From Rhodothermia bacterium (lineage in GTDB: Bacteria > Bacteroidota > Rhodothermia > Balneolales > Balneolaceae): 64,000 nt of DNA. The notes below the pieces were generated by a model. That model worked only from the letters and a program-made list of their open reading frames with translations, did not search any database and was not told the DNA's origin. Position 1 is the first letter of the stretch; the number at the start of each line of letters is the position of its first letter. Where the stretch lies: contig JAUICM010000001.1 of NCBI GenBank assembly GCA_030427885.1, forward strand, positions 496,001 to 560,000, given 5' to 3'. This document shows positions 1 to 64,000 of this stretch, in pieces. A program made the position numbers and the translations under genes.

Positions 1-54
1 AGCCTGCTGAAATTCGTCTGCAAGCTTTACTGGGTCGTTAACCTCAACAGCCAT
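1..54 (-). CDS. Partial gene, N-terminal 18 codons only
   Basis: Only the first 18 codons (MAVEVNDPVKLADEFQQA) lie in the window; the rest is beyond the left edge. The ATG overlaps the stop of the upstream foldase gene in a TAATG arrangement, so the two are almost certainly co-transcribed and translationally coupled. In many Bacteroidota a MoxR-type AAA+ ATPase follows the SurA-like foldase genes, and an acidic, helical N-terminus would fit. That is inference from gene order; the residues visible here are too few to name a family. Confidence 0.5.
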   Translation of the reverse strand, partial: MAVEVNDPVKLADEFQQA

Positions 55-1418
55 TAATTGATCTCCATTTCTTTTGGTACAGGAATTCTGTACTCAATAT
101 AGAATTCATTTTTAAGTTCCTGCATCCATTTGGCATATTCGTTGTATTGTTTCTGCTGCTGAACAATGCCTTTAAGCCGGTCATAATCCTGTTCAATATT
201 TGCAATGTGTTCAGGAACCTGTTTATCAAGCCTGATGATCCTGTAGCCTTTCCCTGAATTTGCGTTATTTGGATTGAATTGTTTTGGTTCTGAGATAGTT
301 CCAACTTCATCCATAAGCAATACAACTCTGTACAATGCAGGATCCAGACGGTTCAGAGCTATCAAACGTTCGCCCGTTTGAGGGTCAGTTATCTTACCAC
401 CAGATACTTTTGTGGCAGGGTCTTCACTTACTTTCCGTGCATAATTAGCAAAACTAAGTTCAGGATTCGAGATCAAACTATCACGAATGGCATTCAACCT
501 GTCGATAGCAAACTGATCATCCAGCTCGTTTGAGTTTACTGTAATAAGTACGTGTCTTGTCTCGATCTGATCTCCAACTCTTTTGATGAGTTTAATGATA
601 TGAAACCCGAATTCAGTTTCAACCACTTCTGAAACTTGTCCGGGTTGTAAGGCTGCAGCAGCGGCTGAATATTCTGCAACGAGCTGGTTCAAGGGCATAA
701 GAGGTAATAATCCACCATTTGCAGCTGTACCATCACTTCCATGCCTTCTGGCAATATCTTCAAATGGGACATTCTGATTTATGATAGAATCTCTGAGTTG
801 TTCAGCAAAAGCATAAGCTTCTTTTTTTGCGTCGCTTTTAGGAGGAGGGAGGATCACTATCTGAGAAAGAGCTACCTGTTCAGGTATAGTGGGCAAAGAA
901 TCCTTAGGGATCTCTTCAAAAAATTCCTTCACCTCAGGTCGGGTAACTGTAATCTCTGCGTATTTATTCTGCCGTACCATATCAGAGATCATTTGTTTTC
1001 TAAACTCTTCTCTGAATTCGGCTTTCAGCTGAATGATTGATTTTCCAAAAGCTTGTTCGAGTGCTTGTTCACTTCCAGCTTGTTGCACAAGCATTGCTAC
1101 TCGCTGATCCATAGCTCTGTTAACACGTTCATCGGGTACAACAATAGAGTCAAGCTTGGCTTTTTCAAGCAGTATTTTATTCTCAACAGCAGCATTCAGG
1201 AACTGATACCAGAGAGCTTCTGAGAATTCAACTGGCTGGCCGTAACTGCGGGACTGCCGTATATACGTCGCAACTTCAGAATCTATATCTGATTTCAAAA
1301 CGATCTTATCATTCACTACTGCAACAATCTGATCGGCTGGTTGCATGGTTTGGGAATAGATTCCGGAACTAAAAGCTGCGGCTATTAAAAAAAGAAACAG
1401 GGGTTTTTTAAATCTCAT
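54..1418 (-). CDS. surA: SurA-like periplasmic peptidyl-prolyl isomerase/chaperone
   Basis: Predicted periplasmic foldase of 454 residues that would escort outer-membrane proteins to the BAM complex. A signal peptide (residues 1-22, ending in YSQ) precedes a SurA N-terminal chaperone region with the typical opening DQIVAVVNDKIVLKSDID. Two parvulin (rotamase) domains follow, at about 180-282 and 285-400. The first keeps the GG turn near 235 and GFHIIKL near 271; the second starts at IETRHVLITV and carries an insertion. It is the last of three consecutive foldase genes on this strand and overlaps the next gene by TAATG. The size matches SurA of Gram-negative bacteria. The family call is firm; orthology to E. 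coli SurA rather than a paralogue is likely but not proven. Confidence 0.88.
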   Translation of the reverse strand: MRFKKPLFLFLIAAAFSSGIYSQTMQPADQIVAVVNDKIVLKSDIDSEVATYIRQSRSYGQPVEFSEALWYQFLNAAVENKILLEKAKLDSIVVPDERVNRAMDQRVAMLVQQAGSEQALEQAFGKSIIQLKAEFREEFRKQMISDMVRQNKYAEITVTRPEVKEFFEEIPKDSLPTIPEQVALSQIVILPPPKSDAKKEAYAFAEQLRDSIINQNVPFEDIARRHGSDGTAANGGLLPLMPLNQLVAEYSAAAAALQPGQVSEVVETEFGFHIIKLIKRVGDQIETRHVLITVNSNELDDQFAIDRLNAIRDSLISNPELSFANYARKVSEDPATKVSGGKITDPQTGERLIALNRLDPALYRVVLLMDEVGTISEPKQFNPNNANSGKGYRIIRLDKQVPEHIANIEQDYDRLKGIVQQQKQYNEYAKWMQELKNEFYIEYRIPVPKEMEIN

Positions 1419-1447
1419 TATATATATGTGTCTGTAAATACGTTAGG

Positions 1448-2299
1448 CTAATTCTGCTTACCAACGTTGAAAGTCTCTATTTCATTATTAGCCTGAGCCT
1501 GAAGATAAAGATTCTTTACATAGGTATTGAAAGCTTTGCGTCTTTTTTCAAGAACCAGCCATTCTTTGATCTGATCAATTAACCATTCAAGGTCAGGGTG
1601 ATCACCTTTTGCCCGTTCTTCGAGCAGTTGAACGAAGTGATATTGACTACCAACTCGTTCGATAACGGTTATTTCTGATAAACCGATAAGCTGAAGATAA
1701 CGATTTAATATAGCTACATCACCACCAGCAATGGATTCCGGCCAAAATCTCTGAGATTCACGTATAGCAACTTCAGGATTGACTGAATAGTTATTTGCCA
1801 CGGTTTCCCAGTCAATACCTTGCAGAAGGTCTCTGCGGGCATTCTGAGCATCATTTAAAGAAGATGAGATCATATGGCGGTATCGGATGTATCTTTCCTC
1901 CAATACAAAACTTTCCTTGTTTTCCTGATAGTAGGAGCGGGCTTCTTCATCCGTAACCTGGAGATTCGGATTCATTTCACCAATAATATACTCCTGAGCT
2001 GCTTTGGTAATATACTCCTCTCGGATCTTATCCAGCCGTTTTTGCACATCAGGCTGTCGGTTGATCCTGAGACGATAAGCCTCCTGCAGAATGATCTGCT
2101 GCTGAATCCATTCATCACGGTATCTTTTGAACGCGGTAAGGCTATCTTTCTTGAATATATATTCCGGAATGGACGTTTTAGCCTCCTCAATTGTTAATGT
2201 AGAAGTGCCAACCCGTGCAAGGATCGGTTCTGTATTTTTCGATTTCCTTGTACAGGAACTCAAAATAATCAGGAATATGAACAGATAAGAAATTCGCAT
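1448..2299 (-). CDS. SurA/PpiC-related lipoprotein, degenerate parvulin domain
   Basis: A 283-residue predicted lipoprotein: hydrophobic leader followed by the lipobox LSSC with the acylated cysteine at 16. The body resembles the SurA/PpiC family: a helical N-terminal chaperone part (PDVQKRLDKIREEYITKAAQ) and then a parvulin-like stretch starting around FVLEERYIRYRHMI. Unlike its neighbours, that stretch lacks the glycine-rich turn (GGxLG) and the GFHIIKL-type strand, so prolyl isomerase activity is doubtful and a holdase role is more likely. It sits between two larger foldase genes, with 29 bases to surA downstream and 12 to the gene upstream, so the three form one operon. Foldase relationship is inferred from context plus partial motifs. 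Confidence 0.72.
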   Translation of the reverse strand: MRISYLFIFLIILSSCTRKSKNTEPILARVGTSTLTIEEAKTSIPEYIFKKDSLTAFKRYRDEWIQQQIILQEAYRLRINRQPDVQKRLDKIREEYITKAAQEYIIGEMNPNLQVTDEEARSYYQENKESFVLEERYIRYRHMISSSLNDAQNARRDLLQGIDWETVANNYSVNPEVAIRESQRFWPESIAGGDVAILNRYLQLIGLSEITVIERVGSQYHFVQLLEERAKGDHPDLEWLIDQIKEWLVLEKRRKAFNTYVKNLYLQAQANNEIETFNVGKQN

Positions 2300-2311
2300 T
2301 CTTATTTATGG

Positions 2312-4264
2312 TTATTCAGTACGGTAATTCTTCTCCAGAACCTCAGGAAATTCTTTGACATCATATTCTTCACGTAAGCGCTTTATCCAGAGTTTTTCCC
2401 TGGTAGGCTGATAATCTGAAGCCAGGCGTTCAAATGCCTCATCAAATCTCATTCTTCGCGGAGGTAGCACTTTAACCAGATAGAAAGCCGCTTTTCGATT
2501 GTTATAGCTGAATACAGACGAGAAGGAGCCTTCCTCTAGCTTTTTGAGCTTATCAAATGGCTCGCCCTGAAATACCTGAGAGGAATCAGAACCTACTGAT
2601 ACTGGAAAGCCATTACTTCTGAGGCTATCTGGTGAATTCCCCGCTTTAATAAAGTTGATCGCATTTTTAATCGTGCTGTCTTCGCGAGCCGACATCAGGT
2701 AATAGTAGTACCTTTCGTTGAAGGAATAATTCTCAGGCTCTGAATTATACTTATCGAGTAAAATGGTACTGTCGATGGTAGCAGAGTTCCATACTGAATC
2801 CTCATTAACCTGATATACGACCAAACCTTTTTTGTACCCATCCAATTGAGTCGAAAATTCCGGGAAGTGTCGTAGTGTAAGTGGAGTAAGAACGGAATCC
2901 ACCATTTTGTCAATGAAAGGATTTAACCAGCCTATACGGTATTGATTTGCCTTTGAAGTACCCCGGGTGTTTTTCAGATGATCAATAAAATCTCCACCAT
3001 TAAAGGTGTATTCTGATATGCTATAGATCGGGAGATCAGATAGTGAATCTGGAATTGAAACCGTTGATACATCAACAGATCCAAGTGTTTCCATATAAGC
3101 GCCAATTCTATCAGCTTCGTCTGTAAAGATCTCATCACCAAACTCTTGGCGAACCCATTTCAATACAAATTCATTATTATTCTTGAAGAAGCTGGAACTT
3201 TCTAATTGTTCCAGTATATAAGCATTTTCTTCTTCAGCACTTTTGAAAGTTCGTATAGAGTCCACTTTAAAGATCTGTGTACCATAATACGTTCTGATTG
3301 GCCGAGTGTAAGGAAGAGAAGGATCTATATTCATTAGGGTATCAATGAAATCACCATCATAACGATCTCCGTAATTTATCCACCCGATCCTTCCTGAACT
3401 GCTTACTGTTGACCGGTCATCGGAAAATTCTTTTACAACTTCTCCCCAGGATGCTCCCCGTTTTAACTTCAAGTACGCTGAATCAGCTTTGGTAATAGGG
3501 GAGCGGGGACTTACATAAATATGTGAGATATATCGGTCTGGCTGGTTTGGTTGTTCCTCTTCCAAAAGTACAATATGATATCCAAACTGCGTACGGAATG
3601 GCATTGATATTTCACCTACGTCAAGACTGTATAATTCATCTTCAAATTCGCGCACAGTTGTTCCAACTGAAAACCAAGGCAGGGCACCACCCATCTTTCT
3701 TCCTTCTCGTTCAGACGAATATTCCTCATTGAGTTCTGCCATCGTGGCTTCTCCGGACAGGAATTTATTTCTAGCCACGATCAAACTATCATAGGCAGCA
3801 AGTGTGTCTTCCGGACTTGCATTCTGAGGTACAGCGATAAGAACATGTGAAGCTTTTAATAACCTGTCATAACGGGCTTTGAACTTATCTAGTGATTGAG
3901 GACGTATCTCCTGATCTATCCAGTAAGCATACGCAGCTTGAGTGGCGTAATTATTAAACTCACTAAGGATCTGAGGGTTATTGAAATATCCGGCATCTTC
4001 AGCTGATTTTAGTTTAGAACGATAATTCAGGTAAATAGGCAGGAAATTCTTAAGATCACTTAATCCAACTGAATCGCTTGGATTTCCGGATTCAAATCGA
4101 TCTAATAATTCTGAATATGTAACCGGTTCACCAGCTACTTGCCCAACAATCTGTGATGATGATATTTTTGAATCAGAAGTGGTAGAAGAGTTACTTCCTG
4201 CACAGGAGACAAAAACAACGGTACATAGTAGAACCATTGCTTTAACAAGTCTGTTGTTCTTCAT
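2312..4264 (-). CDS. Peptidyl-prolyl isomerase lipoprotein, two parvulin domains (PpiD/SurA-like)
   Basis: A 650-residue predicted lipoprotein (leader ending VFVSC, acylated Cys21, then a serine-rich linker). An N-terminal SurA-type segment (QIVGQVAGEPVTYSELLDRF) precedes parvulin 1 at about 137-235, with KASHVLIAV, the MGGALPWF turn and the GYHIVLLEE strand. A second parvulin-like unit lies at about 245-345 (YISHIYV, SSSGRIGWINYG). The C-terminal 300 residues resemble the trailing chaperone half of long PpiD-like proteins. Probably membrane-anchored in the periplasm and involved in outer-membrane protein folding. First of the three-foldase block; 38 bases downstream of the nucleoside transporter gene, so it may share that transcript. 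Confidence 0.85.
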   Translation of the reverse strand: MKNNRLVKAMVLLCTVVFVSCAGSNSSTTSDSKISSSQIVGQVAGEPVTYSELLDRFESGNPSDSVGLSDLKNFLPIYLNYRSKLKSAEDAGYFNNPQILSEFNNYATQAAYAYWIDQEIRPQSLDKFKARYDRLLKASHVLIAVPQNASPEDTLAAYDSLIVARNKFLSGEATMAELNEEYSSEREGRKMGGALPWFSVGTTVREFEDELYSLDVGEISMPFRTQFGYHIVLLEEEQPNQPDRYISHIYVSPRSPITKADSAYLKLKRGASWGEVVKEFSDDRSTVSSSGRIGWINYGDRYDGDFIDTLMNIDPSLPYTRPIRTYYGTQIFKVDSIRTFKSAEEENAYILEQLESSSFFKNNNEFVLKWVRQEFGDEIFTDEADRIGAYMETLGSVDVSTVSIPDSLSDLPIYSISEYTFNGGDFIDHLKNTRGTSKANQYRIGWLNPFIDKMVDSVLTPLTLRHFPEFSTQLDGYKKGLVVYQVNEDSVWNSATIDSTILLDKYNSEPENYSFNERYYYYLMSAREDSTIKNAINFIKAGNSPDSLRSNGFPVSVGSDSSQVFQGEPFDKLKKLEEGSFSSVFSYNNRKAAFYLVKVLPPRRMRFDEAFERLASDYQPTREKLWIKRLREEYDVKEFPEVLEKNYRTE

Positions 4265-4302
4265 ATTTGATGAATAATTAGTCTTTTTTGGTTGGTTAGT
4301 TT

Positions 4303-5634
4303 TTAAAATAAGATCCCGGCAATTGTAGCCGTCATTAAATTAGCCATTGTTCCGGCAAGAACGGCTTTAAGCCCAAATTTAGCGATGTCTGATTTTCTGC
4401 CCGGGGCCAGCCCTCCGATCCCACCGATCTGAATTGCTATAGAAGAAAAATTAGCAAAGCCGCATAACGCAAATGTCGCCATAGCTATTGTCTTTGGAGA
4501 TAGTGCAGCAGCTGCTACTTCTTCGGCCAGCATCAGATACGCTACAAACTCATTTAAAACGATTTTAGTACCCAGTAATGATCCCATTGTAGTGGCATCG
4601 GCCCAGGGAACTCCAACGAGCCAGGCAACAGGGGCAAGTATCCAGCCTAGTAACATTTCAATACTAAGTGGTGCACCGATAATTCCGGTGAGATTGGTCA
4701 GGTCACTTACCCATTCAAAAAGCCCATTGAACATTGCAAGTAACGCAATGAACGCCAATAACATAGCCCCTACATTTGCGGCCAACTTCAGGCCTACGCC
4801 AGCACCAGATGCAGCAGCATCAATTCCATTTGCATCTGTTTTCTCAACTACCATTTCAACATTACCGGCAGTAACAGCTTTTTCAGTTTCGGGATATAAG
4901 ATCTTTGCAATAACCAGCGCAGCGGGGGCCGCCATTAAACTTGCACCTAATAAGCGTTCAGCGAAAAGCTGCTGTGCTACCTGGATATCCAATCCATTTG
5001 CTTCTGCAAAGGAGGAGCCAAGCATAGCTACGTATGCAGCCATAACGCCACCTGCTATAGTGGCCATGCCTCCGGTCATTACAGCAAGTAATTCCGATTT
5101 AGTCATTTTATCGATAAATGGCTTAATGACCAGAGGTGCTTCGGTTTGCCCGACAAATATATTGGAGATCACTGATAGGGTTTCTGCTCCTGATGTACCT
5201 AGGAGCTTCTGCATTCCTTTCGATAATGCTCTCACAACAGCCTGAAGAATCCCATAGTGATATAAGATGGCTGTTAAAGAAGCAAAAAATATGATAGTAG
5301 GAAGAACCTGAAAGGCAAAAATAACACCCACACTGTCTTCATATTCAGGTCCGTGAGCAAGAAACCCAAAAAGGAATTCAGCACCGGCTGTTGTGTATTT
5401 AAGCACAACTACAAAAAAGCTTGCAATGAACTGAAACAAAAGCATCGGCCAACCAAGAGGACTCCAGATATCAGCGAGAACATCTGCCTTAAGAATAAAA
5501 ATCGCCAGTATAAATTGGATACCAAGACCCGTTCCAACTAATTTCCAATTGATGTTCTTTCGGTCTTTACTAAGAAGAATAGCAATACCAAGTATTGCTG
5601 CCACACCTAGAATACCCCTCAATAAATTTTCCAT
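4303..5634 (-). CDS. nupC: Concentrative nucleoside transporter (NupC/CNT family)
   Basis: Inner-membrane importer of nucleosides driven by Na+ or H+, 443 residues, many hydrophobic segments. The family signature is plain: [15 protein letters not shown] (about residues 160-175), then [21 protein letters not shown], and the C-terminal [21 protein letters not shown]. Length and hydropathy fit the CNT family. The start codon overlaps the stop of the thymidine kinase gene (TAATG), so uptake and phosphorylation of nucleosides are encoded as one coupled unit. That favours thymidine or other pyrimidine nucleosides as substrate, although the sequence does not fix specificity. Confidence 0.93.
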
Positions 5635-6287
5635 TAGTCCTCTACTTTTTGATTTTCTTCAGGTTCAGTTTCAATCTTAGGCTTTGTAAATGGTCTGATT
5701 GGCTTTCCACGCCTTGAATCAACTGACGGGCGGAAACAGTGCCGTGCCCTTGGCTCATATGCATCATATTCACCAACTAATACAGTATTAGTATTATCAA
5801 CAACCCTTTGCGAGAAATTAGCCATTGCACCACTTTCAGAACATACAGCATGAAGTTTGGTTACAAATTCAGCTACTGCAAGTAAATAGGGCATAGGACC
5901 AAATGGCTTGCCTTCAAAATCCATATCCAGTCCGGCGACGATCACTCTTTTCTTATCATTTGCCAAAGAATTGACCACATCAACGATACGGGAATCAAAG
6001 AACTGTGCCTCATCAATGCATACCACTTTAGCATTTCCTGTGAGAAGTACGATCTGATCTGCAGTATCAACTAATATACTGGGAAGGGCAGTTTCATTGT
6101 GAGAAACAACCTCAGTATCACTATAACGTTTGTCGATGGCAGGTTTCACAACCACAACATTTTGCCCGGCTATATGAGCTCTTTTAGCTCTTCTGATAAG
6201 CTCTTCAGTTTTACCACTGAACATGCCTCCACAAATAACTTCAATCCATCCAAAATCTCTGGGTGCTAACGAAGGTTCGTTGATCAT
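5634..6287 (-). CDS. tdk: Thymidine kinase, type II
   Basis: Phosphorylates thymidine to dTMP in the salvage pathway; 217 residues from the ATG at 6287 (one codon further upstream only a TTG is available). P-loop GGMFSGKTE at about 20-28, DEAQFF with the catalytic Glu near 93, and the lasso/C-terminal region ending YEPRARHCF. The family's structural zinc site normally uses four cysteines in two CxxC pairs. Here the first pair reads CSES (Cys149, Ser152) and the second ARHC (Ala181, Cys184), so two ligands are gone. Coupled by TAATG to the nucleoside transporter gene. The acidic C-terminal tail ([10 protein letters not shown]) is not part of the conserved fold. Confidence 0.95.
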
Positions 6288-6458
6288 CAATTAATTTTAA
6301 AAGTTGAACCTGAATTTAAGCAAGGAATATATCGGGGAGAAGTACAAATGGAAAGCATAAAGGGGAATTAAATCCAAAAAATGATGATTAGTTTTGAGAG
6401 AAGCAGAAATGATTGCACAGTATTTTTACATATACCTAATGTTTGCTATTTTTTAATC

Positions 6459-8477
6459 ATGAAGAAATTTATACTAAAAAGGGATGAACCAAGACTCAGG
6501 CCGGAAGATTATTCCATCCCATACAGGGATCTGCTGAATAAAAATCAGCTGGAAGCTGTATTTCATACAAATGGCCCGGCTCTGGTGATTGCCGGGGCAG
6601 GAACTGGTAAAACCCGGACCTTAGTATACCGGGTAGCTCGTTTGGTTGAAAGCGGGGTAGATCCATCTCAGATCCTGCTCCTTACTTTCACCCGCAGAGC
6701 TGCTCGTGAAATGCTCAACAGAGCAAGTTCAGTTCTTGATGACCGATGTAAGAAAGTAAAAGGGGGGACTTTTCATTTCTATTGTAGCCAGATCCTTCAT
6801 CGTTATGCCGAAAAATTAGGCTATCCCGGGAATTTTACAATCATTGATACTGCGGATGCATTTGAGATTATTCAACTGGTACGAACCCAGCTGAATATGC
6901 ATAAGAAGAAAAAAAGATTTCCCAATAAAAATACTCTGTACAATATTATAAGTACCTGCAAGAATAAAAATCTGGACATCAGAGTAGTGATCTCAGATTC
7001 GTATCCTCAGTTTGCTGAGCAGGAAGACAAGATAGAACAGGTCGCAAAGGAGTACGAAAATTACAAGGCCAGAAACTTTGTAATGGACTTTGATGATCTT
7101 CTTATAAAAACAAAAGAACTCATTGAACAGCATGAAGATATAAGGATTAATATATCCGGTTCAAATCGCTTTGTTATGGTAGATGAATACCAGGATACGA
7201 ATAAGCTTCAGGCAGATCTTACCTCATTGTTATCGAGTGTACATAATAACGTGATGGCGGTTGGGGATGACGCTCAGAGCATTTACTCATTCAGGGGTGC
7301 AGATCACCAAAACATCATGCAATTCCCGGAACTTTTTGATGGCACCAAACTTATCAAACTTGAAGAGAACTATCGTTCCAGTCCGCAAATACTTAATACA
7401 GCAAACAGGCTTCTTGAACAGGCCAGTTACAAGTTTGAGAAACATCTGTTCTCTAATAATCCGGAAGGAGACATTCCGGCGTTAGTCAAAGCTCCAACTG
7501 AACATGATCAAAGCCGGTTTGTTTCACAGGCGATCATGCAATTAAGAGAACAGGATATCCCTTTAAATGAAATTGCTGTTTTATTCAGAAACGGGCGTGA
7601 TTCTTTTGATCTTGAAGTTGAGTTAAACCGAAAAAACATTCCTTTTGTTAAGTACGGAGGGCAGAAATTTACAGAAGCCGCACATATTAAAGATGTACTG
7701 GCACATGTCCGCGTACTTGTAAACCCTATGGATACAATTGCATGGAACCGGGTCTTAATGTTGATCGATGGAATAGGCCCAAAAACCGCACAGGATCTGT
7801 TTGAATGGATCCGGTTGTCAAATAATCCATATCAACTGGATATGTCAGATTCAGTTAGTAAGGCTTACATGAAGCAGATGAAAAGCCTTAGTAGTTTACT
7901 TATTGAACTGAAAGAAGAAGATCATTCAGTTTCTGAGACCATTGACAAGATCGTCCAATATTACAAGGTTTTTTGCGAGAAGAGATACGATGATTACCCT
8001 AAGAGACTCAAAGACCTGGAGGCATTCGTAAATATTGCACTAGGATTTACTTCACTTGATAAGATGCTTGAAGAACTTGCCCTTGACCCAATCTCAGCTA
8101 CGGCTGTTGATGTAGAGCAAAAACAAAAGGAAGAATCTCCGCTTATACTGAGTACCATTCATTCTGCTAAAGGACTTGAATGGAGGCATGTATTCATTAT
8201 CCAGTGCCTCGATGGCATCATTCCTTCTGCGTATTCTGTAGAAGATGACGAACAACTAGACGAAGAATTGAGATTACTTTACGTTGCAACAACGAGGGCA
8301 AAAGAGATGCTCTATTTCAGTTATCCTGCATTAGCTCAATCACAATATGGTGATTATTTTACAAAACCGACCCGGTATCTCGATGAAATGGATAAGGCGT
8401 TACTGGAAGAATGGAAGTTGATTGAGGATGAACCCGAAGGATTGGATGAAGGAGAAGACCCTTTATTACTTGATTAA
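6459..8477 (+). CDS. UvrD/PcrA-type superfamily I DNA helicase
   Basis: ATP-dependent 3'-5' DNA helicase, 672 residues from the ATG at 6459. An in-frame ATG 26 codons upstream (6381) exists but adds an unlikely hydrophobic stretch. All SF1A motifs are visible: Q motif LNKNQLEAV, Walker A GAGTGKTRTL, Ia LLLTFTRRAAREM, II VDEYQDTN, III GDDAQSIYSFRGA, IV LEENYRSS, V STIHSAKGLEW and VI LLYVATTRAKEM. The family unwinds DNA in repair and in removing blocked replication forks. It is somewhat shorter than E. coli UvrD (720) and ends in an acidic tail rather than a Tudor-like domain. Whether it is the UvrD, PcrA or Rep equivalent cannot be settled here. Its stop codon is shared with the convergent small gene (TTAA at 8474-8477). 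Confidence 0.93.
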   Translation: MKKFILKRDEPRLRPEDYSIPYRDLLNKNQLEAVFHTNGPALVIAGAGTGKTRTLVYRVARLVESGVDPSQILLLTFTRRAAREMLNRASSVLDDRCKKVKGGTFHFYCSQILHRYAEKLGYPGNFTIIDTADAFEIIQLVRTQLNMHKKKKRFPNKNTLYNIISTCKNKNLDIRVVISDSYPQFAEQEDKIEQVAKEYENYKARNFVMDFDDLLIKTKELIEQHEDIRINISGSNRFVMVDEYQDTNKLQADLTSLLSSVHNNVMAVGDDAQSIYSFRGADHQNIMQFPELFDGTKLIKLEENYRSSPQILNTANRLLEQASYKFEKHLFSNNPEGDIPALVKAPTEHDQSRFVSQAIMQLREQDIPLNEIAVLFRNGRDSFDLEVELNRKNIPFVKYGGQKFTEAAHIKDVLAHVRVLVNPMDTIAWNRVLMLIDGIGPKTAQDLFEWIRLSNNPYQLDMSDSVSKAYMKQMKSLSSLLIELKEEDHSVSETIDKIVQYYKVFCEKRYDDYPKRLKDLEAFVNIALGFTSLDKMLEELALDPISATAVDVEQKQKEESPLILSTIHSAKGLEWRHVFIIQCLDGIIPSAYSVEDDEQLDEELRLLYVATTRAKEMLYFSYPALAQSQYGDYFTKPTRYLDEMDKALLEEWKLIEDEPEGLDEGEDPLLLD

Positions 8478-8722
8478 TGAAGTTCGTTTTTCTTCATAAA
8501 CCTATGTTGCACAATAATATCCTTGATTAACCAATATACCGGATAAAATGGTATCAGAACTGCAATGACTACCTGCCATTTGTTATATTTGGGCTTACCA
8601 CCATCAACAGGTAGGGTTATCCCCGCTAATCCAGCGATCCAGAAAATGAAGAATATGAAGAGTCCGAGTGATAATAATAGCGCTCCAAAGAAGCCGAGTA
8701 AATCATAAAAGCTTTTCAGCAT
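8474..8722 (-). CDS. Small two-span membrane protein, unknown function
   Basis: 82 residues with two clear hydrophobic segments (about 8-34 and 50-65) separated by a short polar loop containing VDGGKPKYNKW, and a charged C-terminus. I do not recognise the family. It lies alone on the minus strand between two plus-strand genes. It overlaps the helicase stop codon by four bases at its 3' end and starts 67 bases before der, divergently. It could be a real small membrane protein; support is the sensible hydropathy, the ATG start, and the absence of a better candidate in the gap. Confidence 0.6.
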   Translation of the reverse strand: MLKSFYDLLGFFGALLLSLGLFIFFIFWIAGLAGITLPVDGGKPKYNKWQVVIAVLIPFYPVYWLIKDIIVQHRFMKKNELH

Positions 8723-8749
8723 AAGACTCTTTATGTGATAATATTTACG

Positions 8750-8757
8750 TATTTTTG
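8750..8757 (+). promoter_or_regulatory. Candidate -7 promoter box for der
   Basis: TATTTTTG matches the Bacteroidota -7 consensus TAnnTTTG and lies 32 bases before the der ATG, predicting a start of transcription near 8764. No good TTG/TTTG -33 element is present at the expected distance, so this is only a candidate. Confidence 0.35.
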
Positions 8758-8789
8758 AACTGAACTAAACTAATCATTCAAATCATAAA

Positions 8790-10097
8790 ATGCTCCCAGT
8801 AGTTTCTATCGTGGGGAGGCCCAATGTAGGCAAATCCACAATTTTTAATCGACTCATAGGTCAAAGAAAAGCAATTGTACATGATGAATATGGGGTAACC
8901 CGAGACCGGCATTATGGAGAATCTTACTGGAACGGGGTTGATTTCACCGTTATCGATACCGGTGGGTATTTACCTGATGATATGGACGTAATGGTTGTTG
9001 GTATTCGTGAACAGGTTCATATCGCACTTGAAGAGTCTGATGTGGTTCTTTTTGTAGTTGATTCTGAACATGGTATTAATACACTTGACAAATCTGTAGC
9101 GAATCTGCTCCGTCAACAGGATAAACCCTTAATCATTGTTCCAAATAAAGCAGATAATGATGAACGTCGGTTTAATGCCTCAGAGTTTTACGAGCTGGGT
9201 TTTGATGAATTATTTCCAATATCAGCGATCAGTGGAACAGGAACTGGTGAACTATTGGACAGGGTAGTGGAGTTACTCCCTGAATCAGCCCCGGAAGCTG
9301 ATGAAGAGCTTCCTAAGCTGGCTTTTATTGGGCGACCCAATGTTGGGAAAAGCAGCCTTGTAAATGCCTTACTAAATGACGAGCGTTCTATTGTAACTGA
9401 TATTGCTGGAACAACACGGGATTCAATTAATAGTAAACTTAACTTTAATGGTAAAGACTACATACTGGTAGATACTGCCGGCCTCAGGAAACGGGTTAAA
9501 GTTAAAGAAAACATTGAGTTTTATAGTACTGTAAGGACAGAACGCGCAATACGAGATTGTGATGTTGCCATCCTGATTCTTGATGCCGAAAGAGGTTTTG
9601 AAGATCAGGATAAACGCGTATTACGGGAAGCTGAAAAGTTCAACAAAGGACTCATTATTGTATTGAATAAATGGGATCTGATTGAGGATAAGGATACAAA
9701 TACGGTAAAAGAGTTTGAGGAGTACATCTATAATTCAGTTCCTCAAATGAATTACATTCCGGTCGTTACTATATCAGCCATCAATAAGAAAAGGATACAC
9801 CGCGTTATTGAGCTTGCTGACATGGTTATTGAGGCACGAACAAAACAGATCAGTACCTCGGAATTGAATAACTTTTTGGAAGAGATATTAAGCGACCGGC
9901 CTTTACCGATGAAAAGAGGGCGTCAGCTTAAAATTCAGTATATGACCCAGGTGAAATCTGATCCTCCGGTGTTTAAGTTCTTTATGAATAATCCCCAGGA
10001 TATGCCCCCGAATTACCGTAGGTATATTGAGAACAAGATCAGGGAAAAATATTCCTTTACGGGTGTACCAATTACAATGGTATTCAGGCAGAAATAA
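8790..10097 (+). CDS. der: Ribosome biogenesis GTPase Der (EngA)
   Basis: Essential double GTPase that assists 50S subunit assembly; 435 residues, the family's usual size. Two tandem G domains are visible. The first has GRPNVGKST (about 8-16), DTGG and NKAD; the second has [17 protein letters not shown] and NKWD. A C-terminal KH-like domain follows (from about 350, with the typical [10 protein letters not shown] stretch). Nothing is missing. A membrane protein gene follows after seven bases and is probably co-transcribed. Confidence 0.98.
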
Positions 10098-10104
10098 ATG
10101 TTAG

Positions 10105-10698
10105 ATGAAGGATTACAACTGGCTATACATACTCTATTTACTCGCATCGTTACCTTCTTTGTATGTGATAAGCAGCATTTCATATAAAGAGAAATCCCTT
10201 TCCGGATTCTATTTTGGAATGGCCGTTTTAAGCTTTGTGTTAGGCATACTGATCAGTCTTGCAGGCTGGTTAGAAGATAGTTATGTAAGAGGGTGGGGAG
10301 ATATAGTCGCAATTACATTCGTACAATGCGGATTATTTGTAATGATAAGGAATTCAAAACCTGTATTTGCCCGTTTCCCGATTTATTTGACTGCTTTGCC
10401 ACTCATTACACTGCTTTTTTATCCGATAGTTTCTGATGTACAGGTAGTAACGAACCTGTTAAAGATGACCTATCAGGGAGGAGCGATATTGGTGGGATTA
10501 CTTGTCATTGCCATCAATCATTACCTTCATAAACAACGAGAAGTATTACTGATTTCATGTTTTATGTTTCTTGCGGCCTATATTTTATTTTGGACAGAAT
10601 ATGAAAATTCAACTTTAGCATTAGTATCAAGTGTACTGATGTCTTTCGGGTTTATTACAGGCTCTATAGGGTTAAAAAAGATTTCAAACATCAATTAA
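10105..10698 (+). CDS. Integral membrane protein, unknown function
   Basis: 197 residues, almost entirely hydrophobic, with about six or seven predicted spans separated by short loops (for example SYKEKSLSG and GWLEDSYVRG). No family motif recognised. It starts seven bases after der and ends 14 bases before the peroxiredoxin gene, so it is probably read from the same transcript. Possibly a small sensor or membrane-anchoring module, but nothing in the sequence shows that. Confidence 0.7.
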   Translation: MKDYNWLYILYLLASLPSLYVISSISYKEKSLSGFYFGMAVLSFVLGILISLAGWLEDSYVRGWGDIVAITFVQCGLFVMIRNSKPVFARFPIYLTALPLITLLFYPIVSDVQVVTNLLKMTYQGGAILVGLLVIAINHYLHKQREVLLISCFMFLAAYILFWTEYENSTLALVSSVLMSFGFITGSIGLKKISNIN

Positions 10699-10712
10699 TT
10701 TAGTATTAGGAC

Positions 10713-11183
10713 ATGCAGAAGATCAAAGTTAACGACAAAGCTCCTGATTTTAATCTACAAAATACCACTCGCGAGTTTGTCAAACTTTCAGATTTTAAAG
10801 GTAAGCGGAATGTAGTCTTGTTATTTTACCCGCTGGCATTTTCAAGTGTTTGTACAGCCGAGCTTTGCTCAACACGAGATAACATGAAACTCTATGAAGC
10901 TTTTGATGCAGAGGTATTGGGTATAAGCATTGACAGTTTTTTTGTACAAAAAGCATTTAAAGAGTCGCAGAATTTAAATTTTAAACTACTGAGCGACTTT
11001 AATAAAACAGCCTCAAAAGATTATGGCATTCTTCAGGAAGATTTCTTTGGCATGATGGGAGTTGCTAAACGTTCTGCTTTTGTAATAGATAAAGAGGGAA
11101 TGGTCAGATATGCCGAAGTACTTGAAGACTCATCTAAAACACCTGACTTCAATAGTATCCAGGATATATTAAGCAGTTTATAG
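10713..11183 (+). CDS. Peroxiredoxin, Bcp/AhpE-like thioredoxin-fold peroxidase
   Basis: Cytosolic thiol peroxidase of 156 residues that would reduce H2O2 or organic hydroperoxides. The active-site loop FYPLAFSSVCTAELC holds the peroxidatic Cys47 in a PxxxSxxC context. A second cysteine five residues later (Cys52) is the resolving-cysteine position of atypical 2-Cys Bcp enzymes. Arg55 (STRDN) is the expected activating arginine. The PLAF loop is closer to the AhpE group, the Cys spacing to Bcp; I would call it a Bcp-like enzyme. No signal peptide. Third gene in the der transcript. Confidence 0.9.
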   Translation: MQKIKVNDKAPDFNLQNTTREFVKLSDFKGKRNVVLLFYPLAFSSVCTAELCSTRDNMKLYEAFDAEVLGISIDSFFVQKAFKESQNLNFKLLSDFNKTASKDYGILQEDFFGMMGVAKRSAFVIDKEGMVRYAEVLEDSSKTPDFNSIQDILSSL

Positions 11184-11448
11184 TTTAGAATAATTGTACA
11201 TGTAGAGTGATGGGTGAGTATTAAGTATATTAAACTTTACATAATATAAATTATAGGAATTGAATATAATGATCTAAGTCATAGAAAATTGCCTGATATC
11301 TTTATTCTGTTAGAGTATTTCATTTTAAACTAAATAAGACTACGTTCTTATATCATATAACTAATACTGATACGCTGGCATGTACTTTTAAAATTTAAAA
11401 GACATCTGTATCTAAGGATATTGCTTTGGGTTTAATAAATTGATTTCA

Positions 11449-11808
11449 ATGAAAGATGTTTTAATTGTTGAAGACGATAAAGTTCTCTCTCTCTTATTAA
11501 GTAAGATGATTGAGAAATTGGGGCTGAATCTCCTCGGAATTGCTACTACCGGGAAAGGTGCTATTGAGAAAGTCAGGGAACTTAAGCCTGATCTTGTTCT
11601 CATGGATATTATGCTCGAAGACAATATTGATGGTATTGAAGCAATGCTCACTCTCAGAAAAGAATCAAATAATACTCCCGTTATCTTTATTACCGGGAAT
11701 TCTGATATCTATAACCGAGAGCGAGCTAAAGAAACTAATTATATCGACTACCTGGTTAAACCTATTAACCTTGAGATCCTCAGGGAATCCATCGAAAAAG
11801 TTGATTAA
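11449..11808 (+). CDS. Single-domain response regulator (CheY-like receiver)
   Basis: A stand-alone receiver of 119 residues from the ATG at 11449 (a TTG three codons upstream is in frame but unnecessary). Acidic pocket Glu8/Asp9/Asp10 (IVEDDK), phosphoacceptor Asp53 (LVLMDIM), the switch Thr in FITGN, and the conserved Lys in LVKPI are all present. There is no output domain, so it acts by protein-protein contact or as a phosphorelay partner; the cognate kinase is not adjacent. The insertion LEDNIDG after the phosphorylation site is typical of receivers that follow hybrid kinases. It converges on the TonB-like gene, sharing stop codons in the palindrome TTAA. Confidence 0.93.
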   Translation: MKDVLIVEDDKVLSLLLSKMIEKLGLNLLGIATTGKGAIEKVRELKPDLVLMDIMLEDNIDGIEAMLTLRKESNNTPVIFITGNSDIYNRERAKETNYIDYLVKPINLEILRESIEKVD

Positions 11809-12482
11809 CTGTTTACTGATTTCAATCTGAATGTTACAGGGATTGTATATCTGACCGATACTGGTCTTCCCCTTTGCATTCCCGGTTTGAATTTAGCCAG
11901 TTTAATAGCTCTTAAAGCTTCTTCATCACAGCCCCCGCCTATTCCGCGGATCACTTCAGGATTCAGGACATTACCTTCACGGTCTATCACAAACTGAACG
12001 ATCACGCGACCCTCAATCCCTGCCTGAAGTGCTAACTGTGGATATACAACATTCTTCTGAACAGCAGCAATTCCACCAATTAGCTCTGGTTGCTGCTCAA
12101 CAACTACGAAGATCTCATCTTCCATATCTTCATCATCCTGAACAGGTCTTGGTGGTGGCGGAATATCCATTGGAGCATCAAGATCGAGTTCGGCATCTAT
12201 ATCAATGATCTCATCTATAAGAATTTCATCATTAGGTACTTCTACCGGTACTGAAGGTCTTGGTGGTGGCGGAGCCTTTATTTCCTGTTTGGTTTGAACT
12301 ACTTCTTCCAGGAAAATCTCTTCCTGTTGCTCAATAACCAAAGTGTCGGAATTATCTGATGCGGTAAAATTCATCTTAAATACCAGCAACATTAAACTGA
12401 TACTCAGGATATAACCAAATTGAAGATAAACTCTATAACCTTCTTTAAATGCCTTGTTTGAATGTAGAAATTTGAATTTCAT
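11805..12482 (-). CDS. TonB-like energy transducer, copy A
   Basis: 225 residues: short cytoplasmic start, one membrane span (about 20-38), a proline-rich acidic periplasmic linker (APPPPRPSVPVEVP, later PPPPRPVQ), and a C-terminal TonB domain with the family pattern YPQLALQAGIEGRVIVQFVI and FKPGMQRGRPVSVRYTIPVTF. It would couple proton-motive force to TonB-dependent outer-membrane receptors. The ATG at 12482 is chosen because a strong AGGAGG (complement of 12489-12494) lies six bases ahead; an upstream ATG at 12503 would bury that site. Paralogue of the next gene upstream but separated from it by a terminator. No ExbB/ExbD nearby. Confidence 0.92.
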   Translation of the reverse strand: MKFKFLHSNKAFKEGYRVYLQFGYILSISLMLLVFKMNFTASDNSDTLVIEQQEEIFLEEVVQTKQEIKAPPPPRPSVPVEVPNDEILIDEIIDIDAELDLDAPMDIPPPPRPVQDDEDMEDEIFVVVEQQPELIGGIAAVQKNVVYPQLALQAGIEGRVIVQFVIDREGNVLNPEVIRGIGGGCDEEALRAIKLAKFKPGMQRGRPVSVRYTIPVTFRLKSVNS

Positions 12483-12555
12483 GACATACCTCCTATCAAT
12501 CATCTGTTGATAAAAAAGTACTTTCGAATCATGAAGATTTTATGAAATCGCTTCC

Positions 12556-12579
12556 AAAAAAAGCCCCGATTAACGGGGC
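12556..12579 (-). terminator. Rho-independent terminator after TonB-like copy B
   Basis: Perfect 6-bp stem (GCCCCG at 12563-12568 with CGGGGC at 12574-12579, five-base loop), followed on the minus strand by seven U (the A-run 12556-12562). It starts 15 bases past the stop of copy B and before the Shine-Dalgarno of copy A, so the two paralogues are separate transcription units. Confidence 0.85.
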
Positions 12580-12593
12580 CTTAAATATTGTAA

Positions 12594-13268
12594 TCAGCTG
12601 GCTGAAAGCGTGAATGTAATTGGAACAGCATAAGTTACATTCACAGGAATACCACGTTGTAAACCCGGTTTGAATTTCGCCTCTTTTAAGGCGCGGAGTG
12701 CTTCTTCATCACAACCAGCTCCGATACCTCTTATAACCTTTGGATTTATGATATTACCTTCTTTGCTCACTACAAATTGAATTATTACCCGTCCTTCAAC
12801 TCCAGCAACCCGAGCCATTTCAGGATACTTTATTCTTTTTTGAATACCAGAGATCCCTCCTATTAATACAGGCGGATTTTCCACAACTACAAAAATCTGA
12901 TCATCAAAATCTTCATCCTGAGCTGGTGGCGGCGGTGGCAATGCGAGAGCATCGTCCAGGTTCAGTTCTGAATCTAAGTTAATGATCTCATCTTCCAGAA
13001 TTTCATCATTAGGTACTTCAATAGGTACCGGAGGTCTTGGTGGTGGCGGTGGAGTATCGATCTGTCTTGTCTGGACAATTTCCTCCATTATAACTTCTTC
13101 CGGCATCTCAAGCGATATTGCAACCGGAGGCTCAGATTTAAACTCAGCTTTAAAAACTGCAATGAAGATCAAAAGACTGCAAATCAGTCCTAGCTGAATT
13201 TTAATACCATAGTTTTTTCTGTGATCGTATCTATATAACCGTCTCATTCTATTAACTGGAACTCTCAT
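12594..13268 (-). CDS. TonB-like energy transducer, copy B
   Basis: 224 residues with the same plan as copy A: basic N-terminus, one membrane span (about 22-42), proline-rich linker (PPPPPRPPVPIEVP, then LPPPPPAQ), and a C-terminal TonB domain (YPEMARVAGVEGRVIIQFVV, FKPGLQRGIPVNVTYAVPITF). The two proteins are near-collinear, including the shared IEVPNDEIL/VEVPNDEIL and IFVVVE segments, so they arose by tandem duplication. The ATG at 13268 is preceded by AAGGAG six bases away (complement of 13275-13280). The terminator at 12556-12579 ends this transcript. No receptor gene adjoins it. Confidence 0.92.
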   Translation of the reverse strand: MRVPVNRMRRLYRYDHRKNYGIKIQLGLICSLLIFIAVFKAEFKSEPPVAISLEMPEEVIMEEIVQTRQIDTPPPPPRPPVPIEVPNDEILEDEIINLDSELNLDDALALPPPPPAQDEDFDDQIFVVVENPPVLIGGISGIQKRIKYPEMARVAGVEGRVIIQFVVSKEGNIINPKVIRGIGAGCDEEALRALKEAKFKPGLQRGIPVNVTYAVPITFTLSAS

Positions 13269-13346
13269 TATTCACTCCTTGTATTTTCGATGACCAGAGA
13301 CTTATCCGAAATGAGAATGAAAAGGTTTCGAGATTATTAAAGAGTT

Positions 13347-14225
13347 TTATTCAGCTGTAATTACCTGAAGAGATCCTGGAATAATTCGGATTTCAAATTT
13401 GGTGTCTTGCTTCAATATTTCACCATCAGCGTGAACATGCACCCGTTCATCAATTGAAATCTCACAATCTGTAATGTAATGCTGTTCAATGATTTGCTTT
13501 CTTAATGTACTTCCTGATGATAAACGAATAAATTCATAAGCAAGAGAAATAATGTTTATCGGTTTAATACTGATAAGCTCTAATTTACCATCATCATTTT
13601 GTGAAAAAGGTGAAATAAAATACTTACCTCCCTCCCATTTTCCATTAGCGAAAACCAGCATCATGCTCTCAAAATTGCGCGTGAAATGTTCAGATTTGAG
13701 AGTGACTCTGAAGCTCTTTGCCTTTATTAGCGTCTTTAATCCGGCAAGTACGTATTTAAGATTACCTTTCACATTTTTAAACCTGGATGCGTAGTAGTTC
13801 GTCTGGCCATCAAAACCAAGGCCAAGAGTATTGAAGAAATACTCATCATTTACCTTTGCAGCATCTATTTGGATAACCTTCTGCGCTTTTAGCACCTTCA
13901 GGTTTAATTCAAGATCAGAAGATAACCCAAACATTTTGGCAAAATCATTTCCTGAGCCAAGAGGTAATAAACCAAGAACAGATTGTGAGTGGACAAGCCC
14001 GGAAGCTACATTTCTGGCCGTTCCATCGCCTCCACAAGCAACTATACAATTAAACTCCTGCGTTTTTGATGAAGCAATTTCAGATAAGGATTCATCTTCA
14101 CTCAGATAACAGAACTCAACCTCACCCAGATAGCGTGTGATGAGGTCTTCATTATTCTTAATAAAAGACCCTGTTTTACCCGAATTTGCCTTCGGGTTTA
14201 CCAATAAGCAGTAATCTCGCTTCAA
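13347..14225 (-). CDS. Diacylglycerol kinase-family lipid kinase (DagK/YegS-like)
   Basis: 292 residues. Catalytic-domain motifs at the N-terminus: VNPKANSGKTG (about 8-18), GGDGTARNVASG near 62-73, and LPLGSGNDFAKMFG near 90-103. The C-terminal beta domain (DGKLELI, DERVHVHADGE) matches the same fold. Such enzymes phosphorylate diacylglycerol or related lipids; substrate is not determined by sequence. The only possible start is a TTG at 14225, because an in-frame stop lies two codons upstream and the first beta strand begins at residue 5. Last gene of the five-gene retropepsin/RimK operon, nine bases after the DUF952 gene. Confidence 0.9.
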   Translation of the reverse strand: MKRDYCLLVNPKANSGKTGSFIKNNEDLITRYLGEVEFCYLSEDESLSEIASSKTQEFNCIVACGGDGTARNVASGLVHSQSVLGLLPLGSGNDFAKMFGLSSDLELNLKVLKAQKVIQIDAAKVNDEYFFNTLGLGFDGQTNYYASRFKNVKGNLKYVLAGLKTLIKAKSFRVTLKSEHFTRNFESMMLVFANGKWEGGKYFISPFSQNDDGKLELISIKPINIISLAYEFIRLSSGSTLRKQIIEQHYITDCEISIDERVHVHADGEILKQDTKFEIRIIPGSLQVITAE

Positions 14226-14234
14226 ACTTTAGGT

Positions 14235-14582
14235 TTAGTCGAAGTGCTTTATCTGAACGGCGAATTTTCCCTTTTTACTTCTCTTTATCGGAATTCGATC
14301 TATAACTGCATCAATAGAAAAAGCACCATATAGGTTGGGATAAATGATTCCATCAACAGATTCACGTTTAATTGGAACCTGTATTCTTAAAGGGTCGATC
14401 ACGATCAAAAGCAGATCGTCAATACCCTCAAAATTTTCATTTGCGGCTTTCTCAACCTGATTTCCCTGGTAACATCTAATAAAACCATGTTCAACTAAGC
14501 TTTCAGGCTCAAAAGAGCCGGATTGAGAATAAAGTTTCCAGTCAGTTTTACTTATCAGAGTAAATAGAAGATCGTTTTCCAA
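14235..14582 (-). CDS. DUF952 family protein
   Basis: 115-residue cytosolic protein of the DUF952 family. Visible marks are the strand-helix start FTLISKTDWK, the central HGFIRCYQGNQVEKAAN (family GFIHxS-type motif) and the C-terminal PNLYGAFSIDAVIDRIPI (family pattern hLYGxLxxxAV). The fold is related to ADP-ribosyltransferase-like proteins, but no enzyme activity is established for the family as far as I know. In the first motif the usual His-Leu-Ser is Arg-Cys-Tyr, so a possible active site is altered. A TTG start is used; no ATG is available before the upstream stop. Sits 11 bases after the deacylase and nine before the lipid kinase. Confidence 0.8.
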   Translation of the reverse strand: MENDLLFTLISKTDWKLYSQSGSFEPESLVEHGFIRCYQGNQVEKAANENFEGIDDLLLIVIDPLRIQVPIKRESVDGIIYPNLYGAFSIDAVIDRIPIKRSKKGKFAVQIKHFD

Positions 14583-14593
14583 TAGAATTCAGA

Positions 14594-15535
14594 TTAGTTA
14601 TGAGCAATATGAATGATCGCATCACCTTTATGAACGATCGGGTTATAATTCTGTCCAATGATGACTCCATCACGGGAAAATACCACTTTTGTCTTCTTAC
14701 CACCAAAGGGATCGTTGATATATCCTAAAATATCTTTTTTAGTGACTGAAGCTCCCAGATTAAAACCCGGTGAAAAAAGTCCCGCGTTCTTTGCCCTGAC
14801 CCATGAGGACTTTCTGAACATTCTTGTACCTGCAGATACAGGAGCTTCTGTGATCATGCCAAGGTGCTTCATGAGTCTAAGCGTTCCGTCTATTCCATGC
14901 TGAATACCTTGTTCATCAAAGCGCAAGGATTCTCCAGTTTCATATACAAGGATCTCAGTTCCTTTTTTATGCGCTGCACTACGGAATGATTTAGCTATCA
15001 ATGTTGAGTGCAAAGTTATTGGTGCAGAAAATGCTTTAGCCAGTTCTTTTGCTTTTGGAAGATTGAATGAACAACGTATCTGCGGATAATTCGATCTGCT
15101 AGCTCCACCGGTGTGAAAATCTACTCCGCAGTCAACTAATGGAATGATCTCATTCATTAAGGTATAAGCCAGCAACCGAGCAAGAGATCCCCCTTTAACC
15201 CCGGGAAAACTCCGGTTAATATCTTTACCATCCGGTACACCCCTAACATTCAGAATAAAGCCATAAGCATTCACTATTGGCAATGCGATCACGGTTCCTT
15301 TTTCCGGAAGTATCAAACCTTTACGGATCATTCTTCTGATGATCTCTATTCCGTTGATCTCATCACCATGTAATCCCCCTGTTAATAAAAGCACAGGACC
15401 ATCTTCTTTTCCCCGGTACACATGCACCGGAAGATCAATATTTGTGTAAGTAGGAAGACGTGCTATGTTAAGGTTTACTTTCCTGGATTCACCCAGTCCT
15501 ATCACCTGATCTTTTACTGTTATAAACTCAGGCAT
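14594..15535 (-). CDS. AspA/AstE-like zinc carboxypeptidase-fold deacylase
   Basis: 313 residues from the ATG at 15535; a longer reading to 15652 would lie wholly inside rimK and is rejected. Member of the succinylglutamate desuccinylase/aspartoacylase family (M14 fold). Zinc-site motif [12 protein letters not shown] (about 50-61), the [24 protein letters not shown] stretch in two halves, the second zinc His in VDFHTGGAS, and the YETGES glutamate near 230. A C-terminal beta-barrel (biotinyl-lipoyl-like, about 245-313) follows. It would hydrolyse an amide bond on an N-acyl or gamma-glutamyl substrate; being coupled to rimK (ATGCCTGA, eight-base overlap), it may remove what RimK adds. That role is inference. 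Confidence 0.9.
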
Positions 15536-16457
15536 TACTTTTAATTTTCCGTCTGCGTTCAGGTTTTTTCTTCTTTTCTTCGGTCTTTTTAACCACATAT
15601 CGCACGATTGCACCAGCAATATCCTTCCCGGTTGTTTTCTCGATCCCTTCAAGACCCGGAGAAGAATTTACTTCAAGAATAAGGGGTCCGCGTTCAGATT
15701 GCAGCATATCCACACCTGCAACAGGGAGTCCCATTGCCTGAGCTGCTGTTAAAGCGGCTTCACGTTCTTTTTTGCTAAGTTTTATAAGTGAACTACTTCC
15801 CCCCTGATGTAAATTAGAGCGGAACTCTCCTTCTTTGCCCTGACGCTTCATCGCCCCTACAACTTTACCATCTACCACAAACACCCGGATGTCTGCGCCT
15901 TTTGATTCAGATACAAACTCCTGAACGATCACCCTGGCTTTCATACTATGAAAGGCCTGAATAATAGATTGGGCTGCTTTTTTAGTCGGAGCAAGTACAA
16001 CTCCATATCCCTGAGTTCCTTCAAGTAACTTAACGATCAATGGAGCCCCCCCAACCGAATCAATAAGCTTATTTACTTCCTTGGAATAATTAGTAAAAAC
16101 TGTTTTTGGGAGACCAACCCCGGCACTAGCCAGTATCTGCAGACTTCTTAATTTATCTCTGGATCGTACTAAAGCCTGAGAATGTACCGCGGTGAATACT
16201 TTCATCATTTCGAACTGGCGAACTACTGCTGTTCCATAAAAAGTAACGGATGCTCCGATACGGGGAATCACCGCATCGATATCTTCCAGGCTTTCGCCTT
16301 TGTAGTAAATATTTGGTTTATCCTGTTCGATCACGATATCACATTTCAAATGATCAATGACCTTAGCTTCATGACCACGATGCTCGATAGCCTCTACAAG
16401 TCTCTGTGTTGAGTATAATTCAGCGTTTCGTGATAGTATTCCAATCTTAAGCTTCAA
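15528..16457 (-). CDS. rimK: RimK-type ATP-grasp glutamate ligase
   Basis: 309 residues, similar along its length to E. coli RimK, which adds glutamates to the C-terminus of ribosomal protein S6. Diagnostic stretches: [13 protein letters not shown] at the start, [26 protein letters not shown] helix [11 protein letters not shown], the ATP-grasp loop [20 protein letters not shown], and the metal-binding [17 protein letters not shown]. The enzyme's core is complete. A lysine/arginine-rich tail of about 20 residues ([17 protein letters not shown]) extends past the usual end. Coupled to the retropepsin-like gene by ATGA and to the deacylase by an eight-base overlap. The substrate here could be S6 or another protein/peptide. 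Confidence 0.93.
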
Positions 16458-16906
16458 GAAGTCCTCTCTGTAATTTGCTTTGATAAATTTTTCTTAGATA
16501 CATCAACCAGGAACTTGTTATGTATAAATTTTCGACCGATCAACACCGGGAATTTCATTACAGACCTGTCTGTTAATGAAAGCTCGATCTTATATTCGGT
16601 ATTAAACATTCGAATGGTTGTCTTTATAAAAAAACGTGTTTCAGTCTGCCCATTTGAACTCTTCACATCCCTTTTATCGAAAATTGGAAGCTCTACAAGT
16701 TGATCATTATAACTGTGATGTTCCGGATCAAGGATATTAAAACGAACGAATGAAATCCCTTCCTTTTCAAACTCTTCAATATGATGGCAGTGAATACTTG
16801 AGGAATATGCTCCGGTATCGATCTTAGCTTCAATCCCTGTGATATTCCAATCCGGAAGATCTACCTGTTCCACCCTTCCAACAGTATGTAAATTGAACTC
16901 GTTCAT
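16454..16906 (-). CDS. Retropepsin-like aspartic protease, PF05618 ("ATP-dependent zinc protease") family
   Basis: 150-residue cytosolic protein of the family often labelled ATP-dependent zinc protease but with a retroviral-type aspartic protease fold. Start [14 protein letters not shown], catalytic [13 protein letters not shown] (Asp-Thr-Gly near 28-30), [15 protein letters not shown], and the closing [17 protein letters not shown] all fit. As a single-domain enzyme it would work as a homodimer. RimB, partner of RimK in pseudomonads, belongs, as I recall, to the same family. First gene of the operon, joined to rimK by ATGA. Likely function: cleavage or trimming in the same peptide-tagging pathway (inference). 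Confidence 0.88.
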
Positions 16907-16913
16907 ATGTGTC

Positions 16914-16921
16914 CAAAATTA
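16914..16921 (-). promoter_or_regulatory. Candidate -7 box for the retropepsin/rimK operon
   Basis: On the minus strand TAATTTTG fits TAnnTTTG. It ends eight bases before the ATG of the first operon gene, so transcription from it would give an almost leaderless message. No clear -33 element. Confidence 0.3.
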
Positions 16922-17054
16922 ACATTAAATCAGGCATACTTCATATTTATTGAAAAAAATCATTGAACACAGATTTTAAACATCAAGCTTTATTTTAATT
17001 GGATTTAGATTAAATTGAATGGGGAAATTAAGTTTAAGAGATATCTTATCTGTA

Positions 17055-17648
17055 ATGAAAAATCCAATACACCTTTTAGCAGCTCTGGTTTTTGTACTTA
17101 TTCCGGTTGGCTCCAGCGCTCAATATTTTGAAAAACCCGTACAGAATGTAGACACCCGTTTTATGAGTTCCATGTATGTTGAGGTTGGTGGAAATGCAAT
17201 AATCGCTTCTGTTAATTATGAACTTATTATTGACCGTAATTATGCTGTCAGATTGGGAATGGCTCCCGGTGTTTTTCTGAGTTGGAACATTGAAGATAAC
17301 GGGGAAGATTCCTATTACAACCGAGATGAAACCATGGATTTTGTGGGGCTCGTATCAGCTTCTAAATTTTTTGGTTCAAGAAAAAATAAAATTGAGACCG
17401 GGATTGGTTTTGTATTCGGGGATAGCCACCGGGAAAAAGGAAGTAAGATTCCCAGGGCTAATGGTTTAAGTTTTACTTTAGGATACCGATATATGAGCTT
17501 GTCTGAGCGGGGATTAGCACTTAAATTCGCATTCACCCCAATCATAAACTCTGATGGCTTTTCTCCATGGGTTGGAGCATCCATTGGACTTTCTCTTACT
17601 AATCTGTTTAATAATGATAGCCCGCCCAACTCTCGTTCTGGATACTGA
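17055..17648 (+). CDS. Small outer-membrane beta-barrel-like protein
   Basis: 197 residues from the ATG at 17055, chosen because it gives a clean signal peptide (MKNPIHLLAALVFVLIPVGS, cut after SAQ); an ATG 12 codons upstream is also possible. The mature part alternates polar and aromatic residues in short strands (AVRLGMAPGVFLSW, KIETGIGFVFGD, LSFTLGYRYM, ALKFAFTPI, FSPWVGASIGLSLTNLF) and ends near a phenylalanine, like eight-stranded outer-membrane barrels. Function unknown. The last 35 bases overlap the next gene. Confidence 0.72.
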   Translation: MKNPIHLLAALVFVLIPVGSSAQYFEKPVQNVDTRFMSSMYVEVGGNAIIASVNYELIIDRNYAVRLGMAPGVFLSWNIEDNGEDSYYNRDETMDFVGLVSASKFFGSRKNKIETGIGFVFGDSHREKGSKIPRANGLSFTLGYRYMSLSERGLALKFAFTPIINSDGFSPWVGASIGLSLTNLFNNDSPPNSRSGY

Positions 17649-18705
17649 TAAGGTCAGATCTAATATTCGAAAAATTTGTACTAAAGTGAGCAGTCTTGGT
17701 CTGGAATTCAGACCGCATTTCAAAACTCATCAATCCCGAGCTATTGGAGATATGTTCAGAGACCAGGGAATTAATGGTATAACCGTTTCTTCCCTTAAAA
17801 TGGCTAACTATTTTGCCGAAGTTGGGTGGAACAATATTACTGTTGCCATCCCTTTCAATATTCTTGAGTATGATCTGATCAATGAGTTGGCATCGAAAGT
17901 TGAACTTCGCTTGCTTACGGTAGATGCAAATACTATCCAACAGCTTGATTCAAAACTCAATCATACTGTAAAAGTATACATTGAATTAGACCCGGGTTAT
18001 GGCCGAAGTGGTATTCCTATCAATGATCATGACTACATTGCTCAGCTGATTCCGGTTATTGACACCCTTGAGTATATTTCATTACATGGGTTCTATACAC
18101 ATCCCGGACATACCTACAAGTGTCGTTCGGCTTCAGAGATCCGAAATTTAACAGCCCCTATTCTTGAGAACCTGCTAAAACTTAAACAAGCTTTTGATTT
18201 ACCGGTCTGTTACGGGGATACTCCCTCCTGCTCTGTACTGCAGACATTCGGATCAGTTAATGAGATAAGTGCAGGTAATCTGGTTTTTTACGACTGGACA
18301 CAGGTACAGATCGGCTCCTGTGAACCTAACCAGATTGGCGTTGCTATGTTTTGTCCTGTGTTGGCAAAATATGCCGAAAGGAATGAGTTATTGATTCATG
18401 GAGGTGCGGTACATTTCTCTAAAGATTCCTTTACCCCATCAGGCGCCAAACCATATTTTGGTATTATTGCCGAAAAAAATGGTGATACCTGGGGTGAACC
18501 TGTGGAAGATGTTATTATGAGCTCAATATCACAGGAGCATGGCATTATAAGCTGTACAGAAGATTTTTTTGAAAAGATCAATGTAGGTGATGTCATTCCG
18601 ATCCTGCCGATCCATTCCTGTCTTAATGCTGATCTGATGGGTGAATACCAGTCTAGTGAAGGAGAAATTCTGGATCACATGAATGGAAAAGCCTTTCGTG
18701 TATAG
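17614..18705 (+). CDS. PLP-dependent D-amino-acid enzyme, D-threonine aldolase/D-serine dehydratase-like (alanine racemase N-terminal fold)
   Basis: 363 residues from the ATG at 17614; 20 extra codons upstream would be inside the preceding gene. PLP barrel opening RPTLVLDTDKVRSNI with the Schiff-base lysine in RPHFKTHQS (about 41-46), typical of fold-type III enzymes. The C-terminal domain has PIHSCLNADLM, whose His-x-Cys is the metal-binding pair of eukaryotic-type D-serine dehydratases and D-threonine aldolases. It would act on a beta-hydroxy D-amino acid; which one is not visible. Overlaps the barrel gene by 35 bases, so they are coupled, and ends one base from the convergent DUF5686 gene. 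Confidence 0.85.
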   Translation: MIARPTLVLDTDKVRSNIRKICTKVSSLGLEFRPHFKTHQSRAIGDMFRDQGINGITVSSLKMANYFAEVGWNNITVAIPFNILEYDLINELASKVELRLLTVDANTIQQLDSKLNHTVKVYIELDPGYGRSGIPINDHDYIAQLIPVIDTLEYISLHGFYTHPGHTYKCRSASEIRNLTAPILENLLKLKQAFDLPVCYGDTPSCSVLQTFGSVNEISAGNLVFYDWTQVQIGSCEPNQIGVAMFCPVLAKYAERNELLIHGGAVHFSKDSFTPSGAKPYFGIIAEKNGDTWGEPVEDVIMSSISQEHGIISCTEDFFEKINVGDVIPILPIHSCLNADLMGEYQSSEGEILDHMNGKAFRV

Positions 18706-18706
18706 A

Positions 18707-21154
18707 TCAGAATAAGATCTGGAACCCGTAAGTATTTCCGTATTCTCCAACCAGTCTCCGGCTGAATTCAGCATATATAAACCCAAATATCTTGAAAGCG
18801 GCTATTCCAAGTTCTGCCTGTGTTTTCCCACCATTACCCGGCAATAAAGGCACCATTGAATGGCCATCGTCTACCGTGGCTACGGTCATAAACAAAGACA
18901 GATGAATTCCACTTTGCTGGATGAATTTAATGGGCGTCTTTCGGGTTATTGAACTTCCGAATTTATATTTAAGCTTGATCTCTGATACTCTTGACCCTAT
19001 CGGTGTTTTGAAATTCGTTGTATTCACATATTGTTCTCTTACATAATCATCAAGGACAAAGCCATTATAGCTGAATAAGCGCTGATTTGGAGTGCCTGAA
19101 TCTGAGGCTCCTACGATCATGTCTGCCTGAATAAAATGTGAACTGAAAATGGGCACATTCATTTTAAGTCCTAAGCGATATCGGGCATAGTCAAAGTCAC
19201 TCCCGATGGATGATATACCTTTCTCGAAAGTAAGATCCGTAAGCCAGCCAAAACTTCTGTTATTGTAATCCCGGAGAAATTGTGCTCTTCTGTATTTCCT
19301 GGTGTCATGATGAAACTGCGCATAAATACCTTTAACGTCTCCGGGTTGAGCTGGAAACAGAATATCGTTATTGGCGTATCTGGAACGTTCAATTCCGGAT
19401 CCAAATATATGAAAATCGGTTCTGCTGTTTAGAACCCGGTGTCTTTCCTCTGTATATAAAAGCCGAAAAAAAGTTTCTGTTCTGAATCGTACCCTGAATC
19501 CAATATCAAAGCCTTCTCTTTCAAAATAGTTATTGTTTACTGCTCCATAAAGCAGGGATTGCATGGTCTGCCTGAATCCGAAGAAGTCGAGAGGTGTTGT
19601 ATTGTAATCGTAATCCTGAAACTGATAGGCCACCTGATCACGAAAAGAAAATTCCGGAGCAAAGCCTGATCTTCCTATATACTGAAGTCCGCTTATTTTA
19701 TAATTGAATGTTTTTCTTGTAAAACTATATCCGCCCACAAATCTGTATTCATAATCGGGGTTATATGGAGTTCTGAGGCCTACTCCAAGGTAGTGCCCTT
19801 CTACCCTGTTAAAATGATAAATATCATCCATATTGGTTAAATAGAATCGCTCCAACTGGTACGGAAGGCGGAAGAATTTACTCATCAGCGCCATCCCAAA
19901 ATTTAAAGTCCTGCTGTTCTTACGGCTGGTCTTCGCGGCTTCGAGATACTCAAGGTTCTCATTACCTGATTTTGTGGATAAGGTATCCCAATAGGTTTCT
20001 GATCTCAAATGAGCATTTTCGGAAATTGAAAGAGTATTCAGATCTACATTTTGATAATCTACTCCTGAAGGATTCACTTTATGGTTTTTCCAAGTCCATT
20101 CATCTCGGTATCGAATAGACTTTCCGGATCCAATGATCTTTATTTTAGCAGAAAGCTTCGTTTGTTTAGGGAGCCAAAACCCATCGATCTTTACATAGCT
20201 TTGTTTGTAATGAAGATCTGATACACTATATATACCGGTATTGGTTTTGGTATAATCATTAAGGCCAACGTCAACACCCAAAATGGTTGATGTTTCATCA
20301 TCATACCACACTTTACCTTCGAACAAAGGACGATCTTCAAATCTTGGTTTAACAATGATCTCAACGGTTCCATCCGGCCAGGTAGAGTCTGCAGGATTAT
20401 CACTCAGTATATAATAATTGCCTGCTTTTTTTGAGATGGGCCCCGGAATAGTCATTCCTTCCGACAGAATACTTAGCGGGACCATTTCCTGGTTCAGATC
20501 TAATGGCTGCCCTCCCGTTGAGAAATAATCATATTCACTGAAGAAGTTCTTACTGGCCCGGTTTGCGATCATAACTTCAGAATACCTTTGAGGCTCTCGG
20601 GTATACATAAATTCAGATTCCCGTTCTGAAAAAGCTACGGGATTGAATGTGCTGTCTTTGGTGTCACCGGATGCTATAGTTCCAAGAATAGCCAGTTTAT
20701 AAATTTTGGCAGTATAGGCTTTTAAATTAGTCTGATGTTTGTCTCTAAGATCGGCAAGCTGCTGTACTTTACGGGCTACGCGGTCGGCACTAACCACGAT
20801 CTCATCCATCAGCAATGCGTCAATGCTCAAATAGATGTCGATCTTACTGGCTTCATTAGACCTGATATTCACACTCACAAGGGTATCTGTGTACGAGATA
20901 CTGCTGTATCGAATCGAGTAAAGACCCTCATTTAGAGAAAGACGATATTTGCCTTCTTCATTTGAGTAGGTACCGGTTAATGTGCCGTCAACTACGATAT
21001 TAGCATAGGGAATGGTCTCACCGGAGTCTTTATCATAGATCGTGCCTTCGAGTATACCTTTTTGTGCAAATGAAGTATTGGAGAGAGACCCTATAATAAC
21101 AAAGCTGATAGCTATGATCAGCGAAAAGAAAGAACTCCGTTTTTCAAGTCTCAT
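18707..21154 (-). CDS. Outer-membrane DUF5686 protein with carboxypeptidase-regulatory-like domain
   Basis: 815 residues. Signal peptide (to about 30, ending SFAQ), then a carboxypeptidase-regulatory-like beta sandwich (KGILEGTIYDKDSGETIPYA to about 115), then the long DUF5686 region with FMYTREPQRYSEVM, RPLFEGKVWYDDET and a C-terminal barrel half (VEGHYLGVGLRTPYNP onward, ending GNTYGFQILF). In Bacteroidota such proteins sit in the outer membrane; their role is unknown, although the barrel resembles the BamA/FadL-type strands and the N-domain resembles that of SusC receptors, without a plug. Stand-alone: the next gene upstream is 62 bases away. Confidence 0.85.
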   Translation of the reverse strand: MRLEKRSSFFSLIIAISFVIIGSLSNTSFAQKGILEGTIYDKDSGETIPYANIVVDGTLTGTYSNEEGKYRLSLNEGLYSIRYSSISYTDTLVSVNIRSNEASKIDIYLSIDALLMDEIVVSADRVARKVQQLADLRDKHQTNLKAYTAKIYKLAILGTIASGDTKDSTFNPVAFSERESEFMYTREPQRYSEVMIANRASKNFFSEYDYFSTGGQPLDLNQEMVPLSILSEGMTIPGPISKKAGNYYILSDNPADSTWPDGTVEIIVKPRFEDRPLFEGKVWYDDETSTILGVDVGLNDYTKTNTGIYSVSDLHYKQSYVKIDGFWLPKQTKLSAKIKIIGSGKSIRYRDEWTWKNHKVNPSGVDYQNVDLNTLSISENAHLRSETYWDTLSTKSGNENLEYLEAAKTSRKNSRTLNFGMALMSKFFRLPYQLERFYLTNMDDIYHFNRVEGHYLGVGLRTPYNPDYEYRFVGGYSFTRKTFNYKISGLQYIGRSGFAPEFSFRDQVAYQFQDYDYNTTPLDFFGFRQTMQSLLYGAVNNNYFEREGFDIGFRVRFRTETFFRLLYTEERHRVLNSRTDFHIFGSGIERSRYANNDILFPAQPGDVKGIYAQFHHDTRKYRRAQFLRDYNNRSFGWLTDLTFEKGISSIGSDFDYARYRLGLKMNVPIFSSHFIQADMIVGASDSGTPNQRLFSYNGFVLDDYVREQYVNTTNFKTPIGSRVSEIKLKYKFGSSITRKTPIKFIQQSGIHLSLFMTVATVDDGHSMVPLLPGNGGKTQAELGIAAFKIFGFIYAEFSRRLVGEYGNTYGFQILF

Positions 21155-21216
21155 TAACTAAATAGTCTTCTTTGCAGATTTGGATTTAGGTTGAGAACGA
21201 GTATGCTCTCTTTATA

Positions 21217-22236
21217 TTAATTCACACCGGATTCTAACAAGTGGATGGTTTTCTCTTCAGCGTTAATGCCAGCCTGAACCCCTACCGGTAATGTAATGTT
21301 TTTGTCCTCATGGCTTATCATAGCTCCGTAGAACGCCGGAATATCTAATAAAGATATATGATCGGCAAATACTTCTTTAAGACTCAGACTGTTAGATCCG
21401 GAATCGCAATCGGTACACTTACCAAATACAAATCCATTGATCTGATCCAAAACACCGGAGAGTTTTAGTTGGGTTATCATTCGGTCGATTCGATATACAT
21501 CCTCCCCTACATCTTCGAGGTATAGAATTGAATCTTTTAAATCGGGTAAATAGTCTGAACCGATCAGAGACACCAGTACAGATAAATTCCCCCCTACTAA
21601 CGTACCTGTTGCTTTCCCTTTTGTGATGGTAAAATTGTTTACGTCATCATCGGGTATTTCATATGTGAATTCAATTCCATCTCTTATCACTTTATTCCAT
21701 GCATTCAAAGTAAAGGTGTTCCACTCCGATTTTCCCACCGGACCATGAAATGTAACCAGCCCGGTTTTTTTCAAGATGGCCATATGAAGGGAGGTAATAT
21801 CACTAAAGCCGGCAAATACCTTGGGGTTCTGCTTTATAATTTCAAAATCAAGCAGTGGTAAAATTCGATTACAGCCCCATCCACCGCGAACACATAAGAT
21901 CCCATCCACAGTATCATCTGCAAACATTTCCATCAGATCTTTTGCCCGGTCTTCGTCTTTCCCGGCCAGATACCCATTTCTATCCCGGACATGTTTTCCT
22001 AATTTCAGATTGTATCCCAGCGAACGCAGTGTAACAAGCATCTCATCAAACTGAGTGGAATCATAAACAGGACTTGCAGGAGCTACCAAACCTAGGGTTG
22101 CACCTTCTTTTAACCGTTCAGCTTTGATAAGATCCGGGGCTGATTCACTGGTATTGCGGTTTGAATTGCCTGTGGTTATACCACCTAATGCTGTGATGGA
22201 TGAAAGTTTTAAAAAGTCTTTTCTGCTAATGCTCAT
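21217..22236 (-). CDS. LD-carboxypeptidase, peptidase family S66
   Basis: 339 residues. Cuts the L-D bond of murein tetrapeptides (LdcA) or related substrates (MccF). The three catalytic neighbourhoods are visible: nucleophile Ser in FAGFSDITSLH (about 140), Glu in LYLEDVGEDVYRIDR (about 245) and His in GAMISHEDKNITLPVG (about 312), with the family's GGWGCNRILPLLD turn before the Ser. The first 25 residues (SRKDFLKLSSITALGG) look like an export signal of the twin-arginine type with Arg-Lys in place of Arg-Arg, so it may act in the periplasm. Lies 31 bases from nadD on the same strand. Confidence 0.9.
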   Translation of the reverse strand: MSISRKDFLKLSSITALGGITTGNSNRNTSESAPDLIKAERLKEGATLGLVAPASPVYDSTQFDEMLVTLRSLGYNLKLGKHVRDRNGYLAGKDEDRAKDLMEMFADDTVDGILCVRGGWGCNRILPLLDFEIIKQNPKVFAGFSDITSLHMAILKKTGLVTFHGPVGKSEWNTFTLNAWNKVIRDGIEFTYEIPDDDVNNFTITKGKATGTLVGGNLSVLVSLIGSDYLPDLKDSILYLEDVGEDVYRIDRMITQLKLSGVLDQINGFVFGKCTDCDSGSNSLSLKEVFADHISLLDIPAFYGAMISHEDKNITLPVGVQAGINAEEKTIHLLESGVN

Positions 22237-22267
22237 ACCAGAAACTACTATTTTGAAAAGTATTTAC

Positions 22268-22849
22268 CTACCTGTACAATCCTTTTTTTAGGATAATATC
22301 TTCCACTTCTACCGTAACTAATCCTGAAATTGATGAGCCTGACTGTACTCTTTCTCTTACCATTGAAGAGGAAATTTCCAGGGGTTCATGTTCCACAAAA
22401 GTGCTCCTGTCAAGAATATATTCAGCAACACCAGAATGATCAGAACCGGGTCGGTTTGCGATAAGCAGCTTCGCCTCTTTGAGTATTTCTTTATGGAATT
22501 TCCAGGTATGGAACTGACTCAGGTTATCTTCTCCCATACAAAAACAGAAAGTGTTGTCAGGATGAAATTCCTTCAGGTAACGAATGGTATTATAGGTGAA
22601 TGAAGGCTTGGGAAGCTCATTTTCTATAGTAAGGATCCTGATTCCTTCAAAACCCTTGAAAGAAGTCGTTAGCATCTCTAACCGGGTTTCATAATCAACA
22701 TACCCTTCCGAAAGCTTATGAGGCGGATAAGGAGTTAATAGCACCCATAGTTCATCGATCTCAGGTGAATTAAGGAAGGAACGGGCTATTGACAAATGCC
22801 CTTTATGGGCAGGATCAAATGTTCCCCCAAATAGCCCGATAGAAGACAT
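22268..22849 (-). CDS. nadD: Nicotinate-nucleotide adenylyltransferase
   Basis: 193 residues; transfers AMP from ATP to nicotinate mononucleotide in NAD synthesis. The nucleotidyltransferase signature GGTFDPAHKGH is at 8-18 (HxGH-type), followed by TPYPPHK, CMGEDNLSQFHTWK and the C-terminal ISSSMVRERV. Length and motifs are normal for NadD. Its ATG overlaps the bamD stop (TAATG), so the two are coupled. Confidence 0.96.
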   Translation of the reverse strand: MSSIGLFGGTFDPAHKGHLSIARSFLNSPEIDELWVLLTPYPPHKLSEGYVDYETRLEMLTTSFKGFEGIRILTIENELPKPSFTYNTIRYLKEFHPDNTFCFCMGEDNLSQFHTWKFHKEILKEAKLLIANRPGSDHSGVAEYILDRSTFVEHEPLEISSSMVRERVQSGSSISGLVTVEVEDIILKKGLYR

Positions 22850-23679
22850 TAGTCCTGAGATGGAGTGCTGCCGGAATCCGATATAGTACTGAGTCCTGCG
22901 ATCTTCTTCTCAGCATCCGCATTCAATAGCTCTGCTTCCGCTCTCAAATCACTTTGAGGAAAGAGTTGGAGGAATTTATCGTAGTTAGCGATAGCTTCGT
23001 TGTATCGCTCAAGTTGTTTCTCAGGAACACTTTTATCAGCATAGGTAATGTAAGTACTGATCTGCTTTATCAGAGCCTCTTCTGCAAAATCACTTTCCGG
23101 ATATTGATCGATCACCTGATCGAAATATATCGTAGCCGCATTATAATGTTCATTTCTGAGGTAAAACTCCCCGGATTTAAAAATCTTTTGAGCCAGTTTA
23201 TTTCTCAATTCATCAATATGTTCGGCAGATTCAATTACAAATTCCGAATCCGGATATTTGTTATTGAATAACTGAAATAATTCAATAGCCTTTCGTGTAT
23301 TAGCCTGGTCGAGACGGTATCGCGGACTCTGCTCGTAGTAACACATGGCTAATTTAAACTCTACTCCTTCCCTTCTTGGGTCCTGCGGATAATACGACAT
23401 GAAACGCTCGTATTCAGAAGCCGCAAGAATGAACTGATTACTTTTGTAATAGCTCTCACCAAGATAATATTGTGCGTCACGAGAATAGTTGGAACCTCTT
23501 CCCATTCGGCTTACAAGATCGAAACCATTTGCGGCATCGTCATATTTACCGGCCTCAAAAAGAGCCATGGATTTATCGTATGCTACGTCTACAGGGTCAC
23601 CAGGACGGATAAGGTCTTTATTTCTGCAGGCAGTTGTAAGCATCATTACCGAGAACAATGCAATTATGAGATATCTCAT
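22849..23679 (-). CDS. bamD: Outer-membrane assembly lipoprotein BamD
   Basis: 276 residues from the ATG at 23679, which starts directly at a lipoprotein leader (MRYLIIALFSVMMLTTAC, Cys18); ten more codons upstream would overlap the neighbouring gene and spoil the leader. The mature part is a series of TPR helices: YDKSMALFEAGKYDDAANGF, DAQYYLGESYYKSNQFILAA, KLAMCYYEQSPRYRLDQ, YPDSEFVIESAEHI and so on. This matches BamD, the essential lipoprotein of the BAM complex that inserts barrels into the outer membrane. Coupled to nadD. Confidence 0.93.
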   Translation of the reverse strand: MRYLIIALFSVMMLTTACRNKDLIRPGDPVDVAYDKSMALFEAGKYDDAANGFDLVSRMGRGSNYSRDAQYYLGESYYKSNQFILAASEYERFMSYYPQDPRREGVEFKLAMCYYEQSPRYRLDQANTRKAIELFQLFNNKYPDSEFVIESAEHIDELRNKLAQKIFKSGEFYLRNEHYNAATIYFDQVIDQYPESDFAEEALIKQISTYITYADKSVPEKQLERYNEAIANYDKFLQLFPQSDLRAEAELLNADAEKKIAGLSTISDSGSTPSQD

Positions 23680-23698
23680 TCTAAAAATTCTGTATTCT

Positions 23699-24694
23699 TT
23701 AGTGATCACGATTCTGTAGAAAGATAAGGAGATTTTGGAGTTCTTTTTTGTATTCTGAATCAGGAAATTTATTGATCAAAGTATTGCAGGCCCGATACCT
23801 TTTCTCGATATACAATGCTACATCTTCGATCACATTTAATTCTTCCATAAGTTTAAGTACCGATTCAACCGATTCCCCGGCAGGATCTTTATCGAGTAAT
23901 GTTTTGGTGATAAATGCTTTCTGTTCCTCATTCGCACGTTCTAACGCAAGTATGGTGAGATATGTTTTCTTACCTTCGAAAATATCTCCACCAGGACGTT
24001 TACCGAATTTCTCTGGATCCGCAATAGCATCCAGCAGGTCATCCTGAATCTGGAAGGCAATACCCATATCTAAACCTAACTGTGACAGGTAATTACGGTA
24101 TTCAGTGTCAATATTGGCTGAGATCCCTCCCATCTCTAATGAAGCACTAAGAAGAGCTGCCGTTTTACCTGAGATCATTTCAATATATTCGTTGAGAGAA
24201 ACATCTTTTCGATCAACAAACTCCATATCCAAAGCCTGACCTTCGCATACTGTGGTAACGGCTTTTAGAAACCTGCCGTACATCATGCTGAAGTCTTCTT
24301 TGGAATAGGCTGGATCATTGCCATAGAAAGCAAGCTCACTCATAGCCCTGGCAAACATTACATCCCCGGAGAGAATAGCCACATTTTCATTCCATTTCTT
24401 AAACACACTAGGTTCACCCCTGCGCGTTTCAGCAGAGTCCATAATATCATCATGAACAAGAGTAAAGTTATGAAGGATCTCAACAGCAACTGCAGCGGGT
24501 AATGCCTTTTCTATATTACCTTTACACATTCCGGCAGCAAGTAAAGTTAAAAGCGGACGTATGCGTTTACCTCCAACCTCTATCGCATATCTAAATGGCT
24601 GATAAAGGGTCTCAGGCTTTGCTGGCAGATCCAGGTTTTGAAGCCTGTTTTCAATCTGTTGAAGTAAATGTTTTTGTAGTTCCGTAGTACTCAA
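23699..24694 (-). CDS. Polyprenyl diphosphate synthase
   Basis: 331 residues; trans-isoprenyl synthase that condenses isopentenyl diphosphate with an allylic primer. First aspartate-rich motif LVHDDIMDSAETRRG (about 82-96), second QIQDDLLDAIADPEKFGK (about 208-225), plus GGKRIRP at about 38-44. The residues before the first motif (ILHNFT) leave the product length open; a C15-C20 or longer product (for quinones, undecaprenyl precursors or carotenoids) is possible. The start is a TTG at 24694, since no ATG lies between the upstream stop and the conserved part. IPP isomerase lies directly upstream, which fits a shared isoprenoid pathway. Confidence 0.92.
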   Translation of the reverse strand: MSTTELQKHLLQQIENRLQNLDLPAKPETLYQPFRYAIEVGGKRIRPLLTLLAAGMCKGNIEKALPAAVAVEILHNFTLVHDDIMDSAETRRGEPSVFKKWNENVAILSGDVMFARAMSELAFYGNDPAYSKEDFSMMYGRFLKAVTTVCEGQALDMEFVDRKDVSLNEYIEMISGKTAALLSASLEMGGISANIDTEYRNYLSQLGLDMGIAFQIQDDLLDAIADPEKFGKRPGGDIFEGKKTYLTILALERANEEQKAFITKTLLDKDPAGESVESVLKLMEELNVIEDVALYIEKRYRACNTLINKFPDSEYKKELQNLLIFLQNRDH

Positions 24695-24717
24695 ATCAGG
24701 TCTGTAGAAATTCGGCT

Positions 24718-24725
24718 CAAATATA
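24718..24725 (-). promoter_or_regulatory. Candidate -7 box for the polyprenyl synthase gene
   Basis: TATATTTG on the minus strand fits TAnnTTTG and would start transcription near 24711, about 17 bases before the TTG start codon. No TTG -33 element at the expected distance. Confidence 0.3.
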
Positions 24726-24751
24726 AGGAATGTAAAAGAGCTTTATCAGGC

Positions 24752-25774
24752 TCATTTCTCTAAAAGATGTGAAGTATTTAACTCTCTGACCGATTTGCAG
24801 CCCAGTAAAGTCAGGATGATCCGCAGATCTTTTTTCCACTGATCAAATAGCAATTCCAAGTCATCATATCCGCCTTCAACAACTGCCCGGATCACAGGTT
24901 GAGCCGCTGCGGTAAATCCTGCGCCAAGACATAGTGCTTTTGCTATATCCTGTGCAGAACGAATACCACCAGAAGCGATCAGTCCAAAACTGCGTTCCCA
25001 CTGGAGAGTGCTTATCTGTTTCAAACATTCTGCAGTTGGGATTCCCCAGTCATCAAAAGCATGGTTTGGCCGGACATTAGCCGGACGCTGGTTTTCTACT
25101 TTAGCCCAGCTGGTCCCTCCTGCTCCCGATACATCGATCACTTCAACCCCAACATTCAATAATCTTTTAGCCACATATTTGGAGATACCCGCCCCGGTTT
25201 CCTTCACAATTACAGGGACAGAAACTTCCTTGACTAACTGTTCTATACCATCCAGAACTCCCTTGAAATTCCGGTCGCCTTCGGGCTGCATGAGTTCCTG
25301 GAGTGGATTAAGATGAACGATCACTGCATTGGCTTCGATGGAATCCACCAATTGTTTAAGTTTGTTTTGGTCTAAGCCTCCGATCAATTGCACTCCACCA
25401 ATATTTGAGGCTATAAATGCTTTAGGAGCTTTCTTACGAACAATAGAGAAGGTTTCTATAAGGGATTCATCCTCCAGCATAGCTCTCTGACTACCCACTC
25501 CGAATGGGAGATCATTCTCTTCACAAAACTCCGCAATGATGGCATTCACCGCGCCAGCTTCTGCATAACCACCGGTCATAGATGAGATAAATAATGGAAA
25601 GGAAAATGTATGTCCTAATAGCTCTGCTTCTGTTGATACTTCTTCGAAATCGAGCTCGGGCAGTGCATTATGATTGAAAGCATATTTTTCAAAACCTGAC
25701 GTAATAGTGTATTGAGTACTTTCAGTTACCGTAAGTTCAACGTGGTCTTTTTTTCTGTCGCGAATGTCTGCCAT
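24752..25774 (-). CDS. fni: Isopentenyl-diphosphate delta-isomerase, type 2 (FMN-dependent)
   Basis: 340 residues from the ATG at 25774 (MADIRDRKKDHVEL, the family's usual start; an upstream ATG adds five residues). Interconverts IPP and DMAPP using FMN and NADPH. FMN TIM-barrel motifs: FPLFISSMTGGYAEAGAVN (about 55-73), GVGSQRAMLED, HLNPLQELMQPEGDRNFKG (about 150-168), VIVKETGAGIS, VSGAGGTSWA and IASGGIRSAQDIAKAL. All key glycines and the Q/E pair of the QELMQPEGD loop are present. Lies just upstream of the polyprenyl synthase gene on the same strand. Confidence 0.96.
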   Translation of the reverse strand: MADIRDRKKDHVELTVTESTQYTITSGFEKYAFNHNALPELDFEEVSTEAELLGHTFSFPLFISSMTGGYAEAGAVNAIIAEFCEENDLPFGVGSQRAMLEDESLIETFSIVRKKAPKAFIASNIGGVQLIGGLDQNKLKQLVDSIEANAVIVHLNPLQELMQPEGDRNFKGVLDGIEQLVKEVSVPVIVKETGAGISKYVAKRLLNVGVEVIDVSGAGGTSWAKVENQRPANVRPNHAFDDWGIPTAECLKQISTLQWERSFGLIASGGIRSAQDIAKALCLGAGFTAAAQPVIRAVVEGGYDDLELLFDQWKKDLRIILTLLGCKSVRELNTSHLLEK

Positions 25775-25834
25775 AAAAGGAAGTTCCAATTTTCAAATTC
25801 CAAATCCCAAACATTTTTTCTGGCTTATCGTTTC

Positions 25835-25878
25835 CATTGTCATCCTGATCCGACGGTTAGAGGAGAAGAATGACAATG
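25835..25878. repeat. Short palindrome, degenerate relative of the 72-bp repeat family
   Basis: Perfect 9-bp inverted arms (CATTGTCAT at 25835-25843, ATGACAATG at 25870-25878) around 26 bases containing CCTGATCCGACGG. The GTCATCCTGA start resembles the 72-73 bp repeats found further on, but the middle is short and divergent. Confidence 0.55.
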
Positions 25879-25890
25879 TGTAATGTTGAG

Positions 25891-25982
25891 TCTCCCCTTG
25901 AGGGGAGTGCGGCGAAGCCGGAGGGGTGTCAACACCCTCCACCTTTTCGGCAAGCCGAAAATGGCACCTCCCTCAAGGGAGG
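25891..25982. repeat. Composite hairpin intergenic repeat, about 92 bp
   Basis: A run of palindromes between the IPP isomerase and SDR genes: CTCCCCTTGAGGGGAG (25892-25907), then GGAGGGGTGT paired with ACACCCTCC, then a perfect TTTTCGGC/GCCGAAAA stem with a two-base loop (25945-25962), and finally CCTCCCTCAAGGGAGG (25967-25982). The first and last hairpins are near copies. GC-rich against an AT-rich surround. Looks like a REP/MITE-type dispersed element; no coding potential. Confidence 0.75.
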
Positions 25983-25990
25983 ACTGGATT

Positions 25991-26758
25991 TTAAGGCAAA
26001 TAACTCCCGCTGTTAATATGAAAGGTCTGACCGGTAGCGTGGGTGAGTTTTCCTTCGGCTAAAAGCATTACCAGGTTGGCTATTTCTTCGGGTGGGGCTA
26101 TCTCATTGAGCGCCAGTCCGGAAGTGAGGTATTCGGCTCCATACACTTCGATCGACTCTCTGGCCATATCTGTATCCACGAAGCCGGGAGCAATGGTGTA
26201 GGCGGTGATCCCGATCTTACCGAAGCTGCGGGCAATGCTTTTGGTCAGGCCGATCATTCCGGCTTTACTGGCTGCATAGGCTGCATATTCCTGGGTATCT
26301 CCCCGCTGACCTGCACGACTGGATATATTAATGATCCTCCCTTCTATTCCCTTTTCCTTCCAGGCATTTACCGCACATTTACAGAGCTGAGCTACTGCTT
26401 TCAGGTTTACCTGCATGGTCTGGTCCCAGACCTTAAACCATTCCTCATCTGAAATCTCAAAATCAGCCGGACCAAAATAGGCCGCATTGTTAATGAGCAC
26501 ATCAGGTGGATTTTCTGAGTCGAACAGAGCTTTTAGTTGGGTTACCTGCTCAGGATCGGATAAGTCGCAATTAATATGTTGGTAGTGTTCGTTGAATTCG
26601 TTATTCGTTGATTCGTTAATGGCTGATCTGGAAGTCCCGATGACTTTATAACCATTAACGAGTAACGATTCACAAATAGCCTTGCCTATTCCGCGGGATG
26701 AGCCTGTGAGGAGTGCTTTGAAGACTTGTGAAAAACTTTTAGAGATAAGACCTGTCAT
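25991..26758 (-). CDS. Short-chain dehydrogenase/reductase (FabG-like)
   Basis: 255 residues, NAD(P)-dependent SDR. Nucleotide-binding loop TGSSRGIGKAI (about 18-28), NNAAYFGP in place of NNAG, the catalytic Ser in IINISSRAG, YxxxK as YAASK (about 158-162), and the PGFVDTDMA loop. The size and motifs are those of 3-oxoacyl-ACP reductase-like enzymes, but the substrate cannot be read from sequence. The region is visibly more GC-rich than its AT-rich neighbour across the junction at 26.8 kb. Single gene, followed by a cluster of palindromic repeats. Confidence 0.88.
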   Translation of the reverse strand: MTGLISKSFSQVFKALLTGSSRGIGKAICESLLVNGYKVIGTSRSAINESTNNEFNEHYQHINCDLSDPEQVTQLKALFDSENPPDVLINNAAYFGPADFEISDEEWFKVWDQTMQVNLKAVAQLCKCAVNAWKEKGIEGRIINISSRAGQRGDTQEYAAYAASKAGMIGLTKSIARSFGKIGITAYTIAPGFVDTDMARESIEVYGAEYLTSGLALNEIAPPEEIANLVMLLAEGKLTHATGQTFHINSGSYLP

Positions 26759-26805
26759 TATAGTTATTTTTTAGTGCAAGAGAGTTTAATCAAAAATTGA
26801 TCATT

Positions 26806-27672
26806 ATGGCTATTTACTTCGGATTCAGTGATGAATGTGGCGATTACCGACCAAATATGGGAAGGAAATCACTTCAAAGACACCCATATTACATTAGATC
26901 AACTCTACTTATTGATGCCAGTGAGTGGAAAGGCTTGAGAAAAGCTTTTATCAAGTTAAAAAATAAATTTGGGTTGGATATTAATCGAGAAGTAAAGTGG
27001 GCATACTTATGGAATCTGCGGTATCATCATATTAATCAATTGGAAATTCCTTATGAGAAGCCCTATAAATATCTAGAAAATGTAGACTATCATGATCTTA
27101 TCAATTTTGTCGAAAATGCCCTTCTATTATTAAAAACGCTGAGCTTCAAGAAAATAATAATAACTGCTACTGAAAATAGATCGAATAGAAGTACTAATGA
27201 AAAGTCCATGCTAGGGATGCATCTTCAAGAGCATATGCAAAGAATTGAAATGGAACTTGCTAATGATGACGAAAACTTAGGTATACTTTTTTTTGATCCC
27301 GTAAATAACAAGAAAAACTTTCATTTTAGAGAACTATACAACGAACTCTTTACAAATGGAGATTATATCAAAGAGTACTCTCATATAAAAGACAGTCTAA
27401 ATATTGAAGAGTCCCATCACTCAGTTGGTATTCAAATTACAGATTTCATTTGTGGTTCCTTTAGTGCTTTTATGAAATCAGGAACTGGTTCGAATTACGA
27501 TCGAGGCGTAGACATGTTTTATGAAAGCATTTACCCTTTTTTAAGAAGAAGAGAAGCAGATGGTAAAATATGTGGCTATGGAATTAGAGAGGTTCCAAGA
27601 AGTATTGGTCTTAGAGAAAAAATTTCCGGCAAAATATCAGACTTAGAAATTGAAAAGATTTTGTCTATGTGA
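26806..27672 (+). CDS. DUF3800 domain protein
   Basis: 288 residues from the ATG at 26806. Matches DUF3800, a predicted RNase H-like metal-dependent nuclease fold: start YFGFSDECGDY (family DESG-type motif, Asp9/Glu10/Asp13), ILFFDPVNN in the middle, and HSVGIQITDFICGSFSAF (family Q-hADxhAG) near 215. DUF3800 genes occur mostly in accessory and phage- or defence-linked regions. Here it is a lone plus-strand gene between minus-strand SDR and DUF2480 genes, and it is much more AT-rich than either. That points to recent acquisition. No transposase, toxin partner or repeat flanks it closely. Activity is not established. Confidence 0.82.
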   Translation: MAIYFGFSDECGDYRPNMGRKSLQRHPYYIRSTLLIDASEWKGLRKAFIKLKNKFGLDINREVKWAYLWNLRYHHINQLEIPYEKPYKYLENVDYHDLINFVENALLLLKTLSFKKIIITATENRSNRSTNEKSMLGMHLQEHMQRIEMELANDDENLGILFFDPVNNKKNFHFRELYNELFTNGDYIKEYSHIKDSLNIEESHHSVGIQITDFICGSFSAFMKSGTGSNYDRGVDMFYESIYPFLRRREADGKICGYGIREVPRSIGLREKISGKISDLEIEKILSM

Positions 27673-27673
27673 T

Positions 27674-28183
27674 TCACCCCTTCCAAACCGGCACAAAGCT
27701 ACACGCCTCCCCGTACATGATCTTTTTGGCTGTACCTATTAACTTATTGGTAGCCAGTAGATAAATGGAATCAGGTACATGTATATCTCCGCAGCCTTTC
27801 AGGAGGATAAATTTGTCCTGGTACTGGCTCCAGTTGTATGCTTCCACTCCTCTCCGGTAAAGTTCGTGGCTGACTTCTTTAGGAGTTAAATGAAATACTT
27901 CTTTGGCATGTAGAGCGGCGTGGGAAGTAAGCAACATCCAGGCCCAGGGAGCTATTATGGCATCGGTAGAACAAAAAACAGAAAGGTACTGGCCTTCATA
28001 CTGCGACCAGTCATGGTTCTTCAAGTGCTCCCGGAAATCCTTTTCCTTCAGCAATAAACCCATATACAGAAAATCCTTGATATCCAGCTCTGCTACTGGT
28101 GTAGGATCATGAAACAGCTTCACCAGGTCCACGGTCTGGAGCTTTTCATTGGCTTTTACTCTGTTAATGATCTCTTCGGGCAT
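27674..28183 (-). CDS. DUF2480 family protein, SUF-cluster companion
   Basis: 169 residues from the ATG at 28183 (MPEEIINRVKANEK). A longer reading to 28240 adds 19 residues translated from the palindromic repeat and is rejected. Recognisable as the Bacteroidota DUF2480 family by VDLVKLF, LDIKDFLYMGLLLKEKDFRE, YLSVFCSTDAIIAPWAWML and the C-terminal GCGDIHVPDSIYLLATNKL. The GCGD motif and a cysteine in VFCSTD are candidate ligand or redox sites. The family is regularly found at the end of SUF operons in this phylum, so a part in Fe-S assembly is likely, but the function is unknown. Meets the DUF3800 gene with a one-base gap. Confidence 0.85.
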   Translation of the reverse strand: MPEEIINRVKANEKLQTVDLVKLFHDPTPVAELDIKDFLYMGLLLKEKDFREHLKNHDWSQYEGQYLSVFCSTDAIIAPWAWMLLTSHAALHAKEVFHLTPKEVSHELYRRGVEAYNWSQYQDKFILLKGCGDIHVPDSIYLLATNKLIGTAKKIMYGEACSFVPVWKG

Positions 28184-28195
28184 ACGATTAAGATT

Positions 28196-28268
28196 GTCAT
28201 CCTGAGCGGTTAGCGAAGGATCTTGTCGTTGCGTCGGCAAGGTCCTTCGGCAGTAGCCTCAGGATGAC
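28196..28268. repeat. 72-bp family palindromic repeat, copy 1
   Basis: 73 bp with ends GTCATCCTGAG and CTCAGGATGAC (perfect 11-bp inverted ends) and an inner GAAGGATCTTG...CAAGGTCCTTC hairpin. Lies between DUF2480 and sufA and overlaps the falsely extended N-terminus of the former. Confidence 0.9.
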
Positions 28269-28276
28269 CAAGTTGT

Positions 28277-28615
28277 TTAGATACTAAAACTCTCCCCGCA
28301 GGAGCAGGTTCGGGTGGCGTTTGGGTTCTTGAAGTGGAATCCCTCCCCTTCAAAGCCATCGCTGTAGTCGAGCTCGGTCCCGGCCAGGTACAGGAAACTT
28401 CTCATATCAACCAGTACCTTCATGCCGTTCAGCTCAAACACCTGATCGTTTTCGGCGGGTTTGACGTCGGAGGCGAAATCAAGATCGTAGGTCAGCCCCG
28501 AACATCCCCCGCTCACCACTCCTACTTTCAGGAATGCCTCCGGATCGATGTTATTAGCCTGACGGATCTCAGCGATCCGTTTGCTTGCTCTGTCACTGAT
28601 CGTTAATTCGCCCAT
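28277..28615 (-). CDS. sufA: HesB/IscA-type Fe-S cluster carrier (SufA-like)
   Basis: 112 residues, A-type carrier that passes Fe-S clusters to apo-proteins. The three conserved cysteines are in GGCSGLTYDLDF (about 36) and CSCGESF near the C-terminus. An AAAGGAG Shine-Dalgarno lies just upstream (complement of 28621-28627 region). Lies nine bases after the Nfu gene's stop, within the SUF operon, before repeat copy 1. Confidence 0.94.
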   Translation of the reverse strand: MGELTISDRASKRIAEIRQANNIDPEAFLKVGVVSGGCSGLTYDLDFASDVKPAENDQVFELNGMKVLVDMRSFLYLAGTELDYSDGFEGEGFHFKNPNATRTCSCGESFSI

Positions 28616-28625
28616 ACTATCTCCT

Positions 28626-29177
28626 TTATACAGAAACGACCTGAATTTCAGGATCGATTCGTTTAACCATGCTTTCTATAGCATATAAGGTACCACTAGT
28701 GGCCGTCGGACAAGTACCGCAAGCACCCTGATAGTGTACTTTCAATCTGTTTTGATCCAGACCAAGTACTTTCAATCCACCACCATCAGCAAGCAGATAC
28801 GGGCGTACCTGCTCATCGAGCATACGATTGATCTCCTGAAGACGCGGATCGTCCGATTCCATGGCTTCCTTGCTTACATGTACTTCAGAATCGTCTTCGG
28901 CATGCATAGAAGGCTGTGCCTCACGAATAGGTGGTGCCAGCTTACGAAGCAATTCAGACCATACCGCATGACCATCCTGGGTCACGGTGATGTATTTGTC
29001 CACGTAATACACGTTGATCACGTTTTCTATTGCAAATAGTGCAGAAGCGAGTTCATCTCCTTCCGCTTCCATTGCATTTTCAAATGACCGGGTTACGCCA
29101 CTTGTAAGCGGCTCATCCAGCACAAAACGCATTGCGTCGGGGTTTGGAGTTCGTTCAATTTCTTTGATCTTAGCCAT
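28626..29177 (-). CDS. nfuA: Nfu/NifU-type Fe-S scaffold with Nfu N-terminal domain
   Basis: 183 residues. N-terminal Nfu_N domain (IERTPNPDAMRFVLDEPL, about 6-90) and C-terminal NifU domain (about 105-183) with the cluster-binding CxxC in GACGTCPTATSGTL. This architecture delivers 4Fe-4S clusters. A clear AAGGAG precedes the ATG. It sits directly after sufS, where many SUF operons of this phylum have sufE. The symbol is used for the domain plan, not for proven orthology to E. coli NfuA. Confidence 0.92.
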   Translation of the reverse strand: MAKIKEIERTPNPDAMRFVLDEPLTSGVTRSFENAMEAEGDELASALFAIENVINVYYVDKYITVTQDGHAVWSELLRKLAPPIREAQPSMHAEDDSEVHVSKEAMESDDPRLQEINRMLDEQVRPYLLADGGGLKVLGLDQNRLKVHYQGACGTCPTATSGTLYAIESMVKRIDPEIQVVSV

Positions 29178-29192
29178 CTTTATATCTCCTTT

Positions 29193-30440
29193 TTATCCAA
29201 AAAATTCTTTTGTGTATTCGATCGCTTCCACTAAGCGGTCAATATCGTCTTCGTTATTATAAAATGAAATAGAAGCTCTGAGTGTGCCCGGTATCTTAAA
29301 GTGCTCCATTACTGGCTGAGCACAATGATGCCCGGTTCTTACTGCAATACCTTCTTTATCCAGAATAGTACCTGCATCGGTTGGATGAATTCCATCCAGA
29401 AGGAATGAGATCACAGACGCTTTATGTTCAGCGGTTCCAACAATCGTCAATCCATCGATCTTACTTAGTTTCCCGGTTGCATAATCGACCAGTTCCTGTT
29501 CTCTTGCAGCGATGTTATCCATTCCCACTGAATTCAGGAAGTCGATCCCTGCTCCAAATCCTACTCCGGCAGCAATCGGTGGTGTTCCAGCTTCAAATTT
29601 GAATGGAAGATCATTCCATGTGGTCTTTTCAAACGTCACTTTATCGATCATATCGCCACCACCACGATAAGGAGGCATTTCTTCGAGTATCTCTTTTTTA
29701 CCATAAAGGATCCCGAATCCGGTTGGGCCACACATTTTGTGTGCAGAGAATGCATAGAAATCAGCGTTGAGTTCCTGAACATCCACCACTGAATGAGGTA
29801 CAGCCTGAGCACCATCAATTAAAACTTTAGCGCCCTTTTCATGAGCTGCATTAATGATCTCTTCAATTGGGTTGATTGTTCCTAAAGCATTAGAAACATG
29901 AACCACAGCAACCATTTTGGTCTTTTCAGAGAGCTGCTGATAGAATGAATCCATGATCAGTTCACCATGCTCATTCATCTGAATAACTTTGAGCCTGGCT
30001 CCTGTCTGTTCTGCGATAAGCTGCCAGGGAACGATATTGGCGTGATGTTCCATCTCTGAAACCAGGATCTCATCGCCTTCCCTGAAGTACTTGCGTCCGT
30101 AACTGCTGGCCACCAGATTGATAGAATCCGTGGTACCTGTCGTGTAAATGATCTCTTCCAGATAACGGGCGTTGATCAGCTTCCTTACTTTTTCCCTGGT
30201 TGCCTCATAAGCATCCGTAGCATGCTGACTAAGAGAATGAATTCCCCGGTGAACATTTGCATGTTCGTGAGAATGGTATGCATCAATCCGATCGATGGCA
30301 GACTGTGGCATCTGGCTTGAAGCCCCATTATCCAGATATACCAATGGCTTTCCATTCACTTTCTGACGGAGAACCGGAAACTGGGCTCTTACTTCTTCCC
30401 AGTTCACTTTAGTTGGTATGTCGGTATTAACTTTATCCAT
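29193..30440 (-). CDS. sufS: Cysteine desulfurase SufS
   Basis: 415 residues, PLP enzyme that takes sulfur from L-cysteine. PLP-binding Lys in YAFSAHKMCGPTG (about 235), the preceding LIDGAQAVPHS, and the active-site Cys in VRTGHHCAQPVME (about 372) in the short class II (SufS) loop rather than the longer IscS loop. Complete. Separated from sufD by 90 bases occupied by repeat copy 2 in opposite orientation. Confidence 0.97.
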   Translation of the reverse strand: MDKVNTDIPTKVNWEEVRAQFPVLRQKVNGKPLVYLDNGASSQMPQSAIDRIDAYHSHEHANVHRGIHSLSQHATDAYEATREKVRKLINARYLEEIIYTTGTTDSINLVASSYGRKYFREGDEILVSEMEHHANIVPWQLIAEQTGARLKVIQMNEHGELIMDSFYQQLSEKTKMVAVVHVSNALGTINPIEEIINAAHEKGAKVLIDGAQAVPHSVVDVQELNADFYAFSAHKMCGPTGFGILYGKKEILEEMPPYRGGGDMIDKVTFEKTTWNDLPFKFEAGTPPIAAGVGFGAGIDFLNSVGMDNIAAREQELVDYATGKLSKIDGLTIVGTAEHKASVISFLLDGIHPTDAGTILDKEGIAVRTGHHCAQPVMEHFKIPGTLRASISFYNNEDDIDRLVEAIEYTKEFFG

Positions 30441-30448
30441 TCTCTATT

Positions 30449-30520
30449 GTCATCCAGAGGCTACCGCCGAAGAACCTTTCCGGATATCCGCTAAGGTTCT
30501 TCGCTCTCGCTCAGAATGAC
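30449..30520. repeat. 72-bp family palindromic repeat, copy 2 (inverted)
   Basis: 72 bp; reads GTCATTCTGAGCGAGAGCGAAGAACCTT on the minus strand in two joined parts, i.e. inverted relative to the other copies. Perfect 10-bp stem GAAGAACCTT/AAGGTTCTTC around CGGATATCCG. Lies between sufD and sufS inside the operon. Confidence 0.9.
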
Positions 30521-30530
30521 TTTTAAATTA

Positions 30531-31844
30531 CTATCCTTTCAAATCTCTGTTCGTGTATTGAATCACTTCTTCAAGAAGCATCTTTTCCACTGAATCCACT
30601 TCCATGCTTTCAACGCTTTCCAGTGCAAATGCGTATACAAGCAACTCACGGGATTTTTGTTCTGTCAATCCACGGCTGTGGAGGTAAAACACCTCTTCGT
30701 CGTTCAAATGACCAATAGTAGCTCCGTGAGAACAAAGTACATCATCAGCAAAGATCTCAAGCTGGGGTTTGGTATGAACTGTTCCTTCTTCAGAAAGTAA
30801 CAGGTTTCTGTTCTCCTGGAACGAATCGATCTTCTGTGCATCTTTTGCCACAAAGATCTTACCATTGAAAATAGAGTGCGCACTATCGTTTACAACAACT
30901 TTGTGCAGCTGGTGACTCTTCCCATGTGCAAACCTGTGATCCATGATCGAATGCGTATCAGCAATCTGTTCTCCATCGATCAACACCAATCCGTCAACAG
31001 TAAAATCAACTTCCTGTGCATTCTGGATAACTCTAGGATCATTTCTGAATAGTTTAGCTCCCAGGCAGATCGTGTAAGAGTGATACTCAGCATGCTGGTC
31101 TAGCATTGCAATTGGCCGGGATACATGGTTTGCCTGCTTTGAGTCTCTTTGAATTCGGGCATGATGTACATGAGCTCCTGCAAATAAACGGAATTCGGTA
31201 ACAGGCACGTTCAGGTACACATTATCAGCCAGACCGATATGCTCCTCAATGATCGTAGCCTTTGAATACATCTCACCAACAAACAAAAGTCTGGGAGTAG
31301 CATAAAAAGCTTTGTCTGAATCCGTGAAGATATTCAGGATATGTATTGGAGTTTCAACCGAAGTCTCTTCCGGTAAATAGATAAATGCTCCATCTTTGAA
31401 AGCTGCATCGTTTAATGGAGCAAAAGCATCATTCTCATAGTTCGTGATGGTACCCAAATGCTCTTTAACAGCATCATGATCACCATACTCACTCAGGTTC
31501 CCAACTATCACTTTATTGGGCAGGCCTTCGATCGAAGACAATTCCTCATTGTATACACCATTCACAAACACCATTCTGGTATTTAGCGATTCAGGTAAAT
31601 AATGATCAGAAATATCACCAGCCTCTTTTACTCCTGCACTTGATACAGAAACAAAATTATTCCGGGTAATAGACTTCAGGTCAATGAATCTCCAGTCTTC
31701 GTCTTTCCGGGTTGGAAAAGCGGTGCTTTCAAGAGCATCTCTTCCACGCAGATTTATAGCCTTGATGGCTACCGAATCAGACGTAGCATCAATCTCACCT
31801 GAGATAAAATTCAACATCGTTTCTTTTACTGCAACTTCACTCAT
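30531..31844 (-). CDS. sufD: SufD, Fe-S assembly scaffold subunit
   Basis: 437 residues; partner of SufB in the SufBCD scaffold. The C-terminal core has the family hallmarks: QNRNLLLSEEGTVHTKPQLE in two parts (about 345-365), CSHGATIGHLNDEEVFYL (about 372-389) and RGLTEQKSRELLVYAF. The start overlaps the sufC stop (TAATG), so SufC and SufD are coupled. Three or four residues around the first codons (MSEVAVKE) are polar as usual; no signal peptide. Confidence 0.96.
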   Translation of the reverse strand: MSEVAVKETMLNFISGEIDATSDSVAIKAINLRGRDALESTAFPTRKDEDWRFIDLKSITRNNFVSVSSAGVKEAGDISDHYLPESLNTRMVFVNGVYNEELSSIEGLPNKVIVGNLSEYGDHDAVKEHLGTITNYENDAFAPLNDAAFKDGAFIYLPEETSVETPIHILNIFTDSDKAFYATPRLLFVGEMYSKATIIEEHIGLADNVYLNVPVTEFRLFAGAHVHHARIQRDSKQANHVSRPIAMLDQHAEYHSYTICLGAKLFRNDPRVIQNAQEVDFTVDGLVLIDGEQIADTHSIMDHRFAHGKSHQLHKVVVNDSAHSIFNGKIFVAKDAQKIDSFQENRNLLLSEEGTVHTKPQLEIFADDVLCSHGATIGHLNDEEVFYLHSRGLTEQKSRELLVYAFALESVESMEVDSVEKMLLEEVIQYTNRDLKG

Positions 31845-32617
31845 TACTGAGCCTCTCCATTTAGCGCTAGTTCTTTCTGCATTTCGTCGTAGCCATGTGC
31901 TTCCAGCTCTTCAGCAAGTTTGATATCACCAGATTTGATGATCTTACCAGCCATCATAACATGCACAAAATCAGGTTTGATGTAGTTCAGTAGTCTTTGA
32001 TAGTGAGTGATCATCACAATGGCGTTATCATTACTGGCAATCTTATTTACACCATCAGATACCACTTTAAGCGCATCGATATCCAGTCCTGAATCAGTTT
32101 CATCAAGAAATGAAAGCTTTGGATTCAATACCGCCATCTGGAAGATCTCGTTCTTTTTCTTCTCTCCACCTGAAAAACCGGTATTGATAGAACGGTTCAG
32201 GAACTCATCCTTCATTTCAATCACGTTAAGCTTCTCGATCAGGTAATCTTCAAACTCAAGCGGATCCAGTTCCTCACGGTCATTTGCCCGGGCAATGGTG
32301 TTGTACGCCTCACGAAGTAAGGTCTTGTTGGTGATACCAGGAACTTCAACCGGATATTGAAAAGCAAGGAACAGACCAAGGTGTGCTCTTTCGTCGGCAT
32401 CCAGTTCAGTGATATCTTCACCATTAAAAAGGATCTCGCCTTCAGTCACTTCATATTCAGGGTGACCGGATACAACTTTGGACAGGGTACTTTTACCACT
32501 TCCATTAGGTCCCATGATAGCATGGATCTCTCCGGCGTTCACTTTCAAATTAACGCCCTTTAAAATTTCTATGTCTTCGCCTTCAACTTTGGCGTGCAGG
32601 TTTTTGATTTCTAACAC
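31844..32617 (-). CDS. sufC: SufC, Fe-S assembly ATPase
   Basis: 257 residues, ABC-type ATPase that drives conformational change of SufB-SufD. Walker [10 protein letters not shown] (about 36-44), signature [14 protein letters not shown] (about 149-162), Walker [15 protein letters not shown] and switch His in [10 protein letters not shown]. The start is a GTG at 32617. Coupled to sufD by TAATG; 139 bases containing repeat copy 3 separate it from sufB. Confidence 0.97.
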
Positions 32618-32666
32618 GTTTCTGATTTTTGTCTTTATGAGTTTCTAAATTTCTACAATTAAAATT

Positions 32667-32738
32667 GTCATTCTGAGCGAAAGCGAAGAACCTTGTCGTT
32701 GCACCGGCAAGTTCCTTCGGAAGTATCCTCAGGATGAC
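32667..32738. repeat. 72-bp family palindromic repeat, copy 3
   Basis: 72 bp with ends GTCATTCTGAG/CTCAGGATGAC and inner GAAGAACCTTG/CAAGTTCCTTC. Lies between sufB and sufC inside the operon. Confidence 0.9.
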
Positions 32739-32756
32739 CTCCAACGGGGCAGAATA

Positions 32757-34202
32757 CTACCCAACACTACCTTCGAGTTTTACATCAAGCAGTTTATTCG
32801 CTTCTACTGCGAACTCGAGTGGCAGCTCTTTCAATACATCTTTCACAAATCCATTGATGATCATTGAAATAGCATCCTGTTCGCTGATACCACGTTGCAT
32901 GAGGTAAAAGATCTGCTCTTCCCCCACTCTCGAAGTGGTTGCCTCATGCTCAACACTGCTGCTCGGGTTTTGTGATGAGATATACGGGAATGTATGTGCT
33001 CCACATTCCTGTCCGATCAACATTGAGTCACAAACCGAGTAATTCTTAGAGCCATGAGCTTTCTTACCGATCTTTACTTCGCCACGATAGCTGTTATTCG
33101 ACTGGCCGGCAGATATACCTTTTGAAATAATGGTACTCTTCGTGTTTTTACCAATGTGAATCATCTTGGTACCAGTATCAGCCTGCTGTTTCTTGGTAGT
33201 AACAGCCACTGAATAAAACTCACCAATTGAATTATCTCCCTGAAGGATCACACTTGGATACTTCAGGGTCACTGCGGAACCCGTTTCTAACTGAGTCCAT
33301 GAGATCTTGGAGTTATTACCTTTACAGATTCCACGCTTCGTCACAAAATTGTAGATACCCCCTTTACCATTTTCATCACCGGAGTACCAGTTCTGAATGG
33401 TTGAGTATTTAATATCTGCATTATCAAGCGCTACAAGCTCAACTACAGCGGCGTGCAATTGATTCTCATCATACATTGGAGCAGTACATCCTTCCAGATA
33501 ACTAACACTTGCACCTTCTTCTGCTACGATCAGAGTTCGTTCAAACTGACCCGAATCCATGTTGTTGATCCGGAAGTAAGTCGAAAGTTCCATTGGACAC
33601 TTTGTATTCTTTGGGATGTAGCAAAAAGAACCGTCTGAGAATACTGCAGAGTTTAATGCTGCATAAAAATTATCTCTTACAGGAACCACAGAAGCAAGAT
33701 ATTTTTTAACGAGCTCAGGATGTTCTTTGATCGCTTCCGAAATAGAACAGAATATCACTCCGGCGTCAGCCAGTTTTTCTTTGAAAGAAGTAAAAACCGA
33801 GACGCTATCGAAAACGGCATCAACTGCCACACCGGCAAGCATTTTTTGTTCTTCCAATGGAATCCCAAGCTTTTCATAAGTCTCACGTATATTTGGATCA
33901 ACATCATCCATGCTATCCAGCTGCGGCTTTTTCTTTGGTGCAGAATAGTAAAGCAGATTTTCGAAGTCTGGTTTTTTATAAGTGGCATTGAACCAGCTTG
34001 GCTCTTCCATCTCTTTCCAGGCATGATATGCTTTAAGGCGAAATTCGAGCATCCATTCGGGCTCTCCTTTTCTGGTAGAAAGCTCGCGGATGATATCTTC
34101 GCTGATACCCTTGGGGAATTCTTCGTATTCGACATCGGTGGTGAAACCGTACTTATACTCTTCACCGATCATCGATTCTAAAGCTTTGGTCTCTTCGCTC
34201 AT
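32757..34202 (-). CDS. sufB: SufB, Fe-S assembly scaffold subunit
   Basis: 481 residues; the subunit on which the cluster is built. Family stretches: [17 protein letters not shown] at the start, [20 protein letters not shown] (about 195-215), [20 protein letters not shown] (about 235-254), [20 protein letters not shown] and [20 protein letters not shown] (about 418-437). The cysteine in EGCTAP, proposed as a sulfur acceptor, is present. First gene of the SUF operon. No Rrf2-type regulator gene lies next to it. Confidence 0.97.
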
Positions 34203-34294
34203 TAAATCGTTTTATTTAACCTTTGTATTCATTGCTGTAAACCTAACTAAAGTGTCCATCGTTCAAAGGTTTAACAGCTTATTTAGATTCTGTC

Positions 34295-34302
34295 CAAAGA
34301 TA
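34295..34302 (-). promoter_or_regulatory. Candidate -7 box for the SUF operon
   Basis: TATCTTTG on the minus strand fits TAnnTTTG. It would start transcription near 34288, leaving a leader of about 85 bases before sufB. The -33 element is not clear. The leader holds an 8-bp inverted repeat (34218-34225 with 34264-34271). Confidence 0.35.
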
Positions 34303-34382
34303 AGAAATATACCCCTCAGAACTAAATAAGAAGTGATTGAGAATGTTTATTGGCAGGATAGACAAGAAAAGGAGCACTATAC

Positions 34383-34916
34383 CTATACCAGATTCTCAGA
34401 AACGGCTCGTTTACGGGTTATTTCATATTTGAAACTCTGAACCCCAAGTCCATTGATAGTGGTGCCCGGCTGTTGCTTCCCCCCGATTTTCTTGACGGCC
34501 ATCTGAGAACGTTTGTTGTTTAAGCCTACCAGGAGAATAACTTTATCCACGTATTTAAAAGCGTGGCGCATCATTAGCTTTTTCATCTCACCGTTATACA
34601 CCCCACCCCAGTATGTTCGTGCCAGAAAAGTCCATCCTATTTCTACGGAGCTTTCCACTGGGTCGTACATGGTAAAGCGGGAAGAGCCAATGATCTGATC
34701 TGTTTGTTTATCTATCACAGCAAAAGCACCACCAGAAGCCATGGCTCTGCGGAAGAATTTTTTGAAAACATTTTTTTTATATCTGTTCCAGGCTGGATGC
34801 TGTTCCCAGATCAGTTTATCGGAGCCTACATTGTAGAGGTCTTCAAAATCATCCTGCATTAAGGGTCTCAAGTAAAGTAATTTACCTTCAAGTGTGGGTT
34901 GCAGATCAAAACTCAT
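34383..34916 (-). CDS. GNAT family N-acetyltransferase
   Basis: 177 residues from the ATG at 34916. GNAT fold: start GKLLYLRPLMQDDFEDLY, acetyl-CoA-binding region around GSSRFTMYDPVESSVEIGWTFLA, the helix NGEMKKLMMRHAFKYVDKVILLV, and NKRSQMAVKKIGGKQ. It resembles the RimJ/RimL-like group that acetylates protein N-termini or small molecules such as aminoglycosides, but the substrate is unknown. Monocistronic, 13 bases after the phosphomannose isomerase gene. Confidence 0.88.
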   Translation of the reverse strand: MSFDLQPTLEGKLLYLRPLMQDDFEDLYNVGSDKLIWEQHPAWNRYKKNVFKKFFRRAMASGGAFAVIDKQTDQIIGSSRFTMYDPVESSVEIGWTFLARTYWGGVYNGEMKKLMMRHAFKYVDKVILLVGLNNKRSQMAVKKIGGKQQPGTTINGLGVQSFKYEITRKRAVSENLV

Positions 34917-34929
34917 CAAATGGAAGTAT

Positions 34930-35913
34930 TTAAGGGATCGTTACTTCCAGTAACTTACTATTTTTAGCAGGAATTATCTCAATACTGTGAATTGTATTCG
35001 GTATCAGGATAGAATCTCCAAGTTTATAATGAACAGATCCATCTGCAAAATTTACTGAACCTTCCCCCTCAAGGCACATCAGGATCACGCAGGAATCATG
35101 AGAAGAATAATCACGGAATTCCTTTATTTCTAAAACAAGTCTGTTTGTGATGAAGTATTGACTACGACCAATCTCAGCTTCTTTAGCAGAGCGGTCATAC
35201 TGAGTTTTGTACTCATCATAATAGTTGTAATCGATAGCATCCACAGCTTCTTCTACATGAAGCTCACGTGAATTGCCCTCATCATCCACCCGGTCAAAAT
35301 CATAGATCCTGTAGGTGATATCTGAAGTTTGCTGGATCTCAGCGATCAAAAGTCCCTTACCGATCGTATGAACTCGTCCGGCGGGCAGAAAAAACACATC
35401 ATCATTGAATACATCTTCCTTGTTCAATATATCAGTGAGTCTGCCTTCTTCAAAAACCTTCAGGTATTCTTCTTTACTGGTAGGCTTATTGAAACCTGAG
35501 ATCAGAGTAGCTCCTTCTTCCGCATTCACCACATACCACATCTCCGTTTTACCAAAAGAATTATGGCGCTTCATGCCCAGTTCATCATCCGGATGAACCT
35601 GGATAGAAAGATCATCATTAGCATCAATGAATTTAATCAGCAGTGGAAACTTAGATCCAAACTTCTCATACACACGCTCCCCTATCAGGTCACCTTTAAA
35701 TTCCTCTATCAGCTCTGTCAGTATTTTTCCTGCAAGTGCTCCTTCTGAGACTTCCGAAATATCTCCTTCAACACCAGATATCTCCCAGGATTCTCCACAG
35801 TTTTTAGAGTCACCAATAGGTTTATCGAGGACAGAGCCTAGTTTTTCGCCTCCCCATATTTTGTCTTTCAGGATCGGTTTGAATTTTAACGGGTACAGTT
35901 CTTTAGATGACAT
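34930..35913 (-). CDS. manA: Mannose-6-phosphate isomerase, class I
   Basis: 327 residues from the ATG at 35913; a longer reading starting at 35943 begins inside palindromic repeat copy 4. Interconverts mannose-6-P and fructose-6-P. Short class I type as in Bacillus. Zinc ligands visible in QVHPDDE (about 97-103), KTEMWYVV and LPAGRVHTIGKGLLIAEIQQ (His and Glu), with KIWGGEKLG near the start. The cupin fold is complete. Confidence 0.93.
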   Translation of the reverse strand: MSSKELYPLKFKPILKDKIWGGEKLGSVLDKPIGDSKNCGESWEISGVEGDISEVSEGALAGKILTELIEEFKGDLIGERVYEKFGSKFPLLIKFIDANDDLSIQVHPDDELGMKRHNSFGKTEMWYVVNAEEGATLISGFNKPTSKEEYLKVFEEGRLTDILNKEDVFNDDVFFLPAGRVHTIGKGLLIAEIQQTSDITYRIYDFDRVDDEGNSRELHVEEAVDAIDYNYYDEYKTQYDRSAKEAEIGRSQYFITNRLVLEIKEFRDYSSHDSCVILMCLEGEGSVNFADGSVHYKLGDSILIPNTIHSIEIIPAKNSKLLEVTIP

Positions 35914-35938
35914 TCTTGATGATATTCTTTTTTTTAAA

Positions 35939-36010
35939 GTCATTCTGAGCGAAAGCGAAGAACCTTATTGTTGCATCTGCAAGTTCCTTCGGAAGTATCC
36001 TCAGGATGAC
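35939..36010. repeat. 72-bp family palindromic repeat, copy 4
   Basis: 72 bp with ends GTCATTCTGAG/CTCAGGATGAC, same orientation as copies 1 and 3 and nearly identical to copy 3 apart from the loop. Lies between pta and manA. Confidence 0.9.
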
Positions 36011-36028
36011 TAATTACTAAAAATAAAG

Positions 36029-36979
36029 TTAACTCAATAGCGCAGCTACACAGGAGGTGTTTACAATATCCTCCCAGCTGCATCCTCTCGAGAGATCCAT
36101 CATTGGTTTTGCAAGTCCCTGAATAACCGGACCAGTTGCTGTTGCGCCTGCCAGTCGTTCTGTAATCTTATAACCGATGTTACCTGCATCGAGGTTGGGA
36201 AAGATAAACACATTTGCTTTTCCTGCCACAGGAGAATCCGGTGCTTTTCGTTTTCCAATACTATCCACAAAAGCAGCATCGAATTGAAGTTCTCCGTCAA
36301 TATTAAGATCGGGGGCCTGCTTTTTGGCAAATTCCAGTCCTTGTTGCATCAGTTCTACCCTTTCATGGACCGCGCTTCCTCTGGTGGAAAATGACAACAT
36401 TGCTGTTCGGGGTTCTTCACCTGTGAGCGCCTTGTGTGAAGCAGAAGAATCCACGGCAATGCTTCCCAGTTGTTCTGCTGTGGGATATGGAACCACTGCA
36501 CAATCTCCATATGTCAACACTTTGCCATCAGGAAAACTCATAAGGAATACGCTTGAAACCACACTGGAACCGGGTTTTAGTCCGATGGTTTGGATAGCCG
36601 CTCGTAATACATCTCCAGTTGTGGAAACAGATCCGGCCACACATCCATCTGCATCTCCTTCTGCTACCATAGATGCAGCAAAGAACAGCGGATCCTGTAC
36701 AATTTCCAATGCCTGGGCAGGAGTTATCCCTTTGTGTTTTCTTTTCTCATAAAATGCGTTCGCATACCTCTCGAGTTTATCACTGTTCGTTGGGTCGATC
36801 ACCGGGATATGTTCAGGTAAACTCCCTCCTTCTTTATTCTTTAATAAAACGACATTACAGAGTTTTTGCTGCAACAGGAACTCTGCGGCCTTAACCACTC
36901 TTTCATCCGAAGATCGTGGTAGCACGATCGTTTTCTTTGCTTCAGATGCCTTTCTACGAATTGATTCGATGATATTCAT
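36029..36979 (-). CDS. pta: Phosphate acetyltransferase
   Basis: 316 residues; converts acetyl-CoA and phosphate to acetyl phosphate. Short form without the DRTGG regulatory domain. PTA_PTB fold: IVLPRSSDERVVKAAEFL near the start, DGCVAGSVSTTGDVLRAAIQ (about 130-149), FLMSFPDGKVLTYGDCAV and the C-terminal VFIFPNLDAGNIGYKITERL and GLAKPMMDLSRGCS. Starts one base after the EamA gene, at the end of the operon begun by ackA. Confidence 0.95.
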   Translation of the reverse strand: MNIIESIRRKASEAKKTIVLPRSSDERVVKAAEFLLQQKLCNVVLLKNKEGGSLPEHIPVIDPTNSDKLERYANAFYEKRKHKGITPAQALEIVQDPLFFAASMVAEGDADGCVAGSVSTTGDVLRAAIQTIGLKPGSSVVSSVFLMSFPDGKVLTYGDCAVVPYPTAEQLGSIAVDSSASHKALTGEEPRTAMLSFSTRGSAVHERVELMQQGLEFAKKQAPDLNIDGELQFDAAFVDSIGKRKAPDSPVAGKANVFIFPNLDAGNIGYKITERLAGATATGPVIQGLAKPMMDLSRGCSWEDIVNTSCVAALLS

Positions 36980-36980
36980 T

Positions 36981-37841
36981 TCAAAAACCTATAAGTAATA
37001 ATATTGAGATTGATGCAAGTATCAGCCCCGCTAATTGTTTACCGGAAACTTTGTCTTTCCAGTATAAATAACCAATCAATGCTCCAATTAACACAATAGA
37101 GATATTCACCATGGGGAATACAACAGAGCCTGGTATTTCTGTCAGGGCTGATATTAAAAAGAATGATGAATAAAGATTGACAACTCCTATGAAGATACCA
37201 TAAAGAATTTCCTTTAAACTGAATTTAAAGTCCCTTTTCCAGATCAAAGTGATACCCCCGATAATTGATGCAGACATAAAGATCAATCCAAGAAAACTAT
37301 AGCCCTGAATGGCAGTACTAAATTCTCGTTCATACACTTTCAGTGATGCATCAGCAATGCCCGACATCACTAAAAGTAAGACCGGATACAGAATATCGCC
37401 TGGCCTGCGAATACTTCCGGTAATTCTGACCGGCAACATCAAATAGAAAGCGGCAAACACCAGGATCACACCCAGGTATTGCTCAATGGATATCCTTTCG
37501 TTGTAGACAAACAAACTCAAACAGATCGGAATGATCAGCGACATCCTCATTGCAGCTATACTGATCCCCATTCCGATACGATGCAATGAAATACTGTAGA
37601 TGGCGAAATTGGCTATGAAAACTGCTCCCAGTGCCAGCGCTATTATTATCACAGATCCATCAGCTTTAAAAACTGAGGATATCGGACCATCCAGCATAAT
37701 GAAACTAATAATGGCTGCGATGATGTAATTTATGACCAATACATTAAGCAGTCGTAGCTCCGATTGACGTACTTTTTTAAGCAGTTGAGCTATTGCAACC
37801 GAACAGGAAACGCAAAGACCTATGTACACTAATCCTGTCAA
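36981..37841 (-). CDS. EamA/DMT-family membrane transporter
   Basis: 286 residues, about ten membrane spans in two repeats of the EamA type (for example the helix with GAVFIANFAIYSISLHRIG, and the second half ending ASISILLLIGF). Substrate unknown; family members export or import metabolites. TTG start at 37841 that overlaps the stop of the preceding gene (TTGA), needed to include the first span. Lies between the caspase-like gene and pta, so it may move a product of acetate metabolism or be a passenger of the operon. Confidence 0.85.
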   Translation of the reverse strand: MTGLVYIGLCVSCSVAIAQLLKKVRQSELRLLNVLVINYIIAAIISFIMLDGPISSVFKADGSVIIIALALGAVFIANFAIYSISLHRIGMGISIAAMRMSLIIPICLSLFVYNERISIEQYLGVILVFAAFYLMLPVRITGSIRRPGDILYPVLLLVMSGIADASLKVYEREFSTAIQGYSFLGLIFMSASIIGGITLIWKRDFKFSLKEILYGIFIGVVNLYSSFFLISALTEIPGSVVFPMVNISIVLIGALIGYLYWKDKVSGKQLAGLILASISILLLIGF

Positions 37842-39547
37842 TCGATCAGGCTTAGTCCTGTATCACCATAATAAACTACATGCTGAGGCTGATTATGTAA
37901 TCTTCGGGAAGTGTAATCCACGTTTCTTTGGAGGTGGTTGATGATCTCTGAGCCTGTTATATTACCTTTTTTAATGGCATCTGCAATGAAATAGGTGAAG
38001 ATGCTATGTCTCTTTTGTTCTCCATTCGGATTACTAAAATCTCTGGACCTCTGGCCTTCTGTAGAGCCGAATACAACCAGGGAATTCGGGTGCTCAGCCA
38101 GAACCTGATTACCGAGTGTTTCCGTTAACCGTGAACTAGCTATCGCTTCCACATTATCCAGATCTGCGAACACAATGATCTGCTCAACAGGTAAATTCGA
38201 AATCCCTTTGAAAAATTCATTGAGATCGATGGTATTTTCATCACCCTCATTGGCAGATATAAGAAGAGTGGTGTTGTCTTTACCCGCCTTAATATAGCCG
38301 GAGATATAGACGATCAATCGCTTTTGGTCATTCCGCAGATTATTAGCCATTCGATTGTATGCCGCACGTAACTGAACCTGACTTTCAATATTGGTGGCTT
38401 TGAAAATATTATTTTGTGGTACACCGATTGCCTTCTGGAGATATTCTTCCATTAATCGACCATCTCGCTCAGCATAACTTCGTTCAGAATATTCACCCTG
38501 ATAAGCTCTGTTAGCTAATATGAAAGCAAAGGTGCTGTCATTGATCTCCGGAGTCTGGGGGATATTACTCTCCACATCCACATTACCGAAAGGAATATTA
38601 GGTACCGTTATGATCGAAAGCTCTGAAGCAAATTCATAGGGCCGCCAAATCGGATAGGCATCATTTTTTGAAATCCAGGTCTCTGAAATCCCATACAATA
38701 CTTTATACCAGGAGTCAGTTTCGGATACTAGTTTCAACTGACTGCCAAATGCAAGGTCTGTAAGTACGTTCCGGGTATCAAGTGAAGGCTTATCTCTTAA
38801 TGCTGTAACCTGAGATGAAACCACTGCAAAACTCTCAAAAATCGATTTGAGTGGTATATTCTCATAATATGTATCATTATTGAAATAGACTTCCACCTCA
38901 ATATATTCAGTGCTGTCGTACCTGAAATCATCAGGATTCAACTCATCAATGAGATTGATGGAATACCTGCCGTTTACAAACGGCATCTCATTTTGAAGAA
39001 CAACTGCTTCCCTCCGGTAGTAGATAGCATATGAAGGTGGTGTTAGTTTAGTTGAATTTATTGCAACCGTATCAGTTTCTTCTACAGTACCGGTCTTTCT
39101 GAGTAGTTTAACTTCCCCAGTAGGTTTTGGTTCACCCACGGGCTTCATATTTAGAAACGATGTTAAGGTGATGAAGCCAGCAGTACCATAAAGCAGATTT
39201 TTGTTTAAAGTTGATTGATCCGTAAGCAAAGCTGCTGAAGTTGCCACACCTGCTCCCAGAGCCCCAAACAATACTGACTTTAAACTGGGACGGTATCGCT
39301 GAATATAACGGTCCGTCCGTACCCTCTGGGTATATCTGAAGGTATTTGATGATTTCAGATTGTAGCTTATGATCGGTGAAGACGGACTTATATTTCCTGT
39401 TCTTTCAAGGAATTCAACAGAGCTTAATAATTCAAAATCACTGTAATCTGTCTCTTTCTGGTTCTCCACATTCCATCTGGAACTCGAACAAGCTGCTGAT
39501 AATACGAGCAGTAGCAGAAGTAAGTAAGAATGGAGAGATCTTATCAT
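37838..39547 (-). CDS. Lipoprotein with SH3-like and inactive caspase-like (C14) domain
   Basis: 569 residues. Lipoprotein leader with lipobox (VLSAAC, Cys20), a glycine-rich hydrophobic hairpin (SVLFGALGAGVATSAALL, about 90-107), a linker, an SH3-type domain (about 240-305, ALRDKPSLDTRNVLTDLAFG to WISKNDAYP), and a caspase-like domain (about 335-569: FAFILANRAYQG start, HSIFTYFIADAIKK end). In the active-site strands the usual SGHG reads SGYI and the usual DxC reads FADLD, so both the catalytic His and Cys are gone. It should be a pseudo-protease exposed in the periplasm or at the outer membrane. Overlaps ackA (ATGA) and the EamA gene (TTGA). Confidence 0.82.
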   Translation of the reverse strand: MIRSLHSYLLLLLLVLSAACSSSRWNVENQKETDYSDFELLSSVEFLERTGNISPSSPIISYNLKSSNTFRYTQRVRTDRYIQRYRPSLKSVLFGALGAGVATSAALLTDQSTLNKNLLYGTAGFITLTSFLNMKPVGEPKPTGEVKLLRKTGTVEETDTVAINSTKLTPPSYAIYYRREAVVLQNEMPFVNGRYSINLIDELNPDDFRYDSTEYIEVEVYFNNDTYYENIPLKSIFESFAVVSSQVTALRDKPSLDTRNVLTDLAFGSQLKLVSETDSWYKVLYGISETWISKNDAYPIWRPYEFASELSIITVPNIPFGNVDVESNIPQTPEINDSTFAFILANRAYQGEYSERSYAERDGRLMEEYLQKAIGVPQNNIFKATNIESQVQLRAAYNRMANNLRNDQKRLIVYISGYIKAGKDNTTLLISANEGDENTIDLNEFFKGISNLPVEQIIVFADLDNVEAIASSRLTETLGNQVLAEHPNSLVVFGSTEGQRSRDFSNPNGEQKRHSIFTYFIADAIKKGNITGSEIINHLQRNVDYTSRRLHNQPQHVVYYGDTGLSLID

Positions 39548-40761
39548 GCCCAGGGCGTTTGTTTTGAGGCGATCGCGATCTTAGCTGAATCAATTGCGAT
39601 CACAAGTTCTTCATTAGTTGGAATGACGTAGACTTCAACATTAGAGTCTTCAGTTGAGATCTTTGGGTTTTCCTTTGGATTATTGTTCGCTTTCTTATCG
39701 AGCTTTATACCTAAATACTCAAGATCAGCAAGAATTCGTTCCCTGATCGGATGCGCATTTTCTCCAATACCTCCGGTAAATATGATCGCATCAGCTCCGT
39801 TTAACGCTGCCATATAAGAACCGATGTATTTCTTAGCACGGTAACAAAATACATCAATAGCCTCATTACAACGTCGGTCACCATTCTCAGCTTCTTCTAA
39901 GAGATCACGCATATCGCCGGCATAACCACTTAGTCCGAGTAGCCCGCTGTGTTTGTTCAACAGGGCATGAACATTAGCAAGAGATAATTCCTCTTTCTCT
40001 ATGAGGTAGAACAAGATAGAAGGATCAATATCACCACTTCTGGTACCCATAACCAGTCCTTCCAGTGGGGTAAATCCCATACTTGTGTCATATGAGTTTC
40101 CATCTTTTATAGCTGTGATAGAACCACCGTTTCCAAGGTGACAGGTAATGATCTTGGATCCCTGCTTTTTTTGTCCTGAGATCTTAAAGTATTGACGGCT
40201 TACGTAATAGTGAGAAGTCCCATGAAATCCATACCGGCGTATTTTATATCTGCGATACAAACGGTTTGGTATACCATACAAGTACGCGTGTTGCGGTATA
40301 GAATGGTGGAATGCTGTATCAAATACAGCTACGTGAGGTACATTCGGTAAATGCTTCTTTGCAGCCCTGATACCCTGCAGGTTTGGTGGATTGTGAAGTG
40401 GTGCGATATCAAAAGCATGTTCGATCGCTTCCTCTACATCTTCATCAATCAGTACAGAATCCTTGAAAGTCTCTCCCCCGTGCACCACACGGTGGCCAAC
40501 AGCTTCAATTTCATCCAAAGAATGCAAATATTCATTATCAGCTTCCAGAAGAAGATCCATGATCGCCTTTAAGGCCGCTGCATGGTTTTCCAGGCTTATT
40601 GATTTCTTGATGGGTTTTTCGTCTTTGAACTCCTGATGTACAATCGAAGTCACAGCCCCTATTCGTTCCACTAATCCTTTACACAGTGTTTCTTTATTCT
40701 CAGTGTTGATGAGCTGATATTTGATAGATGAGCTTCCGCAGTTAATTACTAAGATCTTCAT
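39544..40761 (-). CDS. ackA: Acetate kinase
   Basis: 405 residues; makes ATP from acetyl phosphate and ADP. Family marks: INCGSSSIKYQLI (about 5-17), VGHRVVHGGETFKD, HNPPNLQGIRA, FDTAFHHSIP, RYGFHGTSHYYVS, THLGNGGSI-type CHLGNGGSITAI, and FTGGIGENAHPIRERI. Complete. It lies three bases after the stop of a beta-barrel gene and overlaps the pseudo-caspase gene by ATGA, so acetate kinase and phosphotransacetylase are in one transcript with two other genes in between. Confidence 0.97.
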   Translation of the reverse strand: MKILVINCGSSSIKYQLINTENKETLCKGLVERIGAVTSIVHQEFKDEKPIKKSISLENHAAALKAIMDLLLEADNEYLHSLDEIEAVGHRVVHGGETFKDSVLIDEDVEEAIEHAFDIAPLHNPPNLQGIRAAKKHLPNVPHVAVFDTAFHHSIPQHAYLYGIPNRLYRRYKIRRYGFHGTSHYYVSRQYFKISGQKKQGSKIITCHLGNGGSITAIKDGNSYDTSMGFTPLEGLVMGTRSGDIDPSILFYLIEKEELSLANVHALLNKHSGLLGLSGYAGDMRDLLEEAENGDRRCNEAIDVFCYRAKKYIGSYMAALNGADAIIFTGGIGENAHPIRERILADLEYLGIKLDKKANNNPKENPKISTEDSNVEVYVIPTNEELVIAIDSAKIAIASKQTPWA

Positions 40762-40764
40762 GAT

Positions 40765-42000
40765 TCAGAAGGAGAAAATGGCTCCAACTCCAATTAAGTT
40801 CCGGTATTTAAAATTAGGATCGTTTTGTTCAGGATTTGATAACCAGAATGGAATATCATAACGAATAAAAATTCCCCGATCCTTCCCAAGATAGTCAGGA
40901 ATATTGAAGGAAATTTGAAGACCAAGACCGGCATCAGAAATAAATCCCGGATCAGATATAATATCCCCCTCATAAACTGTACCTTCGTCAGCGTCAAATC
41001 CAAAACCTTTACCAGCATCTATAAAAAGGTAAGACCTTAATTCTGTCAAATTGCCAATATATTTTAATCTTTTAATAGCTGAATTAAGGGGATTGGGGAA
41101 CTCAAGTTCTGTATTTAAAGCATAAAAGGATAAGTAAAGTGGTAGGTCAGAATTTTTGATGTTATTCAAATCTGAAGCAATATATCCTCTGAGATTTGCA
41201 CCTCCGGAGGTATGAATAAATCCCGATTCCATCCATGGTTGAGGAATTGTTCCTTTCGCACGGGTCAAACCTTTCTGTAAAGTTGAATAAGCTGGACTCA
41301 ATCCCGCCATGAATTGATATTGGCGGCTTAATTTTTCAGTACCTAACCCTGCAAATCCTCTTAATCTTAATTTGAATGAATCACTCAGATCAAAACGCTG
41401 GATAAGTTCAATAGTACCAACACTGGCATCGGCTTCAATAGCCATAAAATCAATAAGACCAATAAAGCGACCCGACTCCTGGTTTATACTATAACGATAT
41501 TTAAGGCCCAAAATCCCTTTGTATTCTTTTTGCCAAAGGCCTGGAAATATCCTGTACTCATAGTCATACATTTTTTCGAATGAAAAATAAATGCTAAGCT
41601 CTTTATAATCATACTCATCGAATCCTGGTTGCCATCGCTTATTGAATTGAAAACGATGCATCGAAAATCCGGTTCTGATACTACTAATTAACTGAGCACT
41701 TCCTTTGTTTGCATAATTACTCGTATTCCTGAATGGCTCGGTTATAGAAAAATAGTATGAAACCGGAAGATCCGGAAACCATGTGCTTAACCAAAGCCCT
41801 GCATCGATTTGGTGGGGCCCCTCCTGAAAAGCTTCTTCCCCCAATACCCGAACTCCAACTCTTATTCCATCTACATCATTGTACCAGAGATCGGGAGCGA
41901 ATTTGAATTCGTAGGAATCCTCCTGAGCAAAAAGGGGCGTTGATCCCATCGCCAATAGAAAAGTAAGTAAAAGTACTCTCAGGGGGTTTTTATGCGCCAC
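40765..42000 (-). CDS. Outer-membrane beta-barrel protein, duplicated copy
   Basis: 411 residues from a GTG at 42000. This start gives a proper signal peptide (AHKNPLRVLLLTFLLAMG, cut after LFAQ) and aligns with the ATG of the neighbouring paralogue, where one base differs (ATG to GTG). An ATG 23 codons upstream only translates a leftover NUDIX-gene segment. The mature part starts YEFKFAPDLWYNDVDGIRVGVR and is rich in amphipathic strands, ending NLIGVGAIFSF, as in BamA/TamA-like or FadL-like barrels. Function unknown. Paralogue of the next upstream gene; ackA follows after three bases. Confidence 0.82.
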   Translation of the reverse strand: MAHKNPLRVLLLTFLLAMGSTPLFAQEDSYEFKFAPDLWYNDVDGIRVGVRVLGEEAFQEGPHQIDAGLWLSTWFPDLPVSYYFSITEPFRNTSNYANKGSAQLISSIRTGFSMHRFQFNKRWQPGFDEYDYKELSIYFSFEKMYDYEYRIFPGLWQKEYKGILGLKYRYSINQESGRFIGLIDFMAIEADASVGTIELIQRFDLSDSFKLRLRGFAGLGTEKLSRQYQFMAGLSPAYSTLQKGLTRAKGTIPQPWMESGFIHTSGGANLRGYIASDLNNIKNSDLPLYLSFYALNTELEFPNPLNSAIKRLKYIGNLTELRSYLFIDAGKGFGFDADEGTVYEGDIISDPGFISDAGLGLQISFNIPDYLGKDRGIFIRYDIPFWLSNPEQNDPNFKYRNLIGVGAIFSF

Positions 42001-42095
42001 TCTGGTAGAATTTGATCGTGTTTGAGGATCTGGTTTGTTAGCCGTATTAACCGTTTTTGTTCCGGCCATGAAAGGTACGAATCAAGTTTATTAAT
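42001..42095 (-). pseudogene. Remnant of NUDIX gene 3' end
   Basis: This stretch before the second barrel gene aligns with 43454-43546, the last part of the NUDIX gene. A 29-base block (42043-42071 and 43496-43524) is identical and the rest matches at most positions. The rest of the NUDIX gene is not there. It marks the left end of the duplicated unit. Confidence 0.85.
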
Positions 42096-42139
42096 AGAAA
42101 TCAGGTCTCTACTGATAATCGATATGGGATAATTTCCAA

Positions 42140-43453
42140 TCACAGATCAAATACAGCTCCAATACCTAACAAATGTCTAAACTTAAATCCTGGTTCTGTC
42201 TTCAAATCATTAAGGAGTATCGGATATTCATCAGTATACCCCTCTGGAGGTTTCAATCCATACCTCATAGGTTGAAAAATATAAACAGGAAGATCGTACC
42301 GGATAAAAATTCGCTTTCTTTTACCAATGACCTCAGGAAGTTCAAGGCTTAAACTCATTCCAAATCCCGCATCAGATAATATGATACCGGTTACAGGATC
42401 GATCACAAACATACCGACATCAAAAAACCCATAGGTATCAATCCGTACTTTATCTCCCGAATATAGTAATGGGAATGGATTCGGTATACTTAGTTCTGTA
42501 TTAACTGAATTTATTAACCTACCTCTTCGTACAACCTGACTATTAAAGAAGGTAAACATATCTTTTGTATACCCTCTTATATTAGCACCCCCTGCCATAT
42601 GCAGATACCCGTTTTCAATAAAGCTTTTACTGAAAATACCATCCGCTCTGGTAAAGCCGTTGTCCAGCCAATTCACATATTTACCTCCCGCATAATCAGT
42701 GGTATACTCATCTGGAGAAACGCTCGATATATAGGTGCTAAAAAGACGGAATCGAAAACTGGAATGTCTGTTAAAGTAGTGCTTGGCTGTAACACTGGCT
42801 TCAAAATCCCAGAAAGTATCTACCATATGAGTTCCAGCATTCTTACTGTAGTTTTTCATATAGCTTAAATCGAATACTAACTTCGTAGCTCCGTCATCTA
42901 TATGATGCTTTACTCCAATCTCATAGATCTTATTCCAAAACGTAAAGGTAAATTGCCTTACTGTATAAGGAGATTGCCTCCAATATTCCGGAAAATGAAT
43001 GTAGTCACTATTAGTCCTTCTCTCTCTTCTTAAATTCAGACTGATCAGTGTGAAAGTCTTCTCATTATTTTTGTTCCTAAAAACTTTCTTTAACGAAATT
43101 CCGTGCCTAACAAACCCGGTTCTTTTAAAACTATTGAATTCTACAATCCCCGGGTTGCGGGATGTTGAGATATAAGAGATCGGTAATTCGTAGTTGAAAT
43201 AGTAAGAGAGGTAGCTACCCGGGAATGAGGTGCCAAGCCATAACCCGGCATCCAAACGACTTAATGTTGTATCAATCAAACTCATTTCTTTAGAGCGGGA
43301 AAGAACTCCTACACGTACTCCATCAACAGAATTATACCAAAGATCCGGGTGGAAATTATAATGTGTGGTACTGAATTGGGCCTTGCTCTCTAAGCTAATG
43401 ATACATAGGGCTATTACAATGAGACATGGTCTTAATGTATTTCTAATAGCCAT
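42140..43453 (-). CDS. Outer-membrane beta-barrel protein, first copy
   Basis: 437 residues. Signal peptide (LRPCLIVIALCIISLESKAQ), then YNFHPDLWYNSVDGVRVGVL, clearly homologous to the second copy (DLWYNDVDGIRVGV). The body is a run of beta strands with alternating aromatics, and the end IFIRYDLPVYIF...FRHLLGIGAVFDL matches IFIRYDIPFWLS...YRNLIGVGAIFSF of the paralogue. No catalytic motif seen. Its ATG lies inside the 3' end of the NUDIX gene (22-base overlap), so the two are coupled. Divergence between copies is considerable, so the duplication is old, although the non-coding scar is well kept. Confidence 0.82.
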   Translation of the reverse strand: MAIRNTLRPCLIVIALCIISLESKAQFSTTHYNFHPDLWYNSVDGVRVGVLSRSKEMSLIDTTLSRLDAGLWLGTSFPGSYLSYYFNYELPISYISTSRNPGIVEFNSFKRTGFVRHGISLKKVFRNKNNEKTFTLISLNLRRERRTNSDYIHFPEYWRQSPYTVRQFTFTFWNKIYEIGVKHHIDDGATKLVFDLSYMKNYSKNAGTHMVDTFWDFEASVTAKHYFNRHSSFRFRLFSTYISSVSPDEYTTDYAGGKYVNWLDNGFTRADGIFSKSFIENGYLHMAGGANIRGYTKDMFTFFNSQVVRRGRLINSVNTELSIPNPFPLLYSGDKVRIDTYGFFDVGMFVIDPVTGIILSDAGFGMSLSLELPEVIGKRKRIFIRYDLPVYIFQPMRYGLKPPEGYTDEYPILLNDLKTEPGFKFRHLLGIGAVFDL

Positions 43454-43884
43454 TCTGGAAGAATTTTATCTTGCTTAAGTATAGACTCAGTTAAACGTAT
43501 TAACCGTTTTTGTTCCGGCCATGAGAGGTAGGAGTCGAGTTCTTCAACGGAGATCCACCGGTACTCAGTATGTTCCTCATTTAAAACTGGCTTATCATCC
43601 GGATCAAATTCAGCCGCAAAAGCGGGGATTTGATGTATCTGGTCTGACTTGGCCTCATAAAAGGTATTAACGGACGGAATGGTCCAGAATGCTTTCGGAG
43701 TCACTGAGGTTTCTTCCTTTAATTCACGTAAAGCGGCTTCCCAGTACGCTTCTCCCTCTTTTACCTTTCCTCCCACCATTCTCCACTGGTGTGCGTAGAT
43801 CTTGGCTGATGAACGCAAAAAAAGGAGAAAACGAGGTTCTCCTTCTTCCAGCCTGTAAACATATACGTCGATCAGCTTTTTCAT
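43432..43884 (-). CDS. NUDIX hydrolase
   Basis: 150 residues. Nudix box GGKVKEGEAYWEAALRELKE-ETSV (about 37-60) with the catalytic REL-EE glutamates; the usual glycine near the end is Ser. Hydrolyses a nucleoside diphosphate linked to another group. The closest visible resemblance is the dATP pyrophosphohydrolase (NtpA/MutT-like) group, from VYVYRLEEGEPRFLLFLRSS at the start and RWISVEELDSYLSWPEQKRLIR at the end. The last 22 bases overlap the first barrel gene, and the 3' end was copied together with that barrel. Confidence 0.88.
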   Translation of the reverse strand: MKKLIDVYVYRLEEGEPRFLLFLRSSAKIYAHQWRMVGGKVKEGEAYWEAALRELKEETSVTPKAFWTIPSVNTFYEAKSDQIHQIPAFAAEFDPDDKPVLNEEHTEYRWISVEELDSYLSWPEQKRLIRLTESILKQDKILPEWLLEIH

Positions 43885-43903
43885 AAAAGCCTTATTGATT
43901 ATA

Positions 43904-44377
43904 TCAGATCTCGATCTTTTTGATCTCTAGTTCAAGCTTGCCAGCAGGAACCTGGATTTCTACCACATCTCCAACTTCCTTGCCCAGCAGGCCTTTTCCG
44001 ATCGGGGAGTCGACAGAGATCTTGCCCTGAGCAAAATCTGTTTCATTAGGAGATACGAGCATATACTGCATCTCTTTGTTCATTTTCTTATTAAGGATGG
44101 TCACCTTGGTAAGTACGCGGACTTTGGTCAGATCCAGATCCTTAGCATCAATGATTCTGGCATTGGCAAGTACATCCTCAAGTTTGGTGATCCGGTCTTC
44201 CATGTGACCTTGTGCTTCTTTTGCTGCATCATATTCTGCATTCTCGCTCAGGTCCCCTTTTGCTCTTGCTTCAGCTATATCTGCCGCGATCTCACGTCTT
44301 CCCCGTGTTTTCAGATCTTTAAGCTCTGCATCCAGCTTGTCATAGCCTTCTTGTGATAAATATTGGATGTTGCTCAT
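43904..44377 (-). CDS. greA: Transcription elongation factor GreA
   Basis: 157 residues; rescues backtracked RNA polymerase by stimulating transcript cleavage. N-terminal coiled coil (YLSQEGYDKLDAELKDLKTR to about 75) with the acidic tip DLSENAEYDAAKEAQGHME, and a C-terminal FKBP-like domain with VSVDSPIGKGLLGKEVGD-type ISVDSPIGKGLLGKEVGD. An AAGGA lies ahead of the ATG. Complete. Starts downstream of a terminator, so it has its own promoter. Confidence 0.97.
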   Translation of the reverse strand: MSNIQYLSQEGYDKLDAELKDLKTRGRREIAADIAEARAKGDLSENAEYDAAKEAQGHMEDRITKLEDVLANARIIDAKDLDLTKVRVLTKVTILNKKMNKEMQYMLVSPNETDFAQGKISVDSPIGKGLLGKEVGDVVEIQVPAGKLELEIKKIEI

Positions 44378-44404
44378 TGTTTATTCCTTATCAATTACCT
44401 TAAA

Positions 44405-44439
44405 TAAAAAAAGCATTCCGTTGAATTACCGGATGCTTT
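44405..44439 (-). terminator. Terminator after the MFS transporter gene
   Basis: On the minus strand AAGCATCCGG pairs with a matching arm ending in ATGCTT (one bulge, about eight-base loop), followed by a seven-U tract (A-run 44405-44412). It lies 96 bases after the MFS stop and before greA. Confidence 0.7.
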
Positions 44440-44534
44440 CAAAGTTTTTAGTACGACCAGAAAATACGGGGTTATAACCTGTTTGTCTAATCGTATATCA
44501 GGATAATTTGTTTTGGCACCATTAACAAGTGGAA

Positions 44535-45764
44535 TTAACCTTCAGCGGTAACCGGCTTACCGGATAAAGCTTTTATCGCAAAGATCAATGCAGTTATGAT
44601 CAGGATTGAAGCCGTAAAGAAAGGAGCACCGGGAAATTCAATTGGGGATGTCCCTGAAGTAAAGTAACTGAAAAGGTTAGTCATTAATGGCGGACCGAAA
44701 ATTGCCGTAAAACTAACCAGGCTGGTTAAAGCTCCCTGTAATTCACCCTGTTGATTATCTGGTACCTGATTAGAAATGATACCTTGCAACGCCGGACCAG
44801 CAAACCCACCCAGGCAGTATGGAAGGATCATCGATAACATGATCAGGCCGGTTGGTGAAAAAGCAAATCCCATGAAGCCCAACGCACTGAATGTTAATCC
44901 CAGATACACTGATTTCACTTCTCCAATTTTTGGGATCACCACTCTTGTGAGGCCTCCCTGTACGATAGCCACAAAGAAACCTACTACGCCTAAAGATATC
45001 CCAACCATTTTCTCATCCCAGCTGAACTTCTCCATGGTGTAGTAAGTCCAGGTACTTTGGGTGGCATGCTGAGCCAGATAAACAAGAAAGAAAACACCTA
45101 CTAATCCGGCTATTGCCGGAAACTTACGGATCTGTTTCAATGAGCCCAGTGGGTTGGCCCGTTTAATATCAAAATCACGCCTGTTATCAGGTGATAATGA
45201 TTCGGGAAGTACAAAAAGTCCGTACAAAAAATTCAACAGAGTAATAGCAGCCGCAGCAAAGAATGGTATTCTGGGACCATATTCACCTAACAGACCACCG
45301 ATCACAGGCCCTATGATGAATCCCATCCCGAATGCTGCCCCGATCAGGCCAAAATTCTGTGCCTTCTTTTCCGGAGTGGATATATCGGCAATATAGGCAC
45401 TTGCCGTAGTGAAGCTCGCACCGGTAATACCTGAAACCAATCGGGCTGCAAATAACCAGAATATGGAAGGCGCTAATCCTAATAAGATGTAGTTGATCCC
45501 AAAACCAAATAGTGAGATGAGAATCACTGGCCTGCGCCCAAAACGATCGCTCAGAGACCCAATAACCGGAGCAAATAAAAATTGGGTTGATGCATACACG
45601 AACATTAGTGCTCCACCATATAAAGCGGCATCACTTATACCTTCTCCTGTAAGGTGCATGATCAGAGAAGGAACAACCGGAATGATGATCCCCAATCCGA
45701 TCACATCGACAAGTACTGTTATAAATATAAATATAAGCGCTGCTTTGCGCGGTTCTCTGGACAT
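44535..45764 (-). CDS. MFS drug-efflux-type transporter (TetA-like)
   Basis: 409 residues, about 12 spans. Motif A between spans 2 and 3 is [16 protein letters not shown] (about 72-87), and the start [17 protein letters not shown] is typical of the TCR/TetA branch of the major facilitator superfamily. [13 protein letters not shown] (motif C) marks an antiporter. Tetracycline or other drug efflux is possible, but such proteins are common in chromosomes and the substrate is unknown. It has its own terminator. Confidence 0.88.
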
Positions 45765-45888
45765 GCTGTGGCTCGTGCAAAATTTCGGCTCAATGATAGG
45801 CCTTTCCTACACTGATTGAAAGGAATTCAAAACAGTTTTAGTTTTTTTAATAGAACTGGATAGAATCCCTATCTTCAAATAAAAACCA

Positions 45889-46422
45889 GTGACAAGAAAA
45901 CTTACTACCAAAGAAATACTACTAGAGAATCTGGCTCAGAGTCCTCCGGGCAAACTGGCTCAGGTTAAAGTGGTTGTTCATAACATCCGAAGCCTTCATA
46001 ATGTTGGCTCTGTATTTCGTTCATCCGATGCTTTTGGTATAGATGAAATCCTGATCTCTGGTTACACTCCACGCCCTCCCCGACCTGAAATTTCCAAGAC
46101 CGCTATCGGAGCAGAAGAATTTGTGAACTGGAGTTCCCATGATGATCATTTAAAAATGCTTCAGGATCTTAAAGCTGACGGATACACCCTTGTAGGATTA
46201 GAACAAACGGATACCAGTATTCCCCTGCCTGAATTTGATGCCCGTTCTCATTTAAAGCTTTGTATTGTTTTGGGAAACGAAGTAACCGGCATCGATGACG
46301 ATGTGATCCCTTTCATAGATGTATTTGTTATGATCCCTCAGTTTGGGCACAAACACTCACTTAATGTTTCCGTAGCTGCAGGAGTAACCCTTTATGCTTT
46401 ACTGGAAAAGTTGTGGGTTTAA
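45889..46422 (+). CDS. SpoU/TrmH-family RNA 2'-O-methyltransferase
   Basis: 177 residues from a GTG at 45889 (no ATG in the conserved N-terminal part). SPOUT fold with the three SpoU motifs: VVVHNIRSLHNVGSVFRSSDAFG (motif 1, about 27-49 in two parts), CIVLGNEVTGIDDDVI (motif 2, about 125-140) and DVFVMIPQFGHKHSLNVSVAAGV (motif 3, about 145-165). The deep trefoil knot should form. It probably methylates a tRNA or rRNA ribose using SAM; exact target unknown. Confidence 0.92.
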   Translation: MTRKLTTKEILLENLAQSPPGKLAQVKVVVHNIRSLHNVGSVFRSSDAFGIDEILISGYTPRPPRPEISKTAIGAEEFVNWSSHDDHLKMLQDLKADGYTLVGLEQTDTSIPLPEFDARSHLKLCIVLGNEVTGIDDDVIPFIDVFVMIPQFGHKHSLNVSVAAGVTLYALLEKLWV

Positions 46423-46517
46423 GAAACATGCTATTACAAAAATCAGAAATTCAGCATTCATAATTCTCTTAACCTTTCTTTATCTTCGATGCTTACAAAA
46501 CGGTTATACAGATACAG

Positions 46518-48548
46518 ATGTCAGACAAACGAATTTTAGTTACCTCAGCACTACCCTACGCAAACGGCCCTCTCCACCTTGGACACCTCGCAGGAGCATA
46601 CCTTACCGCAGATCTCTATGTAAGGTACAAGCGCCTGACCGGAGCGGATGTGGTGTACATCTGCGGATCCGATGAACACGGAGTTCCGATCACTATTGCA
46701 GCCGAGAAAGAAGGCGTATCCCCACAGGATATAGTGGACCGTTTTCATGAAATGAATAAAAAGGTCTTCGAGGATTTCGGGATCTCTTTTGATTATTACG
46801 GCCGGACCAGTTCCAAGGTTCATCACGAGACTTCACAGGAGATATTCCTCAATCTGCATGAAAAGGGATTCTTTAAAAAGAAGACCGAACATCAGCTGTA
46901 TGATCCTAAAGCAGACATGTTCCTCCCCGATCGCTATGTTAAAGGAACCTGCCCGAATTGTGGTTTTGAAGAAGCATATGGCGATCAATGCGAGAAATGT
47001 GGTACGTCCCTCTCTCCAACCGAACTTATTGATCCGGTAAGTGCCTTAACCGGTGAGAAACCCGAACTAAAAGAAACAGAGCATTGGTATATGCCACTGG
47101 GGGACAAACAAGCTGACCTTGAGAAATGGCTGGACACCCGTGAAAACTGGAAGCCTAATGTTATGGGGCAGGTTAAGAGCTGGCTGCATGACGGGCTTGC
47201 TGACAGAGCAGCTACACGTGATCTTAGCTGGGGAGTTCCGGTTCCGCTGGATGAAGCTAAAGGCAAAGTACTCTATGTTTGGTTTGATGCTCCCATCGGA
47301 TATATCTCTGCGACCAAAGAATGGGCTCAGGAAACTGGAAAACCTGATGCCTGGAAAGACTATTGGCAGGATGAAAATACTGAGCTTTACCATTTTATTG
47401 GTAAAGACAACATCGTTTTCCATTGTATCATGTTCCCTATCGTTTTGATGGAGAACGGCGGTTATGTACTTCCAAAGAATGTGCCCGCTAACGAATTCCT
47501 AAATCTTGAAGGAAAGAAATTGTCTACCTCGAGAGGCTGGGCGGTTTGGCTGCACGAGTATCTGGAAGATTTCGAGCCGGATCTTTTACGCTATGCACTT
47601 GGTACTACCCTGCCTGAAAGCAAAGATTCTGATTTCTCCTGGAAGGATTTTCAGGCCCGGGTTAATAATGAGCTGGCAGCCGTATTAGGAAATTTTGTAT
47701 TCCGTGCACTTTCATTCACTTCTAAGTTTGCGGATTCAAAAGTCCCGGAATTAAAAGATCCGACCCAAACAGATCTGGATGCCCTCAAAGCTATTGCGGA
47801 TCAAAAAGAAAAAGTGACTTCCGCATATGAGAATTTCAGATTTAAGGAAGCTATAAACGAGAGTATCAACCTGGCCAGAGTTGGAAATAAATACTTTACT
47901 GAAACTGAACCATGGAAAACCCGCAAAGATAATCCTCAGGCCTGCAATAACTCATTGTATGTCAGTTTACAGATCTGTGCTGCGCTAGCCGTATTAATGG
48001 AACCTGTACTTCCAACCTCCATGAAAAAGCTGCGAGGTCAGCTTGGCCTTGATGAGGGTTTGACCTGGAATGATATTTCTGATTCTATGCTAAATTCCGG
48101 AACCGATATAAATCCCGGTGATGTACTGTTCACTAAGGTTGAAGACGATGAGATCGATGCTCAGATCAGGAAACTGGAAGAAAGAGCCGAAGCCAGTAAC
48201 CCGGCTCCTAAATTCCCGGCTTTGAAGGATAATATTGAGTTCGGTGACTTCATGAAACTGGATCTGCGCGCAGGTGAGATTTTAGCCGCCGAAAAGATCG
48301 AGAAATCTGACAAACTGCTTAAACTGCAGGTCAATCTTGGGATCGAAAAAAGAACCATTGTTTCCGGAATTGCAAAGCATGTGGATCTGGATACACTGAA
48401 GGGACAAAAAGTTTGTGTTGTTGCAAATCTGGCCCCAAAAAAATTAATGGGGGTTGAGAGTCAGGGAATGATTCTAATGGCAGAAGACAGTGAAGGAAAT
48501 TTAAAGTTCGCTGAAACCACTGCTGAACCAGGAAGTCCCATAACTTAG
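46518..48548 (+). CDS. metG: Methionyl-tRNA synthetase with C-terminal tRNA-binding domain
   Basis: 676 residues. Class I signature HLGH in PLHLGHLAGAY (about 16-26), zinc knuckle CPNCGFEEAYGDQCEKCG (about 141-158), and the KMSKS equivalent KLSTSRG (about 334-340). A helical anticodon domain follows, and the C-terminal 110 residues form an EMAP/Arc1-like tRNA-binding OB fold (FGDFMKLDLRAGEILAAEKI, GIEKRTIVSGIAKHV). The four zinc cysteines mark the E. coli-type (MetRS1). The GH13 gene follows after one base. Confidence 0.97.
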   Translation: MSDKRILVTSALPYANGPLHLGHLAGAYLTADLYVRYKRLTGADVVYICGSDEHGVPITIAAEKEGVSPQDIVDRFHEMNKKVFEDFGISFDYYGRTSSKVHHETSQEIFLNLHEKGFFKKKTEHQLYDPKADMFLPDRYVKGTCPNCGFEEAYGDQCEKCGTSLSPTELIDPVSALTGEKPELKETEHWYMPLGDKQADLEKWLDTRENWKPNVMGQVKSWLHDGLADRAATRDLSWGVPVPLDEAKGKVLYVWFDAPIGYISATKEWAQETGKPDAWKDYWQDENTELYHFIGKDNIVFHCIMFPIVLMENGGYVLPKNVPANEFLNLEGKKLSTSRGWAVWLHEYLEDFEPDLLRYALGTTLPESKDSDFSWKDFQARVNNELAAVLGNFVFRALSFTSKFADSKVPELKDPTQTDLDALKAIADQKEKVTSAYENFRFKEAINESINLARVGNKYFTETEPWKTRKDNPQACNNSLYVSLQICAALAVLMEPVLPTSMKKLRGQLGLDEGLTWNDISDSMLNSGTDINPGDVLFTKVEDDEIDAQIRKLEERAEASNPAPKFPALKDNIEFGDFMKLDLRAGEILAAEKIEKSDKLLKLQVNLGIEKRTIVSGIAKHVDLDTLKGQKVCVVANLAPKKLMGVESQGMILMAEDSEGNLKFAETTAEPGSPIT

Positions 48549-48549
48549 T

Positions 48550-50583
48550 ATGTCGTTGCCATCTCAGGAAAAGCTTACTCCGGAAACAAATTTTGACTCC
48601 TACCCTCTTGGTTTTACCATCCTTGACGAGGGAATCGTATTCAGGCTGTTTGCACCCAAAGCCGACCATGTTGAGCTGAATATCTATCATGATTATGAGC
48701 ACCTCAGTAGTGATATGGTTTTTGAAATGTCGGGGTCAGAGTCCGGTATCTGGAATTATTTCTACCCCGGTCTCGATATCCTGGATTACTGGTATGCATA
48801 TAAACTTAGTACCGATCAGGAATCTCCTTATTTCATACAAACAAAGAGACCCGTTGCTGATCCCTGGAGTAAACATGTAACTTCGAGGAATCATTATCTG
48901 GGTTATGCTAAAACCAGGATTGAGAAAAAAGCAGATTTTGACTGGGAAGATGATACGTTTGTGGCACCAGAAGATCCAAGAGATCTTATTATTTATGAGA
49001 CCCATATAAAAGATATGGTGGCACACAGTTCTGCCAGGACCTACGTGCAGGGAATCTATAATGATTTTGGCCAGGCTGAGATCGGAGGTATAAATCACCT
49101 GAAAAAAATGGGGGTAAATGCCGTAGAATTTCTTCCTCTTCAGAAATTCGCCTATTTCGAACCACCTTTTGAGGAACAGATCGAAGACGGAACAGTGAAT
49201 TCATGGAATCACTACAGCAGAAATTACTGGGGATATATGACCTCCTTCTTTCTGGCTCCTGAAACAATTTACGCTTCTGACGGGAGCCTGGAACCTGAAG
49301 CAGTGATCGGCAGGAGTCAAAAAGCTTCTTCTGAACTAAAATCACTGGTTAAAAAACTTCATTCTGAGAAAATAACAGTGATCATGGATGTAGTATATAA
49401 TCATGCTTCACAATATGATCTTAATCCGCTGAAGTATACTGCTAAAGACCACTACTTTCGTCTCGATGATGTTGGACATTTTCTTAATGACAGCTGGACA
49501 GGTAATGATATTAATACAAGTTCAGCACATTCCAGGGAGCTTATCGTTGAGTCTGTTAAACACTGGATTACGGAATATCATATTGACGGATTCCGCTTTG
49601 ATCTGGCCGGTATTATCGACTGGGAAACAGTTGATTTGATCAGACAGGAAGCAGAAAAGATCAATCCTAATGTGATCCTGATTGCTGAACCCTGGGGTGG
49701 TGAATACAAACCTAATGGATTTTCTGATCATGGATGGATCTCATGGAATGACCGCATCAGAAATGGATTTAAAGGCTACGACCCGATCAATAATAAGGGA
49801 TTTATTTTCGGAACATGGAGTCATGGCAGCACCCGCTTTGCAATAGAGAATTTCTTTCGTGGCACCCTGAAAAATTCTGACCATGGCCTCTTTAATACCT
49901 CAGCACATTCGCTGAATTATATCGAAAGTCATGATGGATATACTATTGGTGACTTTATACGGATTGCTTTAGATCCTTCGAAGAAAGACAAAATATTCAA
50001 TAAAAAATCTGCCGTAACTAAGCTCTCTAAAAAGGAAACGGCGATCGCTAAGCTTGCTGCGTTATCCTTATTTGTTAGTCAGGGTGTAACCATGATCCAT
50101 GCCGGCCAGGAATGGGGGCGCTCTAAATTGATCCATGATCCGGAAAGCAGAGATCCCAACGAAGGAAAATTAGACCATGACAGCTACAATAAGGATAATG
50201 AGACCAACTGGCTGAATTTCAATGAAATCACCAATAACAAAAGTCTCTTTATTTATTACCAGGCTTTGATAGAATTGCGCAAACAAAGTCCTGCTCTTCG
50301 TAAGGCGCAGCCAGAAGAGATCATATTTAAAGTTTATCAGGATCCTTTGCACTTTACGTTCTCAATAGACGGAACCAGTTCAAAGGACAAGTACGACTAT
50401 TTTATCTCACTTAATGGAAATAACAAACTTTCTCATGATATCACGCTCCCGAAAGGAACATGGGAGCTGGTTGTGGATGCAGACAAATGTAATCCCGATG
50501 GGCTACTAAGTGTACATGACGTATACACTTTACCTGCTTCATCCGGAGTTGTATTAAGAAAGTTGCGAGTGAGTAAGTCTTAA
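48550..50583 (+). CDS. GH13 alpha-glucan hydrolase, debranching/pullulanase-like
   Basis: 677 residues. N-terminal CBM48-type domain (LGFTILDEGIVFRLFAPKADHVELNIY) followed by a GH13 barrel: region I DVVYNHAS, region II GFRFDLAGI (nucleophile Asp), region III ILIAEPWG (acid/base Glu) and region IV YIESHDG (third Asp). The stretch KDNETNWLNF resembles isoamylase/pullulanase/GlgX enzymes that cut alpha-1,6 links of glycogen or starch. No signal peptide, so it should act in the cytoplasm on glycogen. Starts one base after metG; probably co-transcribed by chance of position. Confidence 0.9.
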   Translation: MSLPSQEKLTPETNFDSYPLGFTILDEGIVFRLFAPKADHVELNIYHDYEHLSSDMVFEMSGSESGIWNYFYPGLDILDYWYAYKLSTDQESPYFIQTKRPVADPWSKHVTSRNHYLGYAKTRIEKKADFDWEDDTFVAPEDPRDLIIYETHIKDMVAHSSARTYVQGIYNDFGQAEIGGINHLKKMGVNAVEFLPLQKFAYFEPPFEEQIEDGTVNSWNHYSRNYWGYMTSFFLAPETIYASDGSLEPEAVIGRSQKASSELKSLVKKLHSEKITVIMDVVYNHASQYDLNPLKYTAKDHYFRLDDVGHFLNDSWTGNDINTSSAHSRELIVESVKHWITEYHIDGFRFDLAGIIDWETVDLIRQEAEKINPNVILIAEPWGGEYKPNGFSDHGWISWNDRIRNGFKGYDPINNKGFIFGTWSHGSTRFAIENFFRGTLKNSDHGLFNTSAHSLNYIESHDGYTIGDFIRIALDPSKKDKIFNKKSAVTKLSKKETAIAKLAALSLFVSQGVTMIHAGQEWGRSKLIHDPESRDPNEGKLDHDSYNKDNETNWLNFNEITNNKSLFIYYQALIELRKQSPALRKAQPEEIIFKVYQDPLHFTFSIDGTSSKDKYDYFISLNGNNKLSHDITLPKGTWELVVDADKCNPDGLLSVHDVYTLPASSGVVLRKLRVSKS

Positions 50584-50627
50584 AATATTTTACGCCGTCT
50601 TAAATCATAGTAAATGGAGGAAAAACA

Positions 50628-51974
50628 TTGGCAGTAACATCATCTTCAGATCGCGGTTCATGGAATTCTAAACTGGGCTTTATTATGGCTGCAGCCGGTT
50701 CCGCAGTTGGTCTCGGGAATATTTGGGGTTTCCCGACAAAAGTTGCCACTGAGGGTGGTGCAGCTTATCTCATAATTTACCTCCTCTGTACTTTCCTCAT
50801 CGGATTTCCGGTAATGGTTGCCGAGCTCTCAATCGGGCGCAGATCAGGCAAAAACCCGGTAGGTGCATTTAAAGCACTTTCGGACAGCAAATTCTTTCCC
50901 TTTGTAGGACTTTGGGGTGTGATCTGTGGGGTTATGATCCTCTCCTTTTACACCGTAATTGCAGGATGGGCATTTGGATATGCTTTTGAAGAGATCTTCT
51001 ATTACTTCGGATGGGATACCTTAGCTCAATTACTAACTGATACTGGTCATGGCCCTAAAAATGCAGTAATTGCTGCAGTTTTCATGTTCGGTACTATTAA
51101 AATTATTTCCGGTGGTGTCAGCGATGGTATCGAAAAAGCCACAAAAACAATGATGCCGATGCTGATCGGTATTATTGTAATCATGATAGGATATGTATTG
51201 ACTCAGGATGGCGCGTCTGAAGGTGTTAAAGAATATTTATTGCCAGATTTCAGCAAGATCAATGCCTCCTTGATATTTTCGGCCATGGGACAGGCTTTCT
51301 TCTCGCTCTCATTAGGTATGGGAGCACTCATCACATATGGATCTTATCTCAATAAAAAAGAGAATATTCCTCAGGCAGCTGCTTTCGTAACATTAGCAGA
51401 TGTTGGGATTGCCTTCCTTGCAGGACTTATGATCATTCCGGCTATGTATGTAGCACGCAATGCAGGAATAGAGATCTTTGTAGGAGATCAACTCGCTTCG
51501 AGTACAGATCTGGTATTCCAGATTCTTCCTGCTCTCTTCCATACAATTGGCGGAGCCATGGGATTGATCCTTGGAGTTGTGTTCTTCCTCCTGCTCAGTA
51601 TTGCCGCATTGACTTCAACTATTTCACTTCTTGAGGTTCCGGTTTCTTATGCCATTGATGAATATGGTCTGGAGCGAAAAAAGGCCGCATGGTATATCGG
51701 TCTTGGAATTCTAGCTGTGTCAGTAGCTGTTTCTTTCAACCCTTCATTGATCGGTACTTTTGATTATGTATTTAATAATCTTGGATTACCAATCGGCGGA
51801 TTACTGATCTGTGTGTTTGTTGGGTATGTTTGGAAAACAGATTCTGCAATTGCTGAAATGGAAAATGGATTTATTGGTATTAAACAAACCCTTTTCGCTA
51901 AAGTATGGCCATTCTTCATCAAAGTGATCTGTCCTGCTGTTATTTTGTACAACATCGTAAGCAATTTCCTCTAA
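50628..51974 (+). CDS. Sodium-dependent transporter, NSS/SNF family
   Basis: 448 residues, about 12 spans, of the neurotransmitter:sodium symporter family. Sodium/substrate site GFIMAAAGSAVGLGNIWGFP (about 16-35) with the unwound-helix GSAVGLGNIW signature, and PVMVAELSIGRR. LeuT-type members import amino acids. Start: a TTG at 50628 preceded by GGAGG seven bases away, and the protein aligns from its very start, so TTG is credible. Monocistronic. Confidence 0.92.
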   Translation: MAVTSSSDRGSWNSKLGFIMAAAGSAVGLGNIWGFPTKVATEGGAAYLIIYLLCTFLIGFPVMVAELSIGRRSGKNPVGAFKALSDSKFFPFVGLWGVICGVMILSFYTVIAGWAFGYAFEEIFYYFGWDTLAQLLTDTGHGPKNAVIAAVFMFGTIKIISGGVSDGIEKATKTMMPMLIGIIVIMIGYVLTQDGASEGVKEYLLPDFSKINASLIFSAMGQAFFSLSLGMGALITYGSYLNKKENIPQAAAFVTLADVGIAFLAGLMIIPAMYVARNAGIEIFVGDQLASSTDLVFQILPALFHTIGGAMGLILGVVFFLLLSIAALTSTISLLEVPVSYAIDEYGLERKKAAWYIGLGILAVSVAVSFNPSLIGTFDYVFNNLGLPIGGLLICVFVGYVWKTDSAIAEMENGFIGIKQTLFAKVWPFFIKVICPAVILYNIVSNFL

Positions 51975-51979
51975 TAAAC

Positions 51980-52010
51980 TTGTTATCGAAAGCAGGTAGC
52001 AGTATTTTTG
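51980..52010 (+). promoter_or_regulatory. Bacteroidota-type promoter of efp
   Basis: TTG at 51980-51982, 20 bases, then TATTTTTG at 52003-52010: a good match to the TTTG/TTG plus TAnnTTTG promoter of Bacteroidota. Predicted transcription start near 52016, 22 bases before the efp ATG. Confidence 0.6.
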
Positions 52011-52037
52011 CGCAACTAAAAACGGAGACACAATTTA

Positions 52038-52607
52038 ATGGCAAAAGTATCTACATCAGACTTCAGGAACGGACTCGTACTGGATATGGATGGTGAACTA
52101 TACTCAATTACTGAATTTCAACATGTTAAGCCCGGAAAAGGCCCAGCATTTGTCAGAACTAAGCTAAAAGGTATTGTTAACGGTAAAAATATCGACAAAA
52201 CCTGGAGATCAGGTGAAAATGCCGAAGCTGTAAGGGTTGAAAACAGAGAGTACCAGTATTTATATAACGATGGTACCATGTTCTATTTCATGAATAATGA
52301 GACTTATGAACAAATTCCTATCAATCCTAACCAGGTAGAACGTCAGGATTACCTTATTGAAGGACAAACTTGCTCAGTACTTTTCAATGCTGATGATGAA
52401 CAAGTACTTTTTGCTGAACCACCTGATCATCTTATTCTAACTGTATCACAAACAGATCCTGGTTTAAAGGGTGATACAGCACAGGGCGGATCTAAACCAG
52501 CAACTCTGGAGTCAGGGGCGGTGGTAAACGTACCTCTTTTTATAAATCAAGGCGAAAAGATCCGGGTTGATACACGAACAGGAACCTACATTGAACGTGC
52601 TAAATAA
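52038..52607 (+). CDS. efp: Translation elongation factor P
   Basis: 189 residues; relieves ribosome stalling at polyproline stretches. Three beta domains; the tip loop of domain I reads QHVKPGKGPAFVRTKLK, with the modification-site Lys34. DGTMFYFMNNETYEQI and the C-terminal GEKIRVDTRTGTYIERA are typical. The protein does not say which Lys modification system the cell uses; no epmA/epmB or ymfI-type gene is in the window. First gene of efp-accB-accC-gcvH; promoter just upstream. Confidence 0.97.
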   Translation: MAKVSTSDFRNGLVLDMDGELYSITEFQHVKPGKGPAFVRTKLKGIVNGKNIDKTWRSGENAEAVRVENREYQYLYNDGTMFYFMNNETYEQIPINPNQVERQDYLIEGQTCSVLFNADDEQVLFAEPPDHLILTVSQTDPGLKGDTAQGGSKPATLESGAVVNVPLFINQGEKIRVDTRTGTYIERAK

Positions 52608-52626
52608 ATAGCTAAAAAACTGAATT

Positions 52627-53091
52627 ATGGATTTAAAACTTATCAAAAACATTCTTAATCTGATCTCTGAAAGTGAAGTTGATGAGGTTTCTATTGAAGA
52701 AGGTGATTTTAAAATAAAGGTTAAAAAAACCGGAACTGTTGAGCAGGTAACTTACACACAGCCTATGGCTGCTCCGGCTGCTGCACCTCAGGCACCCGCT
52801 ACCCCGGCCCCTGCGGCTGAACAAGCTTCTGCTCCGGCACCAGCTGCATCAGGCGATACGGTAAAATCACCTATTGTTGGTACCTACTACAAAGCTCCAT
52901 CTCCTGATTCAGATCCTTTTATTCAGGTTGGTGACAAAGTTAGCAAGGGTCAAACTCTTTGTATTATTGAGGCAATGAAGATCATGAACGAGATCGAAGC
53001 TGAATTTTCCGGTACTGTTAAAGAATTCCTGGTTGAAGACGGTACACCGGTAGAATTTGACCAACCATTATTTATCATTCAAAAAGACTAA
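52627..53091 (+). CDS. accB: Biotin carboxyl carrier protein of acetyl-CoA carboxylase
   Basis: 154 residues. Short N-terminal helix, alanine/proline-rich linker (about 48-80), and a biotinyl domain with the attachment motif EAMKIMN (Lys118). The thumb loop near [13 protein letters not shown] marks AccB proper. Partner of AccC, which starts ten bases later. Confidence 0.96.
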
Positions 53092-53100
53092 ACGGCATTC

Positions 53101-54453
53101 ATGTTCAAAAAAATATTGATTGCCAATAGAGGAGAAATCGCATTACGGATTATCCGTACCTGTAAAGAAATGGGTATTAAGACAGTTGCTGTGTATTCAA
53201 CAGCTGATGCGGATAGTTTGCATGTGAAGTTTGCTGATGAAGCTGTCTGTATTGGCCCTGCTGCAGGAAAAGAAAGTTATTTAAAGATACCAAGTATTCT
53301 GGCAGCTGCTGAGATCACCAATGCAGAAGCTATTCACCCCGGGTATGGATTTCTAGCTGAAAACGCTGAATTCTCACGTATCTGCGGAGAGCACGATATC
53401 AAGTTTATTGGCCCCTCACCAGAGGCAATTAACTCCATGGGTGACAAGGCAGTAGCAAAAGCAACCATGATCAAAAATAAAGTGCCGGTTGTGCCGGGAA
53501 GTGATGGTGTTGTTGCAAGTTTTGAAGCAGCTCAGAAAGTTTGTGAGGAGATCGGATACCCTGTAATCATCAAAGCATCAGCTGGTGGCGGTGGCCGAGG
53601 CATGCGTGTGGTGAACGAAGAGTCTGAACTTAAAAAGAATTACCAGATGTGTCGTCAGGAAGCTGAAACAGCTTTCAATAATCCTGAGGTTTACATTGAG
53701 CGTTTTGTGCAGAACCCTCATCATGTTGAGATTCAGGTTTTAGCCGACCAGCATGGTAATGCTATTCATTTAGGAGAGCGTGATTGCTCTTGCCAGCGTC
53801 GTCACCAGAAAATTCTTGAGGAAGCACCTTCTCCGTTAGTTACCCCTGAATTACGGGAGGAAATGGGACTTGCTGCTGTTAACGCAGCTAAATCAGTAAA
53901 TTATGAAGGCGCTGGAACCGTTGAATTCCTTGTAGATGATGACCTTAATTTCTACTTCATGGAGATGAATACCCGTATCCAGGTAGAACATCCTGTTACA
54001 GAAGAAATTACCGGTTTTGATCTTATCGAAGAACAGATCAAGGTTGCAACAGGACATAATATTAAGGATTACGAAGTTAACCTTAGCGGGCACTCCATAG
54101 AATGCCGAATAAATGCTGAGGATCCAGAGCATGGATTCCGTCCATCAGCCGGAGTGATAACAGTTTTCCACCCACCCGGTGGACATGGAGTACGGCTCGA
54201 CACTCATGCCTATTCTGGGTATCGCATCCCTCCTTTCTACGATTCTATGATCGCTAAATTGATTGTAACTGCACCAACCCGTGAAGTTGCTATTAAGAAA
54301 ATGAAAAGGGCTCTGGAAGAGTTCATTATTGAGGGCGTTAAAACAACGATCCCTTATCATATTCAATTACTTGACGATCCGAATTTCAAAAAAGGATCTG
54401 TCTCAACCAAATACCTTGAAACTTCTTTCAAATTTGTACCGGAGGATAACTAA
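53101..54453 (+). CDS. accC: Biotin carboxylase subunit of acetyl-CoA carboxylase
   Basis: 450 residues, ATP-grasp enzyme that carboxylates biotin on AccB for fatty-acid synthesis. [12 protein letters not shown] at the start, glycine-rich loop [14 protein letters not shown] (about 156-169), metal/ATP residues [18 protein letters not shown] (about 285-302), and [15 protein letters not shown] near the C-terminus. Complete. Stop overlaps gcvH start (TAATG). Confidence 0.97.
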
Positions 54454-54833
54454 TGAGTACACCCGCTGATCTTAAATATACCAAAGAGCATGAATGGCTT
54501 AAGGATAATGGTGACGGGACTGCGACGATCGGAATCACTGATTTTGCTCAGGGAGAATTAGGTGATATCGTTTTTGTTGAACTGGAAGAAGCCGGGTTTG
54601 AATTTTCACAGGACGATACATTTGGTACTGTTGAAGCTGTAAAGACAGTTTCTGAGTTATTTGCTCCCGTGGATGGTGAGATCATTGAGATTAACGAAGC
54701 TCTTGAAGATAATCCTGAGCTTGTAAACGACGACCCTTTTGGGGATGGCTGGATGATCAAGATCAAACTAAGCGATCCTACACAACTTGAAGAGCTTCTC
54801 TCTGCTGAAGAGTATGAAGATATAACCTCATAA
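54453..54833 (+). CDS. gcvH: Glycine cleavage system H protein
   Basis: 126 residues. Lipoyl domain with the attachment lysine in VEAVKTVSE (Lys64) and the start [22 protein letters not shown]. It shuttles the aminomethyl group in glycine cleavage and, in some bacteria, carries octanoate/lipoate for transfer to other enzymes. Here it is the last gene of the acc operon, joined to accC by TAATG, and no gcvP or gcvT is in the window. Confidence 0.95.
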
Positions 54834-54849
54834 GACCTCACTTAAATTA

Positions 54850-56397
54850 ATGAGTCGACACAGCGAATGGATCTTAATCCTTGATAATGGTTCACAGTTC
54901 ACACAACTAATAGCTCGTCGGCTCCGCGAGTTTAATATTTATTGTGAGATCCACCCTTTCAATGTGGATCTCAATGAGGTTTCAACCCCGCTTCCCAAAG
55001 GAATGATTCTTTCAGGTGGACCGATGAGTGTTAATGATGAAGGAGCTCCTCACCTGCAAACTGAACTCCTGGATTGGAATGTTCCTGTTCTGGGTGTTTG
55101 TTATGGATTACAGCTTCTTTCCCATACCGAGATTCCGGGCAGTGTTGCAAAAGCAGAAAAGCGGGAATATGGACGCGCTCATCTTATTATTGATGATGCA
55201 TCAGACCTTTTGAAGGACATAGAAAATGAATCTGTGGTCTGGATGAGTCATGGTGATCATATTACAGACCTCCCTTCTTCTTACGAGATCATTGGACACA
55301 CCGCTAATGCAGAAGTAGCGGCAGTACGTCATAAAAATGATGCAGTATATGGAGTTCAGTTTCACCCCGAAGTTGCTCACACCGAGTGTGGTAAACAGAT
55401 TCTGAAGAACTTCGCATTTGAGATATGTAATCTGACAGGAGACTGGACAGCTTCTTCTTTTATTGATGAGCAAATTGAAGCGATTCGTAAAAAAGTGGGT
55501 TCTGACAAAGTTCTGTGCGCGCTTTCCGGAGGTGTTGATTCAACCGTTGTAGCTACTTTGATACATAAAGCTATCGGAGATCAGCTGCTTTGTGTATTCG
55601 TGGATAACGGTCTTCTAAGAAAAGATGAGTTTAACGAAGTACTGGAGCTCTACACCCGTGATCTGCATCTGCCCGTTAAAGGAGTAGATGCTTCAGATCT
55701 GTTCATATCCAGACTTACGGGTGTTTCAGATCCTGAAAAGAAGAGAAAGATCATTGGTAATACATTCATCGATGTCTTCGAAAAAGAGATCGGAACCCAA
55801 ACAGAATTTAAGTTTCTGGCTCAGGGTACGCTCTATCCTGATGTGATCGAAAGCGTTTCATTCAAGGGGCCTTCAGCTACTATAAAGTCTCACCATAATG
55901 TGGGTGGACTTCCTGAAAAGATGAAGCTGGATCTGATTGAACCGGTAAGAGAATTATTTAAAGATGAAGTAAGAGTAGTTGGGCGTGAACTGGGAATTCC
56001 TGAGCATTTTATTGCCAGACACCCCTTCCCCGGCCCTGGGTTAGGTATCAGAGTCCTTGGAGAATTAAGTAAAGAAAAACTAGACCTGTTACGGGAAGCT
56101 GACAAGATTTTTATTGATGAGTTGAAATCTCAGGGATTATACAATGATGTTTGGCAGGCACTGGCAGTACTGCTGCCAGTACAAAGCGTGGGAGTAATGG
56201 GTGATGAGAGAACCTATGAATTTACTGCTGCACTAAGAGCTGTTACCAGCCTGGATGGCATGACAGCCGATTGGGCTCATCTCCCCTATGAATTCCTGGC
56301 ACATGTTTCAAACAGGATCATTAACGAAACTAAGGGCATTAACAGAGTGGTGTACGATATTAGTTCGAAACCACCTGCTACTATTGAGTGGGAATAA
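54850..56397 (+). CDS. guaA: GMP synthase, glutamine-hydrolysing
   Basis: 515 residues; makes GMP from XMP. Class I amidotransferase domain with nucleophile Cys84 in GVCYGLQLL and the His-Glu pair in FHPEVAHTE (about 174-182); ATP pyrophosphatase PP-loop LSGGVDSTV (about 225-233); C-terminal dimerisation domain ending in the conserved [18 protein letters not shown]. Complete. Starts 16 bases after gcvH and may be on the same transcript. Confidence 0.98.
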
Positions 56398-56455
56398 TAA
56401 AGTGTGAACTTTTCCTGTTCTCCTTGCTATAAGTGAGCAACAAATACTTATACAC

Positions 56456-58171
56456 ATGAAAAAATCGCTATCATTTTTGTTCTTTATTCTACTTGGTTTG
56501 AACATTGTTCAGGCTCAGGTTATTCAGGATGGTCTTACCTTATATGAACAGGGAGATTATGAAAGAGCTCTGAGAATTCTGGAAAATTCACAAGAACCGG
56601 AAGCGTTGTTGTTTGCAGGTAAAAGTCATTTCGCACTCGCAAATTACCTAATGGCTCTGAATTACCTGAACAAGATTGATAATTCTGCCCCACTTGATAT
56701 AAACCACGATGCCCGCTACACAGCCGCTCTCGCTTATTTTCAGTTGGATGATTACAGTGATGCACTTGATGTTCTTAACGAATTAGGAAGCTCAACTCCC
56801 ACTACCCCAATTTCAAGGTCCGCAATTGTACTATATGATCAGATTCTTGGATATTTAACTCCTAAGCAACGTTTCGATGTATTCAGACATGTCAAAGGTG
56901 ATAATATCAGAATGGATATCGTCGAATCATCTATTGGAAAAGTAAAGTACACTACTGCGGTTTCTCTGGTTGATCTTTTTAAAAGATCAGTTTCTGAATA
57001 TGACATGAATAAGCTTAATGCAATCGAAACCCAGCTAAGCGATTCTGTTCGCTATTCTGAACTGTACAGCCCAAATGCATTTTATACTGCGCCAAAAGGA
57101 ATAACATACAATATCGGCGTTGCGCTTCCAGAATTCGATTTTGAGTCTTCGGAATATGAGATCGCACAGCATATTTATTTTGGAATTCAATTAGCCGTTG
57201 AAGAATTCAATAGTACTAACCCTGATCAGAAAGCATTTCTTTATTACAAAAAAACCAATGGTGATGAAGATCCTGAAAGTATCATTTCTGATCTGGTGTG
57301 GAATAAAGATGCAGATCTTATCATAGGCCCTCTTTTCTCTCAGGTAGCTAAAGATTTCTCCGATCTTGCTGAAGATTACCAGATACCAATGATATTGCCA
57401 TTGGCAAACGCCGACAGTCTTGATCTGTATAACGATTATGTTTTCCAGATGAACCCTACCTTTTCTACACAGGGTAAGAAAATGGCCCGGCATGCATTCA
57501 GTTTAGGTTATGACACTCTTGGTGTTATTGCTGAAGCCCGTTCTCTGGGAGCTCCAGCAGCACGTAGTTTCCTCCATGAATTTGAACGCCTGGGTGGTTT
57601 TATTGAATATTATTTCGAGGAAAAACTTGAGGATATTGGATACGATATCACTGATTATACCAAGTTCTTTACAACAGATACACTCGACAGTGTTGCCATG
57701 GTACAAGGCGTGTACGCTCCTTTCACAGGAACTATTGCTCCTACTTTGATCGAGTCTATGCTTACAGATCTGGAAGCAATGCGCAGTACAGTCGATATCT
57801 TTGGCTCTGAAGAATGGGCGGGTGTTGATCTGGATTCAAGACGATTAAACCAAACCAATTTATCCTATACTGAGTCATTTTCTATAGATACCTCCAATAC
57901 AGCTACCAGTGAATTTACTTCTTCGTTTCGATTGAGATTCGAGACGGTGCCAACCCAGTTTGCTTATATTGGTTATGATGCGGCAAAGATTGTACTGCAA
58001 ACACTACAGAGAGTAAAAAATCCTGCGTACTTCCGGGATGCCCTGAAGGATGTAAACAACTTTAAAGGATTAAGTATGAATGTAAGTTTCAGGAAGACAC
58101 ATGTGAATCAGGATGTGGTCATACAGCGACTTGAGCGTTATACGGAAGAAGAAATTACAGAGGAGCAATAA
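56456..58171 (+). CDS. Exported TPR plus periplasmic-binding-protein-like (LivK/LpoA-type) protein
   Basis: 571 residues. Signal peptide to about 21 (QAQ), TPR-type helices to about 125 (YEQGDYERALRILENS, LLFAGKSHFALANYLMALNYL, ARYTAALAYFQLDDYSDALD), and then a type 1 periplasmic binding fold from about 215 (IYFGIQLAVEEFNSTNPDQ, DLIIGPLFSQVAKDFSDLAEDYQIPMILPLA, FAYIGYDAAKIVLQTL). The layout resembles LpoA-like activators of penicillin-binding proteins and amino-acid-binding proteins; no ABC transporter genes are adjacent. Could regulate peptidoglycan synthesis or bind a ligand; unproven. mltG, a peptidoglycan enzyme, converges on it. Confidence 0.82.
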   Translation: MKKSLSFLFFILLGLNIVQAQVIQDGLTLYEQGDYERALRILENSQEPEALLFAGKSHFALANYLMALNYLNKIDNSAPLDINHDARYTAALAYFQLDDYSDALDVLNELGSSTPTTPISRSAIVLYDQILGYLTPKQRFDVFRHVKGDNIRMDIVESSIGKVKYTTAVSLVDLFKRSVSEYDMNKLNAIETQLSDSVRYSELYSPNAFYTAPKGITYNIGVALPEFDFESSEYEIAQHIYFGIQLAVEEFNSTNPDQKAFLYYKKTNGDEDPESIISDLVWNKDADLIIGPLFSQVAKDFSDLAEDYQIPMILPLANADSLDLYNDYVFQMNPTFSTQGKKMARHAFSLGYDTLGVIAEARSLGAPAARSFLHEFERLGGFIEYYFEEKLEDIGYDITDYTKFFTTDTLDSVAMVQGVYAPFTGTIAPTLIESMLTDLEAMRSTVDIFGSEEWAGVDLDSRRLNQTNLSYTESFSIDTSNTATSEFTSSFRLRFETVPTQFAYIGYDAAKIVLQTLQRVKNPAYFRDALKDVNNFKGLSMNVSFRKTHVNQDVVIQRLERYTEEEITEEQ

Positions 58172-58173
58172 CG

Positions 58174-59244
58174 CTACTTGTTAAGAGCTTCAGCTTCTTG
58201 CTGTCTTTTGATCCTGTACTGTTGACGTAACCACTTTCTCCACTTTTCACTCTCTACCTGATGCTCCTCAAAAGTACGGGTAAATATATGTCCTCCTTCC
58301 GGGTTGGCTACCATATAAAGATAATCATGGTTCTCAGGATAAACTGTCGCTTCAATAGTGCTAAGGCTTGGGTTTGTGATAGGTCCCGGCGGTAAGCCCT
58401 TATTTCTATAGGTATTGAATGGATGGTTGAATTGATAGTCTTCGAATAACAATCTTCTACGTTCCCCAAGTGCATAATTGACGGTTGGATCAGCCTGTAG
58501 TAGCATTCTTTTATTCAATCTATTCCAATATAACCCACTTATAATAGGTTTCTCATCTTCCATATTCGCCTCCCACTCAACAATAGAAGCCATGGTCATG
58601 ATCTCCTTAATTGTGTGGTCTTGTTTCTTCACATCTTTCGAAAACCGATCAACTACCAGATCGTCAAATTCCCTGAGTATTCTTCGGATCAGATCCCGGG
58701 GTGTTGTTGTCCAGTATACCAGGTAGGTTTCGGGAAGCATCCTTCCGAATAATTGCTCTTTTGAAAAACCGAGTCTTTCCAGAAATACAGAATCTTCGAA
58801 GACTTGTTCCATTTCACTTGCTTCGAAGTTCAATTCAGAGGAAACAATTTCAGAAAATCGTTCGATTGTGATACCTGGTAGCACAACAACCGGAATAGGA
58901 TCCTGAATGCCTCTCGCAAGTTTTGAAAGCAATGATTCATAAGAGTACTCACCAGACAATCGATAATTACCTTTCTGGAAAGTTCTCCATCCCAACATAC
59001 GGGTCGACCATTCCAGTTCAGAAGCCTGGTAATTCACAGAAAGAGAATCCAGAATAAAAATTAATTCAGATACATCGATTCTCTTGTCCAGTATCATATT
59101 TACTTCTTCAGGAATAATAATTGCATCACTGGAAGTTAGCCTGATCTGGCGGGAACCCAGAGTTAAAACAGCAATAATTATAAAAGCCAGAAGCCCGATA
59201 AGGAGCTCATTCTTATTAAATGATAATGTACTACTCAGATTCAT
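58174..59244 (-). CDS. mltG: Endolytic murein transglycosylase MltG
   Basis: 356 residues. N-terminal membrane anchor (NELLIGLLAFIIIAVLTLG), LysM-like region (about 45-110), then the MltG/YceG domain: ITIERFSEIVSSE, TYLVYWTTTPRDLIRRILREF, the catalytic Glu in MASIVEWEANM (about 220), QADPTVNYALG, the NTYRNKGLPPGPITNPSLSTIEA motif in two parts, and YLYMVANPEGGHIFTRTFEEH. Cuts glycan strands during elongation and sets strand length. Stops facing the binding-protein gene with a two-base gap. Confidence 0.95.
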   Translation of the reverse strand: MNLSSTLSFNKNELLIGLLAFIIIAVLTLGSRQIRLTSSDAIIIPEEVNMILDKRIDVSELIFILDSLSVNYQASELEWSTRMLGWRTFQKGNYRLSGEYSYESLLSKLARGIQDPIPVVVLPGITIERFSEIVSSELNFEASEMEQVFEDSVFLERLGFSKEQLFGRMLPETYLVYWTTTPRDLIRRILREFDDLVVDRFSKDVKKQDHTIKEIMTMASIVEWEANMEDEKPIISGLYWNRLNKRMLLQADPTVNYALGERRRLLFEDYQFNHPFNTYRNKGLPPGPITNPSLSTIEATVYPENHDYLYMVANPEGGHIFTRTFEEHQVESEKWRKWLRQQYRIKRQQEAEALNK

Positions 59245-59401
59245 CCTTTAAGATAATGATCTTAACAAAATAAACGAGTTTAGAAGATTTAAAATATTTC
59301 AGAAAAACCAATAGCTATCGAAACTTTAAGAATTCAAAGGCGTAATCAGCGTCCGAAGAGCAAACGAGCTTTTGGATGCTGCAAAGCACCAAATGCCCTA
59401 A

Positions 59402-59434
59402 AGAAAAAACCCGAACTTTGACCGGTTCGGGTTT
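59402..59434 (-). terminator. Strong, possibly bidirectional terminator
   Basis: Perfect 10-bp stem (59407-59416 with 59425-59434, eight-base loop) that includes ACCCGAAC/GTTCGGGT, followed by U-runs on both strands (A-run 59402-59409; T-run 59436-59442). It starts 16 bases after the stop of the HD-domain gene, so it ends that minus-strand transcript. There is no plus-strand gene immediately upstream. Confidence 0.8.
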
Positions 59435-59449
59435 ATTTTTTTGCACTTT

Positions 59450-59989
59450 CTAGCTGCCAAAAACCCCGATAAGAAACTGTATATGCTCGTTTACAGTCTT
59501 ATTGATTAGCAAAGCTCCTTTGTCAATATCCTCTCTCGGCACATTCGCTGCAAAATTCAAAGTCTTCAATTTCTTTGTAACTGATTTCACTTTCATACCT
59601 TCAAAACCTGTAGGGCGCATGAGTGATACTGCGTGCATAAAACCTGAAAGCTCATCACAAGCAAAAAGATATCGTTCAATTTCTGATTCCGGTTCTTTTC
59701 CGGTTCGTTCGGGCGCATGTGCTTTTATAGCACCGATTACTGCTTCTGAATAACCCAATTCAGGCAGTATCTCTCCAACCGCTTTATTGGGATGCTCTTC
59801 AGGAAACTTCTCCCAGTCCAGATCATGCAACAGGCCAGCAGTCCACCATTCTTCCAGTTCCACTTCGTTTTTATCATTCTCTTTTGCATAAGCTTCCATT
59901 GCAAGAGCCACCATTTCACAATGGTTTCTGAGACTTTCACTTTCAATATAGCTATTCATTAATTCTATCGATTCTTGTCTGCTTTTCAT
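59450..59989 (-). CDS. HD-domain phosphohydrolase
   Basis: 179 residues, soluble. HD metal-site motif in WWTAGLLHDLDWEKFPEEHP (His-Asp at about 53-54), an upstream His in RNHCEMVALAME, and a further His in IKAHAPERTG (about 92), with FACDELSGFMHAV containing a fourth ligand Asp. Such HDIG-type proteins are nucleotide or lipid-head phosphohydrolases. Common in Bacteroidota; substrate unknown. Confidence 0.85.
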   Translation of the reverse strand: MKSRQESIELMNSYIESESLRNHCEMVALAMEAYAKENDKNEVELEEWWTAGLLHDLDWEKFPEEHPNKAVGEILPELGYSEAVIGAIKAHAPERTGKEPESEIERYLFACDELSGFMHAVSLMRPTGFEGMKVKSVTKKLKTLNFAANVPREDIDKGALLINKTVNEHIQFLIGVFGS

Positions 59990-60120
59990 TCGTTCTGTGA
60001 TATATTGTTTACACTTTGATTACCTATTTGTTAGATACATAGCTTAGATAATTATTCCAAAGTCCTTAAGTTATTATAAAAGAAGTAATCCAATCCGTTA
60101 TTATTATCGTAACAATTAGT

Positions 60121-60507
60121 ATGAAGAAAAATATATTATTCCTATGTGTCCTTGTGAGCTTGTTTGGTAACAACTGTATGAACAGTGCAGAAGATGTCAC
60201 AGGCTCTGAACAGAACAATGTAAGCTATTCAACTCAGGTTCAGCCAATTTTTAGTTCGAGATGCACTAGTTGCCATGGTACAAATGGTGGATTGAATCTT
60301 AGTTCCTATTCCTCACTTATGAATAGTGTTGGAAATAGTTATGGAACCACCTTAGTAGTTGCAGGTGATGCTGATGCAAGCGGATTAGTAGATAAGATTG
60401 AAGCAAACCCTCAGTTTGGCTCCCGAATGCCGCAGGGAGGAACACTAACCGGCGATCAAATTCAAACCATAAAAGCCTGGATAAACGAAGGCGCATTAGA
60501 TAATTAA
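60121..60507 (+). CDS. Exported c-type cytochrome-like protein
   Basis: 128 residues. Hydrophobic leader (about 1-18) followed by a cysteine at 20, but the residues before it do not form a clean lipobox. A single haem-c motif RCTSCHG (about 48-54) opens the domain (SYSTQVQPIFSSRC, family pattern of planctomycete-type cytochrome c), and FGSRMPQGGTLTGDQIQTIKAWI supplies the axial Met. One small haem domain, probably periplasmic, able to carry an electron. Clustered with YceI and DUF5777. Confidence 0.9.
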   Translation: MKKNILFLCVLVSLFGNNCMNSAEDVTGSEQNNVSYSTQVQPIFSSRCTSCHGTNGGLNLSSYSSLMNSVGNSYGTTLVVAGDADASGLVDKIEANPQFGSRMPQGGTLTGDQIQTIKAWINEGALDN

Positions 60508-60509
60508 TT

Positions 60510-61064
60510 ATGAAACAACTATTACTATTTATTCTGATTGGTCTTCTGGTAAACAACCTGCAAGCTCAAAGTTTTTATTCTGATAACGGAACAGCTGAAT
60601 TTACCTCCAGTGTACCTTTGCACACATTTACCGGAACTTCGTCCAGTTTAACAGGAATGATAAAGACTGATGAGCGAACAGTCGATTTTTTCCTGGATCT
60701 GGAAACCCTTGAAACCGGAAACGCAAAGAGAGATAAAGATATGCTTCTCACTCTAGAAACTGATAATTATCCGTTTGCAGAATTCTTTGGAAATATTACA
60801 ACTCCATTCGATCCTGACGCTCTGAATGAAGAACAGGCAGTTAAGGTGCAAGGCAATTTCAAAATTCATGGCGTTGAGAAAGAAGTAGAAGTAAACGGGA
60901 GTATTACCGTTACCGATGAGGGACTTAAAGTACAAGCAAACTGGGCACTTAATTTGGAGGACTACAATATTGAACCGCCAAGTCTACTGATAATAAAAGT
61001 GGATAAACAACAAAAGATAGCTATCAATATTCTTTTAAAACCTTACACCGAGGAGAAAAATTAA
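60510..61064 (+). CDS. YceI-family periplasmic lipid-binding-type protein
   Basis: 184 residues. Signal peptide to about 20 (LQAQ). YceI lipocalin-like barrel: FYSDNGTAEFTSSVPLHTFTG at the start, VDFFLDLETLETGNAKRDKDM and FKIHGVEKEVEVNGSI near the middle. Homologues bind isoprenoid quinones or fatty acids, which suits a place next to a cytochrome. Two bases after the cytochrome gene and coupled to the next (TAATG). Confidence 0.9.
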   Translation: MKQLLLFILIGLLVNNLQAQSFYSDNGTAEFTSSVPLHTFTGTSSSLTGMIKTDERTVDFFLDLETLETGNAKRDKDMLLTLETDNYPFAEFFGNITTPFDPDALNEEQAVKVQGNFKIHGVEKEVEVNGSITVTDEGLKVQANWALNLEDYNIEPPSLLIIKVDKQQKIAINILLKPYTEEKN

Positions 61065-61930
61065 TGTATCGTTCTTTATTACTTTTTCTGACCATTTTAT
61101 TGTCTTCCTCCACCCTTTTTGCTCAAATGCAAAGAACCAGAGCAGTGAAAGATGGACCGGTAGATGAATTATTTCTGATTGGATCTATTGCCGGGATGAG
61201 TACAGTTACGAATCTTGAAGCAAAAAACCTTAATACCTTGATCCAACACAATTTCGGTACGGTAAATGGAGGTATTGAAAGCTTTTACGGCCTCGACCAG
61301 GGAGCCGCAGTTCGTCTGGGAATTGATTATGGGGTAACTGATAACTTATCTGTAGGAATAGGCAGAACCAGTGTCGAAGATAACGTTGACATGAGATTTA
61401 AATACACCATACTCAGACAATTGAAGTCAGGTAAGATTCCTGTTGAATTAGCAATCAAAGGCGACCTGGGTGTAAATACACAAAAAGAACAACGATTCGA
61501 TTTTAGTTTTCAGGAACGTCTGAACTATTTCGCTTCGGTGATGGTCGCCCGCCAATTTTCTGACAAGATCACTCTTCAGGTTTCACCTATGATATCTCAT
61601 TTCAATACAGTACTTATTGAAACCCCTGGAGTTCAACCCGAAAATACACATTATGCTATCGGTATGGGCGGAAGGTTAAAACTGGATGAGAGAAAATCTC
61701 TGACTTTTGAATATATCCCTGTAATAGGTAGTCGTACAGAAGGAACCTACAATCATCTCGCATTTGGTTTTGAGATAGAAACAGGAGGCCACGTATTCCA
61801 AATGTTTCTAATGTCCGGACAGTGGTTCACTGAACAACATTTATTAGCCAAAAACACCAATAATTTCTTTGAAGGCGATTTCAGGCTTGGCTTTAATATC
61901 AACAGGATATTCAGCCTAGGTAAAAAGTAA
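61064..61930 (+). CDS. DUF5777-type outer-membrane beta-barrel protein
   Basis: 288 residues. Signal peptide to about 20 (LFAQ) and a barrel-like series of strands beginning VDELFLIGSIAGMSTVTNLEA and ending FRLGFNINRIFSLGK. The FGTVNGGIESFYGLDQGAAVRLGIDYGVTDNLSVGIGR region, in two parts, matches the DUF5777 family. AGGAG lies ahead of the ATG. Coupled to YceI; role unknown, perhaps a porin for the same electron or lipid pathway. Confidence 0.85.
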   Translation: MYRSLLLFLTILLSSSTLFAQMQRTRAVKDGPVDELFLIGSIAGMSTVTNLEAKNLNTLIQHNFGTVNGGIESFYGLDQGAAVRLGIDYGVTDNLSVGIGRTSVEDNVDMRFKYTILRQLKSGKIPVELAIKGDLGVNTQKEQRFDFSFQERLNYFASVMVARQFSDKITLQVSPMISHFNTVLIETPGVQPENTHYAIGMGGRLKLDERKSLTFEYIPVIGSRTEGTYNHLAFGFEIETGGHVFQMFLMSGQWFTEQHLLAKNTNNFFEGDFRLGFNINRIFSLGKK

Positions 61931-61947
61931 CAATAACTGTTGGTTTA

Positions 61948-62289
61948 TCAGATCATCGATCTTATTTCCTGTGCAACTCCGCGATTGTACTGGAAAGTCA
62001 TGTCTTTGTGATTCACCAAATCAACTATTGTTCCGATCGCACATAATCCACCCGTTAACAAATAAAGTATTCCCATACCTACTTGGTTTAATAAGAACCT
62101 GTGTATTCCACTTACACCAAAAAAACCCAGTAAACAGGTAAGTAATATTGTCTGAGAATCCTTTCTTCTGGCTCTGTATACATTTGAGAATTTAGCAATG
62201 TTCTCCTCACTCATATCCGAAAAAAGCTTATTTAAATATAGCGCTTCATCCCCTTCAGCTTCTGGTACAAAATCTATAACTCTAGCCAT
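61948..62289 (-). CDS. TM2-domain membrane protein
   Basis: 113 residues; soluble N-terminal part, then a TM2 domain: two spans with the short connecting LNQVGMGILYLLTGGLCAIGTIVDLV, preceded by GFFGVSGIHRFLL. Typical small TM2 protein of unknown role. Overlaps the DUF2752 gene by eight bases. Confidence 0.87.
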   Translation of the reverse strand: MARVIDFVPEAEGDEALYLNKLFSDMSEENIAKFSNVYRARRKDSQTILLTCLLGFFGVSGIHRFLLNQVGMGILYLLTGGLCAIGTIVDLVNHKDMTFQYNRGVAQEIRSMI

Positions 62290-62590
62290 TTGTAATCTCC
62301 GTTAAATCTTTATTTCTCGTTATATATAAGTCTTTCCATATTGAAAATATCCTCACGCTCAGGATCACTACGGCAAAAGGCCCCATAAGATTCGCCTGTA
62401 TTGAATTTGAAAACTCACCCCTGAACAAGAATGCTACTGAGTGACCTAATCCCTCCCCCGGACAAAAGCTAAAGCCGAGTGCATCAAATAAACAAAAGTC
62501 GATCCCCTGTGAGTAGGGATTCATTGAAGCCATCAGAATTAGTCCTGATAGAAAGGCCAGCCATTCAATATGTTTTTTTATAAATCCCAC
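62282..62590 (-). CDS. DUF2752 membrane protein
   Basis: 102 residues, about three hydrophobic segments. The family's first loop normally has a CPxCG-type motif; here FSFCPGEGLGHSVAFLFRGEF keeps the first Cys-Pro-Gly but has Glu where the second cysteine is expected. Start is a GTG at 62590. Coupled to the TM2 gene, as often in Bacteroidota. Function unknown. Confidence 0.8.
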   Translation of the reverse strand: MGFIKKHIEWLAFLSGLILMASMNPYSQGIDFCLFDALGFSFCPGEGLGHSVAFLFRGEFSNSIQANLMGPFAVVILSVRIFSIWKDLYITRNKDLTEITNG

Positions 62591-62631
62591 TTCAAAACTT
62601 ACGATATGAATGAATTAAGTTTCAATCGTAT

Positions 62632-63561
62632 TTAATTTCTATAAAGTCTCCATAGGATCGAGCCCAATTGGGTAAACAATCTGTAAACGAGATTATATTC
62701 TGTATCAGAAAATAAGACCGATCGTTTGATACTAAGTACTCCAAAAAGACTTGCGTCAGCAGGCACTTCCATATTATTGCCCAAAAGAGTTTTCTCGTTA
62801 ACTGAAAATAAAGGCACTGAGATCTCAGCAGATAGTTTGTTCTTTGATGAGAATTCCTGAAATAATCCCAGCTCACTCTTATAAATATGATTCACAAAAT
62901 ATCCCATTCTTGTTTCTTTGATATGAGTGATCGAAGGCTCAGTGCTAATATCAATGCTTTCAATATTGTCTGGTACGGTATCACCTACTACTTTTTCCAG
63001 GCTTAGTTTATCGCCTTTAGTAATCCAAAAGCTGGTAAAATTAGCTTTAGTAATTGCATTTAATTCGGTTAAAAGAACATGCACTGTTTCATCAAAATCT
63101 CCTGTGAGTGCTGTCTCCATCAATTCCATCACTAAAGACTGTTTTCCATTTACAAGTTCTTCCTCCAGATCAGGAACCTGAATATTTGAGATCAGTTTCA
63201 TTCTCACCCTTTCAAGAATGCTGACCTTATCTTTAGTGAATAATTCCTTTTTAATGAAATCTGCAGCTCCAAGATCAAGTGCTTTTCTTTCCTTCTCCAC
63301 CGTTGGGAGATTGGTCATTATCAGAACCGGTATCTTCTTTTTTTCGAAGTCTGTGCGGAGAGATTCCAACAATTCTAAACCGGTAAGACCTGGCATATGA
63401 ATATCAGAAAGGATCAGGTTCACTTTAGTATTCGAAAGTATATTAATAGCCTCCTGTGCATTCTTAGCATGTTCCAGATCGAACTCAGTACCCAAGAGAC
63501 TCTTGGTCATAAAATGGATCGGTTCATCATCGTCAATAACAAGTACTTTGTACTTCCGCAT
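62632..63561 (-). CDS. Response regulator: receiver plus GAF-like domain
   Basis: 309 residues. Receiver (1-125): Asp10-Asp12 pocket (VIDDDE), phosphoacceptor Asp53 (LILSDIHMPG), Thr83 in IMTN, Lys in DFIKKEL. The remaining part (about 145-309) has the secondary structure of a GAF-type sensory domain (LSLEKVVGD, HIKETRMGYFVNHI, GVLSIKRSVLFSDTE), with no DNA-binding helix. So its output is probably enzymatic or by contact. Follows the histidine kinase gene after three bases; the two should work together. Confidence 0.88.
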   Translation of the reverse strand: MRKYKVLVIDDDEPIHFMTKSLLGTEFDLEHAKNAQEAINILSNTKVNLILSDIHMPGLTGLELLESLRTDFEKKKIPVLIMTNLPTVEKERKALDLGAADFIKKELFTKDKVSILERVRMKLISNIQVPDLEEELVNGKQSLVMELMETALTGDFDETVHVLLTELNAITKANFTSFWITKGDKLSLEKVVGDTVPDNIESIDISTEPSITHIKETRMGYFVNHIYKSELGLFQEFSSKNKLSAEISVPLFSVNEKTLLGNNMEVPADASLFGVLSIKRSVLFSDTEYNLVYRLFTQLGSILWRLYRN

Positions 63562-63564
63562 AAA

Positions 63565-64000
63565 TTATTTCTTTAAAGGTATATTTATGAAAAATGTTGT
63601 CCCAACATTCTCCTCAGATTCTACCCAGATCTTTCCGTCGTGGATATTAATGTAATTTTGAACCACATCTAAACCCAGTCCGGTTCCCAATTCGCCATCG
63701 GTACCAACATTTGAAACCGATTTTTCGCCGTTCTCTTCAGTGAAAAGTTTTTTAACCATTATTTCAGGAATTCCAATTCCTGTATCTTTTACTTTAAATT
63801 CAAGAGCATTCTCCTTTGAATTTATTACAAGTTTTACACTCCCCTGACCCGGTGTGAACTTAAGTGCATTTGAGACCAGATTGTTTAGTGCAATCTCCAT
63901 TTTTACGGGATCAAGCAATGCAGTATCAATCTCAGATTCAAATACGAATTCAAGGTTTATTTTTTTGAGTATAGCTTTTGGTCCGTTTACTGAAATTACC
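63565..64000 (-). CDS. Histidine kinase, C-terminal ATPase part (truncated by window)
   Basis: The reading frame is open to the right edge, so only the last 144 or so residues are visible. They form the HATPase_c domain: N box NNLVSNALKFTPGQG, G1 KDTGIGIPEIM, G2 GELGTGLGLDVVQNYI, ending FFINIPLKK. The dimerisation and sensor parts lie outside. Partner of the receiver-GAF protein downstream. Confidence 0.93.
   Translation of the reverse strand, partial: VISVNGPKAILKKINLEFVFESEIDTALLDPVKMEIALNNLVSNALKFTPGQGSVKLVINSKENALEFKVKDTGIGIPEIMVKKLFTEENGEKSVSNVGTDGELGTGLGLDVVQNYINIHDGKIWVESEENVGTTFFINIPLKK

Follow-up and report, generated by a model that had tools for sequence, protein, structure and literature searches.

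The window analysed here is a stretch of 64,000 nucleotides from a Rhodothermia bacterium of the Balneolaceae (assembly GCA_030427885.1, contig JAUICM010000001.1, positions 496,001 to 560,000). Its minus strand contains a compact string of genes in which a lipoprotein with a caspase-like domain is encoded between ackA and the genes of an EamA-family transporter and of Pta (Table 1). The Pfam and NCBIfam matches put the identities of these three neighbours beyond doubt. The lipoprotein gene starts with ATG and runs open for 569 codons. Its start overlaps the stop of ackA as ATGA, its own TGA overlaps the TTG start of the EamA gene as TTGA, and pta begins one base beyond the EamA gene. These junctions were all proposed in the initial annotation and can be read in the sequence, with the caveat that the TTG start of the EamA gene was that annotation's choice and is not a proven start codon. 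Relatives mostly have an ATG at this position, and the junction reads TGATG or TAATG in most loci. Hence, the overlap of the two genes appears to be real in kind, but the exact TTG start is less certain. Upstream of ackA, two tandem barrel-like proteins of ~435 aa lacking a Pfam family are encoded at 40765-43453 on the same strand. One of them, omp1, has a weak tblastn match (E ~1e-4) to proteins of ~1050 aa, one of which (L206, 2340-5477) resembles an M1 peptidase carrying a barrel at its C-terminus.

Table 1. Genes and protein features of the locus, with positions in the window.
Feature	Positions	Strand	Remarks and evidence
Pseudo-caspase lipoprotein gene	37838..39547	-	569 aa; open reading frame and translation, orthologues
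ackA (acetate kinase)	39544..40761	-	Neighbour, not required; Pfam/NCBIfam, presence table
EamA-family transporter gene (eamA)	36981..37841	-	Neighbour; Pfam, junctions
pta (phosphate acetyltransferase)	36029..36979	-	Neighbour, not required; NCBIfam, presence table
omp1, outer-membrane barrel-like protein	40765..42069	-	Frequent upstream neighbour; conserved order
Signal peptide, residues 1-19, up to lipobox Cys20	39491..39547	-	Sequence; Cys20 conservation
Residues 20-162, helical hairpin set among three very long beta strands	39062..39490	-	AlphaFold2 models; highest conservation within the protein
Hydrophobic helical hairpin, residues 89-132	39152..39283	-	Possible outer-membrane insertion; models, hydropathy
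Residues 163-240, strands completing an Ig-like sandwich	38828..39061	-	Model; structural comparison, weak
SH3-like domain, ~residues 241-303	38639..38827	-	Pfam; profile match to a solved SH3 domain, E 0.41
Pseudo-caspase domain, residues 334-569	37841..38548	-	Pfam C14; Foldseek, VIA
Tyr418 codon, catalytic His position	38294..38296	-	Alignment with active cousin and orthologues
Asp464 codon, catalytic Cys position	38156..38158	-	Alignment with active cousin and orthologues

Peptidase_C14 (PF00656) matches residues 340-555 with an E-value of 7.5e-7 (29.5 bits for a Pfam cut-off of 21.4). The best Foldseek match of the model of residues 334-569 is MALT1 (E 1.5e-8), and VIA retrieves metacaspase 4 (Z 18.6, rmsd 3.2 over 210 residues) as well as chain B of 3h11, an entry of the caspase-8:c-FLIP complex (Z 17.6). 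The modelled caspase fold of this region is not in doubt. Despite this fold, the window protein lacks both the catalytic His (GHG) and the catalytic Cys (DxC). One continuous alignment of the domain (126 bits) with a lipoprotein caspase that keeps the dyad, encoded at locus L075, pairs Tyr418 with the SGHG His and Asp464 with the DACFSG Cys, and the sole cysteine of the mature window protein is the lipidated one. Neither catalytic residue is present, so the protein is, as judged from its sequence, not a C14 peptidase. This agrees with the initial annotation, which had described a domain with the landmarks of the fold and neither catalytic residue. The structural comparison with caspases that it had suggested confirmed the fold. 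A dyad relocated within the domain was ruled out, as there is no Cys in it and the partly conserved His514 and His551 lack a Cys partner. A frameshift restoring SGHG, which had been named as a potential refutation, was also ruled out, since the relatives share the Tyr and Asp in intact frames.

The substitutions are a family trait. Position 418 is occupied by Y in 36 of 70 orthologues, by H in 15, by F in 10, and by other residues in 9, while position 464 is D in 51, E in 10, S in 4, F in 2, and Q, M, or I in one each, and is never Cys. No Cys at all is found in the caspase domain of 66 out of 71 orthologues. Residue 462, which aligns with the first Asp of the DAC motif of active relatives, is Asp in 71 orthologues and Glu in 2. 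In metacaspases, this Asp helps to bind a basic side chain. One may consider the possibility of an active hydrolase with a remodelled centre, built on the acidic pair Asp462/Asp464 and, in family f3, a His: position 462 always carries an acid, 61 of 70 orthologues have one at 464, and the His is present in all f3 proteins. However, outside f3 the His is replaced by any of Y, F, S, K, A, V, Q, or I, and 9 of 70 orthologues have S, F, Q, M, or I at 464, which leaves no catalytic set common to the family. Furthermore, active caspases have an Asp at this place too, as the first residue of DAC, and the conservation of Asp462 may thus be inherited. We therefore regard a remodelled hydrolase as highly improbable. 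The old active site might instead be either a ligand pocket or a sealed one, and both are possible. Arg361, which replaces the Asn of the ND motif and is kept in 73 of 74 orthologues, could pair with the acids 462 and 464 and seal the pocket. The second S1-type acid (Asp362) is lost in f3, making a ligand common to the whole order less likely.

Protein and profile searches revealed single-copy orthologues in ~106 genomes, all of one order, and these are full-length except for a few cut by contig ends. They are found in the families f1, f2, f3, and f5 (Balneolaceae and three sister families), where the named members, e.g., Balneola and Gracilimonas, are Balneolaceae. The order comprises marine and hypersaline bacteria. 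We found no orthologue in the sampled genomes of family f4, and the other families of the class gave only short matches to ordinary caspase domains. The protein tree follows the families. All 15 f3 proteins keep the His and have Asp at the Cys position, while those of f1 mostly have Tyr or Phe together with Asp or Glu. Since all 15 f3 proteins kept the His, the pattern of residues indicates that the loss of the dyad is ancient and stepwise: the nucleophile disappeared either before the families diverged or separately in each, and the His was lost outside f3. For comparison, we checked 15 other C14 loci in the group, several of which overlap the same gene: 12 keep GHG and DAC/DSC, and the remainder missed the strict pattern. 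This shows that the loss is particular to the pseudo-caspase family. The lost dyad might also be taken as the mark of a decaying gene without current function. This explanation has a practically negligible probability: the frames are full-length in ~70 relatives, Cys20, Trp25, Arg80, and Tyr85 are invariant (and Gln83 nearly so), and the dN/dS of ~0.05-0.19, computed on close pairs with unsaturated dS, reveals purifying selection and excludes decay. These results make a well-supported family of old, vertically inherited lipoproteins with a dead caspase fold in the order containing Balneolaceae.

Dead relatives of proteases often regulate active ones (PMC6426788, PMC11266112), and the window protein might act in this way on an active caspase-like protease of the same cell. 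It resembles animal c-FLIP and other regulatory pseudo-caspases in that a dead caspase fold would have been kept for binding, and the caspase-8:c-FLIP entry is among its structural matches. Yet, the animal proteins regulate active caspases of their own cell, whereas no second C14 protein was found in the window genome, which implies that the protein's role is not the regulation of an active C14 sibling. Extra C14 genes are few and scattered in the relatives, most of which have none detected. Hence, we consider a c-FLIP-like role very improbable. Searches for defence systems with PADLOC gave no match, and a phage origin was rejected, the only PHROG match being weak and to a generic lipoprotein.

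The N-terminal half of the protein carries the lipoprotein anchor and the predicted hydrophobic hairpin that had been proposed from the window alone, and a putative SH3-like domain, also proposed there. The lipobox Cys20 is kept in 73 of the 73 orthologues covering it and is followed by S or T. The SH3-like match is weak in the window protein (residues 243-297, 15.9 bits, under the Pfam cut-off) and stronger in some relatives matched by SH3 models (best SH3_3, E 6.4e-7). AlphaFold2, run on the window protein with 16 relatives, gave a full model with a mean pLDDT of 81, and the N-terminal part modelled alone has a pLDDT of 88. These models predict three strands of ~30 residues each, the first of which begins at the lipidated Cys20, and a hairpin made of helices 89-108 and 113-132 with moderate hydrophobicity (median best window 1.4). 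In this topology, which is derived from the order of the elements and not from measured coordinates, the hairpin should share the end of the blade where Cys20 lies, with the Ig-like sandwich at the far end, followed by the SH3 and pseudo-caspase domains. Since this order puts Cys20 and the hairpin at the same end, we infer that the lipid and the hairpin both meet the membrane. Among solved structures, none matches the N-domain clearly (best Z of 8.5, near background), and its profile has no match outside the order among the 394 genomes sampled in the phylum. We considered a fold like that of the TraT-type outer-membrane lipoproteins (PMC11733297), which also have a lipid anchor and hydrophobic helices beside a beta structure. 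TraT differs in its three membrane helices, its sandwich of seven strands, and the absence of additional domains, and no significant match to it appears among the structures listed for the N-domain model.

The location of the gene would fit a sensor or regulator of acetate overflow translationally coupled to AckA, EamA, and Pta. When searched for in relatives, the gene order proved to recur in many genera: we found ackA-caspase-eamA in 23 loci, omp1-caspase-eamA in 21, and ackA-caspase-pta in 13. The overlap with ackA is of 1-10 nt in 26 loci, with start codons picked by rule, and that with eamA is of the kind described above. The arrangement omp1-ackA-caspase-(eamA)-pta is probably ancestral to f1, f2, f3, and f5, since it is present in all four. 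It is thus no oddity of a single genome, which was the first outcome that the initial annotation had listed against its proposal, but the second, homologues next to other genes, was observed in many genomes. The conserved block also includes greA, a nudix gene, and sufB, and the presence of these unrelated housekeeping genes suggests that gene-order stasis is general there. Of the 56 good genomes with the pseudo-caspase gene, ackA is missing from 12, and 6 have neither ackA nor pta. Conversely, f4 genomes have ackA and pta without the pseudo-caspase gene, and the two are directly joined in L109, L110, and L112. There is no association between the presence of the gene and that of ackA/pta (Fisher p 0.44, 0.35; relatedness uncorrected). 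When ackA is elsewhere, the pseudo-caspase gene directly follows the outer-membrane-barrel gene, and in one genome an ackA fragment with two stops (G032:C4:30184-30393, L099) adjoins an intact pseudo-caspase gene. Moreover, an exported lipoprotein cannot directly contact the cytoplasmic AckA and Pta. The proposal of one functional unit joining overflow acetate metabolism to a pseudo-protease finds no support in this comparison. Given that the gene is kept without ackA and pta, that ackA left a remnant beside it in G032, and that f4 has ackA-pta without it, we rejected a dedicated acetate role as the main explanation and consider an acetate sensor improbable; the position between acetate genes looks incidental in these comparisons. 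The pseudo-caspase gene is probably transcribed together with ackA, eamA, and pta owing to the compact string of genes, and not in the service of acetate metabolism. A link with acetate in part of the order is possible, the gene string being conserved enough.

Genus g28 has neither ackA nor pta. There (L069, 2279-5941), the old ackA slot between omp1 and the pseudo-caspase gene is taken, on the other strand, by genes for acetyl-CoA synthetase and for an oxalate/formate-type MFS protein, an arrangement that would suit an acetate sensor. The association of omp1 itself with the pseudo-caspase gene (p 0.004) arises partly from reduced genomes and is uncorrected for relatedness. We rejected a dependence on omp1, as each gene is found without the other: omp1 in f4, and the pseudo-caspase gene in four good genomes.

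We favour the explanation that the protein is a non-catalytic lipoprotein of the outer membrane whose pseudo-caspase binds a partner and does not serve acetate metabolism, and give this reading as a whole about an even chance of being correct. The lipid and the helical hairpin, at one end of a stiff beta stalk, would place it in the outer membrane, and the stalk would hold the Ig-like domain, the SH3 domain, and the pseudo-caspase off the membrane. The former active site, with its invariant acid at 462 and an acidic residue for the Cys, would no longer cut and would bind a peptide or a partner protein, making the protein a scaffold or sensor of the envelope rather than a protease. We infer the outer-membrane location, the binding, and the scaffold or sensor duty alike, and it is solely the conserved acids at the old active site that would argue for peptide binding. 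The moderate hydrophobicity of the hairpin and the N-domain's want of a clear structural counterpart speak against this reading. In a more tentative version, which we think rather unlikely, this would be an order-wide outer-membrane system where the stalked dead caspase and the SH3 domain read a peptide or peptidoglycan signal. It would have become an envelope sensor before the order diversified, with an acid replacing the nucleophile first and the His lost later.

Bacterial dead caspases have so far been described mostly in Cyanobacteria and Alphaproteobacteria. The pseudo-orthocaspases known from these clades have Tyr-Ser or Phe-Ser dyads, and 10 pseudo-variants were counted among 1078 sequences of Bacteroidetes (PMC6426788). 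SyOC, the cyanobacterial pseudo-orthocaspase of Synechocystis, affects survival under oxidative stress (PMC7889975). We found no literature on caspases in Balneolaceae. The family described here falls under the definition of pseudo-orthocaspases, i.e., a bacterial caspase p20 with a substituted dyad (PMC6426788), and shares with them, including SyOC, the p20 fold, the substituted His-Cys dyad, the conservation across a clade, and the frequent Tyr in place of His. Unlike the described proteins, which have Ser at the Cys position, it has Asp or Glu there, and its pseudo-caspase belongs to an exported lipoprotein that also has an SH3 domain and a beta stalk specific to the lineage. Set against the published descriptions, it is a variant of the pseudo-orthocaspase theme that is new in its dyad type, anchor, and domain plan. 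It thus extends the theme to another lineage with a protein that is inherited vertically in single copy and probably located in the envelope, and brings the function of dead caspases within reach of tests in cultured species, e.g., Gracilimonas. It also exemplifies how a conserved and overlapping gene order can mislead on function.

The substitutions form an evolutionary series from His-Cys in a distant cousin to His-Asp in one family and Tyr-Asp in another. The cousin is the caspase of genus g4 (L075, 5823-7076, minus strand), a lipoprotein whose caspase domain can be aligned over its full length with that of the window protein and shares with it the VDxE..IP lead-in and the RRLHN..Q end. In contrast to the window protein, it keeps SGHG and DACFSG, has no N-terminal stalk or SH3 domain, lies in an unrelated neighbourhood, and is found in few genomes. 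In this locus (5823-7903, minus strand), the active-looking caspase is preceded by two small lipoprotein genes similar to each other, and an apparent DUF4384-type protein is encoded divergently.
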